A stretch of 64,000 nt of DNA from Methylovorus mays (GTDB lineage Bacteria; Pseudomonadota; Gammaproteobacteria; Burkholderiales; Methylophilaceae): contig NZ_JAJAVG010000004.1 in assembly GCF_020531915.1 (NCBI RefSeq), positions 248,001 through 312,000 on the forward strand, given 5' to 3'. A program made the translations under genes and the position numbers. Positions 1-64,000 of this stretch are shown piece by piece (position 1 is the first letter of the stretch; every line of letters starts with the position of its first letter). Below the pieces are notes generated by a model. The model was not told the origin of the DNA, did no database searches, and was given only the letters and a program-made list of their open reading frames with translations.

Positions 1-581
1 TCCTCAATGCGATATTTGCGCATTTCGTCGAGGGGGAAGTAAATCCGGTCTTTCTTGTAGTCGATCTCGACATCCTGCAAGAAGTTAATCAGTTGCAAGG
101 ATGAGCAAATGGCATCGGAAAGCCCGATATTGCGTGGTGTGGCCGCCTGGTAAAGATGTAACAGCAAGCGCCCCACCGGGTTGGCAGAGCGTCTGCAGTA
201 ATCCATGACTTCGCCAAAGTTTTCGTAGCGGCTTTTCACTACATCCTGACTGAAGGCATCCAGCAGATCATAAAAAGGCTGCAGGGGCAGGGCATGGCGT
301 TTGATGGTATCGGCCAGCGTGACAAAGAATGCGGTGTTGGGCGTGTTGCCCTGTGCTATCAAGTCCAGCTCCTGCTTGAATCCATCCAGCAGCGCCAGAC
401 GTTGCTCGGGGGTATGATCCCCTTCATCCGCAAAGTCATCGGCTTGCCGCGCAAACGAATAAATCACGCCGATAGGGCGTCTAAGCCGCATGGGCAGCAG
501 CACGGATGCGACAGGGAAATTTTCATAATGCGCACTGGCGTGGGCCAGGCTTTCGGCAGTAACGGCTTGGAATGTATTCAT
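1..581 (-). CDS. hpnC: Squalene synthase HpnC, 3' part cut by window edge
   Basis: Reading leftward from the ATG at 581 gives 193 residues with no stop before the window edge, so the gene is partial. It shows the two Asp-rich motifs of trans-isoprenyl diphosphate synthases of the squalene/phytoene family: DDFADE at residues 48-53 and QDVEIDYKKDR at 169-179. The start region (ENFPVASVLLP, then SFARQADD) is typical of HpnC, which works with HpnD and HpnE to make squalene for hopanoids. HpnD would be expected further left, outside the window. Phytoene synthase is the alternative, but the N-terminus fits HpnC better. Confidence 0.85.
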   Translation of the reverse strand, partial: MNTFQAVTAESLAHASAHYENFPVASVLLPMRLRRPIGVIYSFARQADDFADEGDHTPEQRLALLDGFKQELDLIAQGNTPNTAFFVTLADTIKRHALPLQPFYDLLDAFSQDVVKSRYENFGEVMDYCRRSANPVGRLLLHLYQAATPRNIGLSDAICSSLQLINFLQDVEIDYKKDRIYFPLDEMRKYRIE

Positions 582-665
582 GGCTGGGTGAAGTATGCCA
601 CAAAATGCCATGCTTAAAGCCTGTGGTGTGGCGCATCTGCAGAATTTACCATGCCCGCTTTGCGT

Positions 666-671
666 TACAAT
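666..671 (+). promoter_or_regulatory. Probable -10 element for mtnP
   Basis: TACAAT lies about 40 bp before the mtnP start codon, in the 130-bp divergent gap between hpnC and mtnP. No convincing -35 element is visible 16-18 bp upstream, so this is a weak call. Confidence 0.3.
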
Positions 672-711
672 CGCGGATACTTTTTGACAACCGAACGCTA
701 GGAATTTTTTA

Positions 712-1458
712 ATGCTGGGAATCATAGGCGGTACCGGACTTACACAGTTGGCCAACCTCAAGATCACAAGGCGGCAGCTTATACGCACGCCCTATGGGGA
801 GCCCTCGGGGCCATTAACCTTTGGTGAACTGGGCGGAAAATCGGTAGTGTTCCTGGCGCGCCATGGCAGCGGGCATACCATACCGCCGCATGGCGTCAAT
901 TACCGGGCCAATCTGTGGGCGCTGCATTCTGAGGGTGTGCGTGACATCGTCGCCGTTGCCACAGTTGGCGGTATTCATGCCGATCTGGGGCCGGGCGCCA
1001 TCGCCTTGCCGGATCAGATTATTGATTACACTCATGGTCGCAAAAACACCTATTACGATGATGTAGACAAGCCGGTGATCCACATCGACTTCACCGAGCC
1101 TTATTGTCCACGTCTGCGTAGCCTTTGCCTGCAGGCCTCGCGCCAGTCTGGCGAACCGCTGATTGATGGTGGCGTTTATGCTGCCATGCAGGGGCCGCGG
1201 CTGGAAACGGCTGCCGAAATCAACAAACTGGAACGCGATGGCGCCACTATGGTCGGAATGACAGGCATGCCGGAAGCCGTGCTGGCGCGTGAGCTGGAGA
1301 TCAGCTACGCCGCCATTTGTCCGGTGGTTAACCATGCCGCTGGACGGGGTAGCAGTGCACATGGCATTCGTTACGAAGAGATAGGCGCCGTGCTGGACCA
1401 AACCATGGAGCGAGTACGTAACTTGATAGAACAGGTGGTGATGAATCATGCCGATTAG
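712..1458 (+). CDS. mtnP: S-methyl-5'-thioinosine phosphorylase (MTAP/PNP family)
   Basis: A 248-residue phosphorylase of the MTAP/PNP family. It carries GGTGL near the N-terminus (phosphate site), [17 protein letters not shown] around residue 60, and [13 protein letters not shown] near 185. The family cleaves methylthio-nucleosides with phosphate in polyamine-linked purine salvage. The TGMPEA segment and the His-rich [10 protein letters not shown] loop resemble the methylthioinosine-preferring enzyme of pseudomonads more than adenosine-specific MTAP, but substrate choice is inferred. The ATG is preceded by CTAGGAA. The 3' end overlaps def by 11 bp, so the two are probably cotranscribed. Confidence 0.82.
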
Positions 1459-1981
1459 GCCTGTATTGCGGATGGGTGATCCGCTACTTCTGCAAAAGGC
1501 TGCGCCGGTGACGGCGTTTGATACTCCCGAGTTGCACGCCTTGATTAAGGATATGGAAGACACCATGGCCCACATGAACGGGGCAGGCATTGCTGCGCCT
1601 CAGATAGGGGTCAGCCTGCGGGTGGTGATCTTTGGTGTGGGTATAAATCCTCGTTATCCGGATGCCGAGCAAGTGCCATATACCGTTTTGATCAACCCAA
1701 CCTTGCAGCCAGTGAATGATGATCAGGAAGATGGCTGGGAAGGCTGCCTTTCCGTGCCTGGCATGCGCGGTATTGTGCCGCGTTATGTGCGACTGCATTA
1801 CACCGGGTTTGACCAGTATGGCAACCCGATAGACCGTCTGGTGAGCGGTTTTCATGCCCGCGTGGTACAGCATGAGTGCGACCATCTGGATGGCATCCTT
1901 TACCCCATGCGCATACGCGATCTGGCGAATTTCGGCTTCCAGGATGTGTTGTTTCCGAATGCTGATCTGGCGGATGACTGA
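1448..1981 (+). CDS. def: Peptide deformylase
   Basis: A 177-residue Fe/Zn metallopeptidase that removes the formyl group from nascent N-terminal methionine. All three family motifs are present: GIAAPQIG at residues 47-54, EGCLS at 98-102 (metal ligand Cys100) and HECDH at 142-146 (two His ligands and the catalytic Glu). The start codon lies inside the end of mtnP. This is not the usual def-fmt pairing: no fmt is nearby, so this may be a second, stand-alone deformylase of the genome. That last point is inference. Confidence 0.93.
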
Positions 1982-1990
1982 ATACGCTGC

Positions 1991-1996
1991 TATAAT
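1991..1996 (+). promoter_or_regulatory. Consensus -10 box upstream of tRNA-Ser
   Basis: A perfect TATAAT sits 55 bp before the mature tRNA 5' end and just after the def stop codon. The hexamer at a 17-bp spacing (TGGCGG) is a poor -35, so only the -10 is well supported. Confidence 0.5.
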
Positions 1997-2050
1997 TTCG
2001 CGATTGTTTGCAGCGCGGTTGGTCATGCGCAGCGTGAAGCAAGCGTTTCC

Positions 2051-2140
2051 GGAAGAGTGGCAGAGCGGTTTAATGCAACAGTCTTGAAAACTGTCGTGGG
2101 TTCACGCCCACCGTGAGTTCGAATCTCACCTCTTCCGCCA
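2051..2140 (+). tRNA. tRNA-Ser (anticodon UGA)
   Basis: A 90-nt class II tRNA including the encoded CCA. The acceptor arm GGAAGAG pairs with CTCTTCC. The anticodon stem ACAGT/ACTGT encloses the loop CTTGAAA with anticodon TGA at 2085-2087. A long variable arm (GTGGGTTCACGCCCAC) and the T arm GTGAGTTCGAATCTCAC follow. The long variable arm and the anticodon together identify a serine tRNA reading UCA and related codons. It stands alone between def and the cupin gene. Confidence 0.97.
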
Positions 2141-2202
2141 AGGATACCCGTCAGCGGTGTTAAATTCATACCGATGCCATTTATTTAATTAAGGATTTAG
2201 AC

Positions 2203-2478
2203 ATGAGCCAAATCATTGTTGAGCACAACCCAAGCGAAGAAAAACTGAAGCAACTGGGCGTTTCCAGCTGGTCTATCTGGGAAAAGGAAGTTTCCAAGTT
2301 CCCACTGGATTTCGGCATCAAGGAAACCGCTTACGTACTGGAAGGCGAAATCATCGTTACTCCTAAGGGTGGCGAGCCAGTCCGTATCGTTCCTGGTGAC
2401 CTGGTTGTATTCCCAGCTGGCCTGGACACTAACTGGGAAGTGGTTAAGCCACTGCGCAAGCACTACAAGCACGGTTAA
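2203..2478 (+). CDS. Small cupin protein (DUF861-like)
   Basis: A 91-residue single-domain cupin. The core reads AYVLEGEIIVTPKGG and then GDLVVFPAGLDTNWEV, matching the small (S)-ureidoglycine aminohydrolase-like DUF861 family. Canonical metal-binding His residues are largely missing, so a structural or ligand-binding role is as likely as catalysis. All five prolines outside the N-terminus use CCA and codon choice resembles the neighbouring ribosomal and elongation-factor genes, which suggests strong expression. It is a single-gene unit with AAGGAT upstream and a strong terminator behind it. The exact function is unknown. Confidence 0.75.
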   Translation: MSQIIVEHNPSEEKLKQLGVSSWSIWEKEVSKFPLDFGIKETAYVLEGEIIVTPKGGEPVRIVPGDLVVFPAGLDTNWEVVKPLRKHYKHG

Positions 2479-2503
2479 TTCCGGCTGTTTTGCCTGTCAT
2501 ACA

Positions 2504-2528
2504 AAAACCCGCGCAAGCGGGTTTTTTT
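2504..2528 (+). terminator. Rho-independent terminator after cupin gene
   Basis: Stem AAAACCCGC / GCGGGTTTT with a GCAA tetraloop, followed by a run of T. Confidence 0.9.
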
Positions 2529-2655
2529 CTTGCCTATTTCCTCCATTTTTTACTCTATTGTCCAGCTTGAGCTGACAATCCTTCCCTTCAAAACATGCAA
2601 TCCTGCGCTTCACTTCAGGTCACAATGGCATCTTTACATCAAGGGAGTAACGCTC

Positions 2656-3444
2656 ATGCAACTCGAACTGGATAACAAACTTGCACTGGTAACGGCATCG
2701 TCTGGTGGCATTGGTCTGGAAATTGCCCGCAGTCTGGCGGCGGAAGGTGCCAGCGTCATCATTAACGGCCGTAGCGCGGCGGTGGTGGAGAAGGCGATCG
2801 CCGAGATTCACCGTTCGCATCCTGCAGCAAAACTGCACGCGTTGGTCAGTGACAATGGTACCCAGGCGGGCTGTGAAGCGACGATTGAGCAATTCCCCTC
2901 CGTGGATATTCTGGTAAACAACCTGGGAATTTATGAGGCCGTGGGATTTTTTGAAGAAAGCGATGCCGACTGGCAGCGTCTGTTCGAGGTGAATATCATG
3001 AGCGGCGTGCGCCTTGCCCGGCATTATCTGGCTGGCATGCTGCAGCGCAATGAAGGGCGCATCGTGTTTATCTCCAGTGAGTCGGGCGTTTCGCCTGCCC
3101 CTGAAATGGCGCATTACAGTGCCACGAAAACCATGCAGCTGGGTATCTCCCGTTCTCTGGCGGAGCTCACCAAAAATACGGCGGTGACCGTGAATGCGGT
3201 ATTGCCAGGGCCTACTCGTACCGAAAGCGTGGAGAAATTCATACTGGATGTATACCCAGGCTTATCCCTGGCGGAAGCCGAAAAGAAGTTCATGGCAGAG
3301 AATCGCCCGACCTCATTGATTTCACGCCTGATTAACCCCGCTGAGATCGGCAATGTGGTGGCCTTTGTATGCAGCCCGCGTGCTGCGGTGATCAATGGCT
3401 CCAATATTCGCGCAGAAGGCGGCCTGGTGAGGACGGCATTCTAG
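2656..3444 (+). CDS. SDR family oxidoreductase
   Basis: A 262-residue short-chain dehydrogenase/reductase. The nucleotide-binding motif TASSGGIG is at residues 13-20 and the catalytic YSATK near 154, with NNLG in the Rossmann core. The chosen ATG follows GGGAG at about 12 bp; the frame is open further upstream, but that extension (from 2530) includes the terminator region and is not SDR-like. Members with TASSGGIG and a C-terminal [11 protein letters not shown] are usually annotated only as SDR oxidoreductases, so the substrate cannot be named. It is a single gene, convergent with dinB. Confidence 0.8.
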
Positions 3445-3468
3445 GGTTCAAAATACCCCAGTCTTTTG

Positions 3469-4644
3469 TTACTCAAAAGGGAGCGGCGCTTGTTTCTGTG
3501 TCGGATTTTCGCTGTCTTCCATCGGCATCAGCTGGCTGAGTTTTACGCCTAGCAGGCGTATCTTCTTGGTCAGTGGTGCCCGTTTGAGGCATTCCCCGGC
3601 CGCTTTGCGTATGGCTGCGGCATCGCTGATCGGGGAGGGGAGCGTCAGGTCTCGCGTGACGCTGGTGAAATCCTGATAGCGTAATTTGATGCCTACCGTG
3701 CCTGCCATATAGCGCTTGGCTTTCAAATCCTGGGCGACGCGCTCGCACAGGCTGGTGAATATTTCCCCAAGGCGGGCACGGTCGTGCCTGACATGCAAAT
3801 CGCGCTCGAAAGTCGTTTCCCGGCTTATTGATTTGGGTTCGGAGTAGGTGGTGACCGGGCGATTGTCTTGCCCATTCGACACATTCAGCAGCCAAGCGGC
3901 ATAGCTGCGGCCAAACGTCGATTGCAGAAGCCCCACCTCGGCTTGAGCCAGTTCGGCAATGGTATGAATATCTATCGTAGCAAGTTTTGCGACCGCTTTT
4001 GGTCCTATGCCATTGATTTTGCTGACGGAGAGTGGCCAGATGCGCGATTGCAGCGAGCTTTCGTCCAGCAGGGTCAGGCCGTCCGGTTTGTCGAGATCCG
4101 AGCCTATCTTGGCCAGTAGTTTGTTGGGGGCGATGCAGATGGAGCAAGTGAGCCCCGTGGCGCTGTAGACAGCATCTTTCAAACGCTGGGCAAGCGCCTG
4201 ACTGGGCTCGGTATGGTCAGTGAGGTCGATATAAATCTCGTCTATGCCTCGGTCTTCCACATGCGGCGCAATATCCCGCACGGCTTGTTTGAATAGCCTG
4301 GAATAATGGCGATACGCGTCAAAATTGGCAGGCAGGATAATCGCGTCTGGCGCCTTGGCGGCCGCCTTCATTAATCCCATGGCAGAAAAAACGCCGAGCG
4401 CGCGGGCTTCGTAAGTGGACGTGGTCACCACGCCGCGACCGGCATAATCTCCCAGGCGTGCGAATTGCCAGCGACCATCAGCAAGTTGCCGTGGCATATC
4501 AATCGAACGGCCACCGACAACGACCGGGAGTCCCTTTAATTGGGGGTAATGCAACAACTCCACCCCGGCAAAAAACATATCCATATCCAGATGGGCAATG
4601 CGTCTGGGAGGGCTGAGAGGAGAAGGGCTTGTGGCGATAGACAC
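3469..4644 (-). CDS. dinB: DNA polymerase IV (Y-family)
   Basis: A 391-residue translesion polymerase. The metal-binding residues are Asp20 and Asp22 in HLDMDMFF and Asp135-Glu136 in GIDEIYID. The thumb Helix-hairpin-Helix (NGIGPKAVAKL) and little-finger domain follow. An extra segment of roughly 18-20 residues lies between VVVGG (42-45) and GRGVV (69-73), where E. coli DinB has only a few residues; it sits in the fingers region. The C-terminus ends in QAPLPFE, which resembles a beta-clamp-binding motif (QxxLPF). No LexA box was identified upstream. Confidence 0.93.
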   Translation of the reverse strand: MSIATSPSPLSPPRRIAHLDMDMFFAGVELLHYPQLKGLPVVVGGRSIDMPRQLADGRWQFARLGDYAGRGVVTTSTYEARALGVFSAMGLMKAAAKAPDAIILPANFDAYRHYSRLFKQAVRDIAPHVEDRGIDEIYIDLTDHTEPSQALAQRLKDAVYSATGLTCSICIAPNKLLAKIGSDLDKPDGLTLLDESSLQSRIWPLSVSKINGIGPKAVAKLATIDIHTIAELAQAEVGLLQSTFGRSYAAWLLNVSNGQDNRPVTTYSEPKSISRETTFERDLHVRHDRARLGEIFTSLCERVAQDLKAKRYMAGTVGIKLRYQDFTSVTRDLTLPSPISDAAAIRKAAGECLKRAPLTKKIRLLGVKLSQLMPMEDSENPTQKQAPLPFE

Positions 4645-4661
4645 GGAGCAGAAGTGCCCTG

Positions 4662-7250
4662 TTACAGCTGACGACTGAGATCTTCTTTGAGGTTTTGCAG
4701 GGCGCTATCCGTCAACGCCTGGCCAGACTTGCCTGAAATAAGGAACGTGTCTTCCGCCCGATTACCCAATGTGTTGATCTTGGCGGTGTGCAGGTGGATG
4801 CCATGGGCGAGGAAGGTATGCGCCAGCTGGGACAGCAAGCCTGGCCTGTCGCCCGCCACAATATCCAGCAGGTGATAGTTGGATTGGCCTTCGCGCTGCA
4901 GCTGGATGGTGGCGCTTATCGGCATGTGCTTGACCTGCCGGTTGAGGCGGCCCTGCAGCGGTGTTTCCAGCGGTTGTTCGGGCATGAGCTTTTGCGTCAG
5001 TTCGTATTCGATAAAGTTGAGCAGGTCACGGTACACCACCGACTTGCTGCTCTGGTCGGCCACCAGAAAGCTATCCAGGGCATAACCATGGCGACTGGTG
5101 TGGATACGGGCTTCCTGAATGTTGTAACTCATGCGATCGAAAAAACTGCAAATGCGGGCAAACAGGTCGTCACGGTCACGCATGTAAATCATGGTTTGAA
5201 TGCCATCGCCTGCTGGGCTCAGACGGGCACGGACGATCGGTTTTTCGGTATTGAGATGGGGCAACAGCAAGCGGCTGTGCCATGCAATCTCCTGGCTGGT
5301 GTGCTTGAGAAAGTAGCTGGGGCCGAGTTGTTCCCATAATGGTTGGTAACTGGGCTTTTTGATGCCGTAATAGCTGAGCGTTTCTTCTGCTTGCTGCTGG
5401 CGCAGCTTGATCTCGATATTGCAGTCTGCATTGGCGCTGGCGTCACGCATCAGGCGCTGGGCGGCGGTAAACAGGTTTTCCAGCAGCTTGGCTTTCCAGG
5501 CGTTCCATACCGCCGGGCTGGTGCCGCGGATATCGGCCACGGTGAGCAGGTAGAGCGCGGTCAAGCGACGCTCGCTGCCCATCTGGCGTGCGAAATTTTC
5601 GATGACCAAGGGATCGCTGAGATCAGCTTTTTGGGCGGTGCTGGACATGATGAGATGCGCCTCAACCAGCCATGCCACTAGCTCGCTGTCTTCGCGATTG
5701 AGTCCATGCGCCTTGCAGAAACGTTTGGCATCGACGGCGCCTAGTGTTGAGTGGTCGCCGCCGCGGCCTTTGGCAATGTCATGAAACAAGGCACCCAGAT
5801 AAAGCAGGTAGGGCTTGTCAAACTGCATGAAGAGCTGGCTGCACAGCGGAAACTCATGCGCCAGCTCGGGCAGTGCAAAGCGGCGCAGATTGCGCAGCAC
5901 ATTCAGGATATGCTCATCCACCGTGTACACATGGAACAGGTCATGCTGCATTTGCCCGACGATGCGGCCGAAGGCGGGAATGTAGTTGCCCAGAATGCCG
6001 TAGCGATTCATGCGGCGCAGGGCATGGGTGACACCGTCTGGCTGTTTCAGGATATCCAGGAACAGCTGTTTGTTGAGCGGGTTTTGGCGGAAGTCGCGAT
6101 TTACCAGCTTTTTAACCCGATACAGCGTGCGAAGCAGCGTGGGGCTCATGCCCGTTAATTCAGGATGCTGCTCCAGCAGTAAAAAGCTTTCCAGAATGGT
6201 GGTCGGATTTTTTTGCAAAAGGGCGCTGTAACGCGCATCCAGCAAGTTGTTTCTGGCTTCGAAATGGTCGTTGATCAGCACCGCAGGAGCGGCATTCGGG
6301 TAGATTTTTTCGCGTAGCAGTTGCAGCAGGATCTCATTCATCAAATGAATGAATTTGGCGCTGCGGTAGTAGTTGTGCATCAACTGCTCACTGGCGCGTT
6401 TGCTGCGGCTGGTGACGTGATTGAGCTGCTTGGCCAGATCATTCTGGAAGTCAAAGATCAAGCGGTCTTCGCGGCGCCTGGCAAGATAATGCAAGCGGAT
6501 GCGCAGCATCTGCAAATATTGCTCATGGCGACGGATCTGGCGTGCCTCCTGCGGGCTGATCAGGCCATGCTTGACCAGGGTGCTCCAGGCGCTACCCAAG
6601 CCCAGGCTGCGCGTAATCCATAGGATGGTTTGCAAATCGCGTAATCCGCCCGGACTTTCCTTGATATTCGGTTCAAGGTTATACGGCGTATGGTTGAACT
6701 TGGCATGGCGCTGGCGTTGCTCCAGCATCTTGGCTTCAAAAAACGCCTGCGTATTCATGTTGGCTGCGAATGCGGCCTGAAATTGGGCATAAAGCTGCTT
6801 GTGCCCGGCTAGCCAGCGCGATTCCAGAAGATTGGTCTGTACCGTCACATCTTTTGATGCTTCGTCGGCACATTCGCTGAGGGTTCGTACGCTGTGGCCT
6901 ACAGCCAGGCCAATATCCCAGAAGGTGCCTACCAGCGCTTCAATCTGGTGATCCAGTGCCTTGTCATAATTGTCGGGCAGCAGAATCAGCAGATCGACAT
7001 CGGAATGTGGAAAAAGCTCGCCGCGCCCATAACCGCCGACGGCGATCAGGCATACATCCTGGTTGAGGCCTGCGTCCAGCCAAAGTGCTTGCAGAAGCTG
7101 GTCTACGAATTTGGAGTGCCCTTTTAACAGGGCAGTGGTATTGCCGGACTGCTCAAAAGCCTCTTGCAAGGCATGTTGGCGCGCATGCAGTTGTTGGCGC
7201 CAGTCTTTCGCCAGGCTGGCGTGATGAGTATCCGGCAATGCTTGCGACAT
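4662..7250 (-). CDS. glnD: [Protein-PII] uridylyltransferase / UMP-removing enzyme
   Basis: An 862-residue bifunctional nitrogen sensor. It uridylylates PII when glutamine is low and removes UMP when glutamine is high. The nucleotidyltransferase motif GGYGRGELFPHSDVD is at residues 72-86, an HD hydrolase motif (FHDIAKGRGGDHS) is in the middle, and two ACT domains lie near the C-terminus (one around ARLSPAGDGIQTMIYM, one around LDIVAGDRPGLLSQLA). The length is normal for the family. It lies 5 bp downstream of map on the same strand, the usual map-glnD arrangement, so translation coupling is likely. Confidence 0.97.
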   Translation of the reverse strand: MSQALPDTHHASLAKDWRQQLHARQHALQEAFEQSGNTTALLKGHSKFVDQLLQALWLDAGLNQDVCLIAVGGYGRGELFPHSDVDLLILLPDNYDKALDHQIEALVGTFWDIGLAVGHSVRTLSECADEASKDVTVQTNLLESRWLAGHKQLYAQFQAAFAANMNTQAFFEAKMLEQRQRHAKFNHTPYNLEPNIKESPGGLRDLQTILWITRSLGLGSAWSTLVKHGLISPQEARQIRRHEQYLQMLRIRLHYLARRREDRLIFDFQNDLAKQLNHVTSRSKRASEQLMHNYYRSAKFIHLMNEILLQLLREKIYPNAAPAVLINDHFEARNNLLDARYSALLQKNPTTILESFLLLEQHPELTGMSPTLLRTLYRVKKLVNRDFRQNPLNKQLFLDILKQPDGVTHALRRMNRYGILGNYIPAFGRIVGQMQHDLFHVYTVDEHILNVLRNLRRFALPELAHEFPLCSQLFMQFDKPYLLYLGALFHDIAKGRGGDHSTLGAVDAKRFCKAHGLNREDSELVAWLVEAHLIMSSTAQKADLSDPLVIENFARQMGSERRLTALYLLTVADIRGTSPAVWNAWKAKLLENLFTAAQRLMRDASANADCNIEIKLRQQQAEETLSYYGIKKPSYQPLWEQLGPSYFLKHTSQEIAWHSRLLLPHLNTEKPIVRARLSPAGDGIQTMIYMRDRDDLFARICSFFDRMSYNIQEARIHTSRHGYALDSFLVADQSSKSVVYRDLLNFIEYELTQKLMPEQPLETPLQGRLNRQVKHMPISATIQLQREGQSNYHLLDIVAGDRPGLLSQLAHTFLAHGIHLHTAKINTLGNRAEDTFLISGKSGQALTDSALQNLKEDLSRQL

Positions 7251-7255
7251 GCTTG

Positions 7256-8053
7256 CTAGATAAAGCTGGGAATGGCGGGCGAGCCATCAGAAACGGTGAG
7301 AACTTCATACCCGGTGTCTGTGACCAGCACGGTGTGTTCCCATTGCGCCGAAAGGCTGTGGTCTTTCGTCACGATCGTCCAGCCATCGCCCAGTTGCTTG
7401 ATGTCGCGCTTTCCGGCATTGATCATGGGCTCAATGGTGAAGATCATCCCCTTTTGCAGTTTTACACCTGCACCGGGTTTTCCGTAATGCAGCACTTGCG
7501 GGTCTTCATGGAATTTTTTACCTATGCCATGGCCGCAGAACTCGCGTACGACGCTGTAACCGCTTTTTTCTGCATAGACCTGAATGGCATGGCCGATATC
7601 GCCCAGCGTCGCGCCCGGCTTTACCTGTTGTATGCCCAGCCACATGCACTCATAGGTAATGTCGCACAGACGCTTGGCCTGAATGGAGGGCTCACCCACC
7701 ATGAACATGCGGCTGGTATCGCCATGGTAGCCATCCTTGATCACGGTAATGTCCAGATTCACGATATCGCCATTTTTCAACACCTTGGGCCCTGGCACGC
7801 CATGGCAGATCTGGTGGTTGATGGAAGTGCAGATCGATTTGGGGTAGGGCGTGTGGCCGTGCGGCGCATAATTGAGGGGCGCTGGGATGGTTTTTTGTTC
7901 ATTTACCATGTAGTCATGGCACAGTTTGTCGAGATACTCGGTGGTTACACCAGCCTGGACATGTGGCGTGATAAAATCAAGCACTTCGGAGGCAAGGCGG
8001 CCTGCGATGCGCATTTTCTCGATATCGAGTTCATTCTTGATGGTAATTGCCAT
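7256..8053 (-). CDS. map: Methionine aminopeptidase, type I
   Basis: A 265-residue metalloprotease that trims the initiator methionine after deformylation. The five metal ligands are in recognisable context: NLDITVIKDGYHGDTSR (two Asp), GHGIG (His), FTIEPM (Glu) and SAQWEHTVLVT (Glu). The start is the ATG at 8053 (MAITIKNE). An upstream in-frame ATG would add 23 residues without family match and would run into the rpsB promoter region. It is divergent from rpsB, an arrangement common in proteobacteria, and cotranscribed with glnD. Confidence 0.95.
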   Translation of the reverse strand: MAITIKNELDIEKMRIAGRLASEVLDFITPHVQAGVTTEYLDKLCHDYMVNEQKTIPAPLNYAPHGHTPYPKSICTSINHQICHGVPGPKVLKNGDIVNLDITVIKDGYHGDTSRMFMVGEPSIQAKRLCDITYECMWLGIQQVKPGATLGDIGHAIQVYAEKSGYSVVREFCGHGIGKKFHEDPQVLHYGKPGAGVKLQKGMIFTIEPMINAGKRDIKQLGDGWTIVTKDHSLSAQWEHTVLVTDTGYEVLTVSDGSPAIPSFI

Positions 8054-8085
8054 ATTCACTACATAAAGCCGAAGCTTGTTTTTCC

Positions 8086-8116
8086 TTGAGTTCAGACAGT
8101 CGCTTATGTTAACATA
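8086..8116 (+). promoter_or_regulatory. Probable rpsB promoter with 12-bp palindrome
   Basis: TTGAGT at 8086-8091 and TAACAT at 8110-8115 are spaced 18 bp apart. The -10 lies inside the perfect palindrome TATGTTAACATA (8105-8116). Being symmetric, it could also serve the divergent map gene. Confidence 0.4.
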
Positions 8117-8199
8117 TTGCACCCGTTTAGCAGCTTAATTGGCTGTTGGCGGCCTTAACCAGCATGCGCTGAATGTTTTACCCGCATGCGAAATCTGCA

Positions 8200-8250
8200 C
8201 ACACGCCCCGTACAGGGTGTCCGTTTATACGGATGTTGGTTGGGCGTGTG
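8200..8250 (+). promoter_or_regulatory. Structured 5' leader of rpsB
   Basis: Perfect 9-bp arms CACACGCCC (8200-8208) and GGGCGTGTG (8242-8250) enclose a second hairpin CCGT-TTAT-ACGG (8221-8232). The element ends 29 nt before the rpsB ATG. In gammaproteobacteria the rpsB leader is an autoregulatory target of protein S2; the same role here is inference. Confidence 0.55.
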
Positions 8251-8279
8251 GAAGCAATTAACCCTTACTGGAGACTTTT

Positions 8280-9029
8280 ATGTCCGTAACTATGCGTCAA
8301 ATGCTGGAAGCCGGAGTTCACTTCGGCCATCAAACCCGCTACTGGAACCCCAAGATGGCACCGTTCATCTTCGGTGACCGCAACAAGATTCACATCGTCA
8401 ACCTGGAAAAAACCCTGCCATTGTTCGAGGATGCACTGAAGTATGTGCGTCAACTGGCTGCTAACAAGGGCCGTATCCTGTTTGTTGGCACCAAGCGTCA
8501 AGCACGCGACATCATGAAGGAAGAAGCTGAACGCGCTAACTGCGCTTACGTTAACCACCGCTGGCTGGGTGGCATGCTGACCAACTTCAAGACCGTCAAG
8601 CAATCCATCAAGCGCCTGAACGACTACGAAACCATGCTGCAAGATGGCAGCCTGGACAAATTCGGCAAGAAAGAAGCCCTGGGCTACAAGCGTGAAGTTG
8701 AAAAGCTGCAACGCTCTATCGGTGGCATCAAGGAAATGGGTGGCCTGCCAGACGCGATTTTCATCGTGGACGTAGGTCATGAAAGCGGCGCTGTTACTGA
8801 AGCTGCCAAGCTGGGCATTCCTGTTATCGGTGTTGTTGATACCAACAACTCTCCAGATGGCGTTGCTTATGTTATTCCTGGTAACGATGACTCCAGCCGT
8901 GCGATTCGTCTGTATGCCCGCGGTATTGCGGATGCAGTACTGGAAGGCCGCAGCCAAGCCATCACGGAAATCGTGAAGTCTGCTAGCGAAGAAGAATTCG
9001 TCGAGGTTGAAGAAACCGCGGCAGAGTAA
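8280..9029 (+). CDS. rpsB: 30S ribosomal protein S2
   Basis: A 249-residue S2 protein starting [18 protein letters not shown]. It has the conserved [22 protein letters not shown] and [12 protein letters not shown] regions, and an acidic Glu-rich C-terminal tail. It joins the small subunit late and binds S1. ATG follows TGGAGACTTTT. Codon choice is strongly biased, as expected for a ribosomal protein. It is first in the rpsB-tsf-pyrH-frr series. Confidence 0.98.
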
Positions 9030-9038
9030 GACCCTGAT

Positions 9039-9064
9039 AAAAGGGGGCGAAAGCCCCCTTTTTT
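9039..9064 (+). terminator. Terminator/attenuator between rpsB and tsf
   Basis: Stem AAAAGGGGGC / GCCCCCTTTT with a GAAA tetraloop, then TT. It probably lowers tsf relative to rpsB expression rather than ending the operon. Confidence 0.85.
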
Positions 9065-9116
9065 ATACCTGTTATATGGCCTAGTCTGGCCGAAATCATC
9101 ATTGAAGGAGCAAATA

Positions 9117-9992
9117 ATGGCTGAAATTACCGCAGGCATGGTAAAGGAATTGCGTGAGCGCACTGATGCGCCCATGATGGATTGCAAAAAAGCACTGACA
9201 GAAGCCGAAGGCGACATGACCCGTGCAGAAGAAATTTTGCGTGTACGTTTCGGTAACAAGGCAAGCAAGGCTGCTGGCCGTGTTGCTGCTGAAGGTACCG
9301 TTGGCATCAGCATCAGCGCTGATGGCAAGACTGGCGCCATGGTAGAAGTGAACTCTGAAACTGACTTCTGTGCCAAGAACCAGGATTTTGTGAACTTCGT
9401 TAACGAACTGGCAGCTGTGATTGCCAGCAACAAGCCAGCCGATATCGCTGATGTTGCAGGCCTGAAGATGGGTTCCGCTACCGTTGAAGAAAACCGCACT
9501 GTGCTGGTTGGTAAGATTGGTGAAAACATCACCCCACGTCGCTTCCTGCGTGCAGATGCACAAGGTAAGCTGTACAGCTATGTTCACGGCAGCAAGATCG
9601 GTGTCGTGGTTGATCTGGTGGGTGGTGACGAAGCTCTGGGCAAGGATATTGCCATGCACATTGCTGCTGCCAAGCCCAAGTCGCTGGATGTGAGCGGCGT
9701 GGATGCAGCCCTGATCGAAGCTGAGCGTCGTGTGGCTATCGAGAAGGCTAAAGAAGCTGGTAAGCCAGACGCCATGCTGGAAAAGATTGCAGAAGGTACC
9801 GTGCAGAAGTTCCTGAAGGAAGTGACGCTGCTGAGCCAACCTTTCGTCAAGGATGACAAGCAGTCCATCGAACAATTGCTCAAATCCAAAAACGCCTCCG
9901 TTGCCTCTTTCACCATGTACGTCGTGGGTGAGGGCATTGAGAAGGTTGTTACCGACTTCGCTGCTGAAGTCGCTGCTGCAGCCAAGATCTAG
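9117..9992 (+). CDS. tsf: Elongation factor Ts
   Basis: A 291-residue guanine nucleotide exchange factor for EF-Tu. The N-terminal UBA-like domain ([20 protein letters not shown]) is followed by the TDFCAK motif, where Asp-Phe wedge residues contact EF-Tu, in [10 protein letters not shown]. The ATG at 9117 follows GAAGGAG at a good distance; a start five codons upstream would bury this ribosome binding site. The gene follows rpsB through an attenuator-like hairpin. Confidence 0.98.
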
Positions 9993-10057
9993 GCTGCAGT
10001 TTCCCTGGTAGTAAAACCGCGGGGGCTTCACCCCTGCGGCTGTAATGATGTACTCGC

Positions 10058-10100
10058 TGCAAAACGATAATGTGATTTAATAACGCATTGTCGTTTTGCA
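10058..10100 (+). promoter_or_regulatory. 15-bp stem-loop upstream of pyrH
   Basis: Arms TGCAAAACGATAATG (10058-10072) and CATTGTCGTTTTGCA (10086-10100) pair over 15 bp with one G-U wobble and a 13-nt loop. It sits 19 nt before the pyrH start. A GC hairpin (CCGCGGGGG / CCCCTGCGG, 10018-10040) precedes it. There is no T run after the long stem, so it is more likely a leader or processing element than a plain terminator. Confidence 0.55.
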
Positions 10101-10119
10101 CAACTCAGATAGGAGCCCC

Positions 10120-10836
10120 ATGACATCCCCCGCCTTTAAACGCATCCTGCTTAAATTATCTGGTGAAGCCCTCATGGGTGATGACAGTTACGGGATTAAT
10201 CGTGCGACCATTTCACGGATTGTGAATGAAATCAAGGAAGTGGTGGATATGGGCGTGCAGGTGGCCGTGGTGATTGGCGGCGGCAATATCTTTCGTGGAG
10301 TTGCGCCTGCGGCTGAAGGCATGGATAGGGCGACGGCCGACTATATGGGCATGATGGCAACAGTCATGAATGCATTGGCTTTGCAGGATGCCATGCGTCA
10401 CATTGGGCTGGTGAGCCGCGTGCAGTCCGCCCTCAATATCGAGCAGGTTGCCGAGCCTTATATTCGCGGCAAGGCGATTCGTTATCTGGAAGAAGGGCGC
10501 GTGGTGATCTTTGGTGCCGGTACTGGTAATCCTTTTTTCACAACAGATACTGCAGCAGCGTTACGCGGTATGGAGATGAATGCTGAGATCGTGCTGAAAG
10601 CCACCAAGGTCGATGGGGTTTATACCGATGATCCCAAGACCAATCCCGATGCCATGCGTTACAAAACACTGACTTTTGATGAAGCCATCATCAAGAACCT
10701 CAAGGTCATGGATGCGACGGCACTGACGCTGTGTCGCGATCAGAAATTACCTATTTCCGTATTCAGTATATTCAAGCAAGGCGCCCTGAAGCGTGTAGTC
10801 ATGGGCGAAGATGAAGGTACGCGCGTATTGCCTTAA
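10120..10836 (+). CDS. pyrH: UMP kinase
   Basis: A 238-residue amino-acid-kinase-fold enzyme that phosphorylates UMP to UDP; bacterial members are hexamers controlled by GTP and UTP. Visible motifs are KLSGEALMG near the N-terminus, GGGNIFRG, and [11 protein letters not shown] and [13 protein letters not shown] in the nucleotide-binding half. The ATG at 10120 is preceded by ATAGGAGCCCC. An earlier in-frame ATG would add eight residues starting inside the stem-loop and is less likely. frr follows after 27 bp. Confidence 0.97.
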
Positions 10837-10863
10837 GGCATGCGCCAGGTTTAGGAGAGAGTG

Positions 10864-11421
10864 ATGCTCAACGAAGTAAAGAAAAACGCAGAACAAAAGA
10901 TGCAGAAATCCCTGGAGTCGCTTAAGAGTGACCTCGGTAAAGTGCGTACGGGCCGTGCACACACCGGCCTGCTGGATCATGTCATGGTGGAATACTATGG
11001 CTCCATGGTCGCAGTGAATCAGGTAGCGAACGTTACTCTGGGCGATGCGCGTACTATCAACGTGCAGCCTTACGAAAAGAACATGGTGGCCAAGATCGAG
11101 AAAGCCATCCGTGATGGTGATCTGGGCCTTAACCCCGCAACCAATGGTGACGTGATTCGTGTGCCCATGCCCATGTTGACGGAAGAGCGTCGTCGCGACC
11201 TGATCAAGGTCGTGCGTACCGAGGGTGAAAATGCCAAGGTGGCTATCCGCAATGTGCGCCGTGATGCCAATGATCAGCTCAAGAAGCTAACTAAAGACAA
11301 AGAAATCAGTGAAGATGATGAGCGTCGCATGCAAGATGAAGTGCAAAAGCTGACCGACCGTTTTGTGGCTGAGGTCGACAAGCTTCTGCAAGTCAAAGAA
11401 GCCGACCTCATGGCGGTGTAG
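10864..11421 (+). CDS. frr: Ribosome recycling factor
   Basis: A 185-residue three-helix-bundle protein that with EF-G splits post-termination ribosomes. Conserved segments are [32 protein letters not shown] and [11 protein letters not shown]. The ATG at 10864 is preceded by AGGAGAGTG; a GTG immediately before it could also serve but adds only one residue. The length matches the family exactly. Confidence 0.98.
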
Positions 11422-11460
11422 TCTGCCGTGTTTGATTTGTCCTTAGAAACGGAGTCTTGA

Positions 11461-12210
11461 TTGGCGCTTTTTTTCAGCTCCACGCAATCCATTCCCGACA
11501 CCGCGGAGGTGCCACGCCATATTGCCGTCATCATGGATGGTAACGGTCGTTGGGCCAAAAAACGCTTCCTGCCGCGGGTGGCTGGTCACAAGCGTGGCGT
11601 GGAGGTTGTTCGCGATATCGTCAAGCAATGTGCAAGTATTGGTGTTGAATATCTGACGCTGTTTGCCTTTAGCAGTGAAAACTGGCGTCGACCGCAGGAG
11701 GAAGTCTCCTTCCTGATGGGGCTCTTTATGGAAGCCTTGCAGCAAGAGGTTTCCAAGCTTCATAAAAATAATATTCGCCTGGTGATGATAGGCGACCATT
11801 CGCGTTTTGATGAATCCTTGCGGGATCAAATCGCACGTGCGGAAGCGCTGACACGTGATAATACGGGGCTGACCCTGACCATTGCCGCTAATTATGGTGG
11901 ACGTTGGGATATCCTGCAGGCGGTAAACCGCTTGCACGCTGAGCGCCCTGAGCTTGCTGGCAATTACAATGAAGAGCATCTGGCGCCTTATCTTTCCATG
12001 CATTATGCCCCAGAGCCTGATTTATTCATTCGCACGGGCGGAGAGCAGCGTATCAGCAACTTCCTCCTGTGGCAGCTGGCATACAGCGAGCTTTATTTTA
12101 CTGATACCTTATGGCCTGATTTTGACTCGGCTGCTTTCGAACTTTCCATTGCATCTTATCGTCAGCGAGAGCGTCGTTTTGGCCGTACCAGCGAACAGTT
12201 GCAGCAATAA
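11461..12210 (+). CDS. uppS: Undecaprenyl diphosphate synthase (TTG start)
   Basis: A 249-residue cis-prenyltransferase that makes the C55 lipid carrier for peptidoglycan and O-antigen. [16 protein letters not shown] contains the catalytic Asp and the Mg site, and [13 protein letters not shown] with RTGGEQR is in the C-terminal part. No ATG or GTG precedes the conserved core. The TTG at 11461 with ACGGAG six bases upstream is the only start that keeps the family N-terminus. It is followed after 3 bp by cdsA. Confidence 0.96.
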
Positions 12211-12213
12211 ACC

Positions 12214-13050
12214 ATGTTAAAAGCGCGCATTCTTACCTCCCTGGTACTCATACCACTTTTCTTGGCTGCGCTGTTCTATCTTCCCGAGGTGTACTGGGCA
12301 TTGCTGATGCTCGTCATTATTACCATCGGTGCATGGGAGTGGACGAGCATGAATCGGCTGGGCGGTGGGCAGTTATATCCGGCGGTGACATTTGTCATTG
12401 GCCTGCTCGCGGTTGCTGTCACTGACACATCGTATGTGTTCATTCAACAGCATCTTCTGTTCTGGGGCTTGCTGGCTTCTGCCATTTTTTGGACCTTTTT
12501 TGTCCCCATCTGGCTATCCGGACGTTTCCGCATTCGAAACCAGATGGGGATGGCCGTTATCGGGTGGGTAATCCTTATCCCGACCTGGCTCGCTTTTGTC
12601 AGTTTGCACCGCATCAAGCCGGGGCTTTTGCTTGCCTTGATGGTTGCGGTATGGATTGCCGATAGTGCAGCTTATTTTGCTGGCAAGCGTTTTGGCCGCC
12701 ATAAGCTTGCACCGCAAATCAGCCCAGGAAAAACCTGGGAGGGTGTGCTGGGCGCTTGGCTGGCCGTCAGCATATATGGGCTCATACTTTGCAGCGCATT
12801 GGGAATCACCCCCTGGATTATCCTGGGACTTTGGGGCATTACTGTGCTGAGTATCATGGGTGATCTTCTGGAGTCGCTAGTGAAGCGACATGCCGAAGTA
12901 AAGGACAGTGGTCGCTTGTTACCTGGGCATGGTGGCGTGCTTGATCGCATCGATGGCTTGACCTCAAGCTTGCCGCTGGCAGCGTTCTTTATTTATTTCC
13001 CGTTGTATTACCACTACGCCTATCCTTTGTGGGCAAGTGTTTCCCAATAG
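12214..13050 (+). CDS. cdsA: Phosphatidate cytidylyltransferase
   Basis: A 278-residue inner-membrane enzyme that makes CDP-diacylglycerol, the precursor of all phospholipids, from phosphatidic acid and CTP. About seven hydrophobic segments are visible. The family signature is in the C-terminal third: SPGKTWEG followed by a D-S-x-x-K-R-x-x-x-K-D pattern (LLESLVKRHAEVKDSG) and PGHGGVLDRIDGL. It starts 3 bp after uppS and precedes dxr, the widespread order. Confidence 0.96.
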   Translation: MLKARILTSLVLIPLFLAALFYLPEVYWALLMLVIITIGAWEWTSMNRLGGGQLYPAVTFVIGLLAVAVTDTSYVFIQQHLLFWGLLASAIFWTFFVPIWLSGRFRIRNQMGMAVIGWVILIPTWLAFVSLHRIKPGLLLALMVAVWIADSAAYFAGKRFGRHKLAPQISPGKTWEGVLGAWLAVSIYGLILCSALGITPWIILGLWGITVLSIMGDLLESLVKRHAEVKDSGRLLPGHGGVLDRIDGLTSSLPLAAFFIYFPLYYHYAYPLWASVSQ

Positions 13051-13065
13051 CCCTGGGGGCGAAAT

Positions 13066-14259
13066 TTGTTACAGTCATCACCACAAAACATTACCATCCT
13101 CGGTGCTACTGGCACCATCGGGCTCAATACGCTGGATGTGATTGCCCGGCACCCTGATAAATACTGCGCATATGCATTAACGGCTAACGGTCGTGCCGAG
13201 GCCTTGTTTGATCTATGCAAGCAATATCATCCGCGATATGCCGTGCTGTTGCAGGAGGCCGCGGCAGATCGCCTGCGGCAGATGCTCCTCCAGGCGGGTA
13301 TTGAAACGGAAGTCCTGTTTGGCATGGATGCCCTGGAGCAAGTCGCTTCTGCTCCTGAGGTGGATGCAGTCATGGCCGCCATCGTGGGCGCGGCCGGTCT
13401 CAGACCCGCCATGGCGGCTGCCCGTGCCGGCAAGCGCATCATGCTGGCCAACAAGGAAACGCTGGTGATGGCGGGCAGCTTGTTCATGCAGGCGGTGGAG
13501 GAGAGTGGTGCGACCTTGCTGCCTATCGATAGCGAGCATAACGCCATCTTTCAGGTTATGCCTTCCAAAAAACATCCTGACCTTCACAGCGGCGGTGTAC
13601 GCAAAATATTGCTGACGGCATCCGGAGGTCCATTCCGCAACGCCAGTCGGGAGCAATTGCTGCAAGTGACTTCGCAGCAGGCGCTCAATCACCCCAATTG
13701 GGTTATGGGACCAAAGATCACCATTGATTCCGCCACCTTGATGAACAAAGGTTTGGAAGTCATTGAGGCAAAATGGCTTTTTGATGCAACGCCCGAGCAG
13801 ATTGAGGTAGTGGTCCATCCGCAAAGCGTCATTCATTCCATGGTGGAGTATGTCGATGGCTCAGTGCTGGCGCAATTGGGTAATCCTGACATGCGCACGC
13901 CCATCGCCTATGCACTGGCTTACCCTGAGCGCATTGATAGCGGAGTGGGCTCGCTCGACTTGTTCAAGATCGCCACATTGAATTTTGAACGCCCGGATAC
14001 TGGCCGTTTCCCATGCTTGCGCCTCGCTTTTGATGTTCTGAAGTGCGGTGGAACAGCGCCGGCGATTCTTAATGCGGCTAACGAAGTGGCTGTCGAGGCG
14101 TTTCTGCAGTCTCGCATAGGGTTCATGGATATCCCCGCTCTTATCGAGCGCGTGCTCTCACAGTCCACCATTCAACCCGTTACTGACATTCCTAGCCTGA
14201 TTGCCGCTGACCAGGTAGCCCGCCAGCTGGCAGAGGAGTGGATGGTGCAATCAGCATGA
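13066..14259 (+). CDS. dxr: 1-deoxy-D-xylulose 5-phosphate reductoisomerase (TTG start)
   Basis: A 397-residue MEP-pathway enzyme that rearranges and reduces DXP to MEP with [18 protein letters not shown] binds [16 protein letters not shown] and SEHNAIFQ hold metal and substrate residues, and ASGGPFR lies in the flexible loop. The reading frame begins with TTG at 13066, preceded by GGGGGC; no ATG lies upstream of the Rossmann motif. The stop overlaps the rseP ATG (ATGA). It supplies isoprenoid units for its neighbour uppS and for hopanoids. Confidence 0.95.
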
Positions 14260-15608
14260 TCACCGTTATCGCGTTTATCGTTACGCTTGGCATCCTGATT
14301 ACGATTCATGAGTATGGGCATTTTCAGGTCGCGCGCTGGTGTGGCGTCAAGGTCTTGCGATTTTCACTGGGCTTTGGAACGCCATTGCTGACCAGGCATA
14401 TCGGCAAGGACAATACCGAATTTGTACTGGCGGCTTTCCCCTTGGGCGGCTACGTGAAAATGCTGGATGAGCGCGAAGCTCCAGTGGCTGAGCATGAGTT
14501 GCATCGCGCTTTCAATCGGCAATCTGTATGGAAACGGATGCTTATCGTGCTCGCGGGGCCCGTCGCCAACTTGTTACTGGCCATCCTGCTTTATTGGGTG
14601 CTGTTCATGCATGGCGTGATGGGCATCAAGCCATTATTGGGGGATGTTCCTGCGCAAACACCAGCAGCGATTGCCCAAATGCAGTCAGGCGAGCTGATTA
14701 CCGACATCGCGGGCGAGCCTGTCGCCAGTTGGCAAGACGTGCGCTGGATACTGATGCGCCAGGCACTCTCTAACGCCCCGGTCTCAGTGGAAGGACGACT
14801 GAACGATGTTTCCCTGCATCACAATTTGAAGTTATCTGTGTTGGATAAAGATGATTTTGAAGGTGACTTCCTGCCAAAATTGGGCCTTGTGCCTTATCGC
14901 CCCAGTATGCCACCCATAGTGGGAGAAGTGATTGCGGGCGGGGCGGCACAAAAGTCTGGTTTGCAGCCAGGAGATAACATCCGTGTAATTGATGGGCTTG
15001 CCATTACTGCCTGGGATCAGGTGGTGGATACCATACGACAGCATCCACAAAAGCCATTGAGCGTTACCATTGTGCGTGATGGTCAATCTGTGGACTTGCA
15101 GGTTATTCCTGATAGTGTTCGAGAGAATGGCAAGGAAATAGGCCGGATTGGGGCGGCGTACAAGGCAAACCAAAACGAGCTGGATAAAATCATGACGACC
15201 GTGAGCTACTCACCAGGCGTGGCGGCTGGCAAAGCGGTTACCAAGACATGGGAAACTTCGATTTTTAGCCTTCAAATGCTGGGAGGCATGCTGACTGGTG
15301 ATGTATCTTGGCGCGGCATGAGTGGGCCGGTGACAATTGCCAGTTACGCCGGGCAGAGTGCACAAATTGGCTGGAAAGCTTTTTTAGGCTTTCTGGCGCT
15401 CGTCAGCATTAGTCTTGGCGTGCTAAATCTGCTTCCTATCCCTGTGTTGGATGGGGGGCATTTGTTGTATTATATTGTTGAGGTTTTCAAGGGCAGCCCG
15501 GTTTCCGAGCGTGTCATGGAAATTGGTCAACGTATTGGACTGGCGCTGCTTGGGTTGTTGATGGCATGCGCTTTTTATAACGATATAAATCGATTGATAA
15601 CAGGCTGA
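14256..15608 (+). CDS. rseP: RIP zinc metalloprotease RseP
   Basis: A 450-residue site-2 intramembrane protease. HEYGH (the HExxH zinc motif) is within the first transmembrane segment, about residue 20. Two PDZ-like regions occupy the periplasmic middle (around [17 protein letters not shown]), and [12 protein letters not shown] near the C-terminus supplies the third zinc ligand. In E. coli it cleaves RseA to release sigma-E and clears signal peptides. Its place between dxr and bamA fits an envelope-stress role. Confidence 0.96.
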
Positions 15609-15613
15609 TCTGA

Positions 15614-17962
15614 ATGAATTTAAGCATCAAGCTTAAGCATATACCGTTTTTGGTATTTGGTATGTATGCAACATCAGCAATGGCATTGGAGCCATTTGTA
15701 GTGAAGGATATCCGGGTGGACGGGATACAGCGTACCGAGGCTGGTACGGTATTCAACTACTTGCCCGTCAAGGTCGGTGAGACCATGGATGATGACAAGG
15801 CGACCCAGGCGATTAAAGCGCTTTATGGCACCGGATTCTTCAAGGATGTGCGGATCGAGGCAGATCAGGATGTGTTGGTCGTTGTCGTTCAGGAGCGAGC
15901 AGCCATCGCTCAACTGAATTTCAGCGGCAATAAATCCTTCCCCAGTGACAAAATGAAAGAAGGTCTGAAACAGATTGGTCTGGCTGAAGGCTTGATTTTT
16001 GACCGATCCATGCTGGATCGCGCCGAGCAGGAAATCAAACGTCAGTACCTCTCCCAAGGCAAATACGGCGCCACCGTCAAAGCCGTTGTTACTCCTCTGG
16101 AACGAAACCGCGTAGCTGTACAGTTCAATATTGAAGAAGGTGCCATCTCCAAGATTCGCAGCATCAATATTGTTGGTAATCAGGCTTTTGATAGCAAAAC
16201 CCTGCTGGAAACCATTTCATTGACCACGCCGGGTTGGATGACCTGGTGGAACAAAAATGATCAGTACTCCAAACAAAAATTGACCGCTGATCTTGAGACC
16301 TTGCGGTCTTTTTACATGAATCAAGGTTTTCTGGAATTCAATATTGAGTCTACCCAGGTCTCGATTACTCCAGACAAGCGTGACATTTACATCACCATTA
16401 ATATCAGTGAAGGTGAGAAATACACCGTTACCGATATCAAGCTGGCTGGTGAAATGCTGCTGGCGGAAGAAGAAGCCCGCAAGCTTATCAGCCTGCAAAC
16501 AGGTGAATACTTCAATCGTCAGAAAATTACAGAATCCAGCAAGGCCATTGGTGATCGTCTTGGTAATGACGGTTATGCATTCGCTAACGTGAATGCTGTT
16601 CCCGACGTTGATAAAGACAAGCATACCGTTGCCTTTACCTTTTTCATCGATCCAGGCCGCCGCGTATATGTGCGCCGTATCAACCTCACCGGAAACACAC
16701 GTACCCGCGATGAGGTGTTACGTCGCGAAATGCGCCAGATGGAATCCGCATGGTATGGCGCTGACAAGATTAATCGTTCCAAGCAACGTCTGGAGCGTTT
16801 GCAGTTCTTCTCGGATGTTAACGTGGAAACGCCTGCTGTACCGGGAACGAATGACCAGGTGGACCTGAACATCAATGTCACGGAAAAATCCACTGGCAGC
16901 GTGATGTTCGGCGCCGGCTTGTCCAGCGCTGAAGGTGTGGTATTCGGGGTTACAGTGAACCAGAACAACTTCCTGGGTACGGGTAATCGGGTGTCTGCTC
17001 AGGTGAATACCGGTAAGGTTAATACCATTTACTCGCTGAGCTATACCGACCCTTACTTTACGCCTGATGGTATAAGCCGTACCTTCAGTGCCTATCGCCG
17101 TGATATTGATACTTCCTACCTGAGTACTGGTAGCTACAAGACATCCTCTTACGGTACAGGTGTGAGTTTTGGCATGCCATTGAATGAACGCGACTCGGTC
17201 AGTGCGGGTCTCACCTTCGACTTTACCCAGGTAGATTTAACCTCTAGCAGCCCGATTCAATATCGCCGCTATTGTGGCGACGCCAATGCCAATGGTTGTG
17301 ACAACACTAGCGTATTGCTTAACTTGGGCTGGGCGCATGATACTCGCGATAATGTCTTGTTCCCCAACAAGGGCGTTTACCAGCGATTGAGTTCTGAAAT
17401 TGGTTTGCCTGGGCTGGACCTTCAGTATTACAAGGTCGAGTACAAACATTCATGGTACAAGGACATCACGCCCAATATTACGTTTATGCTGAACGGTGAA
17501 GCGGGCTATGGTGATACTTATGGCGACAAGGACTTCCCATTCTTCAAGAACTTCTATGTTGGTGGTGTAAACTCGGTGCGTGGCTATCAGACCAGTTCCA
17601 TTGGCCCGCGTCTGTATGACACAGTAAATGAACGCGGGTATGCTATTGGCGGTACCAAGCGCCTGCTGGGTAATGCCGAGTTGTATTTCCCTATTCCTGG
17701 CATGAAAGATTCGAAGCAATTGCGGCTAAGTACCTTTATTGATGCAGGTAATGTTTACACATCTGATGAGCGTATGGATCTTGGCGATTTACGCTATTCA
17801 GCAGGTATTGGCGTGAGCTGGTATTCGCCATTCGGGCCTATCAAGCTGGTGCTGGCAAAAGCGCTGAATGCGCGTAATGATACCGTCCAGACGGATGGCA
17901 AGACCTTGTATAACGATGACAAGACACAGATTCTGCAATTCCAGATGGGTTCGCAGTTCTAA
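15614..17962 (+). CDS. bamA: Outer membrane assembly factor BamA
   Basis: A 782-residue Omp85 protein. A signal peptide ends near AMALEPF (about residue 25), then five POTRA domains run to about residue 420, and a C-terminal 16-strand barrel ends in the aromatic FQMGSQF. It folds and inserts beta-barrel proteins with BamB-E. The loop-6 motif reads VRGY where most BamA proteins have VRGF, a conservative change. It is followed directly by the periplasmic chaperone gene skp. Confidence 0.97.
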   Translation: MNLSIKLKHIPFLVFGMYATSAMALEPFVVKDIRVDGIQRTEAGTVFNYLPVKVGETMDDDKATQAIKALYGTGFFKDVRIEADQDVLVVVVQERAAIAQLNFSGNKSFPSDKMKEGLKQIGLAEGLIFDRSMLDRAEQEIKRQYLSQGKYGATVKAVVTPLERNRVAVQFNIEEGAISKIRSINIVGNQAFDSKTLLETISLTTPGWMTWWNKNDQYSKQKLTADLETLRSFYMNQGFLEFNIESTQVSITPDKRDIYITINISEGEKYTVTDIKLAGEMLLAEEEARKLISLQTGEYFNRQKITESSKAIGDRLGNDGYAFANVNAVPDVDKDKHTVAFTFFIDPGRRVYVRRINLTGNTRTRDEVLRREMRQMESAWYGADKINRSKQRLERLQFFSDVNVETPAVPGTNDQVDLNINVTEKSTGSVMFGAGLSSAEGVVFGVTVNQNNFLGTGNRVSAQVNTGKVNTIYSLSYTDPYFTPDGISRTFSAYRRDIDTSYLSTGSYKTSSYGTGVSFGMPLNERDSVSAGLTFDFTQVDLTSSSPIQYRRYCGDANANGCDNTSVLLNLGWAHDTRDNVLFPNKGVYQRLSSEIGLPGLDLQYYKVEYKHSWYKDITPNITFMLNGEAGYGDTYGDKDFPFFKNFYVGGVNSVRGYQTSSIGPRLYDTVNERGYAIGGTKRLLGNAELYFPIPGMKDSKQLRLSTFIDAGNVYTSDERMDLGDLRYSAGIGVSWYSPFGPIKLVLAKALNARNDTVQTDGKTLYNDDKTQILQFQMGSQF

Positions 17963-18001
17963 GCTGTTTGTATGATTAAGTGTTAAATATTGGAGAATGA
18001 A

Positions 18002-18505
18002 TTGAGTAAATTATTGAAAAGCCTGGTCTTGACAGCGTTTGCTGCTTTTACACTGAATGTGTCGGCAGCGGAGCTCAAGGTGGGTTATGTGCAAGTGGAC
18101 AAAATTTTGCAGGAAGCTCCACAAACGGCTGAAAGCGGTAAAAAACTTGAGAAGGAGTTCAGCCCGCGTACCCAGGAGCTGGATCGTCTCCAAAAGCAGA
18201 TCAAGGATATTGAAACATCGCTGGACAAAGACAGCCTGACCTTGTCAGAGACGGATCGCCGCAACAAGGAACGTGATGCATCCAATCTCAAAATCGAATT
18301 TCAGCGTAAACAACGCGAATTGCGTGAAGATGTGAATATGCGCAAGAATGAAGAGTTGGGCGCCTTGCAAGACCGTATCAACAAAGCTGTGACCTCGGTA
18401 TCCGAGGCTGAAGGTTATGATCTGGTTGTTTATGGTGGCGTAGCTTATGCCAGCAAGAAAATCGATATTACCGACAAGGTACTGAAAGCTCTGGGCAAGA
18501 AGTAA
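18002..18505 (+). CDS. skp: Periplasmic chaperone Skp/OmpH (TTG start)
   Basis: A 167-residue exported protein. The signal peptide (SLVLTAFAAFTLNVSAAEL) is followed by the Skp core VGYVQVDKILQEAP and a long charged coiled coil (about residues 45-125), which in the family forms the tentacles of a trimer that holds unfolded outer membrane proteins. There is no ATG. TTG at 18002, with TGGAG six bases upstream, gives the best signal peptide; a TTG four codons earlier overlaps that ribosome binding site. Confidence 0.92.
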   Translation: MSKLLKSLVLTAFAAFTLNVSAAELKVGYVQVDKILQEAPQTAESGKKLEKEFSPRTQELDRLQKQIKDIETSLDKDSLTLSETDRRNKERDASNLKIEFQRKQRELREDVNMRKNEELGALQDRINKAVTSVSEAEGYDLVVYGGVAYASKKIDITDKVLKALGKK

Positions 18506-18535
18506 ACTCTGGCATTTGAAAGCGACTCTAGCCTG

Positions 18536-19591
18536 ATGAAAGCGCAATACTCCTTAGCGGAGATCGTATCCAGGCTGGGGGGCGAGCTGGTCGGTGATGG
18601 TGACATTATCATTAGCCGTGTCGCCTCACTGGCCAATGCCCTGACTGGGCATATCAGCTTTATAACTGATTCCAAGTATCGCACTCAGCTGGCCGAAACG
18701 GCTGCGAGTGCGATTATCATCAGTGAACAGCATCGTGAATTAACGACGCTGCCGCGCATAGTTACCGATAACCCCTATGCCTATTTTGCACGCGTTTCAG
18801 ATTTGCTGAACCCGCGTGTGGAGTATGTTCCCGGGATCAGTTCGAACGCCAGTGTGGCATCGGATGCTATCGTACCTGCTTCGTGCACTATCATGGATTA
18901 TGCCGTGATAGCCTCGGGGGTTGAGCTGGGCGAAGGCGTCGTCATCGGGGCGGGTTGTGTTGTCGGTCGAAACGTGCATATCGGCAGTCAGACTGTACTG
19001 CAGGCCCATGTGACAATCTATGCAGACTGCCAAATTGGTGAGCGTTGCGTTATGGCGGCAGGCGTGGTCATTGGTGCTGATGGTTTTGGTTATGCCAATG
19101 ACCATGGGCGCTGGGTTAAAATCCCGCAGGTTGGTAGGGTCATCATCGCGGATGACGTTGAGATTGGTGCTAATACCTCGATTGACCGGGGCGCGCTGGA
19201 CGATACGATTATTGAGCAGGGGGTGAAGCTTGATAATCTGATTCAGATAGGACATAACTGCCGGATAGGCGCCCATACTGTGATTGCAGGATGTGTGGGC
19301 ATTGCCGGTAGCGCAATTGTCGGCAAGCAATGCCGCATAGGGGGTGCCGCCATGATACTGGGGCATCTTGAGATTGCAGATGGAGTGACCATTTCGCCGG
19401 GTAGCATGATTACACGATCATTGCTGAAGACGGATACTTACACAGCGCTGATGCCGTTCCAGACACATGGCGATTGGCTCAAGACGGCGGCAAACATACG
19501 TCGTCTGGGCGATATGTCCGAGCGGGTAAAGCAGTTGGAAAATGAGTTGGCGCAGATCAGGGCGCAGCTGGACATAACAAATAGAAATTGA
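18536..19591 (+). CDS. lpxD: UDP-3-O-acylglucosamine N-acyltransferase
   Basis: A 351-residue left-handed beta-helix acyltransferase for the third step of lipid A synthesis. It adds the second hydroxyacyl chain from acyl-ACP. The N-terminal UDP-binding domain covers about the first 110 residues, hexapeptide repeats follow, and the catalytic His lies in LIQIGHNCRIG. A short C-terminal coiled helix ends the protein. It lies between skp and fabZ as in most betaproteobacteria. Confidence 0.97.
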   Translation: MKAQYSLAEIVSRLGGELVGDGDIIISRVASLANALTGHISFITDSKYRTQLAETAASAIIISEQHRELTTLPRIVTDNPYAYFARVSDLLNPRVEYVPGISSNASVASDAIVPASCTIMDYAVIASGVELGEGVVIGAGCVVGRNVHIGSQTVLQAHVTIYADCQIGERCVMAAGVVIGADGFGYANDHGRWVKIPQVGRVIIADDVEIGANTSIDRGALDDTIIEQGVKLDNLIQIGHNCRIGAHTVIAGCVGIAGSAIVGKQCRIGGAAMILGHLEIADGVTISPGSMITRSLLKTDTYTALMPFQTHGDWLKTAANIRRLGDMSERVKQLENELAQIRAQLDITNRN

Positions 19592-19600
19592 GGAAATGCC

Positions 19601-20062
19601 ATGAATGATCAGGCTGTTACCAGCATGGATATCCATGAAATATTAGAGCACCTGCCGCACCGTTACCCGTTCTTGCTGGTCGACAAGGTATTATCACTGG
19701 AACTGGGCAAGGAAATCGTCGCCGTCAAAAACGTCAGCATGAACGAGCCATTTTTCCCCGGGCATTTTCCTTATCATCCTGTCATGCCCGGCGTTTTGAT
19801 CGTTGAAGCCATGGCGCAGGCAGCTGCCATTTTGTCTTTCAAGACGATGGATACCAAACCGAATGATGAGTCTGTTTATTACTTTGCCGGCATTGATAGT
19901 GCGCGTTTCAAAAAGCCGGTATCGCCCGGTGACCAGCTTATCCTGAAAGTAAGCATAGACCGCATTCTGCGGGGCATCTGGAAATACAAAGGTCAGGCGC
20001 TGGTCGATGATGTTGTGGTGGCAGAAGCCGAAATGATGTGCATACTGAAGGCGATTGAGTAG
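19601..20062 (+). CDS. fabZ: 3-hydroxyacyl-[ACP] dehydratase FabZ
   Basis: A 153-residue hot-dog fold dehydratase in fatty-acid elongation. The signature [11 protein letters not shown] (about residue 26) and the active-site helix [22 protein letters not shown] region, with His and Glu, are intact. It competes for hydroxyacyl-ACP with LpxA and LpxD. Its presence inside the lpx cluster links phospholipid and lipid A supply. ATG follows TTGAGGAAATGCC. Confidence 0.97.
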
Positions 20063-20068
20063 GTCATC

Positions 20069-20854
20069 ATGACGTCCCAGGTAAAAATTCATCCTACTGC
20101 CATTATTCATCCACATGCTGAGCTTGATAGCAGTGTCGAGGTTGGCGCTTATACCAGCATAGGGGCCGATGTACAGATTGGTGCGGACACCCGCGTTGGT
20201 AACAACGTGGTGATTGCCGGGCCAACTACCATCGGTCGCAACAATCATTTGTTTCATTTTTCCTCGCTAGGTGAGGCGCCACAAGATAAAAAGTACCGAG
20301 ACGAACCCACTCGGCTTGAAATCGGCGATAACAATACTATTCGTGAATTCTGTACCCTGAATCGCGGGACCGTTCAGGATAAAGGCGTTACCCGTATTGG
20401 CAACGATAACTGGATCATGGCCTATGTACATATTGCGCATGATTGTCAGGTAGGCAATCACACGATTCTGGCTAACAACTCCTCGCTGGCTGGGCATGTC
20501 GATATGTATGACCACGCCATTCTGGGGGGCTTTACCCTGGTGCATCAATTCTGCAAAATCGGTTCGCATGTCATGACAGCGGTTGGTACGGTTGTATTCA
20601 AGGACATCCCTCCCTATGTCACAGCTGCAGGGTACGATGCCAAACCGCATGGCATTAATGCCGAAGGCCTCAAGCGACGCGGTTTTAGTGCCGATAGCAT
20701 TACGCGTATCAAGCGCGCTTACAAGACGCTTTATCGTCAGGGTTTAACCTTGGAGGAAGCTAAAGAACAGCTTGCCCTGCAGCTCGCCGAGTGTCATGAG
20801 CTTGGCATTTTGCTGGACTTTTTGAATATATCTACTCGCGGCATTGTCCGTTAA
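20069..20854 (+). CDS. lpxA: UDP-N-acetylglucosamine acyltransferase
   Basis: A 261-residue trimeric hexapeptide acyltransferase that starts lipid A synthesis by O-acylating UDP-GlcNAc. The catalytic His is in [13 protein letters not shown] (about residue 122), [13 protein letters not shown] follows, and the C-terminal helical domain is present. It starts 6 bp after fabZ. Confidence 0.97.
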
Positions 20855-20868
20855 GAAAGACCTGTAGC

Positions 20869-22005
20869 ATGCCCATCATCGGCATTGTGGCCGGAGAGTC
20901 CTCCGGCGATCTTCTTGGCAGTCATTTAATTCGGGCCTTGAAAAAACATAGGCCAGATTTGCAGTTTGTCGGCATTGCAGGCCCCAAAATGCAGGCGGAA
21001 GGGGCGCGTAGCCTATTCCCCATGGAGCGCTTATCCATCCGTGGATATCTGGAGGTCTTGCGCCATCTGCCTGGTTTATTGAAACTTCGCCGGCAGCTTG
21101 CCAATGATCTTCTTGATGCTCGCCCTGCGCTTTTTATTGGCATTGATGCACCGGATTTCAACTTTGGTCTGGAGCGTAAGCTCAAGCGCCGTGGAATCCC
21201 TACCGTTCACTATGTCAGTCCATCCATTTGGGCCTGGCGCCGTGGCAAGATGTCAAAGATCAAACGCGCAGTCTCCCATATGTTGGCGCTGTTTCCCTTT
21301 GAGCCAGACTTGTATAAACAGGCGGGTGTCCCTGTCAGTTATGTCGGCCATCCTCTGGCCGATATCTTGCCCCTGGAGCCTGATCAGAAGCAGGCACGCC
21401 TGAATCTCAAGCTCAAGGCGGGACAGGTCGTGATTGCCATGTTGCCCGGTAGCCGTCAGAGTGAAGTGCGCCAGCTGGCCTCTTTGTATGTGCAGACTGC
21501 CCGAAAGATGCTGGAGCAACAGCCGGACATCCAGTTTGTTGTCCCGCTGATCACCCGTGAAACCCGCATGATTTTTGAGCAGGCCATTTACGATGAAAAG
21601 GCGGAGGAACTGCCTATCAAGATATTGTTTGGGCATGCCCATATGGCCATGGAGGCAGCGGATGCTGTCGTTGTGGCGTCAGGCACGGCGACACTGGAGG
21701 CCGCTTTGCTCAAGCGCCCCATGGTCATTACCTATCGCATGCCTTGGCTGAGCTGGCAAATATTGAAGCGCATGCTTTATCTACCGTATGTGGGGCTGCC
21801 AAATGTGCTGGCAGGCCGCTTTCTGGTTCCGGAGTTATTGCAACATAATGCGACGCCGGAAAAACTGTCTGAAGCCACACTTAAGATGGTCAACGACAAA
21901 ACCCAGATGGAAGAAATAAAAGCTGAATTCACGCGTATTCATCAACTGCTGCGGCAAAATACCGAGGAAAAAGCGGCACGTGCCATCTTGGCTTGCTTGC
22001 CATGA
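20869..22005 (+). CDS. lpxB: Lipid-A-disaccharide synthase
   Basis: A 378-residue GT19 glycosyltransferase that joins lipid X to UDP-diacylglucosamine. [10 protein letters not shown] stands at the N-terminus, [11 protein letters not shown] in the middle and LPGSRQSEV further on; [12 protein letters not shown] binds the nucleotide sugar. The stop codon overlaps the rnhB start (ATGA). Confidence 0.97.
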
Positions 22006-22568
22006 ATGAGCTGATTGTTTGTGGAGTGGATGAAGCCGGGCGAGGGCCTCTTGCTGGGGCCGTTTATGCCGCTGCCGTGATTCTGAATCCTGCCAGGCCT
22101 ATTGCTGGTTTGGCTGACTCCAAAAAACTGTCGGAGAAAAAGCGGGATGCGCTGACACTGGAAATCAAGCAGCATGCGCTTGCCTGGGCAATTGCCAGCA
22201 GCACGGTGGAAGAGATCGATAGCATCAACATTCTCCAGGCCAGCTTGTTGGCAATGCGACGGGCGGTCGAGCAACTCGTCATTCAGCCACATAAGTTACT
22301 GGTGGATGGACTGCATTGTCCCCAGGTTTCGATGATGGTAGAAGCGATTGTCGATGGTGATAGCAAGGTTGAGGCGATTTCTGCGGCTTCCATTCTGGCA
22401 AAAACCGCACGCGACAAAGAACTGTACGCGCTTGATCAACAATATCCTCATTATGGATTTGCCAAGCACAAAGGCTATCCCACAGCACTGCATATGGCCA
22501 TGCTGATTGAGCATGGTGTGTCGCCTGTGCACCGGCGCAGTTATGCGCCCGTCAGAAAACTCCTTTAG
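22002..22568 (+). CDS. rnhB: Ribonuclease HII
   Basis: A 188-residue RNase H2 that cuts at ribonucleotides in [16 protein letters not shown] carries the first Asp-Glu pair, and [10 protein letters not shown] and [17 protein letters not shown] carry the other acidic residues. The ATG at 22002 overlaps the lpxB stop; a TTG three codons earlier is less likely. The 3' end overlaps the convergent methylase gene by 4 bp. dnaE, which follows rnhB in some relatives, is absent here. Confidence 0.96.
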
Positions 22569-23320
22569 CGTGTAACGGCCGCCAGCAATAAGAATACCGT
22601 AGGCTGGCGGTGGATGTCGGGCAAGTCTTGCCGTTTCCATTCAGCCACGGTTTTGGTAGCAATACGTTCACTACTCAGGCTTATATTGGTGGCTACGCAT
22701 AGTCTTGTTGAGCCATGGCAATGTGCCAGAATATCTTCCAGCATATGTTGGTTACGGTATGGCGTTTCGATGAATAGCTGGGTCTGCTGCCATTTCTGCG
22801 ACTCTCGCTCCAGTTCTTTCAAGCGTTGAATACGCGCGGCCTTGTCGCTAGGCAAATACCCATGAAAACTAAACCGCTGACCATCGAGTCCTGATGCCAT
22901 CAGGCTCATTAATATTGACGAAGGGCCTACCAGCGGCGTAACCCGAATACCTTTGCGGTGGGCAAGCTCAACTAGGCGTGCCCCCGGATCCGCAATACCC
23001 GGACATCCTGCTTCTGACATGATGCCTACATGCTGACCTTGCAATAGAGGTTTTAATAGATCCGGCAAGGCTTTTTCTTCGGTGTGCTCATTTAGGGTTA
23101 ATAGCGTCAATTCGCGCACTGGCTTATCCGTTTTTATCAAGGACAAAAAACGTCGCGCGGTTTTTTCATTCTCAACCACAAATGTGCCCAGCGTTCTTGC
23201 GAGTTTCAATACCTCAGCTGGCAGCGCATTATCCAGTCGATCATCTCCCAGCGTGACAGGCAGCAGATAAAGCGTGCCGAAAGGGGATGACGTAATTGCG
23301 GCAGATGACGTTATGCTCAT
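22565..23320 (-). CDS. RsmI-like SAM-dependent methyltransferase
   Basis: A 251-residue member of the tetrapyrrole methylase superfamily. Its layout resembles RsmI (16S rRNA C1402 2'-O-methyltransferase): LYLLPV at the N-terminus, [25 protein letters not shown] in the middle and [16 protein letters not shown]. The N-terminal TPIGNL motif of true RsmI is replaced by LPVTLGDD, and the EDTR segment by ENEKTARRF. It therefore looks like the second, divergent RsmI-like paralogue found in many beta- and gammaproteobacteria, whose substrate I do not know. Confidence 0.72.
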
Positions 23321-23324
23321 GAGA

Positions 23325-24761
23325 TCAGTATTTCACCTGGGTTCGATAGGTTAATGTCGCTTGGCCTTCTGCTGGTATTTGTACCTTCCATGCATATAAA
23401 TGGCTATTGAGCTTATTGCCTGGCTGGCTTTCTTTCACAATTTTCCAGTCGCCCGGTATCGGCTCCTGTACGACAACCGTAACAGCTTCTTTTTTCGCAT
23501 TGCGCAGCACAATTTCGTAAGCGCTTTCTGTGGCTCTGCTCCCTTTGCCGGGGATGGGCAATTGCTTGAAGTCCGTTTGTTTCTTATCTGCATTAATGTC
23601 GAAGGCTTCGCCTAGCTTCAGCCTGACAGTTTCATTACGTGCTGTATGGTCAATATTGTCTTCACCAACAAACTGAGCGTTACCCTGGCGATCTTTTTTG
23701 TACACACGTAGCGTGCCCTTAGGCAAAGGCATGCCCAAGCGGTCTGCTTCCTTGTTATCAAATTCGATAAAGACACCAACTTTGAGTTTCTGGCCGATTT
23801 CATCCACGCTGGCACCGTAGTAATAATCCGCGCCTTTGAGCAACAGTTCTTTGCGAACCGGTACCTGGCTAGCGCTGAGAAGGGCAACTTGTTTGGATTG
23901 ATTTTCAGCCAGAGTAGTGGGGCGATCCAAACTATAGAGGTGGTACTCCAACAGGGATTCTTCACTGACTGGGGCGGCGGCATCCAACGCCATTTCCGAT
24001 CGCGCCATCTTCATGAGTATTGGTCTGGCTTGTGGCGCGCGATGCACATCGCCTGCTACCAGTTGCAATTTGGCATTGCGATACGTAGCGCCGCTGGTAT
24101 TGTTAAGCGTGATCCAGGCTGACAGATCCAGCTTGTCCTCCGTAGCATTCAGTTCAGCGACATAGTCGGCTTTCCAGGATAAGCCACCTGTCAGGTAACT
24201 GAGTTCCACGGTTTGGTCCCCAGTCTGCTTGTTGCTGAGATGCGTAAGCAGGGTGGGGCGGTCACGCAGGTTGGCAGGCACATCGGGGTAGACAATTCGT
24301 CCGGCAATGCCGGTTTCAATGCGGTTGCCAATTTTGAGCACAGCGCCGTTATTCGCGGAGAGCACTTGTGCTTGCTCGCTGGTCTCGACACCCGTGGCAG
24401 GGTTTGTGCGAACCAGCTGAACTGTTTTTCCAACATATTTTTCCAGTAGTTTTTCTGGCGTCAGCAAGTCAAAGTCGAAATTTTGCTCAACTACGTTCAG
24501 TGTGTTGGGCGTGCTCAGGCTGCGTAAAAGGGCGGTCTCTGGACGCAACTGCGCGCTGACATCGCGCAAGGTCAATACACTGTTGCCCGTAGGCAGTCTG
24601 GTTTTTCGCTGGTCTTTGATGAGGGCAAGGTCATCATTGTAAATGGTGACAGCTACCTGGGTTTGATCCTGCAATGTACTCAGAATTTCTTCTGTATCAG
24701 CGGCCAGTACTTGGCTGGCGAACAGACTGCCCAGGCATAGAGCGAGAATACGGTTTTGCAT
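23325..24761 (-). CDS. DUF4139 domain exported protein
   Basis: A 478-residue protein with a clear signal peptide (ALCLGSLFASQVLAAD). The C-terminal half fits DUF4139: a beta-rich region ending in IPGDWKIVKES and a last strand TYRTQVKY. The N-terminal half opens VAVTIYNDDLALIKDQR, a form common to this family, whose members are usually exported and of unknown role. No catalytic motif is evident. It is the middle gene of a leftward run (Maf, DUF4139, RsmI-like) with short gaps. Confidence 0.75.
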   Translation of the reverse strand: MQNRILALCLGSLFASQVLAADTEEILSTLQDQTQVAVTIYNDDLALIKDQRKTRLPTGNSVLTLRDVSAQLRPETALLRSLSTPNTLNVVEQNFDFDLLTPEKLLEKYVGKTVQLVRTNPATGVETSEQAQVLSANNGAVLKIGNRIETGIAGRIVYPDVPANLRDRPTLLTHLSNKQTGDQTVELSYLTGGLSWKADYVAELNATEDKLDLSAWITLNNTSGATYRNAKLQLVAGDVHRAPQARPILMKMARSEMALDAAAPVSEESLLEYHLYSLDRPTTLAENQSKQVALLSASQVPVRKELLLKGADYYYGASVDEIGQKLKVGVFIEFDNKEADRLGMPLPKGTLRVYKKDRQGNAQFVGEDNIDHTARNETVRLKLGEAFDINADKKQTDFKQLPIPGKGSRATESAYEIVLRNAKKEAVTVVVQEPIPGDWKIVKESQPGNKLNSHLYAWKVQIPAEGQATLTYRTQVKY

Positions 24762-24787
24762 GAAAATCTCCTTAGGGATGTGCCCGT

Positions 24788-25369
24788 TTAGATAATGGAT
24801 AAGCCTTCGTTTTCCAGCATGGTAATGAGGCGGATCAATGGTAACCCGATCAGGGCATTCGGATCTGTGCCCTCCATGCGTGCAATGAGCGCAATACCAA
24901 GTCCCTCTGATTTTGCACTGCCCGCACAGTTGTATGGCTGCTCTTTATGCAGATAGTTTTCAATTTGGGCATCACTTAGCATTCTGAATTCGACCACGTA
25001 AGGGACCACATCAGCCTGCATGGCGCCGGTGACGGCGTTGTATAAACACAGCGCGCTGTGAAAGGTCACCTCGCGTCCGCGCATGCGTTGCAATTGCGCT
25101 ACCGCATTTTCGTGGGTACCGGGCTTGCCAATTTGCAGTCCATCCAGTGTCGCTACCTGATCACATCCAATAATCAGCGCATGCGGGTATTGCTCGGCGA
25201 CTTTACGGGCTTTTTCCTGGCACAGGCGTAAAGCTGTTTGTTCCGGCTGTTCATTCGATTTTGGGGATTCGTCAATATCCGGCGAGCAAGAGCTGAATGA
25301 AATATCCAGTCGCGCCAGCAATTCGCGGCGAAACGGGGAGGAAGATGCGAGAATCAATTCGGCAGACAT
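24788..25369 (-). CDS. Maf-like nucleoside triphosphate pyrophosphatase (YceF type)
   Basis: A 193-residue Maf-family protein. [12 protein letters not shown] is the substrate-loop motif, [12 protein letters not shown] carries the catalytic Asp, and [14 protein letters not shown] follows. Family members hydrolyse modified or non-canonical NTPs. The YceF branch, which this resembles in length and in QVA after the Asp, prefers m7GTP. The gene is followed by the DUF4139 gene and lies downstream of a terminator that separates it from pycB. Confidence 0.87.
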
Positions 25370-25383
25370 AAGCTTTTTACCAA

Positions 25384-25418
25384 TAAAAAAGCCGACAGAT
25401 ATTTAAGCTGCCGGCTTG
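25384..25418 (-). terminator. Terminator after pycB
   Basis: On the minus strand AAGCCGGCAG pairs with CTGTCGGCTT (one G-U) around a 9-nt loop and is followed by TTTTTATT. Confidence 0.85.
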
Positions 25419-25436
25419 TTATGGATGACGCTGTGG

Positions 25437-27287
25437 TTAAGCGGGCTGGATTTCCAGCAAGGACTCATCGGGCGTCACGCTGTCACCTTTGACAACATGA
25501 ACGGCAACAACAATCCCGGATTTAGGCGCCTGGATTTCATTTTCCATTTTCATTGCCTCAATGACCAGGACGGCATCCCCAGCATTTACCTGGTCACCAG
25601 CCTTGACCTTCACTTCAACGATAGTACCCGGCATGGCGGTTGTTACACACCCCACATGGGATGGGCGAGGACGGCCAGTCGTGTTGCTTGCCGCGCTGGA
25701 GGCTTTTTTACGGCCGTTGCCATTTGTGTTGCCATCGCTGACTTCAATTTCACTGAGTGTTTCTACGACAACTTCTTCCGCCACGCCATCTACGGATACA
25801 TAGAATGGGCGCTGATCTTCACCCGCATGACCGCTACCCGTCAGCTTGATGTGGAAAGTTTCTCCGTGCAGGGTGACGTTGAATTCATGAGGAGCATAGC
25901 GGGCTGCTGAGGTTGAGGCAGCTTCTTTGGTCAATAGTGCCTCTGGTTTTAGCGTCCCTGCATTACGTTCCTGAAGGAAGGTCTTGGCCAGATCAGGGAA
26001 CATGGCATACGTCAGCACATCTTCCTCTGTTTTTGCCAAACCTTCGGATTCGGCGCGCAATTTATCCATTTCTGCATCCAGCAGATCAGCTGGGCGACAG
26101 GTAAGGACAGCAGCATCACCTACAGCCAAGTGCTTCACATCGGAATTGACCGTACTTGGTGCTTTACCATATTGCCCCAGCAAGTAGTTTTTCACCTCGT
26201 TGGTGATGGATTTGTAACGCGCACCGGTCATGACATTCAGTACGGCCTGGGTACCCACGATTTGGGAGGTTGGCGTGACCAGTGGAGGGAAGCCCAAATC
26301 CTCACGCACACGTGGAATTTCTGCCAATACTTCGTCCATGCGGTCGAGGGCGCCTTGCTCTTTCAGTTGATTCGACAGATTGGAAATCATGCCGCCCGGT
26401 ACCTGATTGACCAGCACACGGGTATCAACACCGGTGAACGCGCTTTCGAACTGCCAGTACTTTTTGCGAACTTCACGGAAGTAAGCAGCAATTTCCTGCA
26501 GCTTGCCCAGATCAAGGCCCGTGTCATACTCGGTACCTTGCAGTGCAGCGACGATACTTTCGGTAGTGGGCAGGCTGGCGCCTTCGGCAAAAGAAGAAAT
26601 GGCGCCATCTACAATCGATACGCCGTTATCAACAGCCCGCAGGATGGACATGCTTGCCAGGCCGGAAGTCGCGTGGGCGTGCAGGTGAATCGGCAAATTG
26701 GTTGCTGCGCGCAATTCCTTGACCAACTCACCAGTGATTTCAGGCGTCAGCAGGCTGGCCATATCCTTGATGGCAATGGTGTCGCAACCAAAGGAGGCCA
26801 GTTCTTTTGCCAACTCGACAAAATAAGGGATGCCATGCACCGGGCTGGTGGTATAGCTGATGGTGCCTTCGGCGTGCTTGCCTACCTTTTTGACGGCTTC
26901 GATAGAGGTGCGCAGATTGCGCAAATCATTCATCGCATCAAAAATACGGAAGACATCAACGCCGTTATCTGCGGACTTTTGCACGAACGCACGTACCACG
27001 TCGTCCGAGTAATGGCGGTAGCCAAGTAAATTCTGACCGCGCAACAACATTTGGATTGGCGTCGAGGGCAAAGCCTTGCGCAAGCTCTTCAGGCGCTCCC
27101 AAGGATCCTCCTTCAGATAACGCACACAAGCATCAAACGTTGCGCCACCCCAAGCTTCCAGTGACCAGAAGCCAATGGCATCAAGCTGTGGGCAGATGGG
27201 CAGCATGTCCTCGGTGCGCATGCGCGTTGCGATTAATGACTGGTGGCCATCGCGTAAAACTACATCAGAAACATATACTTTTGCCAT
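25437..27287 (-). CDS. pycB: Pyruvate carboxylase subunit B (oxaloacetate decarboxylase alpha-type)
   Basis: A 616-residue carboxyltransferase subunit. LRDGHQ (residues 11-16) and HLHAHATSG hold metal ligands, and AIKDMASLL carries the lysine expected to be carboxylated. A PYC/OADA conserved domain and a linker rich in Asn, Gly and Ser (EVSDGNTNGNGRKK) lead to a biotinyl domain with Lys580 in EAMKMENE. With pycA directly upstream it should form the two-subunit pyruvate carboxylase known from Pseudomonas and archaea, replenishing oxaloacetate. A sodium-pump decarboxylase is unlikely because no OadB or OadG gene is present. Confidence 0.9.
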   Translation of the reverse strand: MAKVYVSDVVLRDGHQSLIATRMRTEDMLPICPQLDAIGFWSLEAWGGATFDACVRYLKEDPWERLKSLRKALPSTPIQMLLRGQNLLGYRHYSDDVVRAFVQKSADNGVDVFRIFDAMNDLRNLRTSIEAVKKVGKHAEGTISYTTSPVHGIPYFVELAKELASFGCDTIAIKDMASLLTPEITGELVKELRAATNLPIHLHAHATSGLASMSILRAVDNGVSIVDGAISSFAEGASLPTTESIVAALQGTEYDTGLDLGKLQEIAAYFREVRKKYWQFESAFTGVDTRVLVNQVPGGMISNLSNQLKEQGALDRMDEVLAEIPRVREDLGFPPLVTPTSQIVGTQAVLNVMTGARYKSITNEVKNYLLGQYGKAPSTVNSDVKHLAVGDAAVLTCRPADLLDAEMDKLRAESEGLAKTEEDVLTYAMFPDLAKTFLQERNAGTLKPEALLTKEAASTSAARYAPHEFNVTLHGETFHIKLTGSGHAGEDQRPFYVSVDGVAEEVVVETLSEIEVSDGNTNGNGRKKASSAASNTTGRPRPSHVGCVTTAMPGTIVEVKVKAGDQVNAGDAVLVIEAMKMENEIQAPKSGIVVAVHVVKGDSVTPDESLLEIQPA

Positions 27288-27325
27288 ATTCTTAACTTAT
27301 CGCTTCACTATTAATACGGGTTCTA

Positions 27326-28744
27326 TTAGATGCCTTCGTGCGCTGCAATGGCGGCTGAGATGGCGGCGGCGATCAATTCGCGTGGTAGTTTGGTTTCGTA
27401 ATTGATCAGCTCCGGATGCGATTCAACGAAGCTGGTATCGAATTTGCCACTGCGAAAATCAGGATGATTAAGAATTTCCTGATAGTAGGGGATCGTGGTC
27501 TTTACGCCGTAAACTACCATGTCATTCAGCGAACGGCGACCACGCTCAATCACACTTTCCCAGTTGAGCGCCCACACCGTTAACTTGGCACACATGGAGT
27601 CGTAATAAGGCGGAATCACGTAACCACTGTACATCGCGGCATCCATGCGGACGCCTGGACCGCCAGGGGCATAGTAACGCGTGATTTTGCCAAAACTGGG
27701 CAAAAAGTCTTTCTTCGGATCTTCAGCATTGATGCGAAACTCCATGGCAAACCCGCGGTAGTGCACATCCTCTTGCTTGTATTGAAGTTTAAGACCATCG
27801 GCAATGCGAATCTGTTCCTGCACGATATCAATACCTGTGATGGTTTCGGTTACCGTGTGCTCTACCTGCAGGCGGGTATTCATTTCCATGAAATAAAAGC
27901 TGTTATCCGAATCGAGCAAAAACTCCACAGTGCCAGCATTCTTGTAGCCGACCGCTTTGGCAGCCTTGACTGCCAATTTGCCGATGTATTCGCGTTGCGC
28001 ATTGCTTAATTGCGGCGAAGGGGCAATTTCAATCAGTTTCTGGTTGCGGCGCTGAATGGAGCAGTCGCGCTCAAACAGATGAATCACATTGCCATGGCTG
28101 TCCGCCATGATCTGGACTTCAATATGCTTTGGATTGACCACGCATTTTTCAAGGAATACTTCGGGCTTGCCAAACGCTTTGCTGGCTTCCGAAATAACGC
28201 GGTCATAGTTGCTCAGTAATTCTTTTTCGTCATTACAGCGACGAATGCCACGGCCACCGCCACCGTTGGTGGCTTTCAGCATAATGGGGTAACCAATTTT
28301 GCGTGCGAGGGCCCGAGCTTCTTCAAGGTCGGCCAGATTGCCATTACTGCCTGGCACACAGGGTATGCCTGCCTTGATCATGGCATTGCGGGCCTGAATC
28401 TTGTCGCCCATCTGGCGAATGACCTTTGCATCAGGGCCAATGAATTTGATGCCGCGGCGGGCACAGATTTCGGCTAGTTCAGGATTTTCGGACAAAAAGC
28501 CATAACCCGGATGCAAGGCGTCGCAGCCTGAAGCAACGGCCAGATTAACGATGTTGTGTGCGTTCAAATAACCTACCACCGGGTCTGAGCCAATGTTATA
28601 GGCTTCGTCGGCTTTCTTGACATGTAATGCGTGGCGGTCGGCATCAGAGTAGATGGCGACTGACTTGATTCCCATTTCTGAACATGCGCGAACGATGCGG
28701 ACTGCAATTTCACCGCGATTAGCTATAAGTATTTTTTTGATCAC
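27326..28744 (-). CDS. pycA: Pyruvate carboxylase subunit A / biotin carboxylase (GTG start)
   Basis: A 472-residue ATP-grasp biotin carboxylase. It starts KKILIANRGEIAVR, with the ATP loop KATNGGGGRGIRR, then FLEKCVVNPKHIEVQI and MEMNTRLQVEHTVTE. The family start is reached from a GTG at 28744 (MIKKILIA). Reading further upstream would run into the divergent yceD gene. Because pycB follows 38 bp later, this is assigned to pyruvate carboxylase and not to acetyl-CoA carboxylase AccC, to which it is very similar. Confidence 0.88.
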   Translation of the reverse strand: MIKKILIANRGEIAVRIVRACSEMGIKSVAIYSDADRHALHVKKADEAYNIGSDPVVGYLNAHNIVNLAVASGCDALHPGYGFLSENPELAEICARRGIKFIGPDAKVIRQMGDKIQARNAMIKAGIPCVPGSNGNLADLEEARALARKIGYPIMLKATNGGGGRGIRRCNDEKELLSNYDRVISEASKAFGKPEVFLEKCVVNPKHIEVQIMADSHGNVIHLFERDCSIQRRNQKLIEIAPSPQLSNAQREYIGKLAVKAAKAVGYKNAGTVEFLLDSDNSFYFMEMNTRLQVEHTVTETITGIDIVQEQIRIADGLKLQYKQEDVHYRGFAMEFRINAEDPKKDFLPSFGKITRYYAPGGPGVRMDAAMYSGYVIPPYYDSMCAKLTVWALNWESVIERGRRSLNDMVVYGVKTTIPYYQEILNHPDFRSGKFDTSFVESHPELINYETKLPRELIAAAISAAIAAHEGI

Positions 28745-28799
28745 GCTTTGAGACCTGATTTTTTGACACAGAAACATGCAAATTATATCATGCGCCCCT

Positions 28800-29303
28800 A
28801 TGGCTGCACAGAACATCATCAATAGCATTGAGTTTGCGCGAAAAGCGCTTGAAATTCATGGTACAATTTCGGTTTCGCAATTTCCGCGCCTCCAGGATGC
28901 CTGTGCATCGGCCGATGGCGCGCTGAATTGGCGCTTGCTGGGGAATGTTAACGACGGCAAACCAACACTGCAATTGAAGGTGTCCGGGGATCTGGGTTTA
29001 ACATGTCAGCGTTGTCTGGAAGCCATGTCATACAGCATCGATATTTCGACATTGTATGACCTGGTGCCTGATGAGCATGCTATTCCGTCAGAAGAAGAGG
29101 ATCTCGATGACAGGGATTACCTGGTTGCTGAAACGCATATGCAAGTGTCGGAATTGATAGAGGATGAGGTGTTGCTGGCGATGCCGCTGGCACCCAAGCA
29201 CGAAGAGGAAGATTGTGCCGTAAAGGGCAGTCGTCTTGAGCTGGGAAAACCTAATCCATTTGCGGTGTTACAGGGTTTGAAGTCCGGAAAACACCGGGAT
29301 TAA
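28800..29303 (+). CDS. yceD: YceD/DUF177 family protein, large-subunit rRNA accumulation
   Basis: A 167-residue DUF177 protein. The LTCQRCLE motif lies in the middle, an acidic stretch (EEEDLDDRDY) follows, and the end is GKPNPFAVLQGLK. In E. coli YceD is needed for normal 23S rRNA levels, and the gene regularly precedes rpmF, as it does here (20 bp gap). An ATG eight codons upstream (28776) is possible, but the start at 28800 (MAAQNIINSIEFARK) matches the usual family beginning. Confidence 0.88.
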   Translation: MAAQNIINSIEFARKALEIHGTISVSQFPRLQDACASADGALNWRLLGNVNDGKPTLQLKVSGDLGLTCQRCLEAMSYSIDISTLYDLVPDEHAIPSEEEDLDDRDYLVAETHMQVSELIEDEVLLAMPLAPKHEEEDCAVKGSRLELGKPNPFAVLQGLKSGKHRD

Positions 29304-29323
29304 TTAGTTAACAGGAGTAGATC

Positions 29324-29503
29324 ATGGCAGTTCAACAAAACAAGAAGTCCCCATCGAAGCGCGGTATGCACCGTTCGCACGATTTTTTGACTAACCCTCC
29401 ATTGGCTGTTGAGCCAACGACGGGTGAAACTCACCTGCGTCACCACGTAAGCCCTAGCGGTTACTACCGTGGTCGTAAGGTTCTGCCTGCCAAGGGCGAG
29501 TAA
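29324..29503 (+). CDS. rpmF: 50S ribosomal protein L32
   Basis: A 59-residue basic protein beginning [20 protein letters not shown], with [14 protein letters not shown] near the C-terminus, typical of L32. ACAGGAG precedes the ATG at a good distance. The zinc-ribbon cysteines present in some L32 proteins are absent, as in the C-minus form. It is the usual head gene of the plsX-fab operon and links ribosome and lipid synthesis. Confidence 0.97.
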
Positions 29504-29520
29504 GTTAGTTTCAAACAGAT

Positions 29521-29556
29521 GCGCCGGTTCTGTTAAAGAATCGGCGCTTTGTTTTT
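29521..29556 (+). terminator. Hairpin with T tract between rpmF and plsX
   Basis: GCGCCGGTTC (29521-29530) pairs with GAATCGGCGC (29538-29547) over 10 bp including one G-U, followed by TTTGTTTTT. It probably acts as a partial terminator before plsX. Confidence 0.7.
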
Positions 29557-29576
29557 ATATAAAAGCCAATTAGTAC

Positions 29577-30635
29577 ATGGATATCACAGTTGCTGTGGAT
29601 GCCATGGGCGGCGACCACGGCCCTCATGTCACCGTTCCTGCTGCGCTGCAAGCGTTGAAGCAGGATGCTGAAATCAATATCGTTCTGGTTGGATTGGCCG
29701 AGGTTATCGAGGCTGAGCTGGCTGCGCATCATGCAAAGGTCGGCCCCCGCTTGCGCATTCATCATGCAAGCGAGGTCGTCACCATGGACGAGTCCCCCCA
29801 AAGCGCGCTGAAGAATAAAAAAGATTCTTCAATGCGTGTTGCCATCAATCTGGTCAAGAGTGGAGAAGCCCACGCCTGCGTAAGCGCTGGCAATACGGGA
29901 GCCCTCATGGCGACTGCCCGTTTTGTGCTGAAAACCTTGCCAGGCATCGACAGGCCTGCTATTGCCGCAACCTTGCCGAGTCGCAAGGGCCTCACTTATA
30001 TGCTGGATCTTGGCGCCAACGCTGACTGCACGCCAGAGCATCTGCTGCAGTTTGCCATTATGGGTGCCATGCTGGTGTCCTGTGTCGAGCACAAGGAAAG
30101 ACCCACGGTGGGCCTGCTTAATATCGGCTCCGAGGATATCAAGGGCAATGAAGTGGTCAAGCAGGCTGGGGAGTTGCTGCGGGCGAGCCATCTGAATTTT
30201 TATGGCAATATTGAAGGCAACGACATCTACAAGGGAACGACAGACTTGGTGGTGTGTGATGGCTTTGTCGGCAATGTCGCTCTGAAAACCTCGGAAGGCC
30301 TGGCCCAGATGATGGGTAGTTTTCTTGGACAGGAATTCAAGCGCAACTGGCTGACCAAAATCATGGCCTTGGCGGCCATGCCTGTCCTGAAGGCATTCCG
30401 CAAACGGCTGGACCATCGTCGCTATAATGGCGCCAGTTTCCTGGGCCTGCGCGGCATTGTGGTGAAGAGCCACGGTGGTGCGGACACGTTTGCCTTTCTG
30501 CACGCCATCAATGTGGCAAGTGAAGAATCCCGTAGTGGCGTATTGAAGCGCATTACAGAACAGCTGGAAATAGAACATATCAAGCCAGCATCAGCGTCAC
30601 AGCTAGCCGCTGAGACTACGAAAGAATTAGCATGA
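29577..30635 (+). CDS. plsX: Phosphate acyltransferase PlsX
   Basis: A 352-residue soluble enzyme that converts acyl-ACP to acyl-phosphate for Pls[12 protein letters not shown] is at the N-terminus, [10 protein letters not shown] near residue 100, and [17 protein letters not shown] in the C-terminal half. The length is normal. The stop overlaps the start of fabH (ATGA). Confidence 0.97.
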
Positions 30636-31585
30636 CATATTCCCGTATCGCCGGAACTGGCAGTTATCTGCCCGAGCGCATACTGACTAATGCAGAACTT
30701 GAGCGCATGGTCGACACCAGTGATGAGTGGATCGTGACGCGCACTGGCATACGCCAGCGCCACATTGCTGCTGAAGACCAGTTTACCAGTGACCTGGCTT
30801 ACCAAGCCGCATTGCGTGCCATCGAAGCTGCCGGTATTACCCATGAAGAAATCGATCTGCTGATTGTGGCAACCACGACACCGGATCGTGTGTTCCCGAG
30901 CACGGCCTGTCTGGTGCAGGCTCGTCTTGGGCTCGGGCCTTGCCCGGCATTTGATATTCAAGCCGTTTGTAGCGGATTTGTTTATGCCCTAGCGACAGCA
31001 GATAACTTTATCAAGTCGGGGGCCGCGAAAACAGCGTTGGTGATTGGTGCAGAAACCATGTCGCGCATTACCGACTGGACTGATCGCAGCAATTGCATTT
31101 TATGGGGTGACGGCGCAGGCGCCGTTATTCTCCAGGCTTCTGACGAGATGGGTATCCTGTCTACCCATCTGCATGCTGATGGCCAACATGCTCGATTGCT
31201 GAATGTGCCGACGGGTGTTTCTCAAAAAGAAGGCAGCAAGACCATCCACATGGAAGGTAATGCGGTTTTCAAAATGGCGGTCAATACCTTGGATGCCATC
31301 GTGGATGAAACATTGGAAGCCAACGGGCTGCAAAAGGCTGATGTTGACTGGCTGGTGCCGCACCAGGCAAATATCCGTATTCTCCAGTCCACTGCCAAAA
31401 AGCTCGGTATGGGCATGGAAAAGGTTGTTGTTACCGTTGATCGCCATGGCAATACTTCTGCCGCTTCCATTCCCCTGGCACTTGACGTGGCAGTGCGGGA
31501 TGGGCGAATCAAGCGTGGCGAAACCCTTCTGATGGAAGCCTTTGGTGGTGGATTCACCTGGGGTTCGGTATTGATGAAGTTCTAA
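30632..31585 (+). CDS. fabH: 3-oxoacyl-[ACP] synthase III
   Basis: A 317-residue condensing enzyme that starts fatty-acid synthesis from acetyl-CoA and malonyl-ACP. The Cys-His-Asn triad is visible: [13 protein letters not shown] (about residue 112), VPHQANIRI and [25 protein letters not shown] begins the protein. Confidence 0.97.
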
Positions 31586-31607
31586 AAAATAACTCACAGA
31601 GATAGAT

Positions 31608-32537
31608 ATGACATTTGCATTTTTCTTCCCTGGTCAAGGTTCCCAATCCGTCGGCATGATGCAAGGCTTTGATGGTCTGGCCGTAATACGCGATACCTTT
31701 GTAGAGGCTTCCGATATTCTGGGGGAAGACTTCTGGAAAATGGCGGCTGAGCCAAATGACTTGCTCAATCAGACGGCGCACACTCAGCCGTTGATGCTGA
31801 CGGCCGGGGTGGCCACATGGCGTGCCTGGCAGGTTCAGCATGGTCAAGCGCCTGCCATCATGGCTGGCCATAGTCTTGGCGAATATACGGCCTTGGTTGC
31901 TGCCGATGCACTCAGTTTTGATGCGGCATTGCCATTAGTACGTTATCGCGCCGAGATGATGCAAAAAGCGGTTGCAGAAGGCGTGGGTGCGATGGCCGCA
32001 GTTCTGGGCTTGAGTGATGAGGATGTGCGTGCGGCTTGTTCCGAAGCGGCCCAAGACCAGGTCGTTGAAGCGGTTAATCTCAATTCTCCAGGTCAGGTTG
32101 TGATCGCTGGTCACCGTGCGGCTGTAGAGCGCGCCATGGAGTCAGCCAAAGCCAAGGGCGCCAAACGCGCGATTCTTCTGCCGGTCAGCGTGCCATCCCA
32201 TTGCGCTTTGATGCAGCCAGCAGCTGCTGAGCTGAAGAATTACCTGCAAGATGTCGCCATTAGCCCATCCCGTATTCCCGTCATCCACAATGCGGATGTT
32301 GAGTCGCATGACGATGTGGCCAAAATCAAGGATGCCTTGGTTCGTCAGTTATATAGCCCGGTTCGCTGGGTGGAAACCGTCCAGAAGATCAGCCAACAGG
32401 GCATCGGACAGAGTGCCGAGTGTGGACCAGGCAAAGTTCTTGCTGGCTTGGCCAAGCGTATTGTTCCCGAGTTGGCATGTGTTGCACTGATCAGCCAGAC
32501 CGCGATTGACGAAGCTCAATCTCAATTTAAATCATAA
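31608..32537 (+). CDS. fabD: Malonyl-CoA:ACP transacylase
   Basis: A 309-residue enzyme that loads malonyl onto ACP. FFPGQGSQSVGM stands at the N-terminus, the catalytic Ser is in GHSLGEYTAL (about residue 90), and SVPSHCALM carries the catalytic His. Confidence 0.97.
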   Translation: MTFAFFFPGQGSQSVGMMQGFDGLAVIRDTFVEASDILGEDFWKMAAEPNDLLNQTAHTQPLMLTAGVATWRAWQVQHGQAPAIMAGHSLGEYTALVAADALSFDAALPLVRYRAEMMQKAVAEGVGAMAAVLGLSDEDVRAACSEAAQDQVVEAVNLNSPGQVVIAGHRAAVERAMESAKAKGAKRAILLPVSVPSHCALMQPAAAELKNYLQDVAISPSRIPVIHNADVESHDDVAKIKDALVRQLYSPVRWVETVQKISQQGIGQSAECGPGKVLAGLAKRIVPELACVALISQTAIDEAQSQFKS

Positions 32538-32555
32538 TTTATTCAGGAGTCGCAG

Positions 32556-33296
32556 ATGCTTCAGGATCAAATCGCGCTAGTCACTGGCGCTAGCCGTGGT
32601 ATCGGTGCTGCCATTGCCCAGGCCTTGGGCCGCAATGGGGCCGTTGTTATTGGAACCGCTACCAGTGAAGCTGGTGCTGAGCAAATCACCCAAGCGCTGC
32701 AAGCAGCAGGCATTAAAGGGCAGGGGTTGGCGCTGGATGTGAATAACACCGAACAAATCGATGCGGTGATTGACCAGATTGCCAAGTCTTATGGCGACAT
32801 TGGCATTCTTGTGAATAATGCTGGCATTACTCGCGATACCTTATTGATGCGTATGAAGGAAGATGACTGGGATGCTGTTATCTCCACCAATCTTTCTTCC
32901 GTATATCGTCTCTCGCAAGCGGTGATGCGCCCGATGATGAAGGCTCGTCAAGGTCGCATCATCAGTATTTCATCTATCGTGGGACACACTGGCAATGCCG
33001 GTCAAGTGAACTATGCTGCCGCCAAAGCTGGCGTCAGTGGCTTTACCAAATCACTGGCCGCCGAGCTCGGTAGTCGTGGCGTTACCGTCAATTGTGTTGC
33101 TCCGGGCTTCATCGATACCGACATGACACGTGAACTCCCCGAAAAAGTGCGGGATGATTTGCTGGCCAAGATTCCCTTGGGCAAGCTGGGCCATGTGGAT
33201 GATATTGCGGCGGCGGTTGTGTTTTTAGCTTCTCCATCAGCGGCTTATATTACGGGCGAAACCTTGCACGTGAATGGTGGCATGTACATGGCGTGA
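32556..33296 (+). CDS. fabG: 3-oxoacyl-[ACP] reductase
   Basis: A 246-residue SDR that reduces ketoacyl-ACP with NADPH. TGASRGIGAAIA is the cofactor loop, NNAGITRD follows, and the catalytic Ser and YAAAK are in SSIVGHTGNAGQVNYAAAK. The C-terminus (TGETLHVNGGMYM) is standard FabG. It sits between fabD and acpP. Confidence 0.97.
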   Translation: MLQDQIALVTGASRGIGAAIAQALGRNGAVVIGTATSEAGAEQITQALQAAGIKGQGLALDVNNTEQIDAVIDQIAKSYGDIGILVNNAGITRDTLLMRMKEDDWDAVISTNLSSVYRLSQAVMRPMMKARQGRIISISSIVGHTGNAGQVNYAAAKAGVSGFTKSLAAELGSRGVTVNCVAPGFIDTDMTRELPEKVRDDLLAKIPLGKLGHVDDIAAAVVFLASPSAAYITGETLHVNGGMYMA

Positions 33297-33325
33297 TCGC
33301 CAGGTTTTTTGTATCAAGCAGTTTT

Positions 33326-33361
33326 TTGAATTCCTCGGGACTTTTGCTAGAATAGCCCGAG
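33326..33361 (+). promoter_or_regulatory. acpP promoter overlapped by an inverted repeat
   Basis: TTGAAT (33326-33331) and TAGAAT (33348-33353) have a 16-bp spacer. CTCGGG (33334-33339) and CCCGAG (33356-33361) flank the -10 box, as an operator or a 5' hairpin might. Confidence 0.55.
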
Positions 33362-33398
33362 CTTTTGTAAGCAACATAAACTTGAAAGGGGTATTTAG

Positions 33399-33635
33399 AT
33401 GTCTGACATCGAACAACGCGTTAAAAAGATCGTTTCTGAGCAATTGGGTGCAAATGAAGCTGATGTAAAGAATGAGTCTTCCTTTGTAGATGACCTGGGT
33501 GCTGATTCGCTCGACACCGTTGAACTCGTGATGGCACTTGAAGAAGAATTTGATTGTGAAATTCCTGATGAAGAAGCAGAGAAGATCACAACCGTTCAGC
33601 AAGCGATTGACTACGTCAGCGCCAACCTCAAGTAA
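33399..33635 (+). CDS. acpP: Acyl carrier protein
   Basis: A 78-residue acidic four-helix protein. The phosphopantetheine Ser is in [19 protein letters not shown] (residue about 37). It carries growing acyl chains for every neighbouring Fab enzyme and for LpxA/LpxD. A separate promoter in front of it is consistent with its high expected level. Confidence 0.98.
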
Positions 33636-33670
33636 TTTCCCCCATCCATTCTTAATTTCTGGAGTTGCTT

Positions 33671-34918
33671 TTGTCCAAGCACAATCTGCAGAAGCGCAGA
33701 GTTGTCGTGACTGGCCTGGGCGTCGTATCACCGGTTGGTGTCGGTGTTCAGGCGTCCTGGTCTGATCTACTGGCCGGGAAATCCGGCATCACCAGAATCA
33801 CCAAGTTCGATCCTAGCCCCTTCGCCTCGCAAATTGCAGGCGAGGTCAAAGGATTCGATGTCTCCCAGTACTTGCCTGCCAAGGAAGCTCGCCGTATGGA
33901 TACCTTTATCCAGTACGGCATGGCAGCGGGTATTGAGGCAGTGCGTGATTCGGGTATTGAAGTGACTGAAGAAAATGCCGAACGTATCGGCGTTTCGATT
34001 GGTTCCGGTATCGGCGGCTTGCAGCTTATTGAAGAGACGGATGAGACGTTCCACGCATCCGGTCCAAGAAAAATTTCGCCGTTCTTTATTCCCGGCACCA
34101 TTATCAACATGATTTCCGGCAATCTGTCCATCATGTACGGCTTTAAGGGCCCGAATGTGGCGATTGTGACGGCCTGTACCACAGGCACGCACTCTATCGG
34201 TGATGCTGCCCGCATGATCGAATACGGTGATGCAGATGTCATGATTGCAGGTGGTGCAGAAGCGGCCATTACGCAACTGGGCGTAGGTGGTTTTGCCGCT
34301 GCCCGCGCATTGTCTACGCGCAATGACGACCCTGCGACGGCTAGCCGTCCATGGGATCGTGATCGTGATGGCTTCGTCATCGGCGAAGGCGCTGGCGTCA
34401 TGGTGCTGGAAGAGTACGAATCTGCCAAGAAACGCGGCGCCAAGATCTATGCGGAGTTGGTAGGCTACGGAATGAGTGCCGATGCGTATCATATGACTGC
34501 GCCAAATATGGATGGTCCGCGTCGTTCCATGCGTAATGCATTGAATAATGCTGGCGTAAACCCGGATCAGGTGCAATTCATTAACGCACACGGTACCTCT
34601 ACTCCGCTGGGTGATACCAACGAAACCAATGCGATCAAAGCCGCATTTGGTGACCATGCAAAGAGTCTGGTGGTGAACTCCACCAAGTCGATGACAGGTC
34701 ACTTGCTGGGCGGGGCGGGCGGTCTGGAGTCGGTATTTACGGTTCTTTCCATCCATCATCAGGTATCGCCTCCCACCATCAATATATTCAATCAGGATCC
34801 TGAATGTGATCTCGATTATTGCGCCAATGAGGCGCGTGATCTGAAGATTGATGTTGCGCTGAAAAACAACTTCGGCTTCGGTGGTACCAACGGCTCCCTG
34901 GTGTTTGCCAAAATCTGA
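33671..34918 (+). CDS. fabF: 3-oxoacyl-[ACP] synthase II (TTG start)
   Basis: A 415-residue elongating condensing enzyme. The active-site Cys is in [11 protein letters not shown], one His in [11 protein letters not shown], and the second in [13 protein letters not shown]. The family start [10 protein letters not shown] is reached from a TTG at 33671 with CTGGAG six bases upstream; another TTG two codons earlier overlaps that site. No ATG is available. It closes the fab operon. Confidence 0.95.
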
Positions 34919-34945
34919 TCTCACGATCAGTCTTGTATTATGCTC

Positions 34946-34982
34946 AAAACTGTGCATGGCCTTGATGGTTATGCACAGTTTT
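34946..34982 (+). terminator. Terminator hairpin after fabF
   Basis: Perfect 12-bp arms AAAACTGTGCAT and ATGCACAGTTTT with a 13-nt loop. The right arm ends in TTTT and then GTTGCATTT. Confidence 0.75.
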
Positions 34983-35055
34983 GTTGCATTTGACAGGTCG
35001 ATGACACAACGCAATACTTGAGATCGCTTTATTTTTTCAAGTTATTGATTTTTAT

Positions 35056-35072
35056 CACAAAATTATTTTGTG
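35056..35072. promoter_or_regulatory. 17-bp AT-rich palindrome
   Basis: CACAAAAT-T-ATTTTGTG is a perfect inverted repeat with a one-base centre. It could be a regulator binding site for the pabC operon; no regulator can be assigned. Confidence 0.4.
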
Positions 35073-35124
35073 CTCTTTTTGAGGCAAAATCAAAAAATCC
35101 AATGCCTAGCAGGACTTAGCGGCA

Positions 35125-35170
35125 TTATCCAGCAATCTTCCACAAATCTATCCACAGCTTTTGTGGATGC
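35125..35170. promoter_or_regulatory. Cluster of DnaA-box-like sequences
   Basis: Against TTATCCACA: TTATCCAGC (35125, 7 of 9), TCTTCCACA (35136, 7 of 9), CTATCCACA (35148, 8 of 9) and, inverted, GCATCCACA (35162-35170, 7 of 9). The last two form ATCCACA-GCTTT-TGTGGAT. They lie about 70-115 bp before pabC. Confidence 0.4.
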
Positions 35171-35239
35171 AAGACTCCTTTGTAATGACGTCAACATGCT
35201 TTAGGATAACGGTGTTTTTAACGAGCACATGAGCGCCCG

Positions 35240-36073
35240 ATGACGTATCCCTTGCCGGCATTGGTAAATGGTCGGCCCGACGCATTGATATCGCCTGCAG
35301 AGCGCGGTCTGGCTTATGGCGATGGCGTATTTCGGACCTTGCCCGTTATTCAGGGCAAGCCCCAGGTATGGCCTTTGCATTACGCCAAGCTGAATGGGGA
35401 CTGCTGCCGATTAAGCCTGGCTTGCCCGTCCGCTGCTGCGTTGCTGGAGGATATTCAGCAACTTTATGCAGATCAGGGAACGGGTGTTGCGAAAATCATC
35501 ATCACGCGTGGGGCAGGGGGGCGAGGCTATGCCATCAGCCCCGAGGTGCAATCCACCCGCATCGTCATGCGAACAGCCATGCCCGATTACCCGTCGCAGT
35601 ATGGACAAACCGGAGTTCATTTGACGCTATGCAACTTGCGCTTGGCCCACCAGCCAAGACTGGCTGGCATCAAGCATCTCAATCGGCTGGAAAATGTACT
35701 GGCGCGCATGGAATGGCAGGATCCGGATATCTTTGATGGACTATTGCTCGATCAACAGGGATCTGTGATTGAAGGCACCATGTCCAACATTCTGCTTCGA
35801 TTTGATGCCCGCTTGCTGACGCCAGATTTAAAGAACTGTGGTGTGGAAGGCGTTACGCGCGATCGCATTTTGAAGCTGGCGCCGGCCCTTGGTCTGCAAG
35901 CAGATATATCAGATATATCGCTGGATCAACTCATGCAGGCGGACGAGGTTATTCTTTGCAACAGCCTGTTTGGAGCATGGCAAGTGGCCAGCTTTAATGG
36001 AAAAACCTGGCAGTCTCAGCCGCTGGCGGAGCAGTTACGCAATTTATTGCAGGAACAACATGAAATTGATTAG
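35240..36073 (+). CDS. pabC: Aminodeoxychorismate lyase
   Basis: A 277-residue PLP enzyme of fold type IV that makes 4-aminobenzoate for folate. GLAYGDGVFRT near the N-terminus, the PLP lysine in GIKHLNRLENVLA (about 143) and EGTMSNI are typical. It is very close to branched-chain aminotransferase and D-amino-acid transaminase; the operon with mltG, tmk and holB supports PabC. It overlaps mltG by 14 bp. Confidence 0.92.
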   Translation: MTYPLPALVNGRPDALISPAERGLAYGDGVFRTLPVIQGKPQVWPLHYAKLNGDCCRLSLACPSAAALLEDIQQLYADQGTGVAKIIITRGAGGRGYAISPEVQSTRIVMRTAMPDYPSQYGQTGVHLTLCNLRLAHQPRLAGIKHLNRLENVLARMEWQDPDIFDGLLLDQQGSVIEGTMSNILLRFDARLLTPDLKNCGVEGVTRDRILKLAPALGLQADISDISLDQLMQADEVILCNSLFGAWQVASFNGKTWQSQPLAEQLRNLLQEQHEID

Positions 36074-37064
36074 GAATTTACTGCTACTGGCAAGTCTGGT
36101 GTTGCTGGTGGCAGGCGCATGGCTGTACTTCTACAGTACGACCCCGCTGGAGGCGCGCACGACGACAGAGGATGTGTCGTTAAAGGCTGGCAGCAGCTTA
36201 CGCAGCGTTGGCCAGCAGCTGGTTCAGCAGGGTGTGTTGCCGGAGCCTTGGAGTTTTGAAGTATTGGTGCGCCTGTTTGGCAAGGCCAGCGAGATTAAGG
36301 CAGGAAATTATCAGATCGCGGCGGGTACCACGCCTTATCAATTGCTGGTTACCCTGACGAATGGCAATACCACACAGGCCAGCATCACCTTTATTGAGGG
36401 ATGGACCTTTCAGCAAATGCGGGCCGCGCTGAATACGCATGAGTCAGTACGCCACATGACCATGGCATTTACCGACCAGCAGATATTGGCCGAGGTCGGA
36501 GCCACCGAAGAAATGGCTGAAGGTTTATTCTTTCCGGATACCTATTACTTCACGCCGCAATCAAGTGATAAGGATATCCTGAAGCGTGCTTACACTACCA
36601 TGCAGCAAAAGCTTGCAGCAGCCTGGGTTGGACGAGATGCTGGTTTGCCTTACGCAAGCCCATATCAGGCCTTGATCATGGCTTCCATTATTGAAAAAGA
36701 AACCGGACGCGCCAGTGAGCGGCCGCAGATCGCGGGCGTGTTTCTCAACCGCCTGCGCCTTGGCATGCGATTGCAAACCGACCCGACCGTGATTTATGGG
36801 GTAGGAGAACGGTTTGACGGCAATCTGCGCAAAAAAGACCTGCTCATGGATACCCCATACAACACCTATACACGTGCAGGTCTGCCACCAACGCCTATTG
36901 CCATGCCTGGGCTGGGCGCGATTGAAGCCGCGTTACACCCCATGAAAACGCGCGCGTTGTATTTCGTCGGCAAGGGGGATGGCAGCCATGCCTTTTCCTC
37001 CACCTTGGCGGAACACAACCGTGCAGTCGTGCAGTATCAATTGAGGCCTAATCGTGCGCGGTAA
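36060..37064 (+). CDS. mltG: Endolytic murein transglycosylase MltG
   Basis: A 334-residue inner-membrane enzyme that cuts nascent glycan strands. One N-terminal membrane segment (LLLLASLVLLVAGAWLYFY) is followed by a LysM-like region and the YceG catalytic domain. The catalytic Glu is in MASIIEKETG, and GMRLQTDPTVIYG follows. The ATG lies inside the end of pabC, and the 3' end overlaps tmk by 11 bp, so translation is coupled. Confidence 0.95.
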   Translation: MKLIRNLLLLASLVLLVAGAWLYFYSTTPLEARTTTEDVSLKAGSSLRSVGQQLVQQGVLPEPWSFEVLVRLFGKASEIKAGNYQIAAGTTPYQLLVTLTNGNTTQASITFIEGWTFQQMRAALNTHESVRHMTMAFTDQQILAEVGATEEMAEGLFFPDTYYFTPQSSDKDILKRAYTTMQQKLAAAWVGRDAGLPYASPYQALIMASIIEKETGRASERPQIAGVFLNRLRLGMRLQTDPTVIYGVGERFDGNLRKKDLLMDTPYNTYTRAGLPPTPIAMPGLGAIEAALHPMKTRALYFVGKGDGSHAFSSTLAEHNRAVVQYQLRPNRAR

Positions 37065-37659
37065 ATTCATCACACTCGAAGGCATGGATGGTGCGGGAAA
37101 GAGCACACACATTCCGGATATCCTGGCGCAATTGCAGGCGCGTGGCGTGGAGGTGGTGTCCACTCGCGAGCCGGGCGGTACAGTTCTTGGCGAGCAGCTT
37201 CGTGAAGTGCTGCTACATACCCCCATGGCGGCCGAAACCGAAAGTCTGCTCATGTTTGCAGCGCGTCAGGAGCATCTATCCACGGTGATTCTACCAGCGC
37301 TGGAACGCGGCGCTTATGTCTTGTCCGATCGCTTTACCGATGCCTCGTTTGCTTATCAGCATGGTGGCAGAGGGCTGGCCGCCGAACGCATTGCCCAGCT
37401 TGAGCAATGGGTGCAACAAGGGCTACAGCCTGACTTGACCTTGCTGTTTGATGTGCCGGTAGAGGTCAGTGTGCAAAGGCTGGCTGCTGCTCGTACGCCG
37501 GATAAGTTTGAACGCGAATCTGCTGATTTTTTTCGGCGCATTCGTACTGCCTATCTGGCGCGTGCGCAGCAGTTTCCTGCGCGTTTCCGCATTATTGATT
37601 CCAATCAGCCGCTGGATCAGGTAAAACTGGCTGTCAGTGCTGCACTGCGTGAACTATGA
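37054..37659 (+). CDS. tmk: Thymidylate kinase (GTG start)
   Basis: A 201-residue P-loop kinase converting dTMP to dTDP. GMDGAGKST binds ATP, TREPGGT and DRFTDASFAYQHGGRGL bind substrate, and the LID region follows. It begins with GTG at 37054, inside mltG, which gives the expected start RGKFITLEGMDG. It overlaps holB by 4 bp. Confidence 0.97.
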   Translation: MRGKFITLEGMDGAGKSTHIPDILAQLQARGVEVVSTREPGGTVLGEQLREVLLHTPMAAETESLLMFAARQEHLSTVILPALERGAYVLSDRFTDASFAYQHGGRGLAAERIAQLEQWVQQGLQPDLTLLFDVPVEVSVQRLAAARTPDKFERESADFFRRIRTAYLARAQQFPARFRIIDSNQPLDQVKLAVSAALREL

Positions 37660-38675
37660 GCCAGGAGTCCATGATTTTTCCTTGGCAGCACGCTGTATGG
37701 GCAGGCTTGATCGCCCAGAAGAAAACCTTGCCACATGCCATGCTGCTGAGAGGTCCTGCAGGCATAGGCAAACTTCAGTTCGCGCAAGCGCTGAGCAAGG
37801 CCTTGTTGTGTCAACAGCCAAAAGCGGATGGGCATGCCTGTGGCGTTTGTGCCAGTTGCGGTTGGTTTGCCCAAGGCAGTCACCCTGATTTTCGCCTGCT
37901 GGCGCCTGAGCAGGATCAAACCGATGAGGATGCGCCAGCACCTGCCAAGACCACCGCCAAAAAAACACAGATATCTGTTGCTCAGGTGCGCGAGCTGGGT
38001 GGATTCCTCGAGTTATCCAGCCATCATAACGATGGTGTGCGCATCGCGCTGATATGTCCGGCGGAGGGCCTGAATGTGGCTTCTGCCAATGCCCTACTTA
38101 AAATGCTGGAAGAGCCGCCACCCGGCGTGATTTTCCTGTTGGTGGCCCATCAGCCGCAACGCTTGTTACCGACCATCACCAGCCGTTGCCGCAAAGTGGA
38201 TATGCCGGTGCCGGACATGCAAGGGGCATTAGCCTGGCTCAGCGAGCAGGGCGTGGAGCAGGCGGAGCTCAGGCTGGCCTATGCCGGTGGTTCCCCCATG
38301 GCCGCACGCGACCAGGCGGAAAGCAAGCCGCTGGAGCTGATACTAGGGCAACTGGCTCGCGGGGCTGGTGCCGATGCTCATTCGCTGGCGACCATGCTCA
38401 ATGCCCTCGGGATGGCGGAAGCCATGCGTGTGCTGCAAAAGTGGCTTTATGACTTGCTTGCCTGCCGGTTTGCCGTGCAGGCCCGATACCACCTCTTGCA
38501 CAATGCCGCTTTGCAAGCCTTGGCCAAAAGCGTAGACTTGGCTCAAATGCTTGAATTACAGCGTAAACTTGACGATGCTTACCGCAGTGCGACGCATCCA
38601 TTGAACAACGAACTGCAACTGGAAAGCCTGATGTTGCAGTATGTGCAGTTATTTTCCGTCAAAACCAGAACATGA
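37656..38675 (+). CDS. holB: DNA polymerase III delta' subunit
   Basis: A 339-residue clamp-loader subunit. The P-loop is altered to RGPAGIGKLQFA, as usual for the non-hydrolysing delta' subunit, and a zinc module with four Cys (LCQQPKADGHACGVCASCG) is present. NALLKMLEEPP and TITSRC (sensor region) follow. A Pro/Ala/Lys-rich insert (DEDAPAPAKTTAKK) precedes ISVAQVREL. ATGA overlaps join it to tmk and to the PilZ gene. Confidence 0.95.
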   Translation: MSQESMIFPWQHAVWAGLIAQKKTLPHAMLLRGPAGIGKLQFAQALSKALLCQQPKADGHACGVCASCGWFAQGSHPDFRLLAPEQDQTDEDAPAPAKTTAKKTQISVAQVRELGGFLELSSHHNDGVRIALICPAEGLNVASANALLKMLEEPPPGVIFLLVAHQPQRLLPTITSRCRKVDMPVPDMQGALAWLSEQGVEQAELRLAYAGGSPMAARDQAESKPLELILGQLARGAGADAHSLATMLNALGMAEAMRVLQKWLYDLLACRFAVQARYHLLHNAALQALAKSVDLAQMLELQRKLDDAYRSATHPLNNELQLESLMLQYVQLFSVKTRT

Positions 38676-39052
38676 GTACTAGCGCGCTTCCCAATGAACC
38701 CTTGATAAGCCCCCCAGCCAAGCCGGGAGTATTGTCACTGGCCATCAAGGAAAAGGCAGCGCTCTACGCTTCGTATATGCCGTTCATCAAGGGTGGCGGG
38801 TTGTTCATTCCTACCAATAAACCTTATCGCATAGGCGATGAAGTTTTCATGCTGCTCAGCCTGCTGGATGATCCTGTCAAGCTGAAAGTCGTGGGCCATG
38901 TTGTGTGGATTACGCCGGTGACGCAAGGCAGCCGCCCGCAGGGTATTGGTGTCCGCTTCAGTGAAAAAGATGGCGGGGTCGAGGTCAAGAACAAGATCGA
39001 AGGCTTGCTGGGTGGCGCCATGAAGTCCCCGCGGCCGACTTACACCATGTAG
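38672..39052 (+). CDS. PilZ domain protein
   Basis: A 126-residue PilZ-fold protein of the short type that often follows holB in beta- and gammaproteobacteria and includes PilZ of type IV pili. GLFIPTNKPYRIGDEVFMLLSL and GIGVRFSE mark the fold. The RxxxR c-di-GMP motif is not evident, so, like P. aeruginosa PilZ, it may not bind the nucleotide. It overlaps holB by 4 bp. Confidence 0.87.
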   Translation: MSTSALPNEPLISPPAKPGVLSLAIKEKAALYASYMPFIKGGGLFIPTNKPYRIGDEVFMLLSLLDDPVKLKVVGHVVWITPVTQGSRPQGIGVRFSEKDGGVEVKNKIEGLLGGAMKSPRPTYTM

Positions 39053-39079
39053 CGATACCCCAGATCCCAATGGGTATCG
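39053..39079 (+). terminator. Hairpin immediately after the PilZ gene
   Basis: CGATACCC and GGGTATCG form a perfect 8-bp stem with an 11-nt loop, starting at the first base after the stop codon. No T run follows, so it may protect the mRNA 3' end and not terminate. Confidence 0.45.
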
Positions 39080-39185
39080 AATGCTGCTTCCCATGCGTTC
39101 GATGTTAAGTTGTCGCTATTCAAGTTACTGTTTTACTACATATTGTCGTTAACCCGGTTTGCTGCCGTTATTGTGAATACTCTCC

Positions 39186-39962
39186 ATGCTTGTCGATTCC
39201 CACTGCCATATCAATTTTCCTGACCTTGCCAGCAATATGCCTGCATTGCGTGCGGCCATGGCTGAAAATGCGGTTGGCCATGCCCTGTGCGTTTCCGTTA
39301 CCTTGAAAGATTTTCCCGCGGTGCTGGCGGTCGCCGAAGCCCATGACAATATCTTCGCCTCGGTGGGGGTGCACCCGGACTATGAAGACGAGCCGTTTTT
39401 CACGGCAGATGATCTTGTCAGGCTGGCGCAACATCCCAAGGTGATTGCCATTGGCGAGACCGGACTGGATTACTTTCGCCTCACCGGCGATCTTGATTGG
39501 CAGCGTGAACGCTTCCGTACTCATATCCGTGCGGCCATTGCAGCGGACAGGCCGTTGATCATTCATACGCGGTCTGCGGCTGAAGACACCATACGCATCA
39601 TGCGGGAAGAAGGCGCTGAGCGGATTGGCGGCGTCATGCATTGCTTTACGGAAAGCCTGGAAGTGGCAGAGCAGGCCATGGCACTGGGCTTTTACATTTC
39701 CTTCTCCGGCATCGTGACGTTCAAGAATGCTGGCGCGCTGAAAGAAGTTGCGCGGCAGATTCCGCTTGATCGTGTGCTGGTAGAGACCGATTCCCCTTAC
39801 CTCGCGCCTATCCCGTTTCGTGGCAAAACCAATCAACCTGCCTATGTAAAGCATGTGGCAGAGGAGGTGGCACGTCTGCGAGGCATCTCGCTGGAGGCGT
39901 TATCCGAAGCCACCACCCGCAATTTTTTCACATTATTCAGGCAGGCGCGTCCATGCAGCTAA
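39186..39962 (+). CDS. TatD family metal-dependent hydrolase (YcfH type)
   Basis: A 258-residue TIM-barrel hydrolase. DSHCHI carries the first metal His pair, GVHPDYED and GETGLDYFR follow, and IHTRSA, HCFTES and ETDSPYLAP complete the site. Family members are Mg-dependent DNases or quality-control hydrolases. The gene follows holB-pilZ as ycfH does in many genomes, after a 133-bp gap. It overlaps the next gene by 10 bp. Confidence 0.9.
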   Translation: MLVDSHCHINFPDLASNMPALRAAMAENAVGHALCVSVTLKDFPAVLAVAEAHDNIFASVGVHPDYEDEPFFTADDLVRLAQHPKVIAIGETGLDYFRLTGDLDWQRERFRTHIRAAIAADRPLIIHTRSAAEDTIRIMREEGAERIGGVMHCFTESLEVAEQAMALGFYISFSGIVTFKNAGALKEVARQIPLDRVLVETDSPYLAPIPFRGKTNQPAYVKHVAEEVARLRGISLEALSEATTRNFFTLFRQARPCS

Positions 39963-40717
39963 CCATGCTGGGCGTAGGCTCCAGCGCCGGCACGCCGGTG
40001 GTGGGCTGCCAGTGTGCAACCTGCTGCTCGAGTGATACGCGCAACAAGCGCACACGCTGTTCTTCGGCCATTACCTTTCCGGATGGTGAAGTGGTGCTGA
40101 TTGATACAGGGCCGGACCTGCGTTTCCAAGCGCTACGCGAAGGCCTGAATCGCGTGGATGCGGTACTGTATACCCATACGCATGCTGATCACCTGCACGG
40201 TATTGATGATCTGCGGGCGTTCTGCCAGATACAACGGCAGCAGATTCCCTTGTATGGCAAGGCAGATGCCTTGGCCCATATTGCCGACAAGTTTGGCTAT
40301 ACCATCCGTGAGCCGAGCGACTTCTGGGATTTACCCGTGCTGGGGCTGAATGAGATAAAGGCGCCGTTTGAATTGTTTGGCAAGACCGTCACCCCGATAC
40401 CAGTCAAACATGGCCATAGCGATATTCTGGGTTTTCGCATCGGTAACCTGGCTTACCTGACCGATGTATCCGAAATTCCCGAGGCTTCACTTGCATTGTT
40501 GCAAGGCCTGGATTTTCTGTTGCTGGATTGCCTGCGCTACAAGCCGCACTACACGCATATCAACCTGGAACAAAGCCTCGAATATGCTGCCCGAATTGCC
40601 GCAGGCAACACCTATCTGATCCACATGACGCATGAGATGGAATATGCGGCGGTGACTTCACTGCTGCCGCCCAAGGTGCATGTCGGCTATGACGGATTGC
40701 AATTACATTTTGAATGA
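39953..40717 (+). CDS. PhnP-like metallo-beta-lactamase fold hydrolase
   Basis: A 254-residue metallo-hydrolase. The zinc motif THTHADHLHGIDDLR (HxHxDH), VKHGHSDILGFR and HINLEQSLEYA match the PhnP/phosphodiesterase branch. An N-terminal Cys cluster (VGCQCATCCSSD) resembles the structural zinc site of PhnP. No other phosphonate genes are present, so a role as a general cyclic phosphodiesterase is as likely. Coupled to the TatD gene. Confidence 0.85.
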   Translation: MQLTMLGVGSSAGTPVVGCQCATCCSSDTRNKRTRCSSAITFPDGEVVLIDTGPDLRFQALREGLNRVDAVLYTHTHADHLHGIDDLRAFCQIQRQQIPLYGKADALAHIADKFGYTIREPSDFWDLPVLGLNEIKAPFELFGKTVTPIPVKHGHSDILGFRIGNLAYLTDVSEIPEASLALLQGLDFLLLDCLRYKPHYTHINLEQSLEYAARIAAGNTYLIHMTHEMEYAAVTSLLPPKVHVGYDGLQLHFE

Positions 40718-40797
40718 GCACGAAGTGAAACTATCCTGCTGCATGTGCTGCCTAAAAGTGCGATAATCGCCCCCTCAAACGTGTATCGGAACTCACT

Positions 40798-41211
40798 ATG
40801 CAACTGAATACCATGCAATTGACCAAGACTTTTTCTGCTTCTGTGCTGCTGGCGGCCGTATTTGCCGTGACTGCATTGCCTGCCATGGCTGCCGACACCG
40901 CTCCTGCCAAGGCTACGGCTGCAAAAAAAGGCAATTATTCAGAAACCGATTTCTTGCGTGCATTCAGCGGCAAGTCGCGTCAGGTCGTCACCGAGCGCCT
41001 GGGCAAGCCTGTGAAAAAAGAACAATCTGTTATGCCATCCAATGCAGCTGGCGTTGTGGGTAAACAGCTCGATACCTCCAAGCCAGTCAATGTGGAAATG
41101 TGGTACTACAACAATCTGGTCGAATATTCTCCTAAAAAGACCTACAAGGTGACCGAGCTGACTTTCGTGAATGACCGTTGCATGAACATCGCTTTCTTCA
41201 ACAATCGTTGA
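40798..41211 (+). CDS. Small exported protein of unknown function
   Basis: A 137-residue protein with a signal peptide ending at LPAMAAD (about residue 31). The mature part is basic and has one conserved-looking block, YSETDFLRAFSGKSRQVVTERLGKP, and ends VNDRCMNIAFFNNR. The helix followed by RLGKP and a WYY strand recalls the BamE/SmpA fold, but the match is weak. A GATAAT -10 candidate lies at 40762, and a strong terminator follows. Function unknown. Confidence 0.7.
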   Translation: MQLNTMQLTKTFSASVLLAAVFAVTALPAMAADTAPAKATAAKKGNYSETDFLRAFSGKSRQVVTERLGKPVKKEQSVMPSNAAGVVGKQLDTSKPVNVEMWYYNNLVEYSPKKTYKVTELTFVNDRCMNIAFFNNR

Positions 41212-41227
41212 TTTTTGCATGTCCAGT

Positions 41228-41255
41228 AAAAAGGCTGCCCTTGGCAGCCTTTTTT
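41228..41255. terminator. Bidirectional terminator
   Basis: AAAAAGGCTGCC pairs with GGCAGCCTTTTT around a 3-nt loop. It lies between the small exported protein gene (rightward) and the LysR gene (leftward) and can serve both. Confidence 0.9.
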
Positions 41256-41271
41256 ATTATCCAGGAGTGCA

Positions 41272-42189
41272 TTACAGCATTGTTGGCATCACGGATTCCT
41301 TGGCCATCTGCTCTGCCAGGTAATCAAACACAATGCGCACGCGGGGAGCGACCGGGCCGCGTTGTGGACGGTAGACATACAGGGTCCAGGGTTCCACGGT
41401 GTAATCTTCCAGTAGCGGGACCAGACGCCCCTCGCGTACATGCGGAATCGCCATGCAACTCCCGATTTGCCCGATACCAATCCCATCCAGCACGGCCTGC
41501 ATTTCCAGCTGGGAATCATTGGTGAGCAACACCTGGTTATTGATCTGCAACTGCTGGCTTCGCGCAAACATCCATGGCCATGCCCGGCCACTGCTGGGAG
41601 CGATGAGTCCCGTGGTCGGCATATTGAGCAAATCCTGCGGCGTTAATGGTTTGCCTATGCGCTTGATCAGTGCAGGGGACGCCACACTCCAAAACGCCAC
41701 CCGGCTTGCTGCTTTGGCAATAAAGCCGTTGTCTTTCAGCGTGGCGCCCACCCGGATGCCAATGTCGATCTGCTCGTCAATGACGTCCGCAATATTGTCC
41801 GACAGGCGTATATCAAACTGAATGCCGGGATAAGAGGTGGAGAGGTCACGCAGCAGGGGGAGCAGAAAGGTGCGCCCTATGCCCATGGGTACCGTGATGC
41901 GCACCAGCCCACCGAATTCGCTGGGCTTGCTGCCCGCACCCGGCGTGAAGAGATTATCGACATCCGCCAAGGCTTTCCGGGCTTCAAGGGCAAAACCGCG
42001 GCCAAACTCGGTGATGCGGATTTGCCGCGTATTGCGGTGAAACAACAGCTCACCCAGGGCGTATTCCAGATCCTTGATCGCGCGCGTCACGGCTTGCGGC
42101 GAGATACCCAGTCTAAGGGCGGCTTCCTTGAAACTGTTGGCATCTGCCGCCGCGCAAAATATCCGCATCATTTCCAGTTTGTTCGTCAT
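41272..42189 (-). CDS. LysR-type transcriptional regulator
   Basis: A 305-residue LTTR. The winged helix-turn-helix reads FKEAALRLGISPQAVTRAIKDLE in the first 40 residues, and the effector-binding domain follows. It is divergent from the xdhC-mocA-iorAB genes with a 164-bp shared gap that holds two short palindromes, so it probably controls that module and itself. The inducer is unknown but may be the substrate of the molybdenum hydroxylase (inference). Confidence 0.88.
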   Translation of the reverse strand: MTNKLEMMRIFCAAADANSFKEAALRLGISPQAVTRAIKDLEYALGELLFHRNTRQIRITEFGRGFALEARKALADVDNLFTPGAGSKPSEFGGLVRITVPMGIGRTFLLPLLRDLSTSYPGIQFDIRLSDNIADVIDEQIDIGIRVGATLKDNGFIAKAASRVAFWSVASPALIKRIGKPLTPQDLLNMPTTGLIAPSSGRAWPWMFARSQQLQINNQVLLTNDSQLEMQAVLDGIGIGQIGSCMAIPHVREGRLVPLLEDYTVEPWTLYVYRPQRGPVAPRVRIVFDYLAEQMAKESVMPTML

Positions 42190-42220
42190 GCATGCATTCC
42201 TGATGGTAATGCTTTGTATT

Positions 42221-42237
42221 ATTCCACAATCTGGAAT
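42221..42237. promoter_or_regulatory. LysR-box-like palindrome
   Basis: ATTCCA-CAATC-TGGAAT has perfect 6-bp arms and contains a T-N11-A core (T42223, A42235). It is 32 bp upstream of the LysR start codon, in the divergent region. Confidence 0.5.
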
Positions 42238-42246
42238 TCTAAAATC

Positions 42247-42259
42247 ATGACTATGTCAT
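42247..42259. promoter_or_regulatory. Second palindrome in LysR/xdhC gap
   Basis: ATGAC-TAT-GTCAT lies 9 bp after the first palindrome, as an activation half-site would. Confidence 0.35.
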
Positions 42260-42353
42260 TTATCTGGAAGTCTTAAGCGGGCATAATGAAATTCTTACAC
42301 GCAAGTTTCATGTACCTCTTGTCTTCACACCTATGCCATTAGCGGGGAGCGCC

Positions 42354-43343
42354 ATGGATAGCGTCGATTTTTCAGTATTCACCACGGCCCTTGAGTGGGC
42401 GCGAAAAAAGCAGCCATTGTGGCTCATGACCGTGGTTGAAACCTTTGGCTCCAGCCCAAGGCCCATAGGAGCCATGCTGGTTTTACGTGTGGATGGCCTG
42501 ATGGTGGGCTCGGTTTCTGGCGGCTGTATCGAAGACGATCTCGCCGATAAAGCGCGCCTCGGCCAACTGCCGCAGCACAAAGCCGAACTACTCACCTATG
42601 GCGTCACCACGGAAGAAGCGCGTCGCTTTGGTTTGCCGTGCGGTGGTGTGCTCAAGGTGCTTGCCGAGCCTATACATGATCATCGCTGGTTACAGCAAAT
42701 CCTGAGCCTTGTTGCGGAGCATCGCCTGGTATCCCGCACCTTGGTGCTGGAAACGCTGAATGTGGTGGTGAACGATGCGACTCCTGACAACAGACTGCAG
42801 CTCAGTGCTACCCACTTGACTACAGTTCATGGCCCCCGTTGGCGCATGTTGATCATTGGCGCCGGGCAAACCTCGGTCTATCTCGCCCAGATGGCACAAG
42901 CGCTGGATTACGAAGTGATCGTCTGTGATCCCCGCGAAGAATTCAGGCAGACATGGTCGGTCCCCGGCACCCACATCATCGGTGATATGCCGGACGATGC
43001 CATTTTGTCGCAGCAGGTTGATAGCCGCACAGCGGTCATCGCGCTGACCCACGATCCCAAACTGGATGACATGGCCTTACTGGAAGCATTGAAGTCGCCA
43101 GCGTTTTATGTGGGGGCACTGGGTTCGCATCGTACCAACCAGCACCGCCGCGAACGCCTGGCCATGTTTGACCTCACGCCTGAGGAAATTGATCGCCTGC
43201 ATGGCCCGGTGGGCCTCAGTATTGGCAGCCGCACACCACCGGAGATTGCGGTGGCGATCGTGGCCCACCTGGTGTCCATACGCAATCACCCCCAATTCAA
43301 TGCCGCCTCGTTTCAACAAACTGAGTTCAAGCAGCATGCCTGA
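42354..43343 (+). CDS. xdhC: XdhC family molybdenum-cofactor insertion protein
   Basis: A 329-residue XdhC/CoxI protein. The N-terminal half has SSPRPIGAMLV and GSVSGGCIEDDL, with the Cys implicated in cofactor handling. The C-terminal half is a Rossmann domain (LIIGAGQTSVYLAQ, then GALGSHRTNQHRRERL). XdhC binds and helps sulfurate Mo-MCD before insertion into xanthine-oxidase-family enzymes. GGGGAG six bases before the ATG at 42354 favours that start over one seven codons earlier. It overlaps the next gene by 8 bp. Confidence 0.9.
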   Translation: MDSVDFSVFTTALEWARKKQPLWLMTVVETFGSSPRPIGAMLVLRVDGLMVGSVSGGCIEDDLADKARLGQLPQHKAELLTYGVTTEEARRFGLPCGGVLKVLAEPIHDHRWLQQILSLVAEHRLVSRTLVLETLNVVVNDATPDNRLQLSATHLTTVHGPRWRMLIIGAGQTSVYLAQMAQALDYEVIVCDPREEFRQTWSVPGTHIIGDMPDDAILSQQVDSRTAVIALTHDPKLDDMALLEALKSPAFYVGALGSHRTNQHRRERLAMFDLTPEEIDRLHGPVGLSIGSRTPPEIAVAIVAHLVSIRNHPQFNAASFQQTEFKQHA

Positions 43344-44013
43344 CATCGGCATGCATGAGATTAGCGCGATTGTATTGGCCGCCGGCAGTTCATCACGCTT
43401 TGGCGGACCCAAGCTGATGCAGCCGCTGACAGGGGATGCAAGTGCCATGTGCGTGCTTTCACATGCTTTGCAGCCTTGGCTGGCGAGTTTTCCCCATGTG
43501 CAGGTGGTGGTGCCACCTGAGCACAAGGCGCTGCGGACACAGGTCGAGCGCGAGTTGCACAGGGCTGATCGCATTCACTGGCTGGCATGCGAGCAATCAG
43601 CATTGGGCATGGGCCATAGCCTGGCCTTTGGCGTGGCACAAACCGCCCAGGCCGGTGCCTGGCTGATCGGGCTGGGCGACATGCCGGACATACAAGCCAG
43701 CACCTTGCAATTACTGGCAGCCAGGCTTGCCAGCGGTAACACCTTGGTTGCACCCGCGCATGCCGGCAAGCGTGGGCACCCCGTCGGGTTTTCTGCCCAG
43801 TTTCGCCAGTCCTTGATGGCATGTGAGGGTGATCAGGGTGCCAGAAGGGTGTTGCAGGAGCATATGCACCAACTGTTGACGCTGGATGTCGACGACGCCG
43901 GCGTGCTGTTTGATATTGATACCGTGGCCGACTGGCAACGCCGCATGTTGGCTGTTGCCACCCCCAGGTTTCTGCCTAGGGCAGATGTTGAATTTTCCCG
44001 CTTTGACTTTTAA
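43336..44013 (+). CDS. mocA: MocA-like molybdenum cofactor cytidylyltransferase
   Basis: A 225-residue nucleotidyltransferase of the MobA/MocA family. AIVLAAGSSSRFGGPKLMQPL is the nucleotide loop, GLGDMPDI holds the metal Asp, and RGHPVGFSAQFR is typical of MocA. MocA joins CMP to molybdopterin to form the MCD cofactor used by the adjacent hydroxylase. The start at 43336 lies within the end of xdhC; an alternative ATG is five codons later. A GTP-specific MobA is less likely given the context. Confidence 0.85.
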   Translation: MPDIGMHEISAIVLAAGSSSRFGGPKLMQPLTGDASAMCVLSHALQPWLASFPHVQVVVPPEHKALRTQVERELHRADRIHWLACEQSALGMGHSLAFGVAQTAQAGAWLIGLGDMPDIQASTLQLLAARLASGNTLVAPAHAGKRGHPVGFSAQFRQSLMACEGDQGARRVLQEHMHQLLTLDVDDAGVLFDIDTVADWQRRMLAVATPRFLPRADVEFSRFDF

Positions 44014-44035
44014 CTTTTAACAAGATGAGGTAACC

Positions 44036-44506
44036 ATGATCACCTTGAATGTAAACGGCGACCAGCACGATCTGGATGTGACCGATGACACCCCCATTCT
44101 GTGGGCCTTGCGCGATGTAGTCGGCCTGACTGGCACCAAATTCGGGTGTGGCATGTCGCTTTGCGGCGCCTGTACCGTGCATCTGGATGGCAAACCGATA
44201 CGTTCCTGCGTCACGCCGGTATCCGCAGCCAATGGCAAGGAAATCACCACGATTGAAGGCATAGGTGCCAGCGAGCTCGGCAAGCGCGTACAGGACGCCT
44301 GGATTGAGCAGGAAGTGGTGCAGTGTGGCTACTGCCAGTCCGGCCAGATCATGTCCGCCGTTGCCTTGCTGAAGGAAAATGCGACGCCGTCGGATCAGGA
44401 CATCGATAATGCCATGTCGGGCAATATCTGCCGCTGCGCCACTTATGCGCGCATTCGTTCCGCCATCAAGCTGGCTGCCGGTCAGCCTGCCGCCAAGGAG
44501 GCATAA
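44036..44506 (+). CDS. iorA: 2Fe-2S subunit of xanthine-oxidase-family hydroxylase (IorA-like)
   Basis: A 156-residue small subunit. The plant-type [2Fe-2S] site is [15 protein letters not shown], and the second cluster is bound by CGYCQSGQ and CRCATY in the C-terminal helical domain. It passes electrons from the molybdenum site. The gene starts 22 bp after mocA and just precedes iorB. The isoquinoline oxidoreductase name denotes the two-subunit architecture without FAD; the real substrate is unknown and may be an aldehyde. Confidence 0.9.
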
Positions 44507-44507
44507 C

Positions 44508-46703
44508 ATGCATATGCTGCCCGAAACGCAAACACCCGATACCGCGCGCGGGGATGTCAGCCGCCGCGATTTTCTTAAACTTTCTTCCGGTCTGGGCATA
44601 GGCCTATTGCTGGAGTTCAGCCTGCTGGGCACCGCCTGCAGCAAGCTGGGTATTGGCGGCAAGCAGGAATTTACGCCCAATGCCTTTATCCATATTGATC
44701 AGGATGGCGTCGTGACCATCGTCGCGCACAAGGTGGAAATGGGGCAGGGGACGTATACCTCCATGCCCATGCTGATCGCCGAAGAGCTTGAAGTCGACGT
44801 CAGCAAGGTCAAGCTGCAACACGCACCGCCGGATGACAAAGCCTATGGCGATGCCTTGCTGGGCGCGCAGATTACGGGTGGCTCCACCTCCGTGCGCGGT
44901 GCCTGGAAGCCCCTGCGTGAAGCAGGCGCCCGTGCACGCATGATGCTGATCCAGGTGGCCGCCGATGAGTGGAAAGTCCGCCCCGAGACCTGCTATGCCG
45001 AAAATGGCGAAGTCGTCCATCAGCCAACTGGGCGTCGCGTGCCGTATGGCGATCTGGTGGAAAAGGCCTCGCGGTTGCCTGCACCTACCGCCGTCACCCT
45101 CAAGGATCCCAAAGACTTCAAGATCATCGGCAAGCCTGTGCATCGGCTGGATTCGCCGTCCAAAGTGAATGGCACCGCCGAGTTTGGCATTGATGTCAAA
45201 GTGCCGGACATGAAAATCGCCACCGTCAGCGCCAGCCCGGTATTTGGCGGCAAACTGGTGTCAGTCGATGACAGCGATGCCAAAAAGATTCAGGGCTTTC
45301 AGCAGGTGATCAAGCTGGACAATGCCGTGGCCGTGATTGCCGACCATATGTGGGCGGCCAAGCAGAGCCTGGCCGCCTTGAAAATCACCTGGGATGACGG
45401 CGAGCATGCCAGTTTCTCCAGCGCCAGTCTGCGCGAAGACATTGCCAAGGCTTCCGAAGCCAAAGGGGCCGTGGCCAAGAACACGGGCAATGCGCCTGGC
45501 GTGATTGCCTCTGCCGACAAGAAGCTGGAAGCGGTTTATGAACTGCCGTTCCTCGCCCATGCCACCATGGAGCCGATCAATTGCACCGTGCATGTACAGG
45601 ACGATGGCTGCGATATCTGGGTCGGCACCCAAGTGCCCGTGGTTGCACAGATGGTGGCTGCCCAATTGACTGGCCTGGCGCAAGACAAGGTGCGGATTCA
45701 TAACCATCTCCTGGGTGGTGGATTTGGCCGTCGACTGGAAGTTGACTCGGTGGCGCAAGCGGTATCCATCGCCAAGCAGGTCAACTTCCCAGTCAAAGTG
45801 GTATGGACGCGTGAGGAAGATATACAGCACGATATGTACCGTCCGTATTATTACGACCGTATCTCGGCTGCGATCGACGAGCAGGGCAATCCGCAAGCCT
45901 GGCAGCATCACATCACCGGCTCGTCCATCATGGCGCGCTTTTTCCCGGCCGCGGTGAAGGATGGCGTAGACCCGGATGCGGTCGAAGGGGCGACCGATCT
46001 GCAATATGCCGTGCCGAATGTGTATGTCGATTACGTGCGTCACGAGCCACCTTTGCCCACCGCTTTCTGGCGTGGTGTGGGCCCCACCCATAATATTTTT
46101 GTGGTGGAGAGCTTTATTGACGAGCTGGCCGCCAACGCAGGCAAGGATCCCGTGGCGTATCGTCTCGCCTTACTGAAAAACGCCCCGCGCGCCAAAGCGG
46201 TGCTGGAGCTGGCGGCAGAAAAAGCCAACTGGTCAACGCCAGTGGCAGCGCCTGCCAAGGGCAAGGCTGGCAAAGGCGTCTCGGTGCTGTTTGCCTTTGG
46301 CAGCTACATTGTCCAGGTGGTGGAAGTGGAAGTCGATCCTGATCAGCAGGTACGGGTGAAGAAGGTGGTCTGCGTGGTGGACTGCGGCTATACCGTGAAC
46401 CCTGACACCGTGCGTGCCCAGATGGAAGGCGGCATCATGTTTGGTATTACTGGTGCGCTGTGGGGTGAAATCAACTTTGAGCAGGGCCGTGTGCAGGAAA
46501 GCAATTTCCATAATTACCGCATGATGCGCATGAATGAAGCGCCAGTGGTCGAGGTGCATCTGGTGCCCAGCCAGGAAAACCCCGGCGGTATCGGTGAGCC
46601 AGGCACGTCTGCCGTGATGCCTGCGGTGGCCAATGCCGTATTTGCCGCTACTGGCAAACGCGTGCGCAAGCTGCCGATTGCCAAGGCGCTCACGACCACC
46701 TGA
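44508..46703 (+). CDS. iorB: Molybdopterin-binding hydroxylase large subunit (IorB-like), Tat exported
   Basis: A 731-residue catalytic subunit. A twin-arginine signal (SRRDFLK at residues 18-24, then a hydrophobic stretch) shows export of the folded enzyme to the periplasm. MCD-binding segments include LGGGFGRRLE, RGVGPTHNIFVVESFIDELA and, near the C-terminus, IGEPGTSAVMPAVANA with the expected catalytic Glu. No FAD subunit or cytochrome gene follows, so its electron acceptor must be encoded elsewhere. AAGGAG is seven bases before the ATG. Confidence 0.9.
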   Translation: MHMLPETQTPDTARGDVSRRDFLKLSSGLGIGLLLEFSLLGTACSKLGIGGKQEFTPNAFIHIDQDGVVTIVAHKVEMGQGTYTSMPMLIAEELEVDVSKVKLQHAPPDDKAYGDALLGAQITGGSTSVRGAWKPLREAGARARMMLIQVAADEWKVRPETCYAENGEVVHQPTGRRVPYGDLVEKASRLPAPTAVTLKDPKDFKIIGKPVHRLDSPSKVNGTAEFGIDVKVPDMKIATVSASPVFGGKLVSVDDSDAKKIQGFQQVIKLDNAVAVIADHMWAAKQSLAALKITWDDGEHASFSSASLREDIAKASEAKGAVAKNTGNAPGVIASADKKLEAVYELPFLAHATMEPINCTVHVQDDGCDIWVGTQVPVVAQMVAAQLTGLAQDKVRIHNHLLGGGFGRRLEVDSVAQAVSIAKQVNFPVKVVWTREEDIQHDMYRPYYYDRISAAIDEQGNPQAWQHHITGSSIMARFFPAAVKDGVDPDAVEGATDLQYAVPNVYVDYVRHEPPLPTAFWRGVGPTHNIFVVESFIDELAANAGKDPVAYRLALLKNAPRAKAVLELAAEKANWSTPVAAPAKGKAGKGVSVLFAFGSYIVQVVEVEVDPDQQVRVKKVVCVVDCGYTVNPDTVRAQMEGGIMFGITGALWGEINFEQGRVQESNFHNYRMMRMNEAPVVEVHLVPSQENPGGIGEPGTSAVMPAVANAVFAATGKRVRKLPIAKALTTT

Positions 46704-46786
46704 GCCCGCAGTCAGACCTGAGATCCTGGCTTCCATCGGGGATGGGATTGCCGGGATGACAGGGCGGTGGTGTAAGTTTGCTGAAG

Positions 46787-46815
46787 AGGCCGACCTTAAC
46801 CGGGTCGGCCTTTTT
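46787..46815 (+). terminator. Terminator after iorB
   Basis: AGGCCGACC pairs with GGTCGGCCT around a 7-nt loop, followed by TTTT. It lies in the 293-bp gap between iorB and the oxidase genes; the remainder of that gap should carry the oxidase promoter, but I see no clear FNR-type site in it. Confidence 0.88.
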
Positions 46816-46996
46816 CATGCCGATGCATCAGGGCAGGCATGCCAACAGGCGCCTTTTCGGCATCACACTGTACCGATCAAATAGCGCCTGACTGTGCATT
46901 GCATAGTGCCGTGCTTATCCTTAGGATTTAATTGGAAATTTATCTGGTGTTAGCAGGGTCATATGCCCAGACAGCCAGAAAACCTGAGGATGCATC

Positions 46997-48415
46997 ATGT
47001 CAGTTTTAGCGTTGGATCTTGCCCGCATACAATTCGGGTTCACCATCTCGTTTCACATCGTGTTTCCCGCCATCACTATCGGCATGGCGAGCTACCTGGC
47101 TGTACTGGAGGGCTTGTGGCTTAAGACCAAACAGGCCCATTACCTCGAACTCTACCGCTACTGGTCGCGCATCTTCGCCCTGACATTTGGCATGGGCGTG
47201 GTGTCGGGGCTAGTGATGGCTTATCAGTTTGGTACCAACTGGTCGGGGTTTTCCAATTATGCCGGCAGCGTGACGGGGCCCTTGCTGGCGTACGAAGTGC
47301 TGACGGCGTTTTTTCTTGAAGCAGGTTTTCTCGGTGTCATGCTGTTTGGCTGGAACAAAGTCGGGCCCGGCCTGCATTTTGTCTCCACACTCATGGTGGC
47401 GGTCGGCACCCTGATTTCCGCCACCTGGATTCTTGCCTCCAATAGCTGGATGCATACGCCACAGGGGGTGGCCCTGATTGATGGGCGATTGATCCCGGTG
47501 GACTGGTGGCAGATTATTTTCAATCCTTCCTTCCCATATCGCCTGATGCACATGGTGGTCGCCGCTTATCTGGCCACCGCCTTGCTGGTCGCGGCTGTCG
47601 GCGCCTGGCATCTCTTGCGCGGTACCGCCACCAAGGCGGTGCGTACCATGTTTTCCATGGGCATGTGGATGGCCTTGCTGGTTGCTCCGGTACAGGCGGT
47701 GATTGGTGACTTCCATGGCCTGAATACACTGGAACATCAGCCCGCCAAAATCGCGGCCATTGAAGGTCACTGGGAAAACAAACCCGGGGAAGCCACGCCG
47801 CTTATTTTGTTCGGCTGGCCCGACATGGCCGCAGAAAAAACCCATTTCGCCTTGGAAATCCCGCACCTCGGCAGTCTTATCCTGCGCCACTCCTGGGATG
47901 CGCCCATTCCTGCGCTGAAAGAGTTTGCGCCGGAAGATCGGCCGAATGCCACCATTGTGTTCTGGTCATTCCGCATCATGGTGGGCCTGGGCATGCTGAT
48001 GATCTTACTCGGTGTGATCTCTGCCTGGCTGCGCTGGCGCGGTCGTTTGTATGACACCAGGCCCTTTCTGCGCTTTGCCCTCTGTATGGGGCCTGCCGGG
48101 GTGCTGGCTATCCTGGCGGGCTGGTACACCACCGAGATAGGCCGTCAGCCGTGGGTGGTGTATGGCATGCTGCGCACGGCGGATGCCGTTACGCCTCACA
48201 GTGCCGCAGAAGTCGGCCTGACGCTCGTGCTGTTTGTGCTGATCTACCTGCTGGTGTTTGGCGCCGGTGTGGCTTATCTGCTCAGACTCATGCGCGTTGC
48301 GCCGCAGCCTGACGAAACCCCAGCCAGCACACCCGATCTGGAAGAAGACCATGTCTTTACCCTGGCACCGGAATTCAGTGCCGACAAGCCCGGCTCAACC
48401 GAAGGAGGACGCTAA
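46997..48415 (+). CDS. cioA: Cytochrome bd-type quinol oxidase subunit I (CioA type)
   Basis: A 472-residue membrane subunit. His20 in FTISFHIVFP should bind heme b595, and YRLMHMVVAAYL holds a b558 ligand. GRQPWVVYGMLRT is the GRxPW motif of the quinol side. The Q loop between helices 6 and 7 is short, which is the cyanide-insensitive (CioA) form and not E. coli CydA. It reduces oxygen directly with quinol electrons. It is followed 2 bp later by cioB. Confidence 0.92.
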   Translation: MSVLALDLARIQFGFTISFHIVFPAITIGMASYLAVLEGLWLKTKQAHYLELYRYWSRIFALTFGMGVVSGLVMAYQFGTNWSGFSNYAGSVTGPLLAYEVLTAFFLEAGFLGVMLFGWNKVGPGLHFVSTLMVAVGTLISATWILASNSWMHTPQGVALIDGRLIPVDWWQIIFNPSFPYRLMHMVVAAYLATALLVAAVGAWHLLRGTATKAVRTMFSMGMWMALLVAPVQAVIGDFHGLNTLEHQPAKIAAIEGHWENKPGEATPLILFGWPDMAAEKTHFALEIPHLGSLILRHSWDAPIPALKEFAPEDRPNATIVFWSFRIMVGLGMLMILLGVISAWLRWRGRLYDTRPFLRFALCMGPAGVLAILAGWYTTEIGRQPWVVYGMLRTADAVTPHSAAEVGLTLVLFVLIYLLVFGAGVAYLLRLMRVAPQPDETPASTPDLEEDHVFTLAPEFSADKPGSTEGGR

Positions 48416-48417
48416 TC

Positions 48418-49422
48418 ATGGAAGCCAATCTACCCCTGATCTGGGCCGGGATTATCCTGTTCGGCATCATGATGTACATCATCATGGATGGATTCGATCT
48501 TGGCATCGGCATTCTCTATCCCTTTTTCAGCGACCGGCATGACCGCGACGTGATGATGAATACGGTGGCGCCGGTGTGGGATGGCAATGAAACCTGGCTG
48601 GTGCTGGGTGGCGCAGGCTTGCTGGCGGCATTCCCGCAAGCCTATTCCATCATCCTCAGCGCCTTGTATCTGCCGCTGATCTTCATGCTGATGGCGCTGA
48701 TTTTTCGGGGTGTTGCCTTCGAGTTTCGCTTCAAGGCGCGCGATCACGAGCGCCATTTCTGGGATAAAGCCTTCATAGGCGGTTCCATGGCGGCGACCTT
48801 TTTCCAGGGCGTGACTCTGGGCGCCTATATCCGCGGCATTCCAGCCGTGAATGGTGTCTACACGGGTGGTGCGCTGGATTGGCTGACACCATTTTCGCTG
48901 TTTACGGGAGTTGGCCTGCTGGCGACCTATGCTTTGCTGGGCAGCACCTGGCTGGTCATGAAAACCTCGGGCGAGCTGCAGGCGACGTGTTACCGGCTGT
49001 CGCGCGCGTTAGGTTTGGTCTTGCTGGCGATTATTGCCATCATCAGCTTGTGGACACCTTTCATCGATAGCCGCATCGCCGCGCGCTGGTTCGGGCCTGA
49101 TATGTGGACCTTGCTGCCGATTCCGCTACTGGTGCTGTTCTGTTTCTACCAGTTGCAAAGAGCGTTGGCACGCAAGGCCGAGGTGTGGCCCTTTGTCTTT
49201 ACGTTAGCGTTGGTATTCCTGGGATATGTCGGTCTGGGCATCAGTGTGTGGCCAAATATCGTACCCCCTGACATCAGCATTCAGGCGGCCTCGGCACCCC
49301 CCCAGAGCCAGGGCTTTGCCCTGGTAGGCGCGGTGATCATTATTCCCATCATCCTGGTCTATACCGCCTGGGGATATTATGTGTTTCGGGGGAAAGTGCA
49401 TGCCGGCGAGGGCTACCATTAA
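48418..49422 (+). CDS. cioB: Cytochrome bd-type quinol oxidase subunit II (CioB type)
   Basis: A 334-residue membrane subunit with about eight hydrophobic segments. It begins ANLPLIWAGIILFGIMMYI and carries the CydB marker VWDGNETWLVLGG. It supports the heme-bearing subunit I. GGAGG precedes the ATG. The stop codon is followed without a gap by a 45-residue membrane peptide. Confidence 0.93.
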   Translation: MEANLPLIWAGIILFGIMMYIIMDGFDLGIGILYPFFSDRHDRDVMMNTVAPVWDGNETWLVLGGAGLLAAFPQAYSIILSALYLPLIFMLMALIFRGVAFEFRFKARDHERHFWDKAFIGGSMAATFFQGVTLGAYIRGIPAVNGVYTGGALDWLTPFSLFTGVGLLATYALLGSTWLVMKTSGELQATCYRLSRALGLVLLAIIAIISLWTPFIDSRIAARWFGPDMWTLLPIPLLVLFCFYQLQRALARKAEVWPFVFTLALVFLGYVGLGISVWPNIVPPDISIQAASAPPQSQGFALVGAVIIIPIILVYTAWGYYVFRGKVHAGEGYH

Positions 49423-49560
49423 ATGGAAGATAAATCTGAAAAACGCTGGGGACAGCGCCTCGGCTGGTTGTTCCTGATCTGGCTGGGCAGTGTGCTGGCA
49501 TTGGGGGCGGTTAGCCTGCTGCTACGCCTCATCATGCGGGCAGTGGGGCTGACCACGTAA
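49423..49560 (+). CDS. DUF2474-type small subunit of cytochrome bd oxidase
   Basis: A 45-residue peptide, MEDKSEKRWGQRLGWLFL..., with one membrane span (LIWLGSVLALGAVSLLL) and a charged N-terminus. It begins at the base after the cioB stop. Small single-span peptides at this place (CydX, or DUF2474 proteins after CioAB) stabilise the oxidase. The WGQRLGWLFLIW pattern is that of DUF2474. It is easily missed because of its length. Confidence 0.82.
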   Translation: MEDKSEKRWGQRLGWLFLIWLGSVLALGAVSLLLRLIMRAVGLTT

Positions 49561-49611
49561 GCGAGCAGGGCACCTGCCTGGCTTGCGCCTGAGAAGTACC
49601 CCGCGTGCGCG

Positions 49612-50034
49612 TTAATGCACCAGCTTGCGGTTAAGCTTCTCCAGCATGCCTTTGCGATGCTTGTGCGCCAGCTCATAATCACGCAGGCGCCGAATTTGTG
49701 ACAAGCTCAGCGAAGCCAGTCGCGAGGTGACTTCCGAAATGGTAAGCCCGGCGTATTCCTTTACCGACAGCCGCGGATTGCCCGTATGGGCCTTTGCCGA
49801 TCTGCGTGAGGTGGCGCTGGTGTGCGGTGTGTTGCGCGTGGAAGAGCGACCTGAACCCGCAGCGCTGGCTGATTTTCCGGCGGAAGATTTGGTTTCGCCT
49901 GCCTCGCTACGCTGTTTGTTCACGATGCGCGCCGCCACTTCCTCTTCGCGTCCTGAGTAACGATGATCATGCTGAAACTGGTGCTTGAGCTTTTCAAACT
50001 CATGTTCCCGCTTGGGAGATGCGCCTCTAGGCAT
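49612..50034 (-). CDS. Plasmid-stabilization-type basic protein
   Basis: A 140-residue, highly charged protein. The first block, MPRGASPKREHEFEKLK and then GREEEVAARIVNKQRSEAGET, and a C-terminal block with SLSQIRRLRDYE and HKHRKGML match a family commonly labelled plasmid stabilization protein in chromosomes. A Ser/Thr/Ala-rich low-complexity linker of about 40 residues joins them. No partition or toxin gene accompanies it, so the label says little about function. AAAGGAG precedes the ATG at 50034. Confidence 0.72.
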   Translation of the reverse strand: MPRGASPKREHEFEKLKHQFQHDHRYSGREEEVAARIVNKQRSEAGETKSSAGKSASAAGSGRSSTRNTPHTSATSRRSAKAHTGNPRLSVKEYAGLTISEVTSRLASLSLSQIRRLRDYELAHKHRKGMLEKLNRKLVH

Positions 50035-50182
50035 GATAAAACTCCTTTCCTTATCGTAAGGTGAAGTGTAAGAATGCATCGATTGTGCATTGTTTTTTAT
50101 AGGTAATCGTCCGTAAGAAAAGTAGGAAATAATTGAAGGTGTTGCGGTCACCCCAGCACCATCTCTCATTTAAGGATTAGCA

Positions 50183-50926
50183 ATGGCGACATGGATACAA
50201 GGCAGGGTAGTGGAGCACAAGCATTGGAATGCCTATCTGCACACCCTGTACATTGAGGCAGAGCTGGCGCCCTTTGCCGCCGGGCAATTCGTCAAGCTGG
50301 GGCTGGAAATAGAGGGCGAGGTGGTCGCGCATCCCTATTCGCTGGTGAACCCACCGCAGCAGCGGCCGCTGGAGATTTTTTACATTGAAGTGCCAGAGGG
50401 CAAGCTGAGTCCGCACCTGGTGCCCTTGAAACCCGGCGATGTTGTTCAGCTGTCGCCCACCGCCCATGGCTTCATGACGCTGGATGAGATTCCCGCCGCC
50501 CGCGATCTCTGGCTGATCGCGAGTGGTACTGGGATAGGGCCGTTTCTTTCCATGCTCGGTACTGAGCAGCTGTGGCAGCAATACGAGCATGCCGTGCTGG
50601 TGTACTCGGTGCGATATCAGCATGATCTCGCCTATCTGGAACGCATACAGGCCCTTATGACAGCGCATCCCGGCCGATTGCACTTTGTGCCGCTGGTGAC
50701 GCGTGAAGCTTCCGACATCGGCTTGCCATGCCGCATCCAGCAGGCACTGCAAGATGGTCGTCTGGAACACCATGCCCAGACCGCGCTAAGTCCCGAGCAT
50801 AGCCAAGTCATCCTGTGCGGTAATCCGCAAATGGTGGAAGAGATGCAAGGCCTGCTGGCCACCCGCGGCCTCAAGAAGCACAGAAGGCGCGAGCCCGGCC
50901 ACATCACCACCGAGACCTACTGGTAA
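50183..50926 (+). CDS. fpr: Ferredoxin--NADP reductase
   Basis: A 247-residue FAD enzyme. AAGQFVKLGL and HPYSLVNPP bind FAD, GTGIGPFLSML binds the NADPH phosphates, and the C-terminus ends in the aromatic TETYW, which stacks on the flavin. It moves electrons between NADPH and ferredoxin or flavodoxin, often in oxidative stress. The gene stands alone; AAGGATTAGCA precedes the ATG. Confidence 0.93.
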   Translation: MATWIQGRVVEHKHWNAYLHTLYIEAELAPFAAGQFVKLGLEIEGEVVAHPYSLVNPPQQRPLEIFYIEVPEGKLSPHLVPLKPGDVVQLSPTAHGFMTLDEIPAARDLWLIASGTGIGPFLSMLGTEQLWQQYEHAVLVYSVRYQHDLAYLERIQALMTAHPGRLHFVPLVTREASDIGLPCRIQQALQDGRLEHHAQTALSPEHSQVILCGNPQMVEEMQGLLATRGLKKHRRREPGHITTETYW

Positions 50927-50952
50927 TCGCTCGCGGTCATCCGCCGTCCTCC

Positions 50953-50987
50953 GCCATTCAGAAGGCCATTTCCTACAACTGAATGGC
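50953..50987. promoter_or_regulatory. 9-bp inverted repeat upstream of regulator gene
   Basis: GCCATTCAG (50953-50961) and CTGAATGGC (50979-50987) are perfect arms 17 bp apart, between fpr and the response-regulator gene. Without a T run it is more likely an operator or leader hairpin than a terminator. Confidence 0.45.
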
Positions 50988-51070
50988 ATCACGCCTACAG
51001 CCACAGCTGAGCTCGTGGCATATGCTGGTATTGAACGCATCCCCTTGCAGTTGCGGCAAAAGGAGGTTCA

Positions 51071-51709
51071 ATGCACAGACACAATGTCATGTTGGTGAAT
51101 GGATATCGCATCAGCCGATACGCACTGAGACAACTACTTGAAGCCACAGGTGAATTCACGGTCACTGAAGCTGCCACCAGCGCAGAGGCGGGCGCTCATA
51201 CTGCCATTGCCCCAGAGTTGTTGCTGATTGATATCTCGAATCCGGCCAAGAGCGGCCTGGAAGCCCTGTGCGACCTGAAGCACGACTTCCCCGACTTGCC
51301 GTGCCTGATCGTAGGGGGGCTGGATGATGACACCTTGCGCAATCATTACCTGCGCCTGGGTTGCCATGCCTATCTTTCTCGTGATGCCAGCGATCAGGCC
51401 ATATTGCAGGTCGCATGCAAACTCACTGCCAGAAAACATATATCTGGCAATCATGTCGCAAGTCAGCATTGCCTAACCCGGGCTGCTCCCGAGGTTCCAC
51501 ATATGCCCCACATCGATCTCTCTGCACGTGAGCGACAGGTGTTCTTCAAACTCACCTCGGGTAAATCCATACCCTCCGTCGCGCGTGAACTCCTGATCAG
51601 CGCCAGCTCCGTCAGCGTTTTTCGCTGCAAGATTCTGCGCAAGATGCACTGTAGCAACAACGCCGAACTGATCAGCTATGCCTTTCGTCACCGCTTAGTG
51701 AACGATTGA
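51071..51709 (+). CDS. NarL/LuxR-type regulator with degenerate receiver
   Basis: A 212-residue protein with a CheY-like domain (about 1-125) and a C-terminal LuxR HTH (LSARERQVFFKLTSGKS to the end). The phosphoacceptor Asp54 is kept (LLIDIS), but the acidic pocket is Asn10-Gly11, the switch Thr/Ser position is Gly82, and the usual Lys104 is Arg. Phosphorylation by a kinase is therefore doubtful. The HTH turn reads SSVSVFRCKIL where most NarL proteins have TVKTH. AAGGAGG before the ATG is very strong. The gene at 61759 is its paralogue. Confidence 0.82.
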   Translation: MHRHNVMLVNGYRISRYALRQLLEATGEFTVTEAATSAEAGAHTAIAPELLLIDISNPAKSGLEALCDLKHDFPDLPCLIVGGLDDDTLRNHYLRLGCHAYLSRDASDQAILQVACKLTARKHISGNHVASQHCLTRAAPEVPHMPHIDLSARERQVFFKLTSGKSIPSVARELLISASSVSVFRCKILRKMHCSNNAELISYAFRHRLVND

Positions 51710-51732
51710 GCTGGTCTCTGATAAGGTGGCTT

Positions 51733-53217
51733 CTACGTTTGCAGCATTGTGTTTTTGTTTTCGACAAGATCGAATAACGCCGTTACACGTGCCTTTTCTG
51801 ATGCATTTTGGGGAATCAGATAGGCCAATACCACATAGACGATGACATTCACGATAAGCGCGACTGCGCCTGACGTGAGGCCATATGCCCAAGGTGGATT
51901 GCCCTGATACATCAGCTCTAGCGTGACGGCCACGGCAAAGCCGATGGACATGCTGGTCATGGCGCCGTATTTGTTGCCGCGTTTCCAGAATATTCCCAGG
52001 AATTGCGGGATAGCTAGCTGAATAATCCCTTGGTAAGCCAGAACGGCGAGCGAGAATAGGGCGGGCAGGGCCATGCATGAGAGCCAGGATGCCAGCAGGG
52101 TAAGAAGCAGCATGCCGGTCTTGGAGATCACAATCAGTTGCCGGGTGCTTAGCGTGAAGTAATTGCCCAGCAGATCGTTGGCGATCTGTGCTCCTGTTGC
52201 CTGAATATTGCCATCAATATGGCCCATGGAGGCGGCCAGCAGGACCGTGCCTGCCAACCCCAGCAGTATTAATCCACCAGCTTCTTGCGATGCGATGAAC
52301 CAGACAGCATCAGGGTGGCTGGTGGCAGAAGGCAGCATGCCAGCCAGCATCCCAAAAATCAGTAAGGCAAGACAAAAAATGAAGGATAGGGGGATCGCCA
52401 GCGAGGCCGATTTTTTCAGGCTGGCTACCCCGTTAGCGGTAAACAGGCGTACAAAAATATAGGGCCAGCACCATCCGCCCAGGGCTCCGGTCAAAACCAG
52501 GCTGAACAGGAACATAGGCCCTTCTTTGGAGCCGAGGCCCGGGAGAGTGAATCGGGTGGCATCAAGGCTGGAGAAACTGATGCCTTTCGCCACGATCAGC
52601 CAGGCGATCAGCCCGATCAGCATGGCTGTGCCTGCCAGATAAGCCACCATGCCTTGGTAGAAATCGGAAATCACGACGCCACGCATGCCAATACGCACAG
52701 TCCATATCTGCCGGATGGCGATTACAACCACCCCCAATATCACGGCCTGCGAAAACGTCAACGTGCCCAAGGAAAGGAAGCGGAACATTTCGCCCAGGGC
52801 CTGCATGCCGAGAATGAGCCAGGGAATGCCCGAGATGATGCCAATGACAGCAGCAATGGTGCGGATGTGGCGTGAGTTGTAACGCAAGGAAAAAAGATCA
52901 GGCTGCGTCTTCAGGTCAAAGGCTTTGCCCCACATCCATACTGGCTTCGCCATCATGTACATCAGCATCACCGTCAAAAGGCTATAGCTCAGCACGTAGA
53001 ATGAAATAATGCCGCTCGCAGCTGCCATGCCGCCGAAGGCTGTGAACATGGCGCCCGGGTACCAGGTGTTGAGAAAGGACATGGCCTGGTAGCGTGCGCC
53101 AAAGGAGCGGTCGCCAACGGCATAGTTGGAAAACGAGCTATCGTCCAGCCTGATGCGCTGAAGTATGACAATCAGGCCCGCAAAGAACACCAGCATCATC
53201 CCGAACGTTATGATCAT
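51733..53217 (-). CDS. Sodium:solute symporter family transporter
   Basis: A 494-residue membrane protein with about 13 hydrophobic segments. DRSFGARYQAMSFLNTWYPGAMFTAFGG near the N-terminus and ASMGHIDGNIQATGAQIANDL in the middle are characteristic of the SSS family. The ATG at 53217 overlaps the stop of the small upstream gene (ATGA), so the two are coupled. Such pairs transport small organic acids or similar solutes with Na+, but the substrate cannot be read from the sequence. The divergent LuxR-type gene may regulate it. Confidence 0.85.
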   Translation of the reverse strand: MIITFGMMLVFFAGLIVILQRIRLDDSSFSNYAVGDRSFGARYQAMSFLNTWYPGAMFTAFGGMAAASGIISFYVLSYSLLTVMLMYMMAKPVWMWGKAFDLKTQPDLFSLRYNSRHIRTIAAVIGIISGIPWLILGMQALGEMFRFLSLGTLTFSQAVILGVVVIAIRQIWTVRIGMRGVVISDFYQGMVAYLAGTAMLIGLIAWLIVAKGISFSSLDATRFTLPGLGSKEGPMFLFSLVLTGALGGWCWPYIFVRLFTANGVASLKKSASLAIPLSFIFCLALLIFGMLAGMLPSATSHPDAVWFIASQEAGGLILLGLAGTVLLAASMGHIDGNIQATGAQIANDLLGNYFTLSTRQLIVISKTGMLLLTLLASWLSCMALPALFSLAVLAYQGIIQLAIPQFLGIFWKRGNKYGAMTSMSIGFAVAVTLELMYQGNPPWAYGLTSGAVALIVNVIVYVVLAYLIPQNASEKARVTALFDLVENKNTMLQT

Positions 53218-53441
53218 GATGTCAGCTCTCCGTTTGCAGCTTCCTGCCAGAAGGCATAGAGAATACTCAGGGTAATGGAGAGGCTGACCGCAGTGAAGTA
53301 GACAAAGGTCGCAGGCAGACCCAGGATCAGTTCGCGATGCTCGCTCGCTGCCCAGTACAAGGGCGGGTAGAGCGCTACGAATACATTCAGCAGGAACCAG
53401 GTCCTGACCACATAGACTTGCATGGATTTTTTGGTCGGCAT
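53214..53441 (-). CDS. Small membrane partner of the symporter (DUF3311-like)
   Basis: A 75-residue protein with two membrane spans (WFLLNVFVALYPPLYWAAS and ATFVYFTAVSLSITLSILYAFW). ACGGGAG lies before the ATG. Small two-span proteins of the DUF3311 kind regularly precede SSS transporters and share their operon. Its role is unknown; assembly or regulation of the transporter is an inference from the overlap. Confidence 0.75.
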   Translation of the reverse strand: MPTKKSMQVYVVRTWFLLNVFVALYPPLYWAASEHRELILGLPATFVYFTAVSLSITLSILYAFWQEAANGELTS

Positions 53442-53657
53442 TTTTTCTCCCGTTTATCAGTTGCCTGCGCGTTTGAGGATGGCTAAGCCAACTCCAGACA
53501 GGAGTATGGCGATGGGGATGCTGCGTGAACATCCTGCAAATGCAGGGGTAGGTGCTGCTTCGCCTGCAGGTCCACATAATTGATTAAGGGCGTGGATTAA
53601 GGGATGATCTGCGATAAGAGAAGGCTTTCACCACCTGCAGAAGGGGAGTGTTTGGAG

Positions 53658-54704
53658 ATGGATTTCACATCTGGCAATGCGCTGTTGGCGGATTTGTATA
53701 AGACGGCCGTGACCGCGAGTCCCCGTGTCTTTCAGCAAGAAGCGCTCAAACATCTGGAGCGCGTGATCGGGTTTGATCGGGCCTGGTGGGGCATCATGTC
53801 GCCTGGCAAGGCCGGGTTCGATTTGCTGAGCTCCTACCGCCATGAGCTACCCTTGGCGTTCGAAGAGCACTGGCATGCGGTCAAGAATGACGATGCGCTC
53901 GCACACGATGTCCATTTTCAGCCCAGAACTACGGTGCATTTCAATCGGCAGGCTCTCCACTCAACCCCTGGGCTCGCCGACCTCAATACCGGGCATGATC
54001 TCAGTCAGGCCTTGTGTACTTCGGTATTCCTGCCAAACCGCACCTCTTTTCTGTTTATTTCTCTGTTTCGCTCCGGGAGCCGCGCCCGCGCCTTTAAGGC
54101 TGGCGATATCCGGCTCAAGCAGTGGCTCACGCCGCATTTGTATTCCTGCTGGCGCACCAATCTGCTGGCAGATATCGAGCGCACGCGCCTGCCGAATAAA
54201 TGGCAGGACAAGGCGAGTGCATATGTTGATCGCCGTGGCAGCATTGTGTATGCCGACAGTGCCTTTGCCGAGTTTGTGAGCCAGGCATGGCCCGCCTGGC
54301 GTGGCGGTCGCTTGCCACATGCGTTAGTGGAGATGCTGGTTAGCAATCCGGCATCGTCTATCCATCTACCTATCGGCATCTACGTAAACCAGCAGCAGGC
54401 AGGCGGCCTGACACGGCTGGATATCGGGCGACCATCGCCACTGGACAAACTAACCAGACGCGAGCGCGAGGTGGCCCGAGGCTTTGCACAAGCGCATTCC
54501 TATAAGGAAATTGCGGCTGAGACCGGTTTGTCACCCGCCACCGTGCGCCATTATCTGCGGGGTATCTACGCCAAGCTTGCCATCAACGACAAGGCTGAGC
54601 TGGTCAGGCTGGTAGCCAGGCATGAGCTGGAGGTTGAAGTCCCGGTAGCGATCAAGGGCGCATTCACCCATGGGCTGGATATGGATTACTTGGGTAACGG
54701 GTAG
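53658..54704 (+). CDS. LuxR-type HTH regulator with unknown sensor domain
   Basis: A 348-residue protein. The C-terminal HTH (LTRREREVARGFAQAHSYKEIAAETGLSPATVRHYLRGIYAKL) is LuxR-like. The N-terminal 190 residues (HLERVIGFDRAWWGIM) and a middle part with YVDRRGSIVYADSAFAEFV resemble GAF/PAS sensing folds. It lacks a receiver domain and the acyl-homoserine lactone ligand pattern. AAGGGGAG nine bases upstream supports ATG 53658; an earlier in-frame ATG at 53604 has poor spacing. It is divergent from the symporter pair. Confidence 0.8.
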   Translation: MDFTSGNALLADLYKTAVTASPRVFQQEALKHLERVIGFDRAWWGIMSPGKAGFDLLSSYRHELPLAFEEHWHAVKNDDALAHDVHFQPRTTVHFNRQALHSTPGLADLNTGHDLSQALCTSVFLPNRTSFLFISLFRSGSRARAFKAGDIRLKQWLTPHLYSCWRTNLLADIERTRLPNKWQDKASAYVDRRGSIVYADSAFAEFVSQAWPAWRGGRLPHALVEMLVSNPASSIHLPIGIYVNQQQAGGLTRLDIGRPSPLDKLTRREREVARGFAQAHSYKEIAAETGLSPATVRHYLRGIYAKLAINDKAELVRLVARHELEVEVPVAIKGAFTHGLDMDYLGNG

Positions 54705-54724
54705 GAATTGCGCAATTAAATAGC

Positions 54725-54760
54725 ACATAATAAAACCGGCAAATGCCGGTTTTATTATGT
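54725..54760. terminator. Perfect 16-bp bidirectional terminator
   Basis: ACATAATAAAACCGGC and GCCGGTTTTATTATGT are perfect arms with an AAAT loop. T-rich on both strands, it can end the LuxR-type gene from the left and the exported-protein transcript from the right, after the heptamer repeat. Confidence 0.92.
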
Positions 54761-54781
54761 ATGAAAAGCTAGCTTGGAAAG

Positions 54782-54912
54782 CTTACAGCTTACAGCTTAC
54801 AGCTTACAGCTTACAGCTTACAGCTTACAGCTTACAGCTTACAGCTTACAGCTTACAGCTTACAGCTTACAGCTTACAGCTTACAGCTTACAGCTTACAG
54901 CTTACAGCTTAC
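54782..54912. repeat. Heptanucleotide tandem repeat, 18 perfect copies
   Basis: CTTACAG is repeated 18 times without a single change from 54782 to 54907, followed by a partial CTTAC (54908-54912). On the minus strand the unit is CTGTAAG. The first bases of the array form the TAA stop of the leftward gene, so the array starts at that stop and is likely transcribed as its 3' UTR up to the terminator at 54725-54760. It encodes nothing credible. Confidence 0.97.
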
Positions 54913-55457
54913 TGGCGGTAATCCGCTTTGGCTTTGTCCTTGCAGCTGGACTTCACCTCTCCGGCGTAGCTATCGCATTTTTTCAGGGCCACTTCGTAGT
55001 CAGATTCCATTTTCTTCTCTGCGGCTTCCTGACGGGCTTCCAGTGTTTTGCGGGTTGCATCTACATTGGCCATGCCGGTGCTGCGCTCCGCTTTGGCTTT
55101 GGTCAGGCACAGATCCTTGGCATCGCCGTTGTAGTCGTCGCATCTTTCCTTGGCGACTTCATACGTGCCTTTGACCTTTTCCTCTTCTGCCGAGATACGG
55201 GCATCCAGCGTGCCTTTCAGGTTGGCATCCAGATCAGCCAGGCCAGCTTCACGTTTGGCGGTTGCCTCGGCCTTGCAAACATCTTCCTGATTGCCGGAAA
55301 GCTTGCCACAGGCTTTTTTCTCCTGGTCATAAACGGCGTTAACGCGGTTCTTGCCATCTTCATATTCAGCTTTGGTAATGACCTGAGACCAGGCCTGGCT
55401 GCTCATCAGCATGGCCAGCAGGCCACCTAATGCCATTTTGTGTGCGATATTCATCAT
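54909..55457 (-). CDS. Exported protein with three Cys-pair repeats
   Basis: A 182-residue protein with a signal peptide (GGLLAMLMSSQAWS, cleavage about residue 24). The mature part is highly charged and helical, and holds three related units of about 55 residues. Each has two Cys ten residues apart: C50/C61, C106/C117 and C161/C172, each preceded by a Tyr (YDQEKKAC, YEVAKERC, YEVALKKC). Three disulfide-braced helical hairpins in the periplasm are likely. GGAG precedes the ATG at 55457. The csbD gene is 33 bp upstream in the same direction. Function unknown. Confidence 0.75.
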   Translation of the reverse strand: MMNIAHKMALGGLLAMLMSSQAWSQVITKAEYEDGKNRVNAVYDQEKKACGKLSGNQEDVCKAEATAKREAGLADLDANLKGTLDARISAEEEKVKGTYEVAKERCDDYNGDAKDLCLTKAKAERSTGMANVDATRKTLEARQEAAEKKMESDYEVALKKCDSYAGEVKSSCKDKAKADYRQ

Positions 55458-55490
55458 GTTGCTCCAGTGATTAAAGGGGTAACGCAATCG

Positions 55491-55685
55491 TTAGGTGTTG
55501 CGAAACTTTTCGATCTGGGCTTCGGCTTCTTCTTTCGAGATGCCATAGAGTTCTTGCAGCTTGCCTGCGAGCATGTCCTTGTTGCCTTTGATCTCTTCAA
55601 GATGATCATCGGTGAGTTTTCCCCATTGCTGACGAACCTTGCCGGTCAGCTGCTTCCAGTTGCCTTCGATTTGGTCCCAATTCAT
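55491..55685 (-). CDS. CsbD family stress protein
   Basis: A 64-residue protein: MNWDQIEGNWKQLTGKVRQ with WGKLTDDHLEEIKGNKDML. This matches CsbD, a small, abundant general-stress protein of unknown mechanism found in many bacteria. GAAAGGA precedes the ATG. It heads the transcript that continues into the Cys-repeat protein and the heptamer array. Confidence 0.9.
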   Translation of the reverse strand: MNWDQIEGNWKQLTGKVRQQWGKLTDDHLEEIKGNKDMLAGKLQELYGISKEEAEAQIEKFRNT

Positions 55686-55890
55686 GGTGATTCCTTTCGT
55701 TTATTGGATTTTTTAGCTGTTTTGGATCAATTGATCACTTGGCCATACTAGCCAGCACAGGCGCTTCAGGATGTCCTCAAATGGCTGAAACCAGCGTCAG
55801 AATGGGCTGTCAGCGAAAAAAAGCCCCCTTTGAAAGATTTCTCCTACAGGGGATTCAGAAAAATCTGTATGGCAGAAGGGGCAATATGGC

Positions 55891-55907
55891 CTACACTGGC
55901 GGTGTAG
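55891..55907 (+). promoter_or_regulatory. Short palindrome in the cold-shock gene leader
   Basis: CTACAC-TGGCG-GTGTAG has 6-bp arms and lies 66 bp before the start of the cold-shock gene. The 287-bp gap between csbD and this gene shows no gene; a long leader is common for csp mRNAs. Confidence 0.35.
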
Positions 55908-55972
55908 TACGTTTTTATTTCATCCCATCGTCATCGTTTGGCGATGTTTTTATCAAGTGCAGGAGACAGCAA

Positions 55973-56176
55973 ATGGCAACAGGTACCGTGAAGTGGTTTA
56001 ACGATGCAAAAGGTTTTGGCTTTATTACCCCGGACGATGGAGGCGAAGACTTGTTTGCGCACTTCTCGGCCATTGCCAGCAATGGCTTCAAGAGTCTGAA
56101 GGAAAACGAGCGCGTGAGTTTCGACATCACGACTGGTCCTAAGGGCAAGCAGGCATCGAACATTCAGAAGGCGTAA
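55973..56176 (+). CDS. Cold-shock protein (CspA family)
   Basis: A 67-residue OB-fold RNA/DNA chaperone. [12 protein letters not shown] (RNP1) and [10 protein letters not shown] (RNP2) are intact. AGGAGACAGCAA precedes the ATG at 55973. An in-frame opening extends about 230 bases upstream but lacks family similarity and belongs to the leader. A terminator follows. Confidence 0.96.
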
Positions 56177-56191
56177 TAGCCCTGAATTGAG

Positions 56192-56214
56192 AAACGGCCC
56201 TTACGGGCCGTTTT
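56192..56214 (+). terminator. Terminator after cold-shock gene
   Basis: AAACGGCCC pairs with GGGCCGTTT around TTAC, then T. Confidence 0.88.
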
Positions 56215-56437
56215 GCATTTATAGGCCTACATCATTCATGGGCGGGTCATTCGGGCCTGTGCGCGCTCCGCCAGCTTCCTTCCATACACCAAACATCTAG
56301 TGGCATGGTTGCCACATCGACTTATGTAGCACCTCGCATGCCTGGGGGCTCATGGCCGCAAAGGTCGTCAGCGCAGTTGCCTGGGTGTATCCTTGAGGCA
56401 GGCGTCACGCCATGTCCAAATTTGTATGGGAAGTACC

Positions 56438-58642
56438 ATGTCGGAAGCGAATACCCCTTTAACCGAGCTTGATGTCGCCATTAGCGGCATGACGTGCGCT
56501 TCATGCGTCGCGCGCGTGGAAAAGGCCATCCTGAAAGTGGAGGGCGTAAGCGCGGCCAGCGTGAATCTGGCCACAGAGCGGGCCCATATCCGTTTTTCCT
56601 CCCCGGCCAGTGCCGAGCGCGTGGTACAAGCGGTCAGCAAGGCAGGGTATGAGGCGACGCCGCTTCAGGCCGAGGCGGCTTTTTCTGCGCCGCCGGAAAT
56701 CCATAGCGGCTGGAAAGTGGCGACTGCCGCGGTGTTTACCGTACCTTTGATACTCCCCATGTTGCTGATGGTGGTCGGCATTCATTTCAATCTGCCTGGC
56801 TGGCTGCAATGGCTGCTGGCGACGCCAGTGCAGCTCTGGCTGGGAGCATCGTTCTATCGTTCGGCATGGCAGGCCGTGCTGCATCGTAGCGGCAATATGG
56901 ACCTGCTGGTGGCACTGGGCACGACGGCGGCCTATGGCTTGTCGGTTTACATGCTGCTGATGGGCCATGAGCACCTTTATTTTGAAGCGGCCAGCGCGGT
57001 GATTACCCTGGTATTGCTTGGCAAATGGCTGGAAAGCCGTGCCAAGCGCCAGACTACCGAGGCCATACGCGCCTTGCAGGCCTTGCGTCCCGATACCGCG
57101 ATTGTGCGACGCGATGGCAAGGAGCTCAGCTTGCCACTGGCGCAGGTGAGTCTGGGCGATCTGGTGATTGTGCGCCCAGGCGAGCGCATTGCCGTGGATG
57201 GCGTGGTGCAGGAAGGCGAAGGCCAAGTGGATGAAGCCCTGATTACCGGGGAGAGCATGCCTTTGCACAAGCGGGTGGGCGACCACGTGACCGGTGGCGC
57301 TTATAACCTGGATGGCCTGCTGTGTGTTAAAACCACGGCCATAGGCGCCGAATCCACCCTGGCGCGGATAATCCGGCTGGTGGAAGACGCCCAGGTCGCC
57401 AAACCTGATATTCAACGCCTGGTGGACAAGGTCAGTGCGGTGTTCGTGCCCGTGGTGCTGGTGATTGCACTGATCACCTTGCTGGGCTGGCTGCTGGCAG
57501 GCGCGAGCGGCGAGCAGGCCATTCTCAATGCGGTGGCGGTGCTGGTGATTGCCTGCCCGTGTGCGCTTGGCCTGGCGACGCCTACCACCATCATGGTGGG
57601 GACGGGCATTGCCGCCAAACATGGCATTCTGATCAAGGATGCCCAAGTGCTGGAGCTCGCCCATCAGATTAATGCCGTGGTGTTTGATAAAACCGGCACA
57701 CTGACCGAAGGCAAGCCGCGCTTGATGGCCGCCAGGGCGGTCGATGGCGATGATCCTCAGCACACCCAAGCGCTGGTCAGGCTGGCGGCCAGCCTGGAGC
57801 AGGGGAGTCGGCATCCGCTTGGGGTGGCTTTGCTGACGGCGGCTGAGGAGCAGCAGATTACCCTGCCAGTGGTCACGCAACTGCAGGAAAAAGTCGGCCA
57901 AGGCTTGCAGGGCGAGGTGGAGGGCCGCACGGTGTATCTCGGCCATGGCCGCTGGATGCAGGCGCTGGGTGTGGATCTTGCGCCATTGCAGGCGGCTGCG
58001 GATGCCTTGCAGGCGCAAGGCCATACCGTATCGTGGCTGGCGACCGGCCATGTGGGGCGAGTCGTCTTGCTCGGGCTGGTCGCGTTTGGTGACCAGATCA
58101 AGGCCATCAGCGCCCAGGCCATTGCCAGCCTGCACCGGCTGAATGTCGCCAGTGTGATGCTGACCGGGGATAACCCGCGTAGCGCCCATTACGTGGCGGA
58201 CCGTGTAGGGATTCAAACCGTATTGGCCGAGCAGACGCCAGAGACCAAGGCGGCCTGCATTGCGGACCTTAAAACACGCCATGCCGTGGTGGCCATGGTG
58301 GGCGATGGCATCAACGATGCGCCTGCGCTGGCAGCTGCGGATATCAGCTTTGCCATGTCCACCGGCACCGATGTGGCCATGCACGCGGCAGGCGTGACGC
58401 TGATGCGTTCAGATCCCGCGCTGGTGGCCGATACCATCGACATTTCACGCCGTACCTATGGCAAAATCAGGCAAAACCTGTTCTGGGCATTTATCTATAA
58501 CGTGATAGGCATTCCGCTGGCGGCTTTTGGTCTGCTTAACCCGGTGATAGCGGGGGCTGCCATGGCATTCAGCTCGGTGAGTGTTGTTAGCAATGCCTTG
58601 TTGTTGCGTCGCTGGCGGCCGCCAACAACGCCAGGTCATTAA
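56438..58642 (+). CDS. copA: Copper-exporting P1B-type ATPase
   Basis: A 734-residue heavy-metal pump. It has one HMA domain with GMTCASC (Cys20 and Cys23), then eight expected membrane helices. TGES is the actuator motif, CPC in [13 protein letters not shown] is the transport site, DKTGTLTEG carries the phosphorylated Asp, and [10 protein letters not shown] is the hinge. The CPC-type site points to Cu(I) (or Ag+). Family members often have two HMA domains; this has one. The 261-bp upstream gap contains GGCGTCACGCC (56401-56411) but no recognisable CueR site. Confidence 0.92.
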
Positions 58643-58660
58643 CCATTGGAAACTTCGGGC

Positions 58661-59608
58661 ATGCACTTTCATACACAAACCTTTCATGCGACTACCCCTG
58701 GGCCCAGGCTGATTGTATTGGGCGCAGTACATGGCAATGAAACCTGCGGCACGCAGGCGATTCTGCGCGTGCTGGATGAAATAGCAGCGGGCAGCATTTC
58801 CATACTGCGTGGCTCCGTGACCTTTGTACCGATCACCAATCCTCTGGCATACCAGCACCATCGCCGTAGTGGTGATCGCAACCTCAACCGCAATCTGTTT
58901 CCCACCGCCAAGCCGGTGGAGTTTGAAGACCACATTGCCAACTGGCTGTGCCCCTTGCTTGCCCAGCACGAGGTGTTGCTCGACCTGCATTCCTTTCATA
59001 CCGATGGCGAGCCGTTTGCGCTCATTGGCCCGCTGGATAACAACGGCCCGCTGGAGCCCTTTGCCCATGCAGAAAAAGAAGAAGGTCTGGCCCGGCACCT
59101 GGGCGTGCAGCGCTTCGTGGATGGCTGGCTGGATACCTATGCGCGTGGCGTGGCGCGTCGGCAGGCCGCCAACCCGCAAGCCACGCCTGCCGCCGAGAGC
59201 GATTTGCGCTATGGGGTAGGTACCACGGAGTACATGCGCACGGTGGGCGGCTACGGCCTGACCCTGGAATGCGGCCAACATGATGACCCGGCCGCGCCGG
59301 AGGTGGCTTACCGCGCGATTCTCAACACGCTCGCGTATCTTGAGATATCGGGGGAGGCAGAACCACCCGCCGTCACCCAGACGGAATCATTGCGTATTTA
59401 CGAGGTCGTAGATCGTGCCAGTGATCAGGATACTTTCGTCAAGGTCTGGCGCAGCTTTGATGCTGTGCAGGCGGGCGAGCTGATTGGTACGCGCGGCAAT
59501 GGCGAAGACGTCTATGCAGAAGAGGGGGGCTATATCCTGTTCCCCAATCCTGATGCGGCTAGCGGGCAAGAATGGTTTTATCTGGCCAAGGCGGTGAAGC
59601 GTATCTGA
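58661..59608 (+). CDS. Succinylglutamate desuccinylase/aspartoacylase family protein
   Basis: A 315-residue zinc carboxypeptidase-like enzyme. AVHGNETCGT gives the His-x-x-Glu zinc ligands, RNLNRNLFP the substrate arginines, DLHSFHT the third ligand, and ECGQHDDP the catalytic Glu region. Family members remove acyl groups from amino acids or modify similar small substrates. The start is ambiguous: ATG at 58661 has only a weak site, and a TTG five codons earlier is possible. It follows copA by 18 bp and is probably cotranscribed, though no functional link is obvious. Confidence 0.8.
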   Translation: MHFHTQTFHATTPGPRLIVLGAVHGNETCGTQAILRVLDEIAAGSISILRGSVTFVPITNPLAYQHHRRSGDRNLNRNLFPTAKPVEFEDHIANWLCPLLAQHEVLLDLHSFHTDGEPFALIGPLDNNGPLEPFAHAEKEEGLARHLGVQRFVDGWLDTYARGVARRQAANPQATPAAESDLRYGVGTTEYMRTVGGYGLTLECGQHDDPAAPEVAYRAILNTLAYLEISGEAEPPAVTQTESLRIYEVVDRASDQDTFVKVWRSFDAVQAGELIGTRGNGEDVYAEEGGYILFPNPDAASGQEWFYLAKAVKRI

Positions 59609-59667
59609 AGTACCACGGTATCTGATCGCAAGCCTTACCCCATTCATCTGGTCGATCGGAGCCTTTC

Positions 59668-60273
59668 ATGTCAGTTGTTCATTCCCGCTTCAACGCTGCA
59701 TTTTTACCCTTGGCCTTGCTTTCCCTGGTCGCTTTTTCAGTGCCCGCGCATGCCGATTGGGTGCTGAATCCGCAGGCCTCGGACCTCAGTTTCGTTTCCA
59801 TCAAAAAGAACAGCATCGCCGAAATCCATCACTTCAAGGAGTTGAGTGGCAGCATCAGTGATGCAGGAGCCTTCAGCCTCAGCATCAAGCTCGCCAGTGT
59901 GGATACAGGCATTGCCGTGCGGGATGAGCGTATGCGCAACATGCTGTTTGATACCGCCATGTTCCCCAGCGCCTCGGTCAGCGGCAAAACACCCGCCAAT
60001 GATTACAGCAGCCTGCCTGCAGGCACCAGCCGCATTGAAAGCCTCAAATTTACGCTGGATCTGCATGGCAAGACCGTGGAGCTCAACAGCAAGGTGCGTG
60101 TTACCAGTCTCAGCAATAACAAGCTGCTGATCAGTACCATCCAGCCGGTGATTGTGGATGCGGCAAATTATGAGCTGGTGGCGGGCATAGAAAAGCTGCG
60201 TGAAGCCGCCCAGCTGCCTGCGATCAGCACCGCAGTGCCCGTTACCCTCAATCTGGTGTTTGATCGGCAATAA
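59668..60273 (+). CDS. YceI family periplasmic protein
   Basis: A 201-residue exported protein. The signal peptide ends at VPAHADW (about residue 30), followed by the YceI lipocalin-like barrel: DLSFVSIKKNSIAEIHHFKELSG and DTGIAVRDERMRNMLFDTAMFP. Members bind polyisoprenoid lipids such as ubiquinone precursors and respond to base or osmotic stress. ATCGGAGCC lies before the ATG. Confidence 0.9.
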   Translation: MSVVHSRFNAAFLPLALLSLVAFSVPAHADWVLNPQASDLSFVSIKKNSIAEIHHFKELSGSISDAGAFSLSIKLASVDTGIAVRDERMRNMLFDTAMFPSASVSGKTPANDYSSLPAGTSRIESLKFTLDLHGKTVELNSKVRVTSLSNNKLLISTIQPVIVDAANYELVAGIEKLREAAQLPAISTAVPVTLNLVFDRQ

Positions 60274-60313
60274 CGAGTAGAATGCCCTGCCGGTGCGGTG
60301 AATAAGGCAGTAA

Positions 60314-60331
60314 GTTTGCATGCGTGCAAAC
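60314..60331. promoter_or_regulatory. Inverted repeat upstream of DUF1345 gene
   Basis: GTTTGCA-TGCG-TGCAAAC has perfect 7-bp arms and lies about 90 bp before the start codon. There is no T run, so an operator is more likely than a terminator. Confidence 0.4.
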
Positions 60332-60420
60332 CGATGAGCCGTCATTGACCTAGTGTGACTCTGCCGATATGGATTAGGCGCACCGGCCCTTCTGATCGCA
60401 ATTTCAAGAGCGAACCCTCC

Positions 60421-61083
60421 ATGAGCATGGTGATTCCTGAGTCATTAAAACGTCGTCCTCGCCTGTTGATAGCGCTGATCGCGGGCCTTGCCATGGGGCT
60501 GTTGCTGCCCTATGACTGGGATCTGGTCACCCGCCTGCTGGTGACCTGGAATGGCGTGGTGTGGTTTTACCTTATCCTGATCATCTGGCTGATATCCCAC
60601 ACCAGCCATGCCGACATCCGCCGGATTGCCGAGCAGGAAGATAAAGGCGCCATGGCGGTGCTGGCGCTGCTGTGCCTGGGGTCGATATTCAGTCTTGTCG
60701 CGATTGGTTTTGAGCTGGCTTCACTGGAGGATGTGACCCGTGATGAACGCGTCCTGCATTATGCGCTGACGGCGATTACGATTTTCGGCTCCTGGCTGCT
60801 GGTTGGCATGGTATTTACGCTGCATTACGCGCACTCGTATTATCTTTCGGACAAAAAACATCGCCCCCTGAAATTCCCCGACGACGCTGTGGAGCTGAGC
60901 TACTGGGATTTTCTTTATTTCGCCAGCACGATTGCCGTGGCGGCGCAGACCTCGGATGTGGCCGTGATGAATACCAGCACACGCAAGGCCGTCACTGCTC
61001 AGTCCATCCTCAGTTTCATTTTCAACGTGGCGTTTATCGGCCTGCTGATCAACCTTGCCGGAGGCATGATCAGCGGCAGTTGA
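60421..61083 (+). CDS. DUF1345 membrane protein
   Basis: A 220-residue inner-membrane protein with about five hydrophobic segments. TSHADIRRIAEQED after the second helix and SYWDFLYFASTIAVAAQTSDVAV near the C-terminus are typical of DUF1345. Its function is unknown; a channel-like pore is sometimes suspected because of the conserved C-terminal pair of helices. The ATG at 60421 starts the family region; upstream in-frame codons do not match. Confidence 0.82.
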   Translation: MSMVIPESLKRRPRLLIALIAGLAMGLLLPYDWDLVTRLLVTWNGVVWFYLILIIWLISHTSHADIRRIAEQEDKGAMAVLALLCLGSIFSLVAIGFELASLEDVTRDERVLHYALTAITIFGSWLLVGMVFTLHYAHSYYLSDKKHRPLKFPDDAVELSYWDFLYFASTIAVAAQTSDVAVMNTSTRKAVTAQSILSFIFNVAFIGLLINLAGGMISGS

Positions 61084-61189
61084 CAGTCTGGAATTGGCAT
61101 AGCGCGGCGCCAGCCTATTTACAATGTCTTACCCCCGATTCGGACATGCGCTTATGTCGGCATCCCACCTGAGTCTCTAAGCTGAACGA

Positions 61190-61214
61190 ACTCTCCTGTT
61201 GGAGAGTGTTTTTC
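61190..61214 (+). terminator. Terminator between DUF1345 and KGG genes
   Basis: ACTCTCC pairs with GGAGAGT around TGTT, followed by GTTTTTC. Confidence 0.75.
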
Positions 61215-61239
61215 AATCATCGCTTAAAGGAGACACATC

Positions 61240-61476
61240 ATGGCTCAAAAGCAAAGCAACCGCGGATTTGCCGCAATGGACGCTGCCAAGCAGCGCAAAA
61301 TCGCCAGCATGGGAGGCAAAGCTGCTCACCTGAAGGGTTCTGCGCATGAATTCACCTCGCAAGAGGCGAGGTTGGCCGGCCAGAAGGGTGGGCAAGCCGC
61401 CCACCGCAAGGGCACGGCTCATCAATTTGACTCCCAGTCAGCCCGGGAAGCCGGACGCAAGGGCGGTCAACATTAA
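61240..61476 (+). CDS. KGG-repeat stress protein (YciG/Con-10 type)
   Basis: A 78-residue hydrophilic protein with the repeated pattern GGKAAHLKG, GGQAAHRKG and KGGQH, and the related EFTSQEARLAGQKGG and QFDSQSAREAGRKGG. It belongs to the small KGG-motif stress-induced proteins (GsiB, YciG, Con-10), which are probably disordered and protective. AAAGGAG lies seven bases before the ATG. A short hairpin CAGGC-TTT-GCCTG followed by TTTT lies at 61482-61498. Confidence 0.9.
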   Translation: MAQKQSNRGFAAMDAAKQRKIASMGGKAAHLKGSAHEFTSQEARLAGQKGGQAAHRKGTAHQFDSQSAREAGRKGGQH

Positions 61477-61526
61477 CCGGCAGGCTTTGCCTGTTTTCAT
61501 CATTCACCCATCTATAAGTTAAATCA

Positions 61527-61640
61527 GATACTTATCGGTAACAGTCAGATGCCGAGTATCGAAGCCAAGCAGGGTTTTACCTTAACCCTGCAGAAGTGAA
61601 ACCTGTGAGAGAAAAGCAAGGCACATGCCTTGCTTTTTTC
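61527..61640 (+). ncRNA. Candidate intergenic small RNA with three hairpins
   Basis: In a 282-bp gap without genes, three stems follow one another. GATACT-TAT-CGG pairs with CCG-AGTATC (61527-61560). GCAGGGTT pairs with AACCCTGC (61569-61591). The third, GCAAGGC/GCCTTGC (61616-61633), is followed by six T and is a strong terminator. The preceding KGG gene has its own short terminator, so the last one needs another transcript. No clear promoter is seen, which is why the 5' end is only the first stem. Confidence 0.5.
61613..61639 (+). terminator. Strong terminator of the intergenic locus
   Basis: AAAGCAAGGC-ACAT-GCCTTGCTTT with extra T: a classic intrinsic terminator, 120 bp before the next gene. 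Confidence 0.9.
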
Positions 61641-61681
61641 ATGTCCGCTTATCGCTCGCATAAAGAGAGTCCTACACCTGA

Positions 61682-61697
61682 ATAAGGATTTCCTTAT
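61682..61697. promoter_or_regulatory. 16-bp palindrome upstream of regulator gene
   Basis: ATAAGGA-TT-TCCTTAT is a perfect inverted repeat 62 bp before the regulator start, possibly its operator. CTGAAT overlaps its left edge (61678-61683). Confidence 0.45.
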
Positions 61698-61758
61698 GCA
61701 GATGAGCTCGAATAGGGGCTAGAGTAAAACCATCTACACAACGTAAATACAAGGTCTT

Positions 61759-62403
61759 ATGAAACACATTATTGTCGTGGATGGTTTCTCTGGCACTCGT
61801 AAGCTGTTGTGCCAACTCATCAGTAACACCCAGAAACAGTATGCCGTGGATCAGGCCATGAATGTGGTCGATGCCGAGGCCATCATCCGCCAGAAACGAG
61901 TGAATCTGGTTATTCTGGATATCTCCAAGCCCACCAAAAACGGCCTGGAAGCCTTGCTTGATCTCAAGCAGCTGTTCCCCAAAATCCCGGTGCTGGTCAT
62001 CAATGGGCCGGACCATGCCAAATATGCTGATCATTTCATGGATATCCGCTGCGAAGGCTATCTGACCAAGGATGCGGATTACGCGGAGCTGTGCAAGGCC
62101 ATACAGGCCATACTCGCTGGCGATTCGTATTTCCCGTCCATCCACCAGTCGAGCGCCCACCTGCCTGAAAAATCGCGCTACCCTAAGCGCTTGTCCTCGC
62201 GGGAAATGCAGATATTTCTCAAGACCATCAAGGGCATGACCACGAAATCCATGTCCAATGAGCTGAAAATCAGCTCAAGCACGGTCAGCGTTACCAAGTC
62301 CAATATCATGCGCAAGATGCAGTTGCGCGACCGGCGTGAGCTGATCATGTATGCCCTGCGGCAAGAGTGGTTACCGCCCAATTATATTTTCCAGCCTCGT
62401 TAA
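61759..62403 (+). CDS. NarL/LuxR-type regulator, paralogue with partly degenerate receiver
   Basis: A 214-residue protein built like the one at 51071: receiver (1-125) plus LuxR HTH (LSSREMQIFLKTIKGMTT to the end). Asp8 and the phosphoacceptor Asp54 (LVILDISKPTKNGLEALLDLK) and Lys104 are kept, but the second acidic position is Gly9 and the Thr/Ser switch is Asn82. The HTH turn reads STVSVTKSNIMRKM, sharing the TVSV/SVSV oddity with its paralogue. No histidine kinase gene is nearby. It is probably an orphan regulator; targets may include the adjacent stress genes (inference). Confidence 0.83.
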   Translation: MKHIIVVDGFSGTRKLLCQLISNTQKQYAVDQAMNVVDAEAIIRQKRVNLVILDISKPTKNGLEALLDLKQLFPKIPVLVINGPDHAKYADHFMDIRCEGYLTKDADYAELCKAIQAILAGDSYFPSIHQSSAHLPEKSRYPKRLSSREMQIFLKTIKGMTTKSMSNELKISSSTVSVTKSNIMRKMQLRDRRELIMYALRQEWLPPNYIFQPR

Positions 62404-62484
62404 GTAGAGCTAGGCCCAGACCCCATATATTCTTACACGGGTTTGACGTGCATCCTGACAGCCAGCATGGCGGGTCTGAATTAA

Positions 62485-62508
62485 GCTGAATATTCTCATT
62501 CATTCAGC
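62485..62508 (+). promoter_or_regulatory. Hairpin just before the ribosome binding site of the SDR gene
   Basis: GCTGAAT (62485-62491) pairs with ATTCAGC (62502-62508) around a 10-nt loop, directly followed by AGGAG. It may affect translation, or the repeats may be a regulator site. Confidence 0.35.
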
Positions 62509-62521
62509 AGGAGATTCCGCC

Positions 62522-63427
62522 ATGCCAACAGACAATCAGGTAGTAGAGGGCTCTCAGGGGCACGATCATCGCGAGATGCAACAGCCTCCGCAGCAGCAAC
62601 ACCAGCAGCCGGGCCGGGAAGAAGATATGGAGCCACGTCCCCAGTATATCGATCCCGCTTACAAGGCCAGCGGCAAGCTGAAAGGCAAGGTGGCGCTGAT
62701 TACCGGAGGCGATAGTGGAATAGGGCGTGCAGTGGCGGTGCATTTTGCCGCAGAGGGTGCCAATGTGGCGATCATCTACTACACCGACGCCGAAGAAGAG
62801 GATGCCTACAAGACATTGGATATCCTGAGCGACTACGGTGTGTATGCCGAAGTGTTCCAGGGCGATATCAGCGAGGTCAGCTTTTCGCGCAGTGTGGTGA
62901 ATCAGATACTGAACAAATTTGGCCAGCTGGATATCGTGGTGAACAATGCCGCGCAACAGTTTGAGCAGAAGAGCCTGGTGGATATTGCGCCATCGCAGCT
63001 GGAGCAAACGTTCAAGGTGAATGTGTTCGGCATGTTTTACCTGACGCAGGCAGCGCTGCCGCACTTGAAAAAAGGCGGCCGCATCATTAACACAGCCTCT
63101 GTTACGGCATACAAGGGCAACCCGGTACTGCTGGATTACTCCGCCACCAAGGGCGCCATTGTGGCCTTTACGCGTTCCCTGGCGCAGCAATTGAGCGAAA
63201 AGGGGATTACCGTCAACGCCGTCGCCCCCGGCCCGATCTGGACGCCATTGATTCCCGCCAGCTTCTCTGCAGAAAAAGTCGAGAAGTTCGGGCATGACAC
63301 GCCAATGGGCCGCCCTGGCCAGCCGAGTGAAGTGGCCCCGGCCTATGTCTTTTTAGCCTCCAATGATAGCTCGTATATCAGTGGGCAAGTCATACACCCC
63401 AATGGCGGCACCTCGGTTAACGGCTGA
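62522..63427 (+). CDS. SDR family oxidoreductase (YghA type)
   Basis: A 301-residue SDR with the long N-terminal extension of the YghA group: a Gln/His-rich stretch followed by RPQYIDPAYKASGKLKGKVALITGGDSGIG. The cofactor loop TGGDSGIG is near residue 60, NNAAQQ follows, the catalytic Ser is in TASVTAYKGN, and YSATKGAI carries the Tyr and Lys. Members reduce aldehydes or sugars and are often induced by stress or stationary phase. AGGAG precedes the ATG. A terminator follows. Confidence 0.9.
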   Translation: MPTDNQVVEGSQGHDHREMQQPPQQQHQQPGREEDMEPRPQYIDPAYKASGKLKGKVALITGGDSGIGRAVAVHFAAEGANVAIIYYTDAEEEDAYKTLDILSDYGVYAEVFQGDISEVSFSRSVVNQILNKFGQLDIVVNNAAQQFEQKSLVDIAPSQLEQTFKVNVFGMFYLTQAALPHLKKGGRIINTASVTAYKGNPVLLDYSATKGAIVAFTRSLAQQLSEKGITVNAVAPGPIWTPLIPASFSAEKVEKFGHDTPMGRPGQPSEVAPAYVFLASNDSSYISGQVIHPNGGTSVNG

Positions 63428-63455
63428 GCTTTAGTGCCAAAAAGGGCGCCAAAAG

Positions 63456-63478
63456 AAAAGGGGTCTTGGCCCCTTTTT
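63456..63478 (+). terminator. Terminator after YghA-type SDR gene
   Basis: AAAAGGGG pairs with CCCCTTTT around TCTTGG, then T. The symmetric arms could also serve the convergent DUF4142 gene. Confidence 0.88.
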
Positions 63479-63537
63479 ATGTTTTATAAATCTATAATAA
63501 TCAATAAAATAACAAGTAAAGTTAATGTTTTTAAGCA

Positions 63538-64000
63538 TTAGTGCGGCGGTTCCTTGAGCGATATTTCCAGCCGTTTGCCAGCCTCAAGATGTTGCTTCAG
63601 CATGGGCAGATATTGACTGGCAAATGCCTTCAGCTCCGGATTTTCCACCTTGGCAGCCGCCCTTTCGAATAACTCGACTTCATCCTGATGCGCCTCCACG
63701 CCAATATCTTCGATGAACGCCAGATCAAACGGTTTGCCATTCTTGGCAGACAGCAGATGCAATCTCAGCTTTTCCACCAGGCTAGGCTCTTCCTGCAGAT
63801 CCAGCTCGAGCTTCAGAGCCATGCGCTTCAACTTGTCGCCGCACTTTTCATGATCTTTCAACACGCGTTGGGCATATTCCTTTACCGCCGGCGTTTTGCT
63901 GTGCACGACCGCCAGGCGATTAAACTCCATCTCCATCACGCTGGCTTTGGCTGCATTTTTCAAGAACATCTCATCCTGCATGGATAAAGCCGCAGCAAAA
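63538..64000 (-). CDS. DUF4142 protein, 5' end beyond the window
   Basis: The frame is open from the window edge: FAALSMQDEMFLKNAAKASVMEMEF and on, for at least 153 residues. It matches DUF4142 (helical ferritin-like bundle): RLAVVHSKTPAVKEYAQRVLKDHE and AHQDEVELFERAAAK. Family members usually start with a signal peptide or lipoprotein signal ending in an Ala-rich stretch like the FAALS seen at the edge, so the ATG at 63981 is probably internal and the gene partial. Function unknown; often found among stress and envelope genes. Confidence 0.78.
   Translation of the reverse strand, partial: FAAALSMQDEMFLKNAAKASVMEMEFNRLAVVHSKTPAVKEYAQRVLKDHEKCGDKLKRMALKLELDLQEEPSLVEKLRLHLLSAKNGKPFDLAFIEDIGVEAHQDEVELFERAAAKVENPELKAFASQYLPMLKQHLEAGKRLEISLKEPPH

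What the first reader, a model, noticed from the sequence alone, without database searches (positions are those of the whole stretch)
54782..54912. Eighteen perfect copies of a 7-bp repeat in the 3' region of an exported-protein gene
CTTACAG is repeated 18 times with no sequence change, which implies recent expansion or active maintenance by slippage or selection. The array begins within the stop codon of the Cys-repeat protein gene and ends before a 16-bp bidirectional terminator, so the mRNA should carry (CUGUAAG)n. Changes in copy number would not shift the reading frame of this gene. A role in mRNA stability, as a binding array for a protein or small RNA, or as a DNA element is possible; a neutral microsatellite is the null explanation.
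Basis: partly seen in the sequence, partly recalled or inferred. Interest (0 to 1): 0.62.

Follow-up and report, generated by a model that had tools for sequence, protein, structure and literature searches.

The report
Heptamer microsatellite after a stop codon
A seven-letter DNA word next to a gene's stop signal is repeated 19 times in a row in this bacterium but not in its two held relatives of the same genus; it looks like an ordinary, recent copying stutter, of a kind found in many bacteria.

Summary
The array is real: 54780-54912 is 19 perfect copies of AGCTTAC (133 nt; longest such tract in 100 simulations 20 nt). On the minus strand it is (GTAAGCT)19. Its first unit carries the TAA stop of a 181-aa exported-protein gene, and a terminator-like inverted repeat follows. 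It is the only array of this unit in the genome. Both held congeners keep the gene (98% and 94% identical) and the inverted repeat but have no array; one has exactly one GTAAGCT over the stop codon, the likely seed. Best reading: a lineage-specific heptanucleotide simple sequence repeat, grown by slippage in a tolerant 3' UTR, with no shown function. One observation stays partly unexplained: in other genomes CTGTAAG arrays start 0-10 nt after a stop codon in mRNA sense 24 times, in the opposite sense twice (17 against 2 after collapsing orthologues). Seeding by TAA stop codons is my preferred cause, with weak direct support; a post-stop RNA role is not excluded. Strain-level copy number and transcription could not be tested.

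The parts
54780..54912 (-). Perfect heptamer array, (GTAAGCT)19 in mRNA sense = (AGCTTAC)19 on the + strand
54909..54911 (-). TAA stop codon of the exported-protein gene, inside the first array unit in mRNA sense
54909..55454 (-). Gene of a 181-aa exported protein with Cys repeats (signal peptide and repeats judged by eye); no Pfam or NCBIfam match at E 0.01
54726..54759 (.). Inverted repeat with 16-bp arms and AA loop, terminator-like on the minus strand; in the congeners the stems are 14 and 11 bp and hold runs of A and T
55491..55685 (-). CsbD-like gene upstream on the same strand (36-bp gap), possibly co-transcribed (inference)
53604..54704 (+). LuxR-type regulator gene converging on the array from the other side

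Best explanation
It is a heptanucleotide simple sequence repeat (microsatellite) that arose in this lineage from the sequence around the gene's own stop codon, CA-GTAAGCT, and grew to 19 units by replication slippage or unequal exchange. It lies after the last sense codon and before the terminator-like repeat, where length changes need harm neither protein nor termination, so it is tolerated; its perfection reflects youth and ongoing copying. Shown: the array, its position, its absence in two congeners, the single unit in one of them, and that heptamer arrays of other sequence are common. Inferred: slippage as the process, neutrality, and that the array is transcribed as a 3' UTR.
For: Both held congeners lack the array at the same locus while the gene, the inverted repeat and the end of the convergent regulator gene align, and neither holds two tandem units anywhere in its genome (0 of 2). 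G002 reads CAGTAAGCTTCAG where the window reads CA(GTAAGCT)19TTCC: exactly one unit over the stop codon. One array of this unit in the genome; no other heptamer array of 3 or more copies in a 400-kb sample of it. 0 of 398 other sampled genomes of the order and 0 of 273 others sampled from the class carry three tandem units. Heptamer arrays of other sequence are as common per unit type: AGTC-core heptads in 14 of 185 genomes, AGCT-core in 7 of 185, the window's own included. The literature calls heptamers the most abundant long repeat class in most genomes and proposes polymerase slippage (PMC4679880 introduction; PMC4692102 passages).
Against: Arrays of this unit in other genomes are strongly biased to lie just after stop codons in mRNA sense, which random birth plus tolerance does not fully predict; other stop-bearing heptamers in the same loci show it only weakly. 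Seeding is only weakly visible in this genome: single units lie near the gene end in 7 of 396 genes in sense and 5 of 396 in antisense. The scan was capped, so this unit could still be more frequent than other heptamers. Slippage itself was not observed. The genome is a draft of 11 contigs, so the exact copy number may be an assembly estimate.
Confidence: 0.85

Rival explanations
1. A functional 3' UTR element: the transcribed (CUGUAAG)n folds into a rod of AGCU pairs separated by 3x3 internal loops just after the stop codon, and affects ribosome release, re-initiation or protection from 3' exonucleases.
For: In other genomes CTGTAAG arrays lie 0-10 nt after a stop in sense 24 times against 2 in antisense, 17 against 2 after collapsing two orthologous families. 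The array RNA alone folds at -52 kcal/mol, z -2.6 against shuffles. Structured RNA directly after stop codons has a proposed role in re-initiation (PMC7518266, start of abstract in the listing only).
Against: Both congeners lack the array; one array of this unit in the genome; the fold follows from the self-complementary AGCU core, and 4 of 200 shuffles fold as well; the copies are identical, so covariation cannot be tested; the AGCT core is not favoured over AGTC among heptamer arrays.
Confidence: 0.08
2. A contingency (phase-variation) locus in which copy number tunes expression of the exported protein.
For: A long perfect repeat next to a surface or exported protein gene is a classic setting (recalled). 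Lengths differ between homologous loci elsewhere: at least 19.1 (cut at the locus edge), 4.4, 5.6, 8.6, 5.4 and 5.6 copies behind one Pseudoalteromonas gene family.
Against: The array is after the stop codon, not in the promoter, 5' UTR or coding frame; the frame is unaffected.
Confidence: 0.04
3. A DNA element bound by a protein, or part of a dispersed repeat network like the TAACTGA repeats of Beggiatoaceae.
For: Heptamer arrays were proposed as regulatory or binding elements elsewhere (PMC4679880 sections; PMC2700814 passages).
Against: That network has 169 sets in one genome (abstract); here one array of the unit. The position is after a gene end, not before a start codon.
Confidence: 0.02
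4. Assembly artefact in copy number.
For: Draft genome of 11 contigs; 133 bp is close to short-read length.
Against: The array lies inside an 894-kb contig and the sequence on both sides aligns to the congeners.
Confidence: 0.01

Closest known systems
Long simple sequence repeats with heptanucleotide units in bacteria (Mrazek et al. 2007, as cited in PMC4679880 and PMC4692102; not read itself)
   Same: Perfect 7-bp tandem repeat, longer than chance, outside coding frame, sporadic in phylogeny
   Different: This unit as a bacterial repeat did not turn up in my paper searches; one array of the unit in the genome
GGGAATC heptamer repeats of Xanthomonas (Rehm et al. 2015, PMC4692102, section 10 read)
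   Same: Heptamers, mostly intergenic, closer to the upstream neighbouring ORF (average 28 nt) than to the downstream one (160 nt); up to 26 units, longest perfect one 14
   Different: G-rich and quadruplex-forming, 186 and 183 sets in two genomes; here no G-runs and one array
TAACTGA direct repeats of Beggiatoaceae (MacGregor 2015, PMC4679880; abstract and sections 3, 8, 10, 24 read)
   Same: Heptamer containing TAA; long arrays occur in some Bacteroidetes whose relatives lack them in the same intergenic region
   Different: 169 sets in one genome, mostly upstream of start codons; six units of TAACTGA give no DNA fold, six of this unit fold weakly

Membership tests
Bacterial heptanucleotide simple sequence repeat | Tandem copies of a 7-bp unit longer than expected by chance | tested here: met
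   19 perfect copies; longest simulated tract 20 nt in 100 runs
Bacterial heptanucleotide simple sequence repeat | Sporadic, lineage-specific occurrence | tested here: met
   Absent in 2 of 2 held congeners; 0 of 398 other sampled genomes of the order
Bacterial heptanucleotide simple sequence repeat | Length polymorphism within the species | not testable with these tools
   One genome per species is held
Contingency (phase-variation) locus | Repeat in promoter, 5' UTR or coding frame so that length changes switch expression | tested here: not met
   Array starts in the stop codon and lies downstream
TAACTGA-type repeat network | Many sets per genome | tested here: not met
   One array of this unit in the genome
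TAACTGA-type repeat network | Sets just upstream of start codons | tested here: not met
   Between a stop codon and a terminator-like repeat, between convergent genes
Structured post-stop RNA element | Structure conserved among relatives | tested here: not met
   Both held congeners lack the array
Described RNA family (Rfam) | Match above the gathering score over the array | tested here: not met
   Two weak matches in 54400-56000, both below gathering scores, neither over the array

The most novel reading that the evidence does not exclude
CTGTAAG arrays are a convergent 3'-end element: across several phyla they settle directly behind stop codons in mRNA sense because the post-stop (AGCU-GUA)n RNA rod is useful there, or because gene ends and translation termination promote their birth; the window array is a young example.
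Probability: 0.08. Interest if true: 0.6.

Novelty: new member of a known kind. Interest (0 to 1): 0.2.

Why it matters
As it stands it is a possible strain-typing marker and a clean example of microsatellite birth at a stop codon: one unit in a sister species, 19 here. If the sense-strand bias behind stop codons is functional, or is a mutational effect of gene ends, it would give a testable rule for where heptamer repeats arise in bacterial genomes.

Tried and rejected
Hairpin-driven expansion: the AGCT core is self-complementary and the array folds as a rod, so I expected palindromic-core heptamers to be favoured. The test did not show it: AGCT-core heptads in 7 of 185 genomes (own included; about 32 possible unit classes), non-palindromic AGTC-core in 14 of 185 (about 64 classes), palindromic TCGA-core in 1 of 185, non-palindromic CTGA-core in 18 of 185 by my count of the control columns. 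DNA folding is little better than shuffles (z -1.05 for the array, 27 of 200 shuffles as good; z -1.39 and -1.55 for six units).

Coding of the array: the plus strand is open in all frames (LTAYSLQ repeats), and the 218-aa plus-strand ORF is antisense to the gene. Its 221-codon open stretch in the window's locus is matched in the congeners only by stretches of at most 130 codons over the two positions probed, so I take it as spurious.

Cross-genome recurrence as evidence of function: the 116 stretches (capped, so a lower bound; several genomes give more than one) first looked striking. From the control rates of about 0.001 per unit class per genome, roughly 90-100 of 84,980 genomes would hold any given heptamer array. 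I therefore do not take the recurrence as special. The estimate is rough: the rates come from one class, with another collection and copy threshold, and the TCGA core lies several-fold below it and the CTGA core slightly above it.

The folding z-score of -4.5 for 54700-54960 was set aside because it includes the terminator hairpin.

Full report
Observation. Tandem Repeats Finder reports one array in the window, 54780-54912, 19.0 copies of a 7-bp unit with 100% matches. String checks confirm AGCTTAC x19 and, within it, CTTACAG x18 at 54782-54907, then CTTAC. The longest perfect period-7 tract elsewhere in the window is 16 nt, and in 100 first-order Markov simulations of the window the longest was 20 nt. 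The array is not chance.

Anatomy. On the minus strand the order is CsbD-like gene (55491-55685), exported-protein gene (ATG at 55454), its stop codon TAA at 54911-54909, the array, and an inverted repeat with 16-bp arms (54726-54741 and 54744-54759). A LuxR-type regulator gene (53604-54704, plus strand) converges on it. The terminator scan finds a 17-pair stem on the minus strand with an interrupted T tail, CTATTTAATT; it found 4 terminator-like sites in the region against a mean of 2.0 in shuffles. In the congeners the stems are 14 and 11 bp with unbroken A and T runs.

The gene. The 181-aa protein has no Pfam or NCBIfam match at E 0.01. Homologues occur in 9 of 61 searched genomes, the window's own included.

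Relatives. The two held genomes of the same genus carry the gene at 98% and 94% identity and align through the gene end, the inverted repeat and the end of the convergent gene, but lack the array. Tandem Repeats Finder finds nothing in either 3.5-kb locus, and two tandem units occur nowhere in either genome (0 of 2). G002 reads CAG-TAA-GCT-TCAG, that is one GTAAGCT over the stop; G001 reads CAG-TGA-GGT-TCAG; the window reads CA(GTAAGCT)19TTCC. The simplest history is one pre-existing unit at the stop codon and a recent expansion. Two units in tandem occur only here in the 3.01-Mb genome, and a 400-kb sample of that genome holds no other heptamer array of three or more copies. No other genome among 398 sampled from the order or 273 sampled from the class holds three tandem units (the two samples overlap a little).

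The unit elsewhere. My script found 118 arrays in 114 of those 116 loci; L047 and L095 were missed because another heptamer array adjoins, and 8 arrays are cut at a locus edge. To ask whether this recurrence is special I searched heptad patterns in 185 genomes of the class: AGCT-core in 7 (own included), TCGA-core in 1, AGTC-core in 14, CTGA-core in 18 by my count. Per unit class the AGCT and AGTC rates are equal (about 0.001 per genome); TCGA is lower and CTGA a little higher. So a self-complementary core is not favoured in general, and the recurrence is of the order that any heptamer might show. The patterns do not require identical loops, so a few matches are degenerate.

A bias that remains. 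With genes taken as non-overlapping ORFs of 100 aa or more (not annotation), 42 of 118 arrays start between 25 nt before and 10 nt after a gene end in CTGTAAG sense, against 4 of 118 in the other sense. For 66 arrays of other heptamers in the same loci the numbers are 6 and 6, but there 'sense' is only the alphabetical orientation. Part of the bias is tautological, because CTGTAAG carries a stop in every frame and ends any ORF that runs into it. Restricting to stops that lie 0-10 nt before the array leaves 21, 22 or 24 against 2, by three ORF definitions, and 17 against 2 after collapsing two homologous Pseudoalteromonas families (two-sided binomial p 0.0007). When other heptamers are split by whether a sense carries a stop, 5 of 74 stop-bearing senses and 2 of 58 stop-free senses follow a stop at 0-10 nt: the same direction, but weak. 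Several first units look like degraded in-register copies with the stop as their TAA (by eye), which favours seeding by the stop codon. Direct support for seeding is weak: in the own-genome sample single units lie at gene ends in 7 of 396 genes in sense and 5 of 396 in antisense; the 19 against 2 of 647 in the other loci is contaminated by short or degenerate arrays. Gene-end placement is published for another heptamer (Xanthomonas GGGAATC, average 28 nt from the upstream ORF; PMC4692102 section 10).

Structure. The array RNA folds at -52 kcal/mol, z -2.6, with 4 of 200 shuffles as good; as DNA it has z -1.05 with 27 of 200 as good. Rfam gives two matches in 54400-56000 below gathering scores, neither over the array.

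Literature. Whole-word searches for 12 of the 14 rotations of the unit gave 6 and 11 papers whose titles and abstract starts show no bacterial repeat of this unit. A search for six 13- to 14-mers of the repeat inside words gave 2 unrelated papers. Three broader searches on heptamer repeats and simple sequence repeats gave the papers cited here. [quoted passage not shown] PMC4692102 passages). Mrazek 2007 itself was not read.

Verdict. An ordinary, young heptanucleotide microsatellite in a presumed 3' UTR. Not testable here: copy-number variation within the species, transcription, and any effect on expression.

Noticed in passing
L094 (Psychrosphaera saromensis locus): Related arrays of TAAGCTA (9.4, 5.9 and 3.9 copies) lie at ORF ends in the same sense, one of them adjoining a CTGTAAG array.
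   Followed up: partly
L075, L077, L086, L104, L113, L122: One Pseudoalteromonas gene family (C-terminus resembles PilC/GspF, recalled) is followed by a CTGTAAG array of different length in six loci: at least 19.1 (cut at the locus edge), 4.4, 5.6, 8.6, 5.4 and 5.6 copies.
   Followed up: partly
genomes G432, G545, G547, G560 of the class: Dozens of heptad-pattern matches in one genome each, often of several sequences: heptamer-rich genomes worth a survey.
   Followed up: no
G000:C10:355-395 (L171): A 9-bp repeat, GCAGGGTCA, 4.6 copies, near a contig end of the window's genome.
   Followed up: no
window 54774-55430, plus strand: A 218-aa ORF antisense to the exported-protein gene runs through the array, which is open in all plus-strand frames; the open stretch is shorter in both congeners.
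   Followed up: yes
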